A DNA stretch of 37,881 bases from assembly GCA_012033195.1 (NCBI GenBank), contig JAAUSQ010000012.1, positions 1 through 37,881 on the forward strand. The letters are read 5' to 3'. The translations under genes and the position numbers were made by a program. Origin of the DNA: Chloroflexaceae bacterium (GTDB lineage: Bacteria > Chloroflexota > Chloroflexia > Chloroflexales > Chloroflexaceae). Below, in pieces: positions 1-37,881 of the stretch. Under the pieces are notes generated by a model. That model was not told where the DNA came from, did no database searches, and saw only the letters and a program-made list of their open reading frames with translations. How positions within the stretch are numbered: the first letter of the stretch is position 1; the number at the start of each line of letters is the position of its first letter.

Positions 1-776
1 TGATGTTCGAGCACCAATGTTTCACCCGGTTGCTCATCATCGTGATCGTGGTCGTGGTCGTGATTGTGATCGTGGTCGTGGTCGTGGTTGTGGTCGTGGT
101 CATGACCATCATCTGCGTCTTCGTCGTCTTCGTCGTCTAGTTCACGCTCGATATCGTCATCATCAGCGATATCGTCGATCACATCTTCATCGTCAAAGTC
201 ATCATCCTCGTCATCTTCGGCATCATCGAGGAACTCGTGCAGCGCTTGCCCTTCGACAATCGTTTCGAGCGCGACCGTCAACTGGTCGCCCTGTTGGGCG
301 AGGCGAGGCTCTTCAAGCTCTTTAAGCACTACATGGCGCTCACGGATCATATCCATCCCACGCTCAACCGTTTCGTCGCTAATTGCTTCCATATCGAGTG
401 GAAGGCGGATTGTGCGATAGTCGGGCAGTGTCACGGAGGGGGGCACCGGCACGGTAACACGAAACCGGAAACTTTCTTCCGATGGCTCGACCGAGACGAG
501 CGACGCCTGCCCCACCGGAACAATATTTTCTTGTTCGAGCGCCTGCTTGAACGACTTATTGATCAGGTCGTCGGTCGCTTCTTCAAGCAGGGCTTCACGT
601 CCAAAATAGTTTTCAACAATAAAGCGGGGCGCTTTGCCCTTACGAAACCCTGGAATAGTATATTTCTGGGAGATACGCCGAGCAGCACGGTCAAGCCCTT
701 TCTGGACCTGGTCTTTATCAAGCTCGACATCCAGGGCAATCAAACTCCTGGGCAATTTCTCTGTAGTAACTTTCAC
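1..776 (-). CDS. tig: Trigger factor (peptidyl-prolyl isomerase chaperone), C-terminus cut by the window edge; probable GTG start
   Basis: Minus-strand translation reads VKVTTEKLPRSLIALDVELDKDQVQKGLDRAARRISQKYTIPGFRKGKAPRFIVENYFGREALLEEATDDLINKSFKQALEQENIVPVG..., a typical trigger factor N-terminus. The frame is open to position 1. It is not in the ORF list because of its non-ATG start and missing stop. Confidence 0.9.
   Translation of the reverse strand, partial: MKVTTEKLPRSLIALDVELDKDQVQKGLDRAARRISQKYTIPGFRKGKAPRFIVENYFGREALLEEATDDLINKSFKQALEQENIVPVGQASLVSVEPSEESFRFRVTVPVPPSVTLPDYRTIRLPLDMEAISDETVERGMDMIRERHVVLKELEEPRLAQQGDQLTVALETIVEGQALHEFLDDAEDDEDDDFDDEDVIDDIADDDDIERELDDEDDEDADDGHDHDHNHDHDHDHNHDHDHDHDDEQPGETLVLEH
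40..105. repeat. Low-complexity GTGGTC-type tract with two tandem 24-nt units (44-67 and 68-91, one mismatch), coding for alternating His/Asp in trigger factor
   Basis: gatcgtggtcgtggtcgtgattgt / gatcgtggtcgtggtcgtggttgt; minus-strand translation HDHDHNHDHDHDHNHDHDHDH. Confidence 0.85.
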
Positions 777-1113
777 CGAATACGTACTCCATTCTATAGG
801 CCAACCCTGCACCAGTTCGCAGGATATCTGGTACTTCTTGCAACAGCACCGGGATGTCGTACATACGACCATAAGGCGTAGTAGGAGCCGGGTACAAACA
901 GAGAAGGTGTGCGCCGGTTCCCGGTTGTACGATATTGCGCTGATGCTTTTCTTTATATATAGGCTGCTCGACGTTGGAAATACAGACGTTTGCTGGTTGC
1001 TTTTTACTTTTGCCTATTTTAGCATACAAGATACGACGATGCCAATGCAGTAGTACCGCCTGTTCAACAGCCGCCTGACAGATCGGGGGGCTTCAATCGG
1101 TGCGTTCCTAAAT

Positions 1114-1143
1114 TTGAAGAAGGGCACTGGATTGAGGTATAAT
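1114..1143 (+). promoter_or_regulatory. Candidate sigma70-like promoter for the UDG operon
   Basis: TTGAAG, 18-bp spacer, perfect TATAAT at 1138-1143, about 60 bp upstream of the GTG start at 1206. Confidence 0.5.
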
Positions 1144-1205
1144 GCAAGAGAACGCAAAAGAAAAGTTTTTTGTAGCGTTAATAACTAGGAAGTATTATTG
1201 TATTC

Positions 1206-1841
1206 GTGACATCGGAACAGGAAACACTACAGACCCTTGCAGCACAGATCAGTCAATGTACATTGTGTGCCCTACATCAGGGCCGTATTCGGGCCGTCCC
1301 CGGTGAGGGGCCTGCGGATGCCGAATTGATGTTGATTGGGGAGGGGCCAGGGTATCACGAGAATCGCCAGGGCCGCCCGTTTGTGGGGCCGTCAGGTCAA
1401 TTCCTGGATGAGTTGCTGGCAACCGCGCGGCTACGTCGGCAGGATGTCTTTATTGCCAATGTGGTGAAGTGCCGCCCGCCCGACAACCGCGACCCGCTGC
1501 CCAATGAAGTAGATACCTGTACGTCAACCTATCTGCACAAACAGATCGAACTGATTGATCCGAAGGTAATCGTAACACTGGGGCGCTATTCAATGGCACT
1601 CTTTTTTCCCAAAGAGAAGATTTCGAAAATTCATGGGCAACCCCGACGGATTGGCGGGCGCTTGATTGTGCCAATGATCCACCCTGCCGCCGCTTTGCAT
1701 CAGCCCAAAAACCGGGCACTGATCGAAGAAGATTTCCGCCGCCTGCCCGAGTTTCTGGCCCGCGCCGAGCACGCGGCCAGTCAGCCCGAATCGCCTGCCG
1801 ATGATGAGTCACCAGCCGCAGAACAGCTAAGTATGTTTTAA
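1206..1841 (+). CDS. Uracil-DNA glycosylase, family 4 (Fe-S type)
   Basis: CTLC near the N-terminus, GEGPGYHENRQGRPFVGPSG motif, VVKCRPPDNRDPLPNEVDTC cysteine pair, MIHPAA motif. Confidence 0.9.
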   Translation: MTSEQETLQTLAAQISQCTLCALHQGRIRAVPGEGPADAELMLIGEGPGYHENRQGRPFVGPSGQFLDELLATARLRRQDVFIANVVKCRPPDNRDPLPNEVDTCTSTYLHKQIELIDPKVIVTLGRYSMALFFPKEKISKIHGQPRRIGGRLIVPMIHPAAALHQPKNRALIEEDFRRLPEFLARAEHAASQPESPADDESPAAEQLSMF

Positions 1842-2458
1842 TGAAGACCTATCAACTCTCTGCTACCGGACGCCGAATGGCGCTTGTGCTTCTGCTTGCC
1901 GCCCTTGCTATCTGGGCCTTTGCGCTCTGGAGTTTTCGGAGTACGCTCAGCCTGGATTATAACCCGCTCAACCTGTGGCCCTCGTTGCAGGCCAGCATCG
2001 CGGCGGGCCTGACCGTCAGCCAGATTGTCCCAGCCCTGCTGATGCTGGTGCTGATTGTGGCAACGCCCCTGGTGATCTGGAACCTGCTGGAAGAGTGGGC
2101 CGCAAGCTACACCCCGACGGAAGAAGGGTTGCGCTTCAGTTCGCTTGGGGTCGATCTGGTTTACCCCTGGGTGGGTATCCAGGCGATTCGCCGGGTGGAC
2201 GATGACAGCAACGATCCGATGGACGAATTGATACTGGCCGAAGATTACACCGGCCAGATTACAAACCCGCTGCTGCGCTTCTTACACGGGCAGGCCTACG
2301 GACGGCGCACGTTGCCGCTGTATGCGGGCCTTGCCGACCGTGACGAGTTGCTGGAAACGATCCGGCAGTATACCGGCCTCGCTGCCGTGCCCGCCGCCGA
2401 ACTCGCTCCCGCCGATCCGGTCGCGCCGCAGCACCCAACCCAGGACACGCAGGTGTAG
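1841..2458 (+). CDS. Hypothetical membrane protein with two predicted TM segments
   Basis: ATG overlaps the UDG stop (taATG). Hydrophobic stretches MALVLLLAALAIWAFALW and IVPALLMLVLIVATPLVIW. Confidence 0.7.
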   Translation: MKTYQLSATGRRMALVLLLAALAIWAFALWSFRSTLSLDYNPLNLWPSLQASIAAGLTVSQIVPALLMLVLIVATPLVIWNLLEEWAASYTPTEEGLRFSSLGVDLVYPWVGIQAIRRVDDDSNDPMDELILAEDYTGQITNPLLRFLHGQAYGRRTLPLYAGLADRDELLETIRQYTGLAAVPAAELAPADPVAPQHPTQDTQV

Positions 2459-2460
2459 CT

Positions 2461-3636
2461 ATGGCACGAAAAGCAATTAAAGGACTTTATTATATTACTC
2501 ATATCGATAATCTTTCATCTATTTTGAAATGGGGTATCTTATCGCACGAATTAATAGAGCAGCAAAATATAAAGTATAGACCCATCTATGATCAGAATAT
2601 TGTTTCTCACCGCCAGCAACGACAGACTCCAGATGATAAGAGTCTGTGGTATTTTGCTAATTTGTATTTTCAACCTAGAAACCCTATGCTTTATCGTGTT
2701 TATGTAGGAGAAAATAGACGTGATATTGCAGTTGTCGAGATCAACCCAAAGGTATTAAATAAGCCTGGTGTCTATATAACAAATGGAAATGCAGCTAGCA
2801 ATGCATCAGATATATTTCCTGCTAAACAGGGTATTCAAGAAATAAATCAACTAAAAGAGATTCTGGATAAAGAATGGTGGAATTCAGATGATGGATCAAA
2901 ACGAAAAATTATGGCAGAATGTTTAGTTCCTGAATATGTTGATCCATCTTATATTACAGCTATTTACGTTCCAACTCATGAGGCTGTCAATAAATTAAAA
3001 GCATTATTACTTGGTAATACACTAGACATTATCCCAGAACCGTATATGTTTTTTGTGCCGCTTCAACGCACACAAATTACTCCTGTGTTTAATCTGGTTG
3101 AAGGAGATATGTTCTTCTCACGTGCTCAAACGCTGACAATCAGTGTTAATACTAAAGGAGTAATGGGCAAGGGGCTGGCAGCCAGAGCTAAATACCAGTT
3201 TCCTGATGTCTATGTGCGGTATCAGGAAGTGTGCCGTGGGCGAAATCCGCAACTAAAATTAAGTATACCTTATCTCTACAAAAGGGAGACTCCTATCGAT
3301 TATGATCTTGCTGATGCATCGAACATGCTTCCAGGAATTAATAATGAAAAATGGTTTTTATTGTTTGCAACAAAAGGACACTGGAAAGAGCAATCAGATC
3401 TGAGAAGTATAGAGCGAGGCTTGGAATGGATTTCTAAAAACTACCAACAAGAAGGTATCAAATCACTGGCTTTACCTGCATTAGGCTGCGGGTTGGGGGG
3501 ACTTGAATGGAGCGAGGTTGGCCCACTGATGTGTCGATACCTTGTAAACCTGAATATTTCGGTACGTATCTACCTTCCGAGAGAGAAAGAAATACCACCT
3601 GAACAACTTACGACAGATTTTTTGCTTGGTACCTAG
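2461..3636 (+). CDS. DarT-like DNA ADP-ribosyltransferase (DUF4433) fused to a DarG-like macrodomain
   Basis: N-terminal part: YYITHIDNLSSILKWGILSH, SLWYFANLYFQPRNPMLYRVY and MAECLVPEYV (candidate catalytic Glu153), as in DarT. C-terminal part from about residue 208: VFNLVEGDMF...VNTKGVMGKGLAARAKYQFPDVYVRYQEVC...FATKGHW...LALPALGCGLGGLEWSEV, as in the DarG macrodomain. One continuous 391-aa ORF. Confidence 0.85.
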   Translation: MARKAIKGLYYITHIDNLSSILKWGILSHELIEQQNIKYRPIYDQNIVSHRQQRQTPDDKSLWYFANLYFQPRNPMLYRVYVGENRRDIAVVEINPKVLNKPGVYITNGNAASNASDIFPAKQGIQEINQLKEILDKEWWNSDDGSKRKIMAECLVPEYVDPSYITAIYVPTHEAVNKLKALLLGNTLDIIPEPYMFFVPLQRTQITPVFNLVEGDMFFSRAQTLTISVNTKGVMGKGLAARAKYQFPDVYVRYQEVCRGRNPQLKLSIPYLYKRETPIDYDLADASNMLPGINNEKWFLLFATKGHWKEQSDLRSIERGLEWISKNYQQEGIKSLALPALGCGLGGLEWSEVGPLMCRYLVNLNISVRIYLPREKEIPPEQLTTDFLLGT

Positions 3637-3698
3637 TATCATTACGTAAAGCATTGTTTTATTGGAAGAATAATACACCATATGGTGATGGTAATGCT

Positions 3699-5378
3699 AT
3701 GACAACAGACAAACTACGATTACTCCCTCTGGGTGGCGCTGGCGAAGTCGGGCGCAATATGTGGGTGCTTGAGTACGCGGATGAGATCCTTATCCTCGAC
3801 TGTGGCGTGATGTTCCCCGAAGCCGATATGCTCGGTGTCGATCTGGTGCTGCCCGATATCACTTACCTGCGTGACCGGCTCGAAAAAATCCAGGGTATTC
3901 TGCTGACCCACGGCCACGAAGACCACGTCGGCGCAGTGCCCCACCTGATCGGCGACCTCGGCTACCCACCAATTTATGGCACACCGCTGACGCTGGGCAT
4001 TGTCAACGGCAAATTGAAAGAGCATCGCCTGCTCGATAAAGTTACCCGCATACCAATTGATGACAGCGACCCCTTCGAGGTGGGCAGCTTCATTGTGGAG
4101 CCGTTCCCGATTGCCCACTCCATCCCGGATGCCGTCGGCTTTGCAATCACTACTCCGGTCGGTATGGTAATCTACCTGACCGACTGGAAGTTTGATCACG
4201 CGCCCGTCGATGGTAAGCCCACCGATATTGCCAAGCTCGCCGAACTGGGTCGCCGCAAGCCGCTGCTGCTGGTAACCGACTGTGTGCGCGTTGAGTCGCG
4301 GGGCTACACGCCGAGTGAAACTACCGTCGGCGAGGCGTTTGATAACATCTTCGCTTCAGCACCGGGCCGCATCATCATCGCAACCTTTGCCTCCAACATC
4401 AGCCGCGTCCAGCAGGCGATTGACTCGGCGGAGGCGTATGGGCGCAAAATGGCACTGGTTGGGCGCAGTATGGAGAACAATAGCAAGGTTGCATTTGAGC
4501 TTGGCTTCCTGCACGCCGAACCGGGCCTGCTAATCCGTCCGCACGAGATGAACAGCCTGCCCGATGACGAGATAGCGGTTGTGTGTACAGGCAGCCAGGG
4601 TGAGCCGATGGCCGCCCTGAGCCGGATGTCCAACCGCGACTACCCGCATGTTAAGATCAAGCCGGGTGATACCGTGGTCTTCTCGGCAACACCTATTCCA
4701 GGCAACGAGGTATCAGTTAGCCAGGTGATTAACAACCTGTTCCGGCTCGGTGCCGATGTAATCTATGGCAGCGAGGCGGGTGTCCACGTATCGGGGCACG
4801 CGGCACAAGAAGAGCTGAAGATGCTCCTGGCATTGCTGCAACCGCAGTTTGTGGTGCCCTTCCACGGCGACTACCGCCACCTTGTGCTGTATCGCAAATT
4901 GGCGATGAATATGAGCACCCAGCACTATACCAGCGACAATGTGCTGCTGGCAGAAAACGGTGCCATCCTGGAGTTTGCGTCCGGCTATGGCGAAATCGTC
5001 GATAAAACCCAGGTTGGCTATATTTATGTGGATGGTACCACCGTGGGCGATGTAGGCAATGTGGTGGTGCGCGACCGTCAGATGCTCGCAAAAGACGGTA
5101 TCTTGATGGTGGTGGTGAGTGTTGAGCGTGCATCGGGCGAATTGCTAGCAGGGCCAGATATTGTCTCACGTGGCTTTGTCCATATGCGCCAGAGCACCGA
5201 CCTGATCGAGGCAACCAAAGAATCGGTACGTGAGGCACTGCTCAGCACCAACGGCAACGCCGAAACGCACCCCGATAGCGCATACATCAATCGTAAGATC
5301 AAGGATGCCGTGAGCGAGTTTCTCTACCGCGAGACCCGCCGCCGCCCGATGGTTATTCCGGTGGTGATGGAAGTCTAG
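3699..5378 (+). CDS. rnj: Ribonuclease J (metallo-beta-lactamase/beta-CASP)
   Basis: LPLGGAGEVGRNMWVLEY, THGHEDHVGAVPHL, FASNISRVQQ, TGSQGEPMAALSRM. Internal ATG at 3699 chosen because LRLLPLGG follows shortly after it. Confidence 0.92.
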   Translation: MTTDKLRLLPLGGAGEVGRNMWVLEYADEILILDCGVMFPEADMLGVDLVLPDITYLRDRLEKIQGILLTHGHEDHVGAVPHLIGDLGYPPIYGTPLTLGIVNGKLKEHRLLDKVTRIPIDDSDPFEVGSFIVEPFPIAHSIPDAVGFAITTPVGMVIYLTDWKFDHAPVDGKPTDIAKLAELGRRKPLLLVTDCVRVESRGYTPSETTVGEAFDNIFASAPGRIIIATFASNISRVQQAIDSAEAYGRKMALVGRSMENNSKVAFELGFLHAEPGLLIRPHEMNSLPDDEIAVVCTGSQGEPMAALSRMSNRDYPHVKIKPGDTVVFSATPIPGNEVSVSQVINNLFRLGADVIYGSEAGVHVSGHAAQEELKMLLALLQPQFVVPFHGDYRHLVLYRKLAMNMSTQHYTSDNVLLAENGAILEFASGYGEIVDKTQVGYIYVDGTTVGDVGNVVVRDRQMLAKDGILMVVVSVERASGELLAGPDIVSRGFVHMRQSTDLIEATKESVREALLSTNGNAETHPDSAYINRKIKDAVSEFLYRETRRRPMVIPVVMEV

Positions 5379-5397
5379 TCTACGTGGTCCCGTGGGT

Positions 5398-5428
5398 GCC
5401 CCTCTCTGCATTGCGGTGCGCGAGGGGC
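5398..5428 (+). terminator. Probable Rho-independent terminator after RNase J
   Basis: GCCCCTC ... GAGGGGC perfect 7-bp outer stem with an inner GCA/TGC pairing, followed by TTTGTCT. Confidence 0.55.
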
Positions 5429-5489
5429 TTTGTCTATGCTGGCGTGTGCATGGCTGGCAGATACCGCCCAGAAGAGGAGTAGCCTGACG

Positions 5490-5936
5490 ATGATTCCTCC
5501 ACTGCACCCGGCAACGGTCCATTTCCCGATAGGCTTGTTGCTGGCGAATGCCCTGCTAACGGTGCTCTACCTGCGGAGCGGCAACCGTAGCCTGGAAATC
5601 AGCGCATACCATTGCCTGGTGCTGGGTTGGTTCGGGGCAGTGGTGGCAACCCTGGCGGGCAGCATCGATGCATGGCGGCAAGTCTACAGCGACCCATCTA
5701 TTCGTAATACAGCGCTGATCAACTGGGTGAATGGGCACGCCGCCAGCGGATTGTCCACCGTCTGGATCTATGGCATGGCGCTGTTGCGGCGGCGGCGCAA
5801 TCAGAATATTCTGGACGACCCACAGCAGCGGGGGGGCTATCTGCGTCTGCTGGCCCTCGGCGTTGTGGCGGTGGTAGTTGGTGGGTGGCTTGGCGGGCAA
5901 CTGGTTTATACCTTCGGGCTTGGGGTGAAAGGGTAA
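5490..5936 (+). CDS. DUF2231-type membrane protein
   Basis: MIPPLHPATVHFPIGLLLANALLTVLYL, characteristic HPATVHFPIGLL motif; agaggag RBS upstream of the 5490 ATG. Confidence 0.75.
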   Translation: MIPPLHPATVHFPIGLLLANALLTVLYLRSGNRSLEISAYHCLVLGWFGAVVATLAGSIDAWRQVYSDPSIRNTALINWVNGHAASGLSTVWIYGMALLRRRRNQNILDDPQQRGGYLRLLALGVVAVVVGGWLGGQLVYTFGLGVKG

Positions 5937-5940
5937 CGGC

Positions 5941-6621
5941 ATGGTACGCTATCTGGTCTATCGCTTTCTGTATGTAAGCATTGACCTGATGATGAAGCTC
6001 AGATGGTGGCGCTGGCGGGTCGAGGGACTAGAGAACCTGCCGCCGCGCAGCATCGGCGGGATGATCATTGCTGTAAACCATGTACACTGGCTGGATATTC
6101 TGGCGGTGGGGCGCTTGCTGCCGTTCAGCTACCGGGTGGCGTGGCTCGGCAAGTCCGAACTGTTTCGCAACCCGGTGCAACGCTGGCTATTGCAGAATAT
6201 GCACGTGATACCAGTGGATCGCGGCAAACGTGATATGGCGGCGTTGCAAGCCGCCGAAGAAGGGCTGCGGCGTGGTGAAGTACTGCTGATCTTCCCGGAG
6301 GGTACCCGCAGCAAAACGGGCATGTTGCAGAAGGGGCGCAGCGGTGCGGTGCGGCTCGCCATGCGCACCGGTGTGCCAATTATTCCGGCTGCACTGATTG
6401 GCACTCATCACGGTATAGGCGGCACCCTGCGCGGGCAAGAAGTGGTGCTGCGGATTGGCACGCCCTACTACATCAAGGCCCGCCCGGACACCGGTAACCA
6501 CAGGGCCGAGTATGTTTCGTCGGCAACCACCGACCTGATGATGCAGATTGCCGCAATGCTACCGGAGGGGTTTCGCGGACACTACCGCACCGCGTTACCA
6601 CAAGCCCGATTGGGGCCATAG
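5941..6621 (+). CDS. plsC: 1-acyl-sn-glycerol-3-phosphate acyltransferase family (PlsC-like)
   Basis: NHVHWLD (HX4D variant) and FPEGTRSKTG motifs. Confidence 0.88.
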   Translation: MVRYLVYRFLYVSIDLMMKLRWWRWRVEGLENLPPRSIGGMIIAVNHVHWLDILAVGRLLPFSYRVAWLGKSELFRNPVQRWLLQNMHVIPVDRGKRDMAALQAAEEGLRRGEVLLIFPEGTRSKTGMLQKGRSGAVRLAMRTGVPIIPAALIGTHHGIGGTLRGQEVVLRIGTPYYIKARPDTGNHRAEYVSSATTDLMMQIAAMLPEGFRGHYRTALPQARLGP

Positions 6622-6633
6622 GCGCGAGGGCAT

Positions 6634-6652
6634 AGCCTGCGCAGGCGGGCTT
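6634..6652 (-). repeat. REP-like repeat, partial copy (hairpin-2 only)
   Basis: agcctgcgcaggcgggctt is the reverse complement of aagcccgcctgcgcaggct found at 18253-18271; lies between convergent plsC and pth. Confidence 0.7.
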
Positions 6653-6667
6653 CAGTCGCCCCACCCC

Positions 6668-7234
6668 TCACGAAATATTGTACTTGTTCATCGCAGCCGT
6701 AAAGCCCTCGCGCACCACAAGCTCCACTGCATCGGCAACCTGTTCGTAAATAAAGGGCAACTCTTCCTGCTGCTCCGTCGAGAAGCGGCCCAGCACATAC
6801 GCGGCGGTATCCCAACGTGGCGGGGGCTTGTCGATGCCAACCCGCAGGCGCGGGAAGTCCTGGCTGCCCATCAGGTTGACGATGGAGCGCATACCGTTGT
6901 GGGTGCCCGCGCTGCCCCGCTGCCGCAGGCGCAACTTGCCGAAGGGCAGGTCAAGATCATCGTAGATGACCAGCAACGCTTCGGCGGGGTTGATTTTGTA
7001 CCAGCCTTTTAAGCCCACCACCGACCGACCGCTCAGGTTCATAAACGTGAATGGTCTGGCTAGCACCACCCGCTGCCCGCCGATAGTGCCCTCGGCAATG
7101 TCGGCTTGGGCGCGTTTTTTATTAAATTGCAGCCCGTGCCGTGCCGCCAATCGCTCAACACACTCGAAGCCGATATTATGGCGCGTGCGGGCATACTGTT
7201 CGCCAGGGTTGCCCAGGCCAACGATGAGCCACAT
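6668..7234 (-). CDS. pth: Peptidyl-tRNA hydrolase
   Basis: MWLIVGLGNPGEQYARTRHNIGFECVERLA, KPFTFMNLSG-like motif (ARPFTFMNLSGRSV), GSAGTHNGMRSIV. GAGGAG RBS upstream of the 7234 ATG. Confidence 0.93.
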   Translation of the reverse strand: MWLIVGLGNPGEQYARTRHNIGFECVERLAARHGLQFNKKRAQADIAEGTIGGQRVVLARPFTFMNLSGRSVVGLKGWYKINPAEALLVIYDDLDLPFGKLRLRQRGSAGTHNGMRSIVNLMGSQDFPRLRVGIDKPPPRWDTAAYVLGRFSTEQQEELPFIYEQVADAVELVVREGFTAAMNKYNIS

Positions 7235-7439
7235 GGGTTCACTTCTCCTCGCTGTCAACCATTGCCAGAACGCCATTGTTTGCTGCTCCATTGAACCTGC
7301 CACCCAGTATCATAGCACATCGCAGGCGAGAGGCAATCGGGCAGGGCAATGGTATTGCTCTAGTATGATATGCTAATACCCGGAACGTTTGTGGAAAAGA
7401 GAAAGGGATAGGTGCGGTGTACACGTCAGGAGCAAGTGG

Positions 7440-7847
7440 ATGATTGTTGCAATTGCATTGGTCGTAGTCGGGTTGCTCTTTCTGGTGCTGGCGCTCTGCA
7501 ACATCAATTTCATCACGCAGTTCATTCGCCCCAATGCTGGACGCTGGCTGCTTACCGTCGGCGTGATTGGCTTCCTGTACTTTCTCTGGAACAATCTAAT
7601 CCCAGAACTGTTCTGGTATGTGCTGGGTCTGATCGTAGCAGTGGCAATGCTCCAGGCGGCTCTGTTTCCGAATGCATCACTCTATACAAGCCGCCGCACC
7701 CGTCCACTCGTACGTCTTATTGGCAAAACAGGCTTACGTATCATCTATATTGTGCTGGCGTTCCTGCTGCTCTTGCTCAATCTGTCGATTATAGGGCTGC
7801 GCTACAGTTCGCAACTGATCGAGTTTTTGAATACGCTACCACGCTAA
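7440..7847 (+). CDS. Hypothetical small membrane protein
   Basis: MIVAIALVVVGLLFLVLALCN and further hydrophobic segments; AGGAG RBS upstream of the 7440 ATG. Confidence 0.6.
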   Translation: MIVAIALVVVGLLFLVLALCNINFITQFIRPNAGRWLLTVGVIGFLYFLWNNLIPELFWYVLGLIVAVAMLQAALFPNASLYTSRRTRPLVRLIGKTGLRIIYIVLAFLLLLLNLSIIGLRYSSQLIEFLNTLPR

Positions 7848-8040
7848 CCCGCTGGCAACCATATCGTTGCTAAAACCAATTTGATGACAACTGGTGCCGC
7901 CTGTCTCCGGGTGAATATGCTATAGTGACAAGAGGGGGCAACAGTTTGTATCCATGTGTATATCGCACTGTTATCGTTCCCCGCCTGCAACCACATCTAT
8001 CCGCAGTATCTACAATTGCATAATGGAAGAAAGGAGCACC

Positions 8041-10075
8041 ATGGGAATTGCAGCCGATATTGCTATTATTCTGGTGGCGGCACTCATCGGGGGCTTAATT
8101 GCGCAACGGCTTGGGCAACCGCTCATTCTGGGGTACATCCTGGCCGGCGTGCTGGTTGGTCCCCACACAGGCGGCGTCACAGTCACCGATATTCACAACA
8201 TTGAACTGCTGGCAGAAATTGGCGTGGCGCTGTTGCTGTTTGCACTGGGGCTTGAGTTTTCGCTGAAAGACTTGCAGCCGGTGCGAAGCATTGCCTTGAT
8301 TGGTACCCCGATCCAGATGGCGCTGACGATTGCGTTCGGCTTCGGCATCGGTCAATTGCTGTTCGGGTGGGACTGGCAGACGGCGCTATGGTTCGGTGCG
8401 CTGCTGTCGCTCTCCAGCACAATGGTCATTCTCAAGACGCTAAGCGCCCAGGGAGTAATAGGCACGCTTGCCAGCCGTGTGATGATTGGCATGCTGATTG
8501 TGCAAGATCTGGCCGTAGTACCGCTGATGATCTTGCTGCCCGCCCTCAACGATATCGAGCAGAGCTTGCCCGTGCTTGGCTGGGCGCTGCTGCGCGCCGT
8601 GCTCTTCTGCCGCTATGATCTTCATCGGCACGCGTGTGATGCCGTGGCTACTGCGGGTCATTGCCGGGTGGCGTTCGCGGGAGTTGTTTCTGGTGGCAGT
8701 GGTGGCGCTCGGTGTGGGCATCGGCTACGGCACCTACCTGTTTGGTCTGTCGTTTGCCTTTGGTGCCTTTGTTGCCGGTATCGTGCTCAGCGAGTCCGAC
8801 TATAGCCATCAGGCGCTCAGCGATGTGATACCGCTGCGCGATGTGTTTGGAATGCTGTTTTTTGTCTCGGTGGGCATGCTGCTCGATCCAGTATTCTTGT
8901 TCAATAATCTGGGGTTGGTCTTAACAGCCGTCGTGGTGGTGGTTATAGGCAAGGCGCTGATCTTTGTGGGTATTACGCGGGCCTTTGGTTATGGCAACAG
9001 TGCGCCGTTTGTGGTGGGGTTGGGGATGTTCCAGGTCGGTGAATTCTCGTTTGTACTGGCCCGCACCGGAGTGAGCACAAACGCAATCTCGAACGATTTG
9101 TATGCGCTGGTGCTGGCGGTTGCCGTGGTAACCATGGTACTAACACCATTTGCCTCGCGTCTCGCCGTGCCGCTATACAATCGCTGGCGCGTGTATCGCC
9201 CCCGCGAAACCCTCAGCACCTTTAATGTAACCAGCGATAGCTTACACGACCATGTGATTGTAGCGGGCTATGGACGAGCCGGACGCGCTGCAACAATGGT
9301 GATGGAGCGGGTCGGATTGTCGTATGTAGTCGTTGAAATCGATCAGCGCACCGTTGATCATGCCCAGGCCAACGGGGTACCCATTGTTTTTGGTGATGCG
9401 ACCAGTGCAGTTGTGCTGGAAGCGGCAGGTGTTCACACGGCACGGCTGCTGCTCGTCAGTGTGCCCGATGCGCTGGATGTGCAGTTGATCGCCAGTCGGG
9501 TACGCGAACTCAATCCCAAACTGCTGATTGTGGCGCGTGCGGCAGGCGTGGAACAGCTCAACGACTTAAAGCGGCTTGGTGTCCACGAGGTGGTACAACC
9601 CGAACTCGAAGCAGGGCTGGAAATGGTGCGGCAGGTGCTGGTCCAGTTCCATATCAGCCCGACCGATATTCAGCGCTTCAGCGACACGGTCCACGAGGAG
9701 CTTTATGCACCGCTGTACGCGGTAGATGGTGATGGCAGCCGCCAGCCGACCCGCACCAACCGCCTGCTGCAACAGTTGCGCCACGCCAGCCATGCGCTCC
9801 GCATCGAGTGGGTGACGCTGCCCGCCGAGAGCAGCCTGGTGGGGCAAACCCTGCGCGATGCAGCCATACGCCAGCATACAGGCGCTTCGGTGGTGGCAAT
9901 TATTCGGCATAACACGGTGGTGCCCAACCCGCCGTCGCACTATCGCCTGAATGCGGGCGACACACTGGCGGTACTCGGCACGGTTGAGCAGGAACAGGCA
10001 TTCCATACGCTGATCCACAATGGCGCAGATGATGTGCAGCAAGTGGCAATCGACGAGGAGGCGCTGCGGTCGTGA
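8041..10075 (+). pseudogene. Kef-type K+/H+ antiporter with TrkA-N/TrkA-C domains, split by a 1-nt frame break near 8608
   Basis: Upstream frame [42 protein letters not shown]...WALLRAVLF; downstream frame [20 protein letters not shown]...VIVAGYGRAGRAATMVMERVGLSYVVVEIDQ. Skipping T8608 joins them as VLF-AAMIF. Confidence 0.8.
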
Positions 10076-10127
10076 TGGCGCTCTGTGCCCCGCGCCGTGG
10101 GAGCAAGGCCCGCAGTGCGGGTGTGCA

Positions 10128-10763
10128 TCAACATGCACGCGGCGCAACACCATAACGCAGCCAGTAGTAGGGCAGCTTGAGATACTCGGCAAGCACGACC
10201 TGCCGTGTGTCCGGTTCGCGCCACCAGTTGCCTGGCCCATAACGCGCAGGTGGCGGCTCATAATAGATGGCAATATCCTGGTCGGCAAGGTGCCGCTGTA
10301 CCACACACAACGCCCGTCGACTGTGGTACCAGTCCGTCACCAGCAAAATACTATCGGTGTTTTGTTCGGCGGCCTGCGCTGCGATTGCCGCGCCATCTTC
10401 CCAGGTGCTGGTTGTTTCAAGCAGCACGATCACATCAGCCGGAATGCCACTCGCGATGGCCTTCTGCCGCGCTGCCCGTGCAAAGTACGATACCTCTTCA
10501 GCGGGCGATACCGCGCCCGTGTGCCAGAAGCGCGGCGCAAACCCCTCGTGATACAGGGTAATGCCGTGCTCGCTGCGCCGGGTTGCGCCGCCCAGTACCA
10601 CAATCGCATCGGCCTTGTGCAGGCGGCTCGGCTGCGCCAGCCAGTGCCCCATTGCAGGCAGCCACGTTTCAGCCGTCAGCAGCGCAACCGCCGCTATCGT
10701 TAGCAGCGGCACCCCCAACCGCAGCAGTCGGCGCAGCCAGCGCTTTTGTAGTCGAATGCTCAA
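10128..10763 (-). CDS. YdcF/DUF218-like membrane-anchored protein
   Basis: ADAIVVLGGATRRSEHGITLYHEGFAPRFWHTG and LVTDWYHSRRA motifs; N-terminal TM. Confidence 0.8.
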   Translation of the reverse strand: MSIRLQKRWLRRLLRLGVPLLTIAAVALLTAETWLPAMGHWLAQPSRLHKADAIVVLGGATRRSEHGITLYHEGFAPRFWHTGAVSPAEEVSYFARAARQKAIASGIPADVIVLLETTSTWEDGAAIAAQAAEQNTDSILLVTDWYHSRRALCVVQRHLADQDIAIYYEPPPARYGPGNWWREPDTRQVVLAEYLKLPYYWLRYGVAPRAC

Positions 10764-11966
10764 GCGGCGCTCGTCTCTAGAATAGCGGCCTGAAGATGCT
10801 CACACACATAATCAACCTGCGCTTCGGTCATCACGCCCGAAAAGGGCAGCGCCAGCGACACTGCACCCAGCCGCTCGGTGACGGGAAAATCGCCCGGCTG
10901 ATAGCCGAACATATCGCGGTAGAACGGCTGCAAATGGATCGGCGTGAAGTAGGGGCGGCTCGGAATGCCCACCTCGGCCAGCCGTTGCATCAGGTCGTCG
11001 CGGCTAGCCGGTGGCCGAACACGCACTACATACACAAACCAGCTCATCCGTGTGGTGGAGGGTGCAATATGTGGCCGCTCAATCAGGTCAATCTCGGCGA
11101 GGCGCTCGTTGTACCAATCGGCAACCTGCGCCCGCTTGGTCAGCAGTGCTTCGATGCGCTGGATCTGCACCAGCCCCATAGCGGCGCTCATCTCATCCAG
11201 GCGGTAGTTGTAGCCCAGGCGGGTATGGTTCAGCCATGCATTAAACACATCACGCCCCTGGTTTCGCATGCTCCGGAAGAGCATATCCCAGTCGGTGTGG
11301 TTCGTCAGGATCATGCCTCCCTCACCAGTGGTCATCTGTTTGTTGGGATAAAAAGCAAAGACCGCTGCATCACTCAGCGTGCCCGCACTGCGCCCCTTGT
11401 ATTCGGCTCCAATTGCCTCGCATGCATCTTCAATCACCCCCAGATTGTACGCTCGCGCCACCGCCAGCAGCGGGTCCATATCGGCGGGTTGCCCGAATGC
11501 ATGCACGGGCAGCAGCCCCTTCAGCCGCCCCGATGGAACCGCCTGCCGTCCATCGCGCAGGGCCGGTGGGGAGCCATTGTCCGGCTGCGCTGGTGTATGC
11601 GCCATCTGCCAGGTCTGCGGCGGCGGCGGCGACTAGGGCCGGGTCGATGTTGCCTGTCAGCGGGTCAACATCGACAAAGACCGGAACAGCTCGCTCATAC
11701 AGGATGCAGTTTGCCGAGGCGATGAACGAGAACGGTGTGGTAATCACCATATCGCCCGCCGCGACACCTGCCGCGATGACACAGAGATGCAGGCCACTGG
11801 TGCCCGAATTGACCCCGGCGGCGTGCCGGGTACCAACATAGGCGGCAAAAGCCTCTTCAAATGCGGTGAGCCGGGGGCCAATACTGAGATACGATGTTCT
11901 GACAACCTCGTTTACGGCTTCAATCTCGGCGTGGGTCAGGTCGGGCGAAGACATTGGAATATGCAT
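10760..11966 (-). pseudogene. DegT/DnrJ/EryC1/StrS aminotransferase, split by a frame break near 11605-11635
   Basis: N-terminal frame MHIPMSSPDLTHAEIEAVNEVVRTSYLSIGPRLTAFEEAFAAYVGTRHAAGVNSGTSGLHL; C-terminal frame LPVHAFGQPADMDPLLAVARAYNLGVIEDACEAIGAEYKG...YPNKQMTTGEGGMI. Confidence 0.85.
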
Positions 11967-11978
11967 CAGGCTTCTCTC

Positions 11979-12662
11979 TTATGTTACAAGAACGGTTGCT
12001 AATTCGTCGGGCGTTGTCAGGGTGATATCGGGCGCGTGGGCTGGCGTTGGTGGTACAAGGTGGGCATACTCGCCGCCAACCCGCTGCACCCGGATAGTTG
12101 CCATCCCAATCTGACGCGCCCCTAGAAAGTCTTTGGTCGGGTTATCTGCAATATAGACGGCCTGATCGGGCGCTATGCGAAGCTGTTGCACTACCGCCTG
12201 GAACGGCTGCACACTCGGCTTCCACGCCTGCCGCCCCCATTGGTCGGAGAACACCACCGCCTGAAACGCGTGCCCCAGGCCAAGCGCGGCAAACTTGCGC
12301 TGCTGCACCGCCAGATATCCATCGCTGACTAATCCCAGCCGGCACGTATTGCACAATCGGTCGAGCAGCGCCGGAATTTCCGGGAACGGCTCCAGCAGCG
12401 GCGTATGTTCACGATAGACCTGCACCAGTTGCGGCACCAGTGCGTCAGCATCCAGAGAGTGCAGGTGCAGCCAGCGGTTGAAGGTATCGCCGCGCACCCC
12501 CTGCTGAAAAAGCTGGTGCAACTCGGCGTAGCCCTGCACGGCGGGAATATCCAGATGGACGGCGGCCCACTGTGCCACAGCCCGGAAGCCGCTCAAGACA
12601 TACGCCTGTTCCGGGTAGAGTGTATCGTCAAGATCAAAGATGATTGCGTGCCATCTGCTCAC
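11979..12662 (-). CDS. HAD-superfamily hydrolase
   Basis: GTG start VSRWHAIIFDLDDTLYPEQ; LVSDGY; KPSVQPFQAV; IADNPTKDFLGARQIGM. Confidence 0.85.
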   Translation of the reverse strand: MSRWHAIIFDLDDTLYPEQAYVLSGFRAVAQWAAVHLDIPAVQGYAELHQLFQQGVRGDTFNRWLHLHSLDADALVPQLVQVYREHTPLLEPFPEIPALLDRLCNTCRLGLVSDGYLAVQQRKFAALGLGHAFQAVVFSDQWGRQAWKPSVQPFQAVVQQLRIAPDQAVYIADNPTKDFLGARQIGMATIRVQRVGGEYAHLVPPTPAHAPDITLTTPDELATVLVT

Positions 12663-13620
12663 GGTGTTCCTCGCTGAGAAAAAACGAATCGTCAAACCGA
12701 GTGATGTGCAGGCCCGTCTGGTAGCTGCCGAGTGGCGGCGCTTCGAACGGGATACCCGCCGCACGTGCTAGCAGCATCGCTGGTGAGTCTACGCCTGCTG
12801 CAATGCCAAGCGGCGAGCCACCGCCGAAGCGGGCGTTAATCTCGGTAAAGCACGGTGTGTCGTCCTTCATAATACATTGTACGGTGATTGGCCCAACGGC
12901 AGGCAGCGCTCGCGCAATCCGTACACACGCTCGTGCAATCGTTGGATCGTACATTGTCACACCCTTAGCCACTTCGCCCCAGCGCACCTCCATGCGCCGC
13001 CGCGACACCACCGCCAGCGGTTCGCTGTCCAGCGTGCAGATGACATCGTTGGTAATTTCGGCTCCCGGCAGATATTCCTGAATAATCGGCTCTGGCACGT
13101 AGTCCAGAAAAAAGTCCAGTTCGCGATCATTCGTAACTTTATAGGTGTGTTTGGCGGCACTACCCGCACGCGGCTTGATAAACAGCGGATAGTCTGGAAA
13201 CGTGTTGCGCTGTTCGGGTAGCCACGAGCGCGGCGTGGGCAGGTCGAGCCGTTCAAAAAACTGATACGTCAGCCACTTGTCGCCCACCAGCGCGGCAGCC
13301 TCCGCCGCGACCACCGCCAGCCGTGCGCCTGTCGCTTCAAGTGCGGCGCGGTGGCGGGCCAGCATTGGAATATCCGGGTCAATCAGCGGAAATATGAGCT
13401 GTACCTGCTCACGTCGGCAGATTTCCAGCAGCGTCGGGATGTAGTTGGGCGACGACAGACGCGGCACCATATACCGTCGGTCGGCAATCTGGAGCGCTGG
13501 CGCAAGCGGGTCAATATCAAGAGCGATGATATGCCCATCGATGCCAAGTGTTTGATAGGCACGGCGAAAGGCTCGCAGCAACTCGACACGCCGCCCGACA
13601 CTGGTAAACAGAACATGCAC
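12634..13620 (-). CDS. ATP-grasp domain protein (carbamoyl-phosphate-synthase-like)
   Basis: VHVLFTSVGRRVELLRAFRRAYQTLG, GDKWLTYQFFERLDLPTPRSW, PLFIKPRAGSAAKHTYKV, TEINARFGGGSPL. Confidence 0.85.
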   Translation of the reverse strand: MHVLFTSVGRRVELLRAFRRAYQTLGIDGHIIALDIDPLAPALQIADRRYMVPRLSSPNYIPTLLEICRREQVQLIFPLIDPDIPMLARHRAALEATGARLAVVAAEAAALVGDKWLTYQFFERLDLPTPRSWLPEQRNTFPDYPLFIKPRAGSAAKHTYKVTNDRELDFFLDYVPEPIIQEYLPGAEITNDVICTLDSEPLAVVSRRRMEVRWGEVAKGVTMYDPTIARACVRIARALPAVGPITVQCIMKDDTPCFTEINARFGGGSPLGIAAGVDSPAMLLARAAGIPFEAPPLGSYQTGLHITRFDDSFFLSEEHREQMARNHL

Positions 13621-13624
13621 AGGC

Positions 13625-14233
13625 TTATTGTTGTGTTCCAAGAAATTCCTCCATTGTAGCGTGTCCCTGCTGGCTGATACCCTCACGCATAGCCACCTTG
13701 CGGAAAGTCAGCCAGATAATCTGGATATCCAGCCACAGCGACATATGCTCAACATACCAGACATCAAGCGCGAACTTTTCTTCCCAGGTAATAGCATTGC
13801 GCCCGTTGATCTGCGCCCAGCCGGTCACCCCTGGCCGCACATCGTGGCGGCGCATCTGTTCGGGCGTGTAGCGCTCCAGGTAGCGCAGCAGCAGCGGGCG
13901 CGGCCCAACCAGGCTCATCTCGCCGCGCAGCACATTCAACAATTCGGGCAGTTCATCCAGGCTGCTGCTCCGCAGAAACCTGCCAAGTGGTGTGAGGCGC
14001 TGCTCGTCGGGCAGCAGGTTGCCAAACTCGTCGCGTTCGTCGGTCATGGTGCGAAACTTGTACATCGTAAAGGGTTTCCCGTGCATACCGGGTCGCGGCT
14101 GTCGAAACAGGATCGGCGCGCCGAGTTGCCGACGGATCAGCACCGCCAGTATCAGCAGCACCGGCAGCAACACGACCAGCGCAGGGATCACCACCAGCAC
14201 ATCAAGCAGCCGTTTGATAGTGTTGCGATACAT
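13625..14233 (-). CDS. Bacterial sugar transferase (undecaprenyl-phosphate hexose-1-phosphate transferase, short form)
   Basis: MYRNTIKRLLDVLVVIPALVVLLPVLL; GAPILFRQPRPGMHGKPFTMYKFRTM; SLDELPELLNVLRGEMSLVGPRPLL. Confidence 0.93.
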   Translation of the reverse strand: MYRNTIKRLLDVLVVIPALVVLLPVLLILAVLIRRQLGAPILFRQPRPGMHGKPFTMYKFRTMTDERDEFGNLLPDEQRLTPLGRFLRSSSLDELPELLNVLRGEMSLVGPRPLLLRYLERYTPEQMRRHDVRPGVTGWAQINGRNAITWEEKFALDVWYVEHMSLWLDIQIIWLTFRKVAMREGISQQGHATMEEFLGTQQ

Positions 14234-14300
14234 CTTTCTTCCTTCCCTTCAATCTGGTAAACATCAAAGCGACACACTACAGCAAGATCGCCGCTCCCCA

Positions 14301-15533
14301 TCAGTGCGAGAGGCGGTAGTGGGTCCGGGGTTCGTCGAGCACCGCAGCGGGCACAGGTAGCCCTTTTGTGTGCAGCAGGCGGGCGTACTCGCTGCGTACC
14401 ATCTCAAAGACATTCCGCTCATCGAAGCGCGACAGGGCCAGCCTGCGGCCTTCCTGCCCCATGTGTGCGGCCTGCTGTGGGTGTTGCAAGATCTTCACAA
14501 TCGCCGCCGCCAGTTCGGGCACATCGCCGAGCGGCACCAGAAAGCCGTTGGTGCCGTGCTCAATCGCCTCACGATTGCCCTTAACATTGGTTGCCACCAG
14601 CGGCACCCCCATGGTCGCCCCTTCGATCAGGGTACGCGGCACCCCCTCAAACAGCGACGGCAACACCAGCACATGCATCAGCGCATAGAGTGCGGGCAGT
14701 TCGCTGTTGGGCTTCCAACCCACAAAATGGCAGCGCTCGGCAATGCCGTACTCGTGCGCCGCGTCGGGGTGGACAGCATCGGGCTTGCCCCTATCGGCAG
14801 TGCCAACAATCACAAAATGCACATCGGGCACCTGCTGCAGAATACGCTGCCCTGCCGCCAGAAAATCAAGAAAGCCCTTGCGCCGCGCTGCCAACCGCCC
14901 CACAAAGCCCACTACGGGCGCATCAGTGGGAATGCCAAGCTCGGCACGGAGGTGCTGCCGTGCGGCGGGCATAACGTGCGCCGGGTCGAAGCGGGCAAGT
15001 TCAATGCCGTTGCCAAGATGCTTGATGAGAGCGGGCTTGCAGATACCTTCCCGCAGTGCGGTCTGAATATCTTCGCGGTTCTGCGACAGAATAACATCCG
15101 AGCACTGCGCCGCCACCTTTTCGAGCGTAATATAAAAGTGGCGCTGTGCGGCAGGCATATGCTCGTGAAAGTAGAAGCCGTGCAGCGTGTTGATGACCAC
15201 CGGCACCCGCGCCATACGTGCCGCCAGTTGCCCCAGCAACCCCGGCTTGGGTGTGTGGGTGTGCACAATCGTAAATTGTTCGCGCCGCATCACCCGATAA
15301 AGCAGCAGCAGCGTTTGCAAGTCGGCAAAGGGCGTGATGTTGCGGCTGATGGCTACCGGAATGTGACGGATACCCGCCGCTTCCAGTACCCGCACATCGG
15401 GGCCATGGGCCGAAATGCCCACCACCTCGTACCCGCTCTGCTGAAGGTACTTCATCTGATTGAGGAGTAGGTAGTGCAACGAGCTATCAACAGCGGTGAT
15501 ATGGGCAACTTTTACGGGGGGGGGCGATGTCAT
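14301..15533 (-). CDS. Glycosyltransferase family 4
   Basis: VAHITAVDSSLHYLLLNQMKYLQQSGYEV; HTHTPKPGLLGQLAAR; VGFVGRLAARRKGF; PSLFEGVPRTLIEGATMGVPLVATN. Confidence 0.9.
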   Translation of the reverse strand: MTSPPPVKVAHITAVDSSLHYLLLNQMKYLQQSGYEVVGISAHGPDVRVLEAAGIRHIPVAISRNITPFADLQTLLLLYRVMRREQFTIVHTHTPKPGLLGQLAARMARVPVVINTLHGFYFHEHMPAAQRHFYITLEKVAAQCSDVILSQNREDIQTALREGICKPALIKHLGNGIELARFDPAHVMPAARQHLRAELGIPTDAPVVGFVGRLAARRKGFLDFLAAGQRILQQVPDVHFVIVGTADRGKPDAVHPDAAHEYGIAERCHFVGWKPNSELPALYALMHVLVLPSLFEGVPRTLIEGATMGVPLVATNVKGNREAIEHGTNGFLVPLGDVPELAAAIVKILQHPQQAAHMGQEGRRLALSRFDERNVFEMVRSEYARLLHTKGLPVPAAVLDEPRTHYRLSH

Positions 15534-17032
15534 GATTGGTGTGCCTCCTTGACGACGGTGACCAGAACGCTGGTTGTCAGGCCCATCAAGAACCAGAACA
15601 GGCTGCGTACCTCGGTAGATTCTGAAAAATAGTTATCAAAGGGATGGACAATGGCGGCAGTCAGCAGCGTTGCGGCAAGCCCCAGCAACAGGTCGGCTCG
15701 ATGGTTGCCACGTAGCCGCCGCGCATGTCGGATACTCTGATACAGCACATATCCGAACAGAGTGAGATACGACACCAGGCCGAGGATGCCGATGTTATAG
15801 GCAATCAGCGGGTAGGCATTCGAGACAAAACCACCCGTCAGCAAGTTGGTCTCGCGGGTGGAAATCAGGCCACGATCCCGTAAATCGCTCCAGCCGATGC
15901 CGTTGCCAATCAATACGCGCTGTGGCTGCTCAATGGTATATTCAGCAAAGGCGACCAGCCCATTAACGCGTGCAAAGGTGCTTTCGTCTTCGAGCAAGAC
16001 TTCCGAGCGCGACGTGAGATAGTCTAGATCAACCAGTCCCACCGTTAGCGCAAACGCACCGATCACCGCCAGCGCGGTTGTCATCCGCAGCAGCGCCCGT
16101 ATATTGGGCAGCGTAAAAAAGCCGACAATTGCCACCAGCGCCAGCGACAGGATCGCATGGCGTGAGTAGGTTGCCAGCATGCCCGTCAGCAGCAGCATCG
16201 CCAGCAGGTACACCCACAGATTGCGTTTGAGTAGTGTTTTACCCGCCATCAGGCAGAACACCACCGCCATTGCCAGCACGCCGCTCAGGGCGGTTGCCGA
16301 TTGGTATAGCCCGAAGCCACGCTGATATTCGCCCGCCAAAATCATCTCATAGCGGAAGTCGGGCACCGAGCGTGCCCCGTATAGGAAGCGGGGAATCTGT
16401 GCTCCGATTACCTGGATACCGGGCAGGTTCTGCATAATCGAGAGAGTTGCATTGATTGCCGCGCCGAACAGCACAATGCCACACAGCAGGCGTTGCTGGT
16501 CGGGGGTGCGTGCCAGCCAGATAGCCGCGCCGAACAGACCGACCGTGCTAAGCACATACCGCGCCACCGCGTACACCACCTGTATCGCGCCGCCGACCGT
16601 GGTTGCCAGTACCATCGAACTGATCAGAATAGCCAGCGTAAAGCCAACCAGACAGATATTGACGAGCCGGAACGATGGCCGCAGGCCCGTCTGTCGATAC
16701 TGCCAGATTGCACCGACCAGTGCCAAGCCGAGCAGCATATCGCCAACATAGAGCGGAATTGACCCGACCGGCAAATACACACGCAGCAGCGGCGCAGTCG
16801 TAAGCACCGCGACTTGCAAGCACAGCGCCACAAAGGGCCGCGCCGCCAGGAGCAGCGCTACCAGACCGCCCACCACCGCGACTGGCAGCAAGCGTACCAG
16901 CAGCGCAATCAGGCCACCACTCGCAATGCTCCAACCCCACGCCGCCGCGAGCAGCAGCGCCAGCACAACAATACCCACCGAGATCAGGATCTGTTCCCAC
17001 TGCAGCAGGAATTGTAATCGTCGCTCACTCAC
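15530..17032 (-). CDS. O-antigen ligase/Wzy-like polytopic membrane protein
   Basis: About 500 aa with many TM segments, ATYSRHAILSLALVAIVGF motif typical of O-antigen ligase/polymerase proteins; stop overlaps the start of the next gene. Confidence 0.75.
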   Translation of the reverse strand: MSERRLQFLLQWEQILISVGIVVLALLLAAAWGWSIASGGLIALLVRLLPVAVVGGLVALLLAARPFVALCLQVAVLTTAPLLRVYLPVGSIPLYVGDMLLGLALVGAIWQYRQTGLRPSFRLVNICLVGFTLAILISSMVLATTVGGAIQVVYAVARYVLSTVGLFGAAIWLARTPDQQRLLCGIVLFGAAINATLSIMQNLPGIQVIGAQIPRFLYGARSVPDFRYEMILAGEYQRGFGLYQSATALSGVLAMAVVFCLMAGKTLLKRNLWVYLLAMLLLTGMLATYSRHAILSLALVAIVGFFTLPNIRALLRMTTALAVIGAFALTVGLVDLDYLTSRSEVLLEDESTFARVNGLVAFAEYTIEQPQRVLIGNGIGWSDLRDRGLISTRETNLLTGGFVSNAYPLIAYNIGILGLVSYLTLFGYVLYQSIRHARRLRGNHRADLLLGLAATLLTAAIVHPFDNYFSESTEVRSLFWFLMGLTTSVLVTVVKEAHQS

Positions 17033-18165
17033 CGCAACACCTCACGATACAGCGCTGCAAACGACCCAGCCATACGTTGCGCCGAGAACTCGGTTAGCGC
17101 CCGCTGCCGCCCCTGTGCTCCAAACTGCTGCGCCAGTGTCGGGTGTTGCAATGTTGTAATCAGTGCCGCCGCCATCAGGTCGGGGCGGTCGGGCGGCACG
17201 AGGAAACCTGTCTTGCCGTGCGCGACAATCTCGGCAAGGCCACCCGTGCGGTTGGCAACGACAGGCTTGCTGGCCGTCATCGCTTCCAGTGCAACCATAC
17301 CAAATGTCTCCTGTTGGGAAGGAATAACCATTACAGTGCTTTCGTGTAATATGCTTTCTACGTCTTTCTGGTAGCCCAGGAATGACACATTATTATCAAC
17401 TCCCAGGCGGCGGCTCAGGTCGTGCAGGTCGCGGGCATAACTGCCGTCGCCCCACTCGCCGCCAACAATCTTGCACTGCACCTGCGGCAGCACCCGCGCC
17501 ACCTGCTGCATAGCGTGCAGCAGCGTTTCGTAGCCTTTGCGCGGGTGTAGCACCCCCACCGCGACAATCTGCGGCGGGCAGGCGGGTGTGCCGTTGATGC
17601 TGTTATGATCAATCGATGGCATCTGTAGCCCATTGTGAATAACGCGGTGCGGCGGTACCAGCCACGGCGGGAGTTGCCAGTATTCGCGCATGCCGTGCGA
17701 CACCAGTACCACCCGCTGCGCCAGCCGTGCCGCCGCCGCTTCCAGCAGAGGCAACGATGTCAGCCCGTGAACATGCCACACAACTGGCACACCTGCCAAC
17801 CGTGCGGCAGGGGCCGCCATAATCAGGTCGCGCAGGCCGTTGCATTGCAGCAGCGCAATATTGTTGCGGCGCAGATCGGCCCGCAGGGTGTGCCAGTAGC
17901 GCGGCATGTGCAGCAGGCGGGCAGGCGATGTGATATAGCTCAGGGCACGGTTGCCCCGCCCATACACATGCCACGCCGCCCCTGGATCGCTGATCAGCAC
18001 ATCCAGTCCGGCAGTGCGGGCCGCCTGCGTCAGCACACCCGCTTCGGGGCAGATGATGACCGGCTGATACCCATACGCGGGCAGGTGTTCGGCTAGGTTC
18101 AGAATAACGCGCTGTGTGCCGCCAATGCCATGCGGGTATGTCTGATAGAGTCCAATCCGTACCAT
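17029..18165 (-). CDS. Glycosyltransferase family 4
   Basis: MVRIGLYQTYPHGIGGTQRVILNLAEHL; HPRKGYETLLHAM; PSQQETFGMVALEAMTASKPVVANRTGGLAEIV. Confidence 0.9.
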   Translation of the reverse strand: MVRIGLYQTYPHGIGGTQRVILNLAEHLPAYGYQPVIICPEAGVLTQAARTAGLDVLISDPGAAWHVYGRGNRALSYITSPARLLHMPRYWHTLRADLRRNNIALLQCNGLRDLIMAAPAARLAGVPVVWHVHGLTSLPLLEAAAARLAQRVVLVSHGMREYWQLPPWLVPPHRVIHNGLQMPSIDHNSINGTPACPPQIVAVGVLHPRKGYETLLHAMQQVARVLPQVQCKIVGGEWGDGSYARDLHDLSRRLGVDNNVSFLGYQKDVESILHESTVMVIPSQQETFGMVALEAMTASKPVVANRTGGLAEIVAHGKTGFLVPPDRPDLMAAALITTLQHPTLAQQFGAQGRQRALTEFSAQRMAGSFAALYREVLR

Positions 18166-18218
18166 AACGGGTGTTTTGCTCCTTCTAACGCCTGGAATGC
18201 AACAAAATGCGCCAGCGC

Positions 18219-18296
18219 CGCCGGGAGGTTCAAACTTCCGGCTAGCATGACGAAGCCCGCCTGCGCAGGCTGTGTTCCTGCCCCAGCGGGGCTTCG
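18219..18296 (+). repeat. REP-like intergenic repeat, full copy (two hairpins)
   Basis: gccgggaggttcaaacttccggc hairpin, then cgaagcccgcctgcgcaggct; the latter also pairs long-range with gcggggcttcg at 18286-18296. Shares sequence with 34050-34100. Confidence 0.7.
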
Positions 18297-18343
18297 TGTA
18301 CAGTCCGGTCATTCGTGGCTGGGCGTGGCGTGGCAGGCATACC

Positions 18344-19501
18344 CTACCGCCGCACCAGCCTCTGCCGGGTTACGTCCTGCGTCTGGCGCAACACCTGATC
18401 GTAGACCGCCACCGTTTCGCGGGCCATCTTCTGCCACGAGAACTGCTGTACACGGGCCGTCCCGCGTTGGCGCAATGTGGCGGCGGCATTGCTATCGGTC
18501 AAAACGCTGTGCAGGTTCGCCGCCAATCCGTCGATATCGTCCGGCTGCGAAAGCAGCGCCGCATCGCCCACCACTTCGGGAATTGCGCCGCCGCGTGTTG
18601 CCACCACGGGCGTACCGTGCAGCATTGCTTCGAGTGGCGGCCAGCCAAAGCCCTCGTAGGCCGAAGGGAACACAAACACATCAGCGAGCGCCATCAGCGC
18701 CAGCATATCGTCGCGTGGCACATACCCCGGCAGGTACACCCGCTGCCCTAGGCCAAGCGCACGCACGGTGTCGCGCACAATGTCTGTCGCCGAAGCCATC
18801 GCTCCCCGCTAATATCAGCTTGACATCGGGCACAGCGGCGGCAATCTGCTTAAAGGCCTGCACCAGCGGCACCAGATTTTTGCGGTGTGTGATGGTGCCC
18901 ACAACAGCACAAACCGCTCGCCGGTCTGGTAGGTGTGCCGCAGCGCTGTCTGCTGTGCGGTATCGGGTGGGCTGTCGTGGTCGTTGCGGTCGATGCCGTG
19001 ATGCACCACCGCGATCCGTTCCCGCTCAATCCCGAACAGCCTAACTAGATCATCGGCGGTGTGCTGCGAAATCGAGATCAAACGGCTCGCCCGCTGGAGT
19101 GCATGCCGCAGCGCTGCCCGAAACACAAGCCGTGCTGTGGGTTTGTAGTGGTCGGGAAAGTGAATCGGCGACAGGTCGTGAATAGTCACAACGAGCGGGC
19201 GGTGGGTGTGCAGCGGCATCGGCACCAGCGCATGCACCAGGTCGGTCTGTTGCCCGATCCAGAAGGGCGAAGGCAGGTTCGCCAGCCAGAGCAACTCGTT
19301 CAGGCGGCGCGGCCCGCCCACGTGCTGATAGTGCAGGTTGCTGGCGGGTGCCACGTCGGGTGTGGCGGTACGGGTTGCCAGCGCCGCGAAGTCAATATCG
19401 GGCGCGACGATGGGCACATGTTCCAGTACCCGATTGATATAGATCCCAATGCCGGTGGGCTTGCGGCGGTCAAGTCGATCTGCAAACAGCGAAATATGCA
19501 T
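18344..19501 (-). pseudogene. Glycosyltransferase family 4, broken by two frame breaks (about 18900 and about 18820)
   Basis: Three consecutive frames together give one GT4: MHISLFADRLDRRKPTGIGIYINRVLEH...ERFVLL / VGTITHRKNLVPLVQAFKQIAAAVPDVKLILAGSDGFG / TDIVRDTVRALGLGQRVYLPGYVPRDDMLALMALADVFVFPSAYEGFGWPPLEAM. Confidence 0.85.
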
Positions 19502-19534
19502 AACGTTCTCTTCTTTCTGTTGAACGATGGCCTG

Positions 19535-20698
19535 CTACAGCGCCCCGACTGCCGCGCCGTGCAGTTCGGGCACTAGCTCCAGGACGCGCCGCAGTTTGGC
19601 CTCCCAGCTATGCTGTGCTGCCACCTCGACACGTCGCGCAATTGCTGCTGCGTCGGTATCGGTCAGGGCCGCTTCGATCTGGGCAATAAATGCGGCAGGG
19701 GTCGGTGCAATCCGCACCACATCAAAAGCGGTGATATGTGGCACGGGCACCGCTACAACGGGCTTGCCTGCCGCCAGATATTCGTATATCTTGAGCGGCG
19801 ACAGTCCCCGCACATAGTCGGTCAGGCGGTAGGGCAGCATGGCAACATCGTACTGTGCGACATAGGGCGGTAACTCGTGCAGCGCCTTCTTGCCAATCAG
19901 CCTGACATTTGGCTCGTGCGTGAGCCATTCCAGATCGGGTGTTGGTGTCTGCGGCCCGATCAAGACTAGGCTCCAGTCGGGCCGGGTGCGGGCAATGGTA
20001 CGCAGCAGATCGTAGTCAATCCGGTGGTTATCGAGCGCACCGTGAAAACCGATGATCGGCTTGGGGATGCCCTGGAGTTCGGCGGGCACGGGCAGCGTGC
20101 CACTTCGCGCCTGCCCGAATAGTTCCACGTCGGCGGCGTTGCCCACCAGATAACAGCGCGGGTTGTGGGCCTGCTTCTCTTCGTAGAGCAACCGCGACGT
20201 GCAGAGCACCACATCGGCCTGCTGCGTCATCTGGGCATCAAGCTGTCTCACCTGCTCGCCGCGTGCGGCATAAAACGGCAGTTGGGGGTAGCGGTCAACA
20301 CAGTCATAAATCACAAACTCCCCGGCCAGATCGTGCAGATAGTTGGCAACAAAGGGCGAGTACGACCAGATCATGGGGCGCTCAAAGCCCAGCCTGCGGG
20401 CCGCAATGCGTGTGCCAAGCAGCGTCAGCGCATCATATACCTGCGGCAACCGATTCCGCACGATGCGATTGGGGGCGGGCAGCGGCAGATGCAGCACCCA
20501 TAGCTGTGCTTCGGGTTGCTCAAGCAATCCGTTGCTGCCCTTGCCGCGCACCAGAGCACGCACCGCACTAAGCGCAGGCGGATTGACATAAAGTATACGA
20601 AAAGCTCCCGTACGCGCCAGCCGCAGCATCATATGCTGGCGATTTGTCCACAGTGGCGCGTCCCAAGTGGCATCAGGAAAACAGATAATATCAGTCAT
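19535..20698 (-). CDS. Glycosyltransferase (GT4-like)
   Basis: MTDIICFPDATWDAPLWTNRQHMMLRLAR; VIYDCVDRYPQLPFY; DVAMLPYRLTDYVRGLSPLKIYEYLAAGKPVVAVPVP. Confidence 0.85.
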   Translation of the reverse strand: MTDIICFPDATWDAPLWTNRQHMMLRLARTGAFRILYVNPPALSAVRALVRGKGSNGLLEQPEAQLWVLHLPLPAPNRIVRNRLPQVYDALTLLGTRIAARRLGFERPMIWSYSPFVANYLHDLAGEFVIYDCVDRYPQLPFYAARGEQVRQLDAQMTQQADVVLCTSRLLYEEKQAHNPRCYLVGNAADVELFGQARSGTLPVPAELQGIPKPIIGFHGALDNHRIDYDLLRTIARTRPDWSLVLIGPQTPTPDLEWLTHEPNVRLIGKKALHELPPYVAQYDVAMLPYRLTDYVRGLSPLKIYEYLAAGKPVVAVPVPHITAFDVVRIAPTPAAFIAQIEAALTDTDAAAIARRVEVAAQHSWEAKLRRVLELVPELHGAAVGAL

Positions 20699-21567
20699 TG
20701 GCTCCTCGCAACACGCTTGTTTAGGATGGGCGGCTGTGGGCGCGGCAGTGCATTCTGCTGATCCCACACCAGCGCATGGGCACGAAAGGAGGCACAGGCA
20801 CTATGCAGCGCCGCTAGCAGCCCCGGTGTGCCGTCGCGGAAGCCCGCCTTCCCCACATATAGCCGCGCAAACTGCCAGAACGGGAAGGCCAGCAGATGAT
20901 ACCAGCGCACCTGTCGCCGCGTCAGCAACTTGTCGGCTTCGGCCTGCGAATACTGGAAGCTCTTCCGCATCCGTTCGTTATAGTTTTCATCGTTCAGGTG
21001 CCACATCTGGTGCTGCAACTGCCCCATGCGATCGGGGGTTGTCTGGATAATGCATTCTTCGTGGACGGCATGCTCAAACTGATGCATACCCCGCCGCGCC
21101 AGTTGCGGCTTGTTCCAGGTTTGCCAGCCACCGCCACGCATAGGCCGATGCAAAAAGAAGTTCAGCCGCCGATACCGATACGCATCACGGGCCGGGTTGC
21201 AGATAGCCTGCTGGATCTCCATGATCAGGTCGGGCGGTACACGTTCGTCCATATCCATGTGCAGCAGCCAGTCGGCAGTCGCGGCGGCAATGCCACGGTT
21301 GCGCTGCCCTGCGAAGCCGTACGTCGGATGTAGTGCCTGCTCAATCACGCGCACCTTCGCGCCAGCCGCACGCGCCAGCGCCTGCGTGCCATCGGTCGAG
21401 GTATCATCAACGATAATAATCTCATCCACCCACGGCAGCAGGTGCGCCAGAAACGATGGCATCTCACGCTCTTCGTTCTTGCTGATGACCACCACGCCGA
21501 TAGTAGGCCGATAGGTACGCTCTACTACGGTGGATGTTGAGATAGGAGGTGTCTGTATTCTTGTCAT
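20695..21567 (-). CDS. Glycosyltransferase family 2 (WaaE/KdtX-like)
   Basis: IGVVVISKNEEREMPSFLAHLLPWVDEIIIVDDTSTDGTQALARAAGAKV; QRNRGIAAATADWLLHMDMDERV. Confidence 0.9.
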   Translation of the reverse strand: MTRIQTPPISTSTVVERTYRPTIGVVVISKNEEREMPSFLAHLLPWVDEIIIVDDTSTDGTQALARAAGAKVRVIEQALHPTYGFAGQRNRGIAAATADWLLHMDMDERVPPDLIMEIQQAICNPARDAYRYRRLNFFLHRPMRGGGWQTWNKPQLARRGMHQFEHAVHEECIIQTTPDRMGQLQHQMWHLNDENYNERMRKSFQYSQAEADKLLTRRQVRWYHLLAFPFWQFARLYVGKAGFRDGTPGLLAALHSACASFRAHALVWDQQNALPRPQPPILNKRVARSQ

Positions 21568-21639
21568 CGTCGCTCGCCCTTCTTCAAACTACTGCCTCAC
21601 CCCACGTGTAGCAACAGGGTACGGGTGCGAGGAACCCGG

Positions 21640-22979
21640 TTAACTTCGCAAACTATTGAAGCGCATACGTGCCGATGTAAACGCCTTCCATAGCGTGCTG
21701 CTCCACTGCGTAATATCCGCTTGATTGATCAGGATCAGGGCAGCGATAGAAACACGTTCTTTGCGTGCCACATACAGCACCGTCAGCAGTGCCACAAACG
21801 TTGCCCCGATGGATGACACCACCGCCGCGCCATTAATACCATAGACCGGAATAATCATCAGATTAAGTGTTGTGGTGATGATGAGTCCCGCACTGCTGAT
21901 GCCAATCAGTTGCAGTTGTCTGCGCTGCACCAGCAGATAATCGTTCAGAATATGGCTCAGGCCGCCGCTCACCATACCGGGCAGCAGCAGCAGCAGCGGC
22001 ACCACCGCCGGCAAGTATTCCGGCCCATACAGCAGCGGAATGAGCCATTGAGCACAAACCCCCATTGCACCGACTGACACCACCATTAACACGACCGTGC
22101 CGCGTGCCACCATTGCGGTCTGCTCAAGCGATTGTTTGCTTTCCGACGAACTTGCGAGCATGGGCAGCAGCACAAACGAAATAGCAATCGGAAAGTGCCA
22201 GGTAAGCTGTCCGGTGTTCACGCTCATCGAGTAGTAGCCAACATCGGCCTCGGTGAGAAAGTAGGTGATAATCAGCAGGTCGAGCCGATAGCTGAGCTTT
22301 TGCAGGCTCGAAAATATCTGGAAGCCCACCCCATACGAGAGCAGCGCCTTTGCGGTATCAAGGTGAAAACGCGGCAGCAGCGTGCGGACACCGTCCTGGA
22401 TCAGCGTGGGCACATACACAATCGTTGGCACCAGCGAACTGAATGCTAGCCCTACCAGCGCCACGTCGAGCGTTAGCACATCCAAGAACATGGCGACCAG
22501 CAGAATGATGACATAGCTCACTGTACGCGAGGTATAGCCAATATTCAGCAGCGTTATTTTGTGCTGCCCGCGTAGATACCCCTCAAAACATTCGGTGAAC
22601 AGGGTGATACATGGAAAGCACAGCGCCGCCACCAGTGCGGCGACCAACCCTGCACCAGTGTGCTGCTGTCTTCTACAAACAGCACCAACCCGGTTACCAG
22701 GATCGTCGCCAGAATGCCCGCGCCCGTGTAGAGCGTGAGCGCTGTACCGAGAAGCTTGCGCTTGTCAAGCTGGCTTTTGCTGACATAATACACCAGCGCA
22801 TTGCCCATTCCCAGTGCCGTTAGTGCGGCGGCAAGTTCGGCACTGGCCCGCAGCGAGGCATACACGCCTTTGCCTTCGGGCTGCAAACCACGCGCAACCA
22901 GAATAGATGCAATAAGTATAAACACTAGCGCACTCGAACGCGCCATCAGGGTGGTTGCAACATTTCGGAAAAATTTCAT
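21640..22979 (-). pseudogene. Polysaccharide flippase (Wzx/MOP superfamily), split by a frame break near 22644
   Basis: N-terminal frame MKFFRNVATTLMARSSALVFILIASILVARGLQPEGKGVYA...SSTLVQG; C-terminal frame LVAALVAALCFPCITLFTECFEGYLRGQHKITLLNIGYTSRTVSYVI... Multiple TM segments. Confidence 0.85.
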
Positions 22980-23021
22980 AATTGGTAAGGACTAACTCCT
23001 GAACCTGCACAGTACCAGTTG

Positions 23022-24203
23022 CTATGCAGTGCGCTGTGCAAGGTCGCGGTAAATCGCCGCGAGCCGTTCGCCCTGCACCCGCGCATCGAACTCGGCCTCG
23101 ATATGGCGGCGGGCCGCTTCTGCCATGGCCTGCCACTGCTGCGGGTTGCTGATCAAGTGGCACAGCCTGGCAATCAGTCCATCCACATCGCGCTCATCGG
23201 CCAGCAACCCCGTCACACCATCGAGCACCACGCCGGGAATATCACAGTGGCGTGTGCTGACGACGGGCATGCCCGTTGCCGCCATTTCAATGATCGTCAC
23301 CGGCGCACCACCCTCGCAGTCGCCGTTGCTTGCCAGCACACTCGGCGCGAGGAAGATATGATGCTGATAGGCTTCTTCAAACAGCCGCGCATAGGGCTGA
23401 TAGCCAAGCAACCGCACCTTTGCGTGCAGATCGTGCTTTGCAATCGTGGCGAGGATCTTCTGCTTCTCGGCCAGACTGCGCGGCTCGTTTTTGGCATCCC
23501 CAATGACTGTAATCTCGAGCGGCACACTGTGCTGCAAGCGCCCCAGTGCTTCCAGGGCATACGGAATGCCCTTTTTCTCGTGGAACGTTCCCGTTAGCAA
23601 AACCCGCAGCGGCTCACCCGGCTGCCAGCAGCGCGGCTGAAAGGCTATCGCATCCACGGCAATGCCCAGATGATGTACCAGTATCTTCTCTGCGGGGCAG
23701 CCAAGCTGTGCAATCGAGCCAGCCATATATGACCCCTCGCACAACACCCGGTCTATCTGCCGGAACATGTCGCGGTAGCGCTCGCGCCAGCGTGGTTGCA
23801 CAGTCGGCAAATAGTTGATATCAAGGCCGTAGAATGTTACAACGTGCTTGAGCCTGGCCCGCCGCGCTGCGCCAAGGTTGTTCCAGCCGCCCGGTCCAAA
23901 ATGAGAATGCAAGACGCGTGCCCCACAGCGCTGTGCCTGTTCCACCAGATAGCCGAGGTAGGGCCGCACCTTCGATTTACGCACCCACCGATCCCACGTC
24001 TGCTGCCAGGGGGAGGCCTGCTCCAGCGCATGGATATTGGGCACCGCAAACTGATCGAGGTTGCGGAGATACTGACAGACAATGTGATTTTCAATATCGA
24101 TGGGAGCGTACTTGACTTGATGGTAGATAAAGGTCTGTGTGCGTTCGAGCCATGCGTCCAGTTCATGTACAACGGTCAGCTTTTCAGTTGTTGCGTTTAT
24201 CAT
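23022..24203 (-). CDS. Glycosyltransferase family 4 (colanic-acid WcaL-like)
   Basis: LDAWLERTQTFIYHQVKYAP; HSHFGPGGWNN; LLTGTFHEKKGIPYALEAL; FLAPSVLASNGDCEGGAPVTIIEMAATGMPVVSTRHCDIPGVV. Confidence 0.9.
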   Translation of the reverse strand: MINATTEKLTVVHELDAWLERTQTFIYHQVKYAPIDIENHIVCQYLRNLDQFAVPNIHALEQASPWQQTWDRWVRKSKVRPYLGYLVEQAQRCGARVLHSHFGPGGWNNLGAARRARLKHVVTFYGLDINYLPTVQPRWRERYRDMFRQIDRVLCEGSYMAGSIAQLGCPAEKILVHHLGIAVDAIAFQPRCWQPGEPLRVLLTGTFHEKKGIPYALEALGRLQHSVPLEITVIGDAKNEPRSLAEKQKILATIAKHDLHAKVRLLGYQPYARLFEEAYQHHIFLAPSVLASNGDCEGGAPVTIIEMAATGMPVVSTRHCDIPGVVLDGVTGLLADERDVDGLIARLCHLISNPQQWQAMAEAARRHIEAEFDARVQGERLAAIYRDLAQRTA

Positions 24204-24214
24204 AGCTGTTCGGT

Positions 24215-25057
24215 TTACAGGCTTTCTACTTGTTTCTGGAATACTGCACTGGGTCCATCCGTCGCAATGGTCTGATACTGCCAGGGGTCGCCGAGCATAG
24301 CGGCTCCATAGGTGAGTGCATCGGCATACATTCCTCCAACAAAATGAATAAAGCACGGCTTGGCAAAGAGCGCACGCAATGCCAGCATATCGGTCAGGCG
24401 GGCTATCGAGCGCAACGCAGGCGTATTCAGCAGCACCTTGTTGGGGCGGTGCCAGCCAAACGGGAACGGCTTGGCCCGCACATACTGGGTGTTGTAGCGC
24501 TCGTGCAGCAGGTGGTGCATCCCGCGTTGCTGAATGGCATGGGCAAAGGCCGACTGCTCGGAGCAGTGTTCCTGTGCGGTGGTAAAGAGCTGATCAAACA
24601 GCGCCCGAATGGGGCCATCGCTGGCGGTCTTCCAGGCAAACACACCGCTATTCAGCACGTGCCGCACATTGCTCACAGCGGCGGCATCCAGGCCGAGTGC
24701 AGTGCGGTAGGAGTGCTGCGCCTTGCGTGCATCGGACGCGACCGCACACATTGCCACCTTGCCCGCCGGAATGTGCAGCAGATCGTCAAGCGGGGTTAGC
24801 GGGTGCGGCAGAATATCAAAGTCCATACACACAATCATCTCGTAGTCGTGCGACAACGATGCCGGTATACATAGCTTTTGCCACGCCGGAAGCTGTCGCC
24901 CCTCGCGCTGCCGGTCGGTAAAAATCAGCAGGTCGCCCCCAAGCCGCTCGGCCAGGTGTTCGAGGTAGGGCCGCGTGACCGACAGATGCCGGTGCGTGTG
25001 CGTGGCCCGGTGCGGTGTATCGGCAATGGCAAAAACAACAAGCGCTACAGATTTCAT
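24215..25057 (-). CDS. GT-A-fold glycosyltransferase-like protein
   Basis: DYEMIVCMDFDILPHPLTPLDDLL with a DxD-like motif; VLNSGVFAWK; position among glycosyltransferases. Confidence 0.6.
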   Translation of the reverse strand: MKSVALVVFAIADTPHRATHTHRHLSVTRPYLEHLAERLGGDLLIFTDRQREGRQLPAWQKLCIPASLSHDYEMIVCMDFDILPHPLTPLDDLLHIPAGKVAMCAVASDARKAQHSYRTALGLDAAAVSNVRHVLNSGVFAWKTASDGPIRALFDQLFTTAQEHCSEQSAFAHAIQQRGMHHLLHERYNTQYVRAKPFPFGWHRPNKVLLNTPALRSIARLTDMLALRALFAKPCFIHFVGGMYADALTYGAAMLGDPWQYQTIATDGPSAVFQKQVESL

Positions 25058-25124
25058 ATATACACTCCTCAGGCAATGGGCAGGCGAGCACCCCGCCTGC
25101 GTGCACTCCTCTCCGTGCGATTGA

Positions 25125-25931
25125 CTACGCCCGCGCTACTTTCCGGGCTATCAAATATTTCACATCCGACAGGCTATCTTGCGGTGGGCGCATCCGCATA
25201 TGCATCGCCGTGCGATTGAGCCAGTAAAAGAGTGAACCAGTATTTTCGATATAAGGCTGGAAGCGTCGGAAAACCTGCCGCTCAAACAGAAACGATTGGC
25301 GGACGTAGCCCACCACACCGAAGCCCCGTTCTGCCAAGATGCGCTCGAAGGTGTCCCGCGAGCGCCGTACAATATACTCGTTCTGGTGCAGCGTTTCGGT
25401 GGGGAAGACATCCGACAGCACCAGAAACCCGCCGAGGTTGAGCGCGTTGTACATATTGACAATCGCTTGCTCAAGGTTGGCCTCTGCTGGCAGCAGGAAG
25501 ATCGCCTCCATCACAAAGGCAAAGTCATAGCTGCGCTGCCACGGCTGTTGCGCGTCTTTCAAGTCGGAAAACATTGTGTCAACACGCGGATTGTCGGCAT
25601 ACTCCTGCTGCGCCGCCTCCAACGCCTTCCGCGAGAAGTCGGCAACAGTGATATGGTCAACACCTCGTTTGAGAAAGTACGGCACATAGCGCCCGGTGCC
25701 GCCGGCTGCATCAAGCACTACCTTGTGCTGCAAGGTTGTTCCCGTAGCCTTGATGACCCGGTCAAGGGCATCACATTTGGTGCGGTAAAACTGCCGATTG
25801 CCGTTATCGGTATGGACAAACGTTCCGGCGGCCTTCATCCCACTGTGCTGGGTATAGCGCTGATCCCATCCTTCTCTGGTTGTATAGGCTGCGGCTTTTG
25901 ATGTGTTTTTGTCCTGCGATGTAGTGGTCAT
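25125..25931 (-). CDS. Class I SAM-dependent methyltransferase
   Basis: VVLDAAGGTGRYVPYFLKRGVDHITVADFSRKALEAA; NALNLGGFLVLSDVFP. Confidence 0.88.
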   Translation of the reverse strand: MTTTSQDKNTSKAAAYTTREGWDQRYTQHSGMKAAGTFVHTDNGNRQFYRTKCDALDRVIKATGTTLQHKVVLDAAGGTGRYVPYFLKRGVDHITVADFSRKALEAAQQEYADNPRVDTMFSDLKDAQQPWQRSYDFAFVMEAIFLLPAEANLEQAIVNMYNALNLGGFLVLSDVFPTETLHQNEYIVRRSRDTFERILAERGFGVVGYVRQSFLFERQVFRRFQPYIENTGSLFYWLNRTAMHMRMRPPQDSLSDVKYLIARKVARA

Positions 25932-26026
25932 GGATAAAGCTCCTTTACGAGTGCGTATGACAATGTATCGTACAGGTTGCGGTACAGGCACGCCATACAA
26001 TCGGCAGCCGCACCAGCACCGGTGCA

Positions 26027-27268
26027 TTACCACAGCATCGGCATATTGATGCACTGCTGCACCGCCTGATCAGCATTGTGGCAATGGTGCACCGGCCAGG
26101 CTACCGGGTGAATATGCGTTTTGAACCACAGTCCGGGCTGTACGCCGTGGTTGTGCAACGCCCAGTCGGTCTGGTGTTTCTGTTCGGGCGCTACCAGCAC
26201 GGGATAACGCAGAAAAACTGGCTCCGATTCGGGAATGACAAGCGGCTGTCGATACCCCTGCGTGTTGCACCACTGATGCCAGCGGGCCGCATTGGTGCGC
26301 CGTTGCTGGTTGTAGGCGTCCAGTTTGCGCAACTGGTTCAGGCCAAGGGCAGCAATCGGGGCGGGCATACGGCGGTTGTAGTCTACAGGACGGGTGCCCT
26401 GCTGCTCTTCCAGCGGCATATTGTGCAGCCGTCCGGCCCCATAGCGTGCTACCGCGACCTCGCGCAGCCACCAGCGCTGCGGGTGTTTGCTCTCGTAGTA
26501 GTGCAGCAGCACATTCTGAAGCTGTCGCTCGATCCAATCTGCGGTCGGGTAGGGCGTTTGCGCGTAATGCTCACGAATACCTGCCGCAATGGTGTCATCA
26601 TTAGTTACCACCACACCACCCATAATGGTGGTAAACACTTTTGATACCTCGCTGGAATAAAAGCCAATATCGCCATCATTGCCTACCCGCCGCCCCTGGT
26701 AGGTTGCGCCAGTTGCCTGAGCGCAGTCCTCAATCACCTTGAGATCATAGCGGCGGGCCAAGTCGAGCGTCGCCGCATAATCGCGTGCAACCAACCCATA
26801 CAGATGATGCAGCAGGATGGCGCGGGTGCGCGGCGTGATACGCTGCTCAAGCTGGTTCATATCCAGGCCGTAGGTATCAAGCTCAATATCGGCATACACC
26901 GTGCTGATGCCCGCATAATGAAACGCGTTCGGCACCAGCACACAGGTATAGCCCGGAATAATTACTTCGTCGCCTGCCCGCAGCCCAAGTGCGGCAAGGC
27001 TGGCGCTGAGTGCCACCCGCCCCCCCATAAAAGCGAAGGCATACTTTGAGCCATTCCAGCGGGCAAACGCCTGCTCGAAGCGGGTAACGGTTGCATCGTC
27101 GTGCCACTGTTCGCGCTTGTACAGCCACGCCCGCGCAAGCGCTACATCGTCCTGGTCGAGCGTCTGGGCATTCAGCGCGGGCGGTAGCACCGATTCGCCG
27201 CGTGCCTTCTTCCAGGCCGCCTTCGCAACACTGCGGCTGATTCGATTGGTCAGGTGGAAGGTGTTCAT
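26027..27268 (-). CDS. DegT/DnrJ/EryC1/StrS-like aminotransferase
   Basis: AFMGGRVALSASLAALGLRAGDEVIIPGYTCVLVPNAF; VIEDCAQATGATYQGRRVGNDGDIGFYSSEVSKVFTTIMGGVVV. Confidence 0.88.
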   Translation of the reverse strand: MNTFHLTNRISRSVAKAAWKKARGESVLPPALNAQTLDQDDVALARAWLYKREQWHDDATVTRFEQAFARWNGSKYAFAFMGGRVALSASLAALGLRAGDEVIIPGYTCVLVPNAFHYAGISTVYADIELDTYGLDMNQLEQRITPRTRAILLHHLYGLVARDYAATLDLARRYDLKVIEDCAQATGATYQGRRVGNDGDIGFYSSEVSKVFTTIMGGVVVTNDDTIAAGIREHYAQTPYPTADWIERQLQNVLLHYYESKHPQRWWLREVAVARYGAGRLHNMPLEEQQGTRPVDYNRRMPAPIAALGLNQLRKLDAYNQQRRTNAARWHQWCNTQGYRQPLVIPESEPVFLRYPVLVAPEQKHQTDWALHNHGVQPGLWFKTHIHPVAWPVHHCHNADQAVQQCINMPMLW

Positions 27269-28551
27269 GGTGCTGCTGCTCTGGTTGTTACAAGTGCGTG
27301 CTGCTGCTCCACGGCAAGCGGTGCAATGGACGGCGTCTCTGCAAATTCGGGGAGCCAGTATGCATCCATCGCAACAAAGCGCCCTGTGCGATACGACTCG
27401 ACACCTGCCAGACATGTCGCCACTGTCTTTGCCGAGTCGGTCACGGTGCAGAGCGGGCGCGTACGGGTTCGTATCGCTTCAACAAAGTTGTTGAGCGATG
27501 CCACCACTGCAAAGCCGTGCTCGTAGAGGCGCAGCGGGTAGTTACTGATGGCGTAGTCGGGCAGTTCTTTGTAGCGTCGTCCCAGTTGCTCAAATAGATG
27601 GCCGAACGCCAGCGCTTGCAGGCCGCGTAGCATATAGCTGGCGCGGTGCTTGAGGCTGTGGTTGCCGTTCAGGTTGTGTTCCAGAAAGGCACGCTGCATG
27701 TTGCGCTCGCCGCTGATTGTCTGAAATGGGTCGGGCCGGATAAAGACACGGTGGCGGTTGTCTCTGGTAAAGAGCAGATTGTTCTCGATACTCTTTTCGG
27801 TGCCATACACACGCACCGCGTGATCCTGCGGGCGACCGGCCCCGAATGCGGTAATGACCTTCCCGATAATGCCCGAACGGAAGCGCAGCAGGATCACATT
27901 GCAATCTGACTCAGGATAGTCGGGGAAAGCGATATGGTTCGCCATCCCCGCCACTTCTACCACCTCGTCATCCAGGAGCCAGCGCAGCAAGTCCACAAAG
28001 TGACAGCCAGAGTAGACCAGCGGCGTCGCATTATCTTCGAAGCGCCAGGTATCATACGCATTGGCGCGGGTCGTCAGGTTGTGTACATAATAGCCCTCGA
28101 TGTACGATATTTTGCCGAGTTCGCCGCGCCGGATGATGCGCTTCATCTCCTGATGGATCGGCAAGAAGCGCATCTGATGTTGTACCGCCGCGACACAGTC
28201 GGGGGCCTGCTGTTCGGCGTGCAGAATAGTCTGGCACCCTTCCAGCGCGTCGGTCAGTGGCTTTTCGCTGATAACGTGCTTGCCCGCTGCCAGACTACGC
28301 GCCATATATTCGGCGTGGGTGCGGTCGGGCGAACACACCGAGACGATATCAATACCGGAATTGAGGAACGCATCAAAGTCATCGGTGATAAACAGCGTAG
28401 GCGACAGGTTTCTAGCCCGTGTGCGCCCACCCGGTCGTGGGTCGTACACCGCCGTCACACGGCACCCATCCAGCAGATGAAAGGCCCGGTACTGTGCCAG
28501 CGCTGCCCCACCGAAGCCAACGAAGCCAACCTTCAGTTCTGTGTGGTTCAT
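27265..28551 (-). CDS. Gfo/Idh/MocA family oxidoreductase
   Basis: LKVGFVGFGGAALAQYRAFHLLDGCRVTAVYDPRP; SVCSPDRTHAEYMARSLAAGKHVISEKPLTDAL. Confidence 0.92.
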   Translation of the reverse strand: MNHTELKVGFVGFGGAALAQYRAFHLLDGCRVTAVYDPRPGGRTRARNLSPTLFITDDFDAFLNSGIDIVSVCSPDRTHAEYMARSLAAGKHVISEKPLTDALEGCQTILHAEQQAPDCVAAVQHQMRFLPIHQEMKRIIRRGELGKISYIEGYYVHNLTTRANAYDTWRFEDNATPLVYSGCHFVDLLRWLLDDEVVEVAGMANHIAFPDYPESDCNVILLRFRSGIIGKVITAFGAGRPQDHAVRVYGTEKSIENNLLFTRDNRHRVFIRPDPFQTISGERNMQRAFLEHNLNGNHSLKHRASYMLRGLQALAFGHLFEQLGRRYKELPDYAISNYPLRLYEHGFAVVASLNNFVEAIRTRTRPLCTVTDSAKTVATCLAGVESYRTGRFVAMDAYWLPEFAETPSIAPLAVEQQHALVTTRAAAP

Positions 28552-28561
28552 ACGTTCTTCC

Positions 28562-29779
28562 TCACGCTACGCCAAGCACACGGTATACTGCTGCAATTAC
28601 ATCTTCTACATCGTCATTGGTCAGCTTTGCCGAAAGCGGCAGGCTTACCGTCTGCCGACCAATCCGCATGGCGTGGGGGTAGTCTGCGGGTCGCCAGCCG
28701 AAGGTCTCCTGATAGTAGGGATGTTCGGGAATGCTGAGATAATGGACGCCCACGCCGATATTCTGGGCGGTCATAGCGTTCAGGAAGTGGTCACGGCTGA
28801 TACCTGTACGGGTTTCATCGACCATAACCGTATAGAGATGATGGCCGTGGCGTGCATCTGCTATCGTGTCGGCGGGCAGCGTCAGCGGCAGGTCGGCAAA
28901 AGCTGCGTTGTAGCGCTGCCAGATTTCCTGGCGACGGAGCCAGTAGTGCTCAACGCGCTGCAACTGATGAATACCAATAGCCGCCTGAATATCCATCATG
29001 TTGTATTTGAAGCCACACTCCACCACCTGATAATGTTTGTAGCCAGTATCGCTGAAGCGCTTCCACGCATCCTTGCTCATCCCGTGCAGTGCTAGCATCT
29101 TGATACGGGCGGCGTCCTGCTCGTTGTGAGTCAGTACCATACCGCCTTCGCCGGTTACCATATTTTTGGTGACATAAAAGCTAAAGCAGCCAAAGTCACC
29201 AAACGTTCCGGCAGGCCGTCCCCGGTATTCGGTCTCTATTGCGTGGGCACAATCTTCGATCAGCCGCAGGTCGTGCTGTTCAGCCAAACTGCACAACGCA
29301 TCCATATCGCACGGGTGCCCCGCAAAGTGGATCGGCAGGATCGCACGGGTACGGTGCGACAGGCGGCGCTCGACTTGCTGCGGGTCGATATTCAGGGTGA
29401 GCGGGTCAACATCGGCTAGCACGGGCGTTGCTCCAGCGTGAATAATAGCGTTGACCGTTGCACAGAACGTCAGCGGACTGGTAATGACTTCATCACCTGG
29501 CTGCAACCCCGCCGCAAGAATGCTGAGATGTAACGCCGCAGTACACGAGTTGACTGCAACGGCATGGCTTGCGTCTTTATACGTGCGGAAGTCCTCTTCA
29601 AAACGAGCAACTTTCGGGCCAGTGCCCAGCCAACCGCTTCGCATACTGGCAACCACTTCTTCAATTTCAGCCTCTTCAATCAGTGGCGAACCAAACACAA
29701 GGAAGCGTTCCTTCGGACGAATGGGGGGTGGTTGAACAGCAACAGAATGCATCGTGCGGGTGGTATTGAGTTTTAGCAT
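28562..29779 (-). CDS. DegT/DnrJ/EryC1/StrS aminotransferase
   Basis: LVFGSPLIEEAEIEEVVASMRSGWLGTGPKVARFEEDF; CTAALHLSILAAGLQPGDEVITSPLTFCATVNAI; FYVTKNMVTGEGGMVLT. Confidence 0.93.
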   Translation of the reverse strand: MLKLNTTRTMHSVAVQPPPIRPKERFLVFGSPLIEEAEIEEVVASMRSGWLGTGPKVARFEEDFRTYKDASHAVAVNSCTAALHLSILAAGLQPGDEVITSPLTFCATVNAIIHAGATPVLADVDPLTLNIDPQQVERRLSHRTRAILPIHFAGHPCDMDALCSLAEQHDLRLIEDCAHAIETEYRGRPAGTFGDFGCFSFYVTKNMVTGEGGMVLTHNEQDAARIKMLALHGMSKDAWKRFSDTGYKHYQVVECGFKYNMMDIQAAIGIHQLQRVEHYWLRRQEIWQRYNAAFADLPLTLPADTIADARHGHHLYTVMVDETRTGISRDHFLNAMTAQNIGVGVHYLSIPEHPYYQETFGWRPADYPHAMRIGRQTVSLPLSAKLTNDDVEDVIAAVYRVLGVA

Positions 29780-29829
29780 GACTTCTCCTTTTGGCGTTCC
29801 TATAGATATGGTGCCAATGCAAAATCGAA

Positions 29830-29869
29830 GAGCCACATCCAGTGGCCCATACCAGGCTGGATGTGGCTC
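29830..29869 (-). terminator. Strong intercistronic hairpin, terminator/attenuator candidate
   Basis: gagccacatccag tggcccataccagg ctggatgtggctc: 13-bp perfect stem; the minus-strand 3' side continues TTCGATTTTGC. Confidence 0.5.
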
Positions 29870-30000
29870 CCTATCTACACCTGCTGTGGCATCAGTGCCG
29901 ATACAGCGTGCTGGTGTAGGGGTTGCGCTTACGCTCGGAAATAGCTCAGGAAAACTGATTGTGTGATGGTGTTACGAAACACACGCGGTAGAGTATGACT

Positions 30001-31413
30001 TTAACTCGGAAACAAGATTGCCTCAAGATGTGAGACGTAAGGCAGGTACGTTTTCTGGGATGCAGTAGTGAGACGTAAAAACTGCCCTTCGCCCGGTTCC
30101 AACGTGACGGTAATCGTCGGTCGCCCGTCCGTCATCCGAATATCATAGGCTTGACCCGAATAGATATCCTGAATCTGTTCTACCAATGCAACATCAATCG
30201 TCAGACTCGAAACATGAGCCGTTACGCTGTCGCGGTTGACCAGATATACATATTGTTCACCCGTGTGTGGGTCGTACCGCGCAACGGCGCTACATGCATT
30301 GCAGTTGTTGTCGATATCGAATTCGGCGGGCAGATGGCGCAGCAGCAGATCGCTGTGTTTGCGGAAGATGCCCGCCAGTTCGCCATACATCGCCAGATTA
30401 TCTCCCTCCGACTCCAATGCCTGGTTGACCAGCGCCCGCCAGAAGACTGGCCCCTGCTCGTTCTGCAAGCTAAAGCCCAGCAAGGCGCGGGCACCGTTTG
30501 CCAGGGCCGTATGGGTTAGCGCCCGAATGTCCTGAGGGGTTGGGTAGTTCATACCTGCGCCATAGGCCGGTTGTCCAAAGACCTGGGGCACATACCACCA
30601 CGGTGTTTGTCCATTGGCCTGCTCAATGATATGGAATGCTTGATCGGGCGCAACGCCAAACCCTTCGGGTCCATCGAACCAATCAACCAGGTTGTACTTG
30701 TTGTATCGAAACGGATAAAACCGAATCATCCGGACCTGCGGGTCGAGTTCTTCCCACACTCGCACCGGGAAGCCACCATTTTCTTCGACATCCTCCCCCA
30801 CCATTGCGGTCACAACGGGCTTGTCGGGGTAGTAGGTCGCAAGATGCTCGTAGTTGCGGCGGTAGCGTTCCACGTCGGCTTCGGCTGGCTCATCTCCATA
30901 CATAAACGCAATCACTGATGGATGTCCATAGGCTTCGTGTACGAGATGTTCGGGCGTGGGTCGTAGGCAGCCTTCGGGATTGGAACGCAGAACGACTGCA
31001 ATATCGTAGCTAGCAGCAAGCTCCACAAAGTCGATGATGTCTTCGGCATCACAAAGGTACGGCGAGACAATCGTATTCAAATTGTGTGCTTGCAGCAGCG
31101 TAAAGACACGCCGATAGTAGTCTCGCCATTTCGGGTCGGTAAACCCGCGTCCGTCGTGATTGGCATACTTATCGTACACCCCCAATGGAAAAAAGGATGT
31201 AACCGGCTCCTGTGCCGAGAATGCTGGTTCTTCATGGGCACCAGTTCGGGTGGTTGCTTCAGCAGCCGGGGCAGGCGAAGATGGGCCAGCTATTGAGTTG
31301 TCGGGGTTGAACGCAGCTATGGTCAAGGGAGTTAGCAGAATGGCGAAGATGAATGCACTGATCAAGATAACAGCACCAAGCTTGAGTTGCTGAGCAATGG
31401 GTGAGTGTTGCAT
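30001..31413 (-). CDS. Membrane-anchored glycoside-hydrolase-like (TIM-barrel type) protein
   Basis: N-terminal TM (LGAVILISAFIFAILLTPLTIAAF); FFPLGVYDKYANHDGRGFTDPKWRDYYRRVFTLLQAHNLNTIVSPY; VIAFMYGDEPAEADVERYRRNYEHL; PWWYVPQVFG. Confidence 0.6.
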   Translation of the reverse strand: MQHSPIAQQLKLGAVILISAFIFAILLTPLTIAAFNPDNSIAGPSSPAPAAEATTRTGAHEEPAFSAQEPVTSFFPLGVYDKYANHDGRGFTDPKWRDYYRRVFTLLQAHNLNTIVSPYLCDAEDIIDFVELAASYDIAVVLRSNPEGCLRPTPEHLVHEAYGHPSVIAFMYGDEPAEADVERYRRNYEHLATYYPDKPVVTAMVGEDVEENGGFPVRVWEELDPQVRMIRFYPFRYNKYNLVDWFDGPEGFGVAPDQAFHIIEQANGQTPWWYVPQVFGQPAYGAGMNYPTPQDIRALTHTALANGARALLGFSLQNEQGPVFWRALVNQALESEGDNLAMYGELAGIFRKHSDLLLRHLPAEFDIDNNCNACSAVARYDPHTGEQYVYLVNRDSVTAHVSSLTIDVALVEQIQDIYSGQAYDIRMTDGRPTITVTLEPGEGQFLRLTTASQKTYLPYVSHLEAILFPS

Positions 31414-31523
31414 ACAATCCTTCTCTTGGGGCAGCAGTGTACACAGATGTTACTACTGCATAATTTGGAGATAAACAGAGCGACGTTTCCTGAAGAGTTC
31501 GTCGATGCAAGCAACCGTGCGCT

Positions 31524-31529
31524 ATTATA
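31524..31529 (-). promoter_or_regulatory. Candidate -10 element (TATAAT) upstream of the glycoside-hydrolase-like gene
   Basis: Minus strand reads ...ttgtgagggttcaattggggTATAATagcg, about 110 nt upstream of the start at 31413; no good -35 at ideal spacing. Confidence 0.4.
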
Positions 31530-31574
31530 CCCCAATTGAACCCTCACAATGCTATGGTAAGGTAGCCAAAGCTG

Positions 31575-31588
31575 AATTGTATACAATT
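31575..31588. promoter_or_regulatory. 14-nt perfect palindrome AATTGTATACAATT, possible operator
   Basis: Perfect two-fold symmetry, intergenic, about 45 nt upstream of the TATAAT at 31524-31529. Confidence 0.4.
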
Positions 31589-31599
31589 GTACTTCTGTT

Positions 31600-32214
31600 T
31601 TAAGTCTTTGTGGTTATCTTGCGTCCTTTGCCCCGCGTGCGGCGCGGTCGTCTGGTTGGTGGTGGCTCAGCCCCTGGCTCAATCATCCGTCGTTCAAGCT
31701 CTACCTGATTGAGACGCCCCATCAATTCAAGCAACACCTGCACCCGTTCGCTGGGGGTGGCTGGCCCGATAAAGACTGCCTCCAATCCTACAAGCGGCCC
31801 CGCCTTGATCTGCACAGTATCACCCGGTTGAATAGTGCGGGCCAGCAGGCCGCCCCGGTGGTTGGTTTCTTCCACTTTGGTATGCAAATCTTCGATAATT
31901 GCTGCTGGCATTGCCTGTGGTTTTCCATCGAAGGCGATCAGCCGTACTACGCCAGGGGTCGCGTTGATCCGGCTTGGTGGTACCTGCTGCAAGTTGGCCT
32001 GTGCAAAGAGGTAGCGCGGGAAGAGTGGCGCAGGCTGCACCTGCCCCCGAAAATAGCTCCTGACTTCGGGCAGATACACGGTCAGGCCAAGTTGCTCACG
32101 TAAGGTCAAGGCGGTGTAGTGCTCTCTGGCGGGTTGGCAATACACAACATACCACGCCGTTCCTGCGGTCGCACACGTCGGCAGGCCCGCGCTTGTAGGT
32201 TGCTGATGTGTCAT
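31600..32214 (-). CDS. NusG-family specialized antiterminator paralog (RfaH/UpxY/LoaP-like)
   Basis: TAWYVVYCQPAREHYTALTLREQLGLTVYLPEVR; PLFPRYLFAQ; TPGVVRLIAFDGKP; KOW-like GDTVQIKAGPLVGLEAVFIG. Confidence 0.88.
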   Translation of the reverse strand: MTHQQPTSAGLPTCATAGTAWYVVYCQPAREHYTALTLREQLGLTVYLPEVRSYFRGQVQPAPLFPRYLFAQANLQQVPPSRINATPGVVRLIAFDGKPQAMPAAIIEDLHTKVEETNHRGGLLARTIQPGDTVQIKAGPLVGLEAVFIGPATPSERVQVLLELMGRLNQVELERRMIEPGAEPPPTRRPRRTRGKGRKITTKT

Positions 32215-32258
32215 TATGCGATACCTCCTCTACAGCACAAAGCAACGACTGCTCCTTG

Positions 32259-33752
32259 CTATGCCCGGTCGCGCCGATCAACGATATTGAACTTCTGGGC
32301 CGTTGCGCCCGTGGGCGATGCGCCGTTCATCCGGTTGAGCAGACGGTGCGGCAGGTCGTGCTCAGGTTGCTCACGTTCAGCGGCTTGGCGACCGGTGCCA
32401 AGGCTTAGCCGTCCGTAGTTGTTGCGGTCAAGGTCGAACAGGGCGACCCGGTTGAGGAGCGCACCAAGCACATGCGCCTGCGATTGGCGCAGATACTCGC
32501 AGGCCCGTACCAGCGTGCTGCCCTGCGTTTTGCCAGCCAGCACAACCAGCAGCGTTGTATCGCTGACCCGCACCAGCGACAGCGTGTCGAGCACATCGAG
32601 CAGGGCTGCACTATCAAACAGCACAATATCGGCATGGTGCTTCAGTTCATTGACCAGCCAGTGCAGGCGTTGTTTTGCCAGCAGTTGCGCCGGATGCGTG
32701 CTCACCGGGCCACCCGGCAGCAGGTGCAGGTTCTCGGCAATCGGCAGCAGAAATTCTTCAATTACTTCGGGTGAGTCGGGGTGCTGCTCCAGCAGCGTCG
32801 AAAGGCCGCGCTCGTTGGGTTGCTGAAAGAAGCGGTGCAATGCAGGCTTGCGCAAATTGCCATCCACCACGATCACACGCAGTCCGGTCTGGGCCAACGC
32901 TACCGCCAAGTTTGCAGCGGTCACACTCTTGCCTTCACCTGTGTTGCTGCTTGTCACCGTAATCGCCTGAACAGGGCGCTCTTCGGCGGCCAATTCAATA
33001 TGAGCGCGTACCATACGGTATGTTTCGGCGGCCAGTGAGTGGGGCTTCTTCAGGGTCACCAGTTTTGAAAATGGCCCTGCTCCGCGAATGCGCCCGATTA
33101 CCGTGACTGTATGCAGTCCCGTCAGGCGCTCGATGTCTTTGTACGAACGCACCGACGAGTCGAGATATTCCAGCAGGAAGGCCGCGCCAACTGCAATCAA
33201 TGCGCCTACCACAAAGGCCAGTGTAGCGATAGGCACCGCGCCGATGCTATCGGGTTGGTCGGGTGGGATGGCAACCTCAACGATGTGCAGGCCTGGTCGA
33301 TTGGCGGCGTAGGGGTTGGCAAGCAAGGTCGGCTCAAGCTCGTTGAAGGCCTGCACAATGGCATTGGCAATCACCGCAGCGCGGCGTGGGTCGCCATCCT
33401 TTACCTGAACCTCAATCATCTGTGTATTGGCTACCGAAACAATGCTGACGTTATCGGCAAGCCTGCCCGGAGACGCATCGAGATCAAGTGTGGCAATCAC
33501 GTGCTCGAACACCGGGCGCTTATTTAGCAGTGAAATATAGGTCTGCACAATATACTCACGCTCGTCGGCGTTCCCCAGATCGAGTCCTTCGCGGCTTGGT
33601 CGCCCCGGATTAACAAGCAGCGTTGTAGTGGCGCTGTAGGTGCGACCCTGTCGCTGGGCAATCGCAAACGCGACCCCGCCAGCAAGCACGGCGCACAGGG
33701 CTATCAGCCACAGCCAACGCGTTAAAAAGCGAATTGTGTGTTTTATTTCCAA
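32259..33752 (-). CDS. Wzz chain-length determinant fused to CpsD/CapB-like BY-kinase domain
   Basis: N-terminal Wzz (IRFLTRWLWLIALCAVLAGGVAFAIAQRQGRTYSATTTLLV); Walker A SSNTGEGKSVTAANLAVALAQTG; A' VIVVDGNLRKP; Walker B DIVLFDSAALLDVLD. Confidence 0.9.
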   Translation of the reverse strand: MEIKHTIRFLTRWLWLIALCAVLAGGVAFAIAQRQGRTYSATTTLLVNPGRPSREGLDLGNADEREYIVQTYISLLNKRPVFEHVIATLDLDASPGRLADNVSIVSVANTQMIEVQVKDGDPRRAAVIANAIVQAFNELEPTLLANPYAANRPGLHIVEVAIPPDQPDSIGAVPIATLAFVVGALIAVGAAFLLEYLDSSVRSYKDIERLTGLHTVTVIGRIRGAGPFSKLVTLKKPHSLAAETYRMVRAHIELAAEERPVQAITVTSSNTGEGKSVTAANLAVALAQTGLRVIVVDGNLRKPALHRFFQQPNERGLSTLLEQHPDSPEVIEEFLLPIAENLHLLPGGPVSTHPAQLLAKQRLHWLVNELKHHADIVLFDSAALLDVLDTLSLVRVSDTTLLVVLAGKTQGSTLVRACEYLRQSQAHVLGALLNRVALFDLDRNNYGRLSLGTGRQAAEREQPEHDLPHRLLNRMNGASPTGATAQKFNIVDRRDRA

Positions 33753-33812
33753 GTCTACCTCGTAGCATATGATGAATGATGACGAACTTCCAGAAAACCA
33801 GTCAGACCAACG

Positions 33813-34100
33813 ATAACACGGGCAGGTTCAAATCCAGCCCGATCAGTGTTATTGCATAATTCTGGTCATGCTCCGCCATTTCCGACAGTCAGCGCTATCG
33901 AAAAGGCAGATCATCCAGGTATAGGCTCCCGGTCGGAGCGGTGGCTACAACAAGCCGGGAGTATGATTGTGCAGCAGGCAGTACGCTGTCAGTTGCGGTG
34001 AACCGACCGGCACGGGCCGGATCCGTAACGGTCCCTGTCAGGCAGGGTTGCCAGGAGGTTCAAACCTCCGGCTAATGGTACAAAGCCCGCCTGCGTGGGC
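33813..34100. repeat. Block of six inverted repeats in the capD-wzz intergenic region, including a REP-like copy at 34050-34100
   Basis: 33813-33852 ATAACACGGGC/GCCCgatcaGTGTTAT; 33926-33961 CTCCCGG/CCGGGAG; 34009-34022 CCGGC/GCCGG; 34033-34047 CCCTG/CAGGG; 34050-34072 gccaGGAGGttcaaaCCTCCggc; 34085-34100 GCCCgcctgcgtGGGC. Confidence 0.7.
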
Positions 34101-34130
34101 CATTCCGATTGTCCATCGCCGCATGCGTGC

Positions 34131-36233
34131 TTATGCACTGGCGGTACGGCTGAATAACTGATCTGGCGCAGCAATACGCTGCTTTTCGGTGCTGGTGGCA
34201 CTCCTGCCGACGCGCAGCAGTTCGCGGGCCAGCGGGTTACGTTCGGCATCGACAGTGCGGCCAAGCTGATGCTGCGGGATCAACTGTTGTAGAATCAGCA
34301 GAATAGTATCGTCATCGTTCTGTTCGGCAGCAAGCGCCAGCGATTCAACCCAGTAATCAAGGTGTTGCGGTACAAACGTACTGGCATTCTGGGCAATAAA
34401 GATCTTGTGATGATCGGTGCGCTGGAACGCTTCATCAGATGCGAATAACTCCTCATACAGCTTCTCGCCCGGTCGAATGCCTGTAAAGACAATATCGATA
34501 TCGCGCCCCACTTCCAACCCCGACAGTTCTATCAGGTCGCGGGCTAGGTCAACAATCTTGACCTGCTCACCCATATCGAGCGTAAATACTTCGCCGCCGC
34601 GCCCCATTACCGCCGCCTGCAACACCAGTTGCACCGCTTCGGGAATAGTCATAAAGTAGCGTTGCATCTCCGGGTCGGTCACCGTCACCGGGCCGCCTGC
34701 CGCAATCTGCTTTTTAAAGGTCAGCACCACACTGCCCCGGCTGCCCAGTACATTGCCAAACCGTACTGCTACATATGGTCGCCCGGTATGCAGGCTGGCC
34801 TGATGCACAATCAATTCGGCGGTGCACTTGCTGGCCCCCATCACACTGGTCGGGTTGACGGCTTTATCGGTTGATATCATTACAAAGCGCTCAACGCCCA
34901 CATCCTGCGCCGCCTGTACAACATTGCGGGTACCAAGCAGATTGTTGGTGATGGCTTCCGTTGGGTTGTGCTCCATCAGCGGCACGTGCTTGTGGGCTGC
35001 CGCGTGGAAAACAATATGCGGGCAGTATTGCTCAAAAATGTACTGAATACGACTGGTAAGCCGGATATCGGCAATCACTGGTGTCACGTGGCACGTGTGC
35101 CCATGGCTCACGCCGTTTTCGTTCTGGGCGTGCTGCTGCAAACGGGCCAGCGTGTGGCGCAGTTCGTTATGGATTTCAAAAATGCTGTTTTCGCCGTGCC
35201 CCAGGATAATCAATTCGGCTGGGTTGAAGCGAATAAGTTGCCGACATAGTTCGCTGCCGATGGAGCCACCCGCGCCTGTTACCAGAACGCGCTTGCCCTG
35301 CACCAGCGCACTGAGTGCAGTGGTATCGGTGCGAACAGGCTCGCGGCGCAGCAAGTCTTCAATCTGCACATCCCGGATCTGCTTGACATTGACCTTCCCA
35401 TTCAGCAATTCGTACAGGCCAGGAATAACTTTGGTCTGTACGCCCGCTTCTTCGCAGAGGCCCAGAATCTCACGGATGGTTTTGCCTGCTGCCGTCGGAA
35501 TAGCGATAATAGCCTGCTGTACACCGTGTTCGCGGGCCGCCCACCCAATGCTGTGGCGGTCGCCCAGCACAGAGACACCCTGAATACTGAGGTTGTGCTT
35601 TTTGGGGTCGTCATCCAGAAAGCCAATCGGCTCGACACCAAGCTGCGGATTCTGGCGCATTTCCTGCAAGACCATCACGCCCGCCTGTCCAGCCCCAATG
35701 ATGACCGCAGGGACAGGTGCGGTGGCTTCGGGCGCAATCCGGGCTGTTCGTGGCTGGCTAAGTTGCGAGCGGCGGCGCTGCTGGCGGGCAAACAGCCACA
35801 CCCCAAGCCGGGGACCCAATGTCACAATCAGGGCAAACGGAGCAAAAATAAACGGAATTGAGCGCGGTATCTGTGGCGCGGGGCCAGTCTGCATCACCGT
35901 GAGTGTCAGCACCGCCACGATGCCGGCAGCACATGCCACGGCCCACATCAGTAGCAAAAGATCGTCGAGGGCGGCATAGTGCCAGTAGCGCTTATATACT
36001 CCTGCAAGCAGCGCCACACCCAGCACCACGGGCATGGCTATCAGTATGTATGCACCAAGCTGATACCAGTAGGGCGCAATGTTTATTTGATCGAGACGCA
36101 GGACAAAGCTAAAGTAGGCCGCCAGCGCTAGCAACAGCGCATCCAGTAAAAAGAAGTACCGATTGTAGCCGTGTCTCGGATTGATCTTGATCGAAAACAG
36201 CCGCGTGTCTGGTCTCTTCTTATACGTATGCAT
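34131..36233 (-). CDS. CapD/FlaA1-like polysaccharide biosynthesis protein (nucleoside-diphosphate-sugar 4,6-dehydratase type)
   Basis: N-terminal TM segments, then VIIGAGQAGVMVLQEMRQNPQLGVEPIGFLDDDPKK and VLVTGAGGSIGSELCRQLIRFNPAELIILGHGENSIFEI; FHAAAHKHVPLMEHNPTEAITNN. Confidence 0.93.
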   Translation of the reverse strand: MHTYKKRPDTRLFSIKINPRHGYNRYFFLLDALLLALAAYFSFVLRLDQINIAPYWYQLGAYILIAMPVVLGVALLAGVYKRYWHYAALDDLLLLMWAVACAAGIVAVLTLTVMQTGPAPQIPRSIPFIFAPFALIVTLGPRLGVWLFARQQRRRSQLSQPRTARIAPEATAPVPAVIIGAGQAGVMVLQEMRQNPQLGVEPIGFLDDDPKKHNLSIQGVSVLGDRHSIGWAAREHGVQQAIIAIPTAAGKTIREILGLCEEAGVQTKVIPGLYELLNGKVNVKQIRDVQIEDLLRREPVRTDTTALSALVQGKRVLVTGAGGSIGSELCRQLIRFNPAELIILGHGENSIFEIHNELRHTLARLQQHAQNENGVSHGHTCHVTPVIADIRLTSRIQYIFEQYCPHIVFHAAAHKHVPLMEHNPTEAITNNLLGTRNVVQAAQDVGVERFVMISTDKAVNPTSVMGASKCTAELIVHQASLHTGRPYVAVRFGNVLGSRGSVVLTFKKQIAAGGPVTVTDPEMQRYFMTIPEAVQLVLQAAVMGRGGEVFTLDMGEQVKIVDLARDLIELSGLEVGRDIDIVFTGIRPGEKLYEELFASDEAFQRTDHHKIFIAQNASTFVPQHLDYWVESLALAAEQNDDDTILLILQQLIPQHQLGRTVDAERNPLARELLRVGRSATSTEKQRIAAPDQLFSRTASA

Positions 36234-36352
36234 GCAGTTAAAACCTTTCTGTGCTGAAATGAAGCGTGTGTGTTTCTGGTTTGACTTGCAGTGCAATCAC
36301 TTTTTTCCGAGCGAGACGGGCACACTCCAACGAGCGGACGACGTATGGTTCG

Positions 36353-36382
36353 GCCTGCTCCGCGCTGCTCATCTGAGCAGGC
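36353..36382 (-). promoter_or_regulatory. Candidate operon-leader RNA element with two alternative hairpins
   Basis: GCCTGCTC (36353-36360) and CTGCTC (36365-36370) can each pair with GAGCAG(GC) at 36375-36382, so the two pairings are mutually exclusive. Confidence 0.4.
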
Positions 36383-36446
36383 TTTAACGCTGCCTTTAAT
36401 AGATCAGGCTTATCGCCACTCCGTCTAGTTCATCTGAAAGAGCAAG

Positions 36447-36452
36447 AATATA
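36447..36452 (-). promoter_or_regulatory. Candidate -10 (TATATT) for the polysaccharide operon
   Basis: Minus strand reads TTGGTG, 18 nt, TATATT, upstream of capD. Confidence 0.3.
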
Positions 36453-36480
36453 CTCATTCAGCGAAATGCTCACCAACAAA

Positions 36481-36522
36481 AAAAGTGCTGCAAGCTTCCC
36501 GTACGAAACTCGCGGCACTTTT
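36481..36522. terminator. Bidirectional Rho-independent terminator-like hairpin
   Basis: AAAAGTGCTGCAAG ... CTCGCGGCACTTTT: near-complete 14-bp stem bounded by A- and T-runs. Confidence 0.6.
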
Positions 36523-36574
36523 CAGCGAACGCGGTCAATACATAATCGTCAGATATCGGCTTGCAAAAACCGGT

Positions 36575-36766
36575 CTACTCTTGCGGTGGCGTGCGTCCTG
36601 GCGCGGCCTGAGTAGCACGTCGTTCCTTGCGACTCCTCCGTAGTCCCAACCGTTGTTCTACCACGGTACGCAAACTCTTTACCCGATTAAGAAGGGTTTG
36701 ATCATCGGTCGCCTGTTCTTCCAGCGCAGACAGTTTTTCGAGAATCTCTTGCAGTAGCATTCGCAT
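36575..36766 (-). CDS. Small hypothetical protein, coiled-coil-like
   Basis: MRMLLQEILEKLSALEEQATDDQTLLNRVKSLRTVVEQRLGLRRSRKERR; followed by the terminator-like hairpin at 36481-36522. Confidence 0.35.
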   Translation of the reverse strand: MRMLLQEILEKLSALEEQATDDQTLLNRVKSLRTVVEQRLGLRRSRKERRATQAAPGRTPPQE

Positions 36767-37208
36767 AGACCGTTTACTTTCGCTACTAACGATGAGCAAA
36801 TTGTACAGGCATCGGCCAGCGCGATACGGTAACTCGGTTGGATGCACGACGAGAGACGAACGCTCTCTGTTCCGATGTCTTTCCTGGTATAAGAAAGGCA
36901 TGGCAAAAGAACAAAAGGACTATAAAATTAAAGACAGCAGTGTCAGATGGAATTGTGCGTCAGGCTCTGAGGCTATGTGCTTTGTATGCAAGAAAATCAT
37001 TTTCTTACATATGAGCAAGCCACCTATGCCGTACATTGTGCTCAAAGTGTCGGGCACCATCACGCTCTCGTAACTTGCTATAAAGAGCCTACATCTACGT
37101 AGTACAATCTACAAGAACCACAGATTAAATATTCACTTTTTCCTATGCACGCAACGGTTCTCCACAATAGTATCATACGGTGCACGATGAATAGGAGGGA
37201 AAGAGTAC

Positions 37209-37238
37209 AAAAAAATATACCAGAACTGTCTGGTATAT
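37209..37238 (-). terminator. Minus-strand terminator-like element
   Basis: ATATACCAGA-actg-TCTGGTATAT perfect 10-bp stem; on the minus strand it is followed by a run of seven T. Confidence 0.45.
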
Positions 37239-37396
37239 AGATATGAATCCTTATTTTTAACGATAAATAAATACAGCTTCTATATAAATCGAGATTGGTT
37301 TTTGTTTTTATTGATGCATATCGTAAGATGTGAGTGTTCTTGTGTGATAAATAAGCGGGGTTGCATCTATATGTCGTATCCAATTATCAATATATC

Positions 37397-37774
37397 AATC
37401 TGCGACTCCTCGAAGCCGAGGTGCCGCGTGAGCAACTCAGTCCCGTGGCGGCTGGCCTAATGCGGCACGACGGCATCGACGCTGCGCCGTTCCCAATTGA
37501 GCCTATCAAAAGAGGTGGTAAGGAATGACCCCAGTTCCCGCAACGACTGCCGAAACACGGCAGGCCCTTCCATATGGAACAGGTTCATTTCGGGAGTGGT
37601 TGTCGGGTCGTTCGGGTGATGCAAGGTGCCGCCGCCACGTATCACTGTCAGGTCGGCCCCGCTGCTATAGGTTGCTGCTGCCATATAGCAGAGCGCACTG
37701 CTGCTACCGGGCGCACTGCGTGTGGGGCGACGAACGAAAGATTTGGGGCGAACTTTCCGTTCTGGTGGCGGCAC
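37397..37774 (-). pseudogene. 3-oxoacyl-ACP synthase III (FabH-like) remnant, with in-frame amber and truncated 3' end
   Basis: GADLTVIRGGGTLHHPNDPTTTPEMNLFHMEGPAVFRQSLRELGSFLTTSFDRLNWERRSVDAVVPH*ASRHGTELLTRHLGFEESQI; expected PHQASR has TAG in place of the Gln codon (37457-37459). Confidence 0.75.
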
Positions 37775-37881
37775 TCATGCGGAGGAAAAGCTTCTGACCT
37801 ATCTGCGTGCTAATTGGGGGAGCGCTCGCCGAAGAAGGTAAGTCGCATGTCCTGATCGTCAATGTAACACGCAGCCCATGT

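Follow-up and report, generated by a model that had tools for sequence, protein, structure and literature searches.

A single-chain fusion of a DarT ADP-ribosyltransferase with a DarG-type macrodomain in a Chloroflexaceae bacterium

Described DarT systems and the fused gene

The two-gene DarTG2 systems of Thermus, EPEC and M. tuberculosis ADP-ribosylate thymidine in single-stranded DNA, a modification that is reversed by the macrodomain of DarG. DarG restrains DarT in two ways, namely by erasing the mark and by placing a C-terminal plug in the DNA groove. Work on the EPEC pair has demonstrated that the macrodomain alone halts DarT toxicity in vivo and that its Lys mutant fails, that full-length DarG with the Lys mutation is still protective through its C-terminal domain, and that the macrodomain binds DarT weakly, the sequestering activity being located in the C-terminal domain (PMC7003065). 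In M. tuberculosis, reversible DNA ADP-ribosylation by the two-gene system has been reported to act as a switch of replication and transcription (PMC12170906), and the fate of the DarT-DarG balance of two-gene systems during phage infection has been described as yet to be determined (PMC11481870). DarTG1 shares the DarT fold and combines DarT1 with an eraser of the NADAR type. A toxin and an antitoxin within one chain are found in CapRel, which senses a phage protein. The two CapRel domains differ from those of a DarT-macrodomain fusion, in which the antitoxin half belongs to a family of enzymes that undo the modification. The closest described system is a single-chain protein from Thermosipho africanus, released on 2021-06-23 under the title "Thermosipho africanus DarTG in complex with ADP-ribose" (PDB 7omu), with the protein itself deposited as "Macro domain-containing protein".

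The gene reported here lies near the beginning of a Chloroflexaceae DNA stretch of 37,881 nucleotides, in the following called the window, and is a single uninterrupted frame of 391 aa, from ATG to TAG without an internal stop, that joins a DarT ADP-ribosyltransferase to a DarG-type macrodomain (Table 1). A sequence-only reading had proposed this fusion together with a set of motifs and residues, Glu153 and Lys305 among them, and all of these have been located where that reading had placed them. The profile searches it had called for have matched both families, including Pfam Macro (PF01661, residues 304-354, E 3e-6) and the PADLOC profile of DarT (6e-36). The scores of the NCBIfam profiles are 96 bits for DarT (naming cut-off 150) and 133 bits for DarG (cut-off 250), and thus both stay below the cut-off. 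The DarG match (residues 212-377) covers only positions 3-152 of the 338 profile positions, and consequently the fusion lacks the second half of DarG; no other DarG match has been found in the same assembly, which is 87% complete. Intact full-length fused relatives have the same extent, as they comprise 381-422 aa (most of them 387-398) and end just past the macrodomain without the DarG C-terminal domain. The loss of this DarT-binding domain is the key structural difference to the two-gene systems, and it had been missed in the sequence-only reading.

Table 1. Coordinates of the fused gene, its parts and other genes in the window.
Feature	Position	Strand	Evidence or remark
Uracil-DNA glycosylase, upstream	1206-1841	+	PF03167 4.4e-37; insertion flank
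Membrane protein of 205 aa, upstream	1841-2458	+	ends 2 bases before the fusion ATG; insertion flank
Fused DarT-macrodomain gene	2461-3636	+	open frame; Pfam, NCBIfam and PADLOC matches to DarT and DarG; 7omu E 5e-140
DarT-type ADP-ribosyltransferase domain, residues 10-192	2488-3036	+	PF14487 6.4e-48
Arg51, counterpart of DarT2 R51 (proton abstraction)	2611-2613	+	7omv alignment; Arg in 85/86; role PMC11543638
Tyr69, aligned with DarT2 Y71 (contacts nicotinamide; DarT1 has Ser)	2665-2667	+	7omv alignment; Tyr in 84/86
Asn110, at the position that coordinates the target base (Thermus DarT2 His119, DarT1 Asn104)	2788-2790	+	alignments; Asn in 84/86
Glu153, catalytic transferase glutamate	2917-2919	+	Glu in 86/86; aligns with Ala of the 7omu construct
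Domain join, residues 193-210	3037-3090	+	between profile matches; high-confidence model, no disordered linker
DarG/TARG1-type macrodomain, residues 211-377	3091-3591	+	NCBIfam DarG 1.2e-38; PADLOC DarG 2e-41; 5m31/5m3i matches
Lys305, counterpart of DarG K80 (glycohydrolase lysine)	3373-3375	+	Lys in 86/86
RNase J, downstream	3654-5378	+	RNase_J_b_CASP 3.1e-50; other insertion flank
Na+/H+ antiporter with TrkA domains, split	7954-10075	+	two frames, complementary family parts
Exopolysaccharide/glycosylation-like cluster	10128-36296	-	judged by eye from translations
DegT-type aminotransferase, split	10760-11966	-	two frames, complementary family parts
Group 4 glycosyltransferase, split	18344-19501	-	two frames, complementary family parts

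The search of solved structures has aligned residues 7-390 of the fusion colinearly with 7omu at 55% identity, and a template-free AlphaFold2 model (pLDDT 89, pTM 0.83), a prediction likewise proposed by the sequence-only reading, superposes on the crystal structure with TM-scores of 0.91/0.94 and an rmsd of 1.8 A over 385 columns. According to the model, both domains are packed as in 7omu, without a floppy linker. The Thermosipho protein also lacks the DarG C-terminal domain; it differs in its host and, in the crystallised construct, by an Ala at the position of the catalytic Glu. This type of fusion has therefore been known and crystallised since 2021, the Chloroflexaceae copy is another member of the 7omu family, and the novelty implied by the sequence-only reading is not supported. 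The family is easily overlooked, as the scores of the present member are below the NCBIfam naming cut-offs and the crystallised member carries a generic deposit name.

An assembly or frameshift artefact has been ruled out, since the fusion is likewise uninterrupted in 86 relatives, though three other genes of the contig are cut by frameshifts, and a chance join is excluded by the full-length colinear homology to 7omu and by 80 genome loci. The three split genes, encoding the antiporter, the aminotransferase and the glycosyltransferase, are probably the result of sequencing or assembly frameshifts. An internal start that would yield a free macrodomain is unsupported, given that Met217 is conserved to 88% and Met196 to 67%, and that the invariant Met235, whose conservation is probably structural, is located inside the macrodomain. 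No promoter or terminator signal above the shuffled expectation has been detected around the fused gene.

Active sites and selection

The two halves retain the catalytic equipment of two-gene DarTG2. The transferase half belongs to the same family and possesses the DarT2-type Arg51, Tyr69 and Glu153, and the second half is a macrodomain of the same TARG1/DarG-like type, in which Lys305 takes the position of the catalytic Lys known from DarG macrodomains (residue roles according to PMC11543638 and PMC9967889). Met76, Glu153, Asn230, Lys305 and Trp308 are invariant in the alignment of all 86 fused proteins, and Arg51, Tyr69 and Asn110 are nearly so. The position of Glu153 is occupied by Ala in the crystallised 7omu chain and by Glu in the wild-type Thermosipho relative L037, which supports its assignment as the catalytic residue. 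As judged from these residues, the fusion appears compatible with the DarTG2 reaction, i.e., thymidine ADP-ribosylation in single-stranded DNA and its reversal by the macrodomain. The Asn at the base-contacting position speaks against thymine in so far as it is shared with the guanine-specific DarT1; however, the thymidine enzyme of M. tuberculosis likewise has an Asn at this position, and consequently Asn110 does not decide on the target base. The identity as a guanine-type DarT1 is disfavoured by the macrodomain, which takes the place of NADAR, and by Tyr69, which corresponds to Ser63 in DarT1.

Both halves are under purifying selection. Over 53 close pairs, which share branches and are thus non-independent, the mean dN/dS is about 0.14 in the DarT half and 0.09 in the macrodomain half. 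In one pair of low divergence (L038/L056), the value of the DarT half is as high as 0.85.

Insertion site, distribution and neighbourhoods

The genome is most likely of the Chloroflexaceae type, since relatives that bear its family code yield proteins identical to those in named Viridilinea and Chloroflexus records. The glycosylase, the membrane protein and RNase J that surround the gene are insertion flanks and stand outside the DarT-macrodomain system. Their order has been found free of the fusion in 27 of the 30 family loci examined, and one further locus (L217) exhibits the same flank order with a larger gap. Among these 30 loci, a fusion between the membrane protein and RNase J has been observed only in the window genome and in G025. 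The G+C content of the fused gene is 38%, compared with 57% for the window, whose lowest-G+C kilobase it holds. The gene is thus a single-gene insertion beside RNase J and has most likely been acquired horizontally. The copy at the identical site in G025:C5 (L007, L204, L263) is 54% identical and has a G+C content of 51%, and the two copies may represent separate acquisitions, that is, repeated insertion at one site. No defence island has been seen in the window, in which the neighbours are exopolysaccharide and housekeeping genes; the long cluster on the reverse strand (Table 1) comprises glycosyltransferases, aminotransferases, and flippase-like and chain-length-like proteins.

A genome scan has returned 80 full-length or nearly full-length loci with 46-58% identity to the fusion. 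Together with further relatives, these constitute the 86 aligned proteins, in which a few genomes are duplicated (e.g., L002/L009). By assignment, the proteins span at least 20 phyla and extend to the archaea, although many copies come from metagenome-assembled genomes, so that phylum assignments based on a single genome carry a binning risk. One such Nitrosopumilus genome carries the fusion twice, at near-identical loci on separate contigs (L076 and L077). In one sample of Chloroflexota, 12 of 399 genomes harbour a full-length fused copy, one of which has an internal TAG; in a separate sample, DarT has been detected in 39 of 251 genomes. Thirty Chloroflexota DarT loci have been examined, the viral L119 being left out, and consist of 8 fused genes, 17 pairs with a DarG frame of 346-429 aa, one pair with a short macrodomain partner of 218 aa, and 4 others (no macrodomain on the fetched flank, contig end, or no match to the profiles used). 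The rarity implied by the sequence-only reading is not supported, as the fusion occurs in a wide range of phyla.

In phylogenetic trees of the two domains, all 75 fused sequences fall on one side of a branch (support 88/91 in the DarT tree, 100/100 in the macrodomain tree) and thereby form a clade distinct from two-gene DarTG2. The Thermosipho copy L037 is situated in the same clade as the copy of the window, and an independent fusion in the lineage of the window is ruled out by the single fused clade in both trees. Among the split sequences, all of them from Chloroflexota, the nearest relatives in the macrodomain tree are L111-L113, so that the placement of the sister group is provisional. 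Phyla are mixed within the fused tree, in which Chloroflexota requires at least 8 changes and the starred branches force at least 4. The simplest reading of these trees would be a single fusion event with loss of the DarG C-terminal domain, followed by horizontal spread as one gene. Only a single fused copy has been found in IMG/VR, where split DarTG pairs occur several times. The phage record MT837167, at 94% coverage a candidate for a second fusion, has proven to encode two separate proteins of 215 and 346 aa, and the viral-contig matches L123, L139, L147, L150 and L196 are all split pairs with full-length DarG.

Beside the fused genes, no partner gene is shared across phyla. In Nostocales the synteny is conserved, with a protein kinase gene immediately preceding the fusion and 6-phosphogluconate dehydrogenase following it, and in Poribacteria two fixed gene settings have been recognised. 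In several Nostocales (L049:4643-5812 and relatives), the Ser/Thr protein kinase gene abuts the beginning of the fusion, and a functional link between the two is possible. On an IMG/VR contig (L120:1-5763), the fused gene immediately precedes a type III-like methyltransferase, a restriction helicase and a TnsA-like nuclease; one Poribacteria group (L052) has type ISP restriction-modification genes next to the fused copies, and other copies adjoin housekeeping genes. These neighbourhoods, including the PADLOC neighbour tally, have no matched control and are anecdotal, and no enrichment is claimed.

Restraint of the transferase half and possible roles

The analysis establishes the domain identity, the intact active sites, the lack of the second DarG domain, the single origin with horizontal spread and the purifying selection on the two halves; both enzyme activities, the target base, the gating and the role of the protein are inferred. 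The fusion is probably a horizontally acquired, self-erasing module of the DarTG2 type that is restrained by macrodomain erasure, with phage defence as its most likely function and a replication brake as the second. The DarT half would move ADP-ribose from NAD+ onto a base of single-stranded DNA, in all likelihood thymine, and the macrodomain half would strip the mark by means of Lys305. Because the fusion is devoid of the C-terminal domain that binds and blocks DarT in the two-gene systems, control would have to rest on the macrodomain, and erasure would be the only restraint, at a fixed ratio of 1:1. Restraint by erasure is favoured, as the EPEC macrodomain suffices catalytically and the entire fused family is without the C-terminal domain. 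In the ordinary state, background marks would be erased, whereas a rise of single-stranded DNA, caused by phage replication or fork stalling, or an inhibition of the eraser would let marks accumulate and block replication. The output would hence be determined by the single-stranded DNA and NAD+ met by the DarT half relative to the capacity of the eraser. The profile matches, the agreement with 7omu, the intact active sites, the uniform protein lengths, the purifying selection, the anatomy of the insertion, the low G+C content and the restriction-modification neighbours of some relatives count in favour of this self-erasing module, as do the broken alleles described below, of which there are very few; against it stand the window without a defence island and the one fused copy in IMG/VR.

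The covalent 1:1 link bears out the argument of the sequence-only reading that a cis-linked writer and eraser cannot make use of differential antitoxin turnover in the usual way. With the C-terminal plug also gone, two usual answers to the question of activation, antitoxin degradation and removal of the plug, are taken away together, which makes the fusion a minimal, naturally occurring model in which to ask if DarT is held back by erasure alone and if it can be triggered by substrate load alone. The protein may be a conditionally gated DNA-modification switch or a phage sensor, as had been proposed; a role as a switch is not unique to the fusion, since it has been reported for the two-gene M. 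tuberculosis DarTG. In a further reading that we put forward tentatively and regard as rather doubtful, the fused family would be a defence device independent of proteolysis, set only by single-stranded DNA and NAD+ versus ADP-ribose, which fires on the single-stranded DNA of replicating phages without any dedicated sensor and has spread through bacteria and archaea as one gene.

The packing of both domains in one defined arrangement, common with the 7omu crystal at 55% identity, and the conservation of F197, F198, G215 and D216 around the join among fused relatives could also be expected from an intramolecular lock, in which the macrodomain mainly holds DarT closed until a phage or host ligand releases it, as described for CapRel, and Lys305 serves recovery and not restraint. 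Fused toxin-antitoxins triggered by phage proteins are known (PMC13423816). A lock is nevertheless unlikely, as the EPEC macrodomain binds DarT weakly and the sequestering C-terminal domain is absent here (PMC7003065), and as the hydrolase active site is fully conserved throughout the 86 proteins, which argues that catalysis matters. The synteny in Nostocales and in the two Poribacteria groups, without cross-phylum defence partners, suggests long vertical maintenance in some lineages, which would suit a housekeeping function as well as defence. The housekeeping alternative is a vertically kept regulator that, under stress, would place its mark on replication origins or promoters and would have no main anti-phage role. 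The missing defence island and the M. tuberculosis precedent (PMC12170906) agree with such a regulator. We consider it quite improbable for the window, given that the patchy occurrence within its own family, the low G+C content, the empty site in 27 relatives and the phylum-mixing gene tree are of the accessory type.

The broken alleles in some Chloroflexaceae could point to a decayed or selfish remnant, i.e., an addiction gene retained only since loss of the eraser kills, and purifying selection on both halves together with the intact key catalytic residues of 86 relatives renders this reading very improbable compared with the self-erasing module. In G021, a TAG in the DarT half replaces a conserved Trp and the remainder is open; in G019, the fused copy is decayed in both halves. 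None of the interrupted alleles seen, of which there are very few, retains its DarT half while the macrodomain is broken, a pattern that would be expected from a DarT toxic by itself. A degenerate DarT remnant is all that is left in G277. On a 4.2-kb contig of G044 that contains no DarT, a free-standing macrodomain of 198 aa (L260:2609-3205, reverse strand) has been identified as a relative of the fused type and is possibly an orphan eraser.
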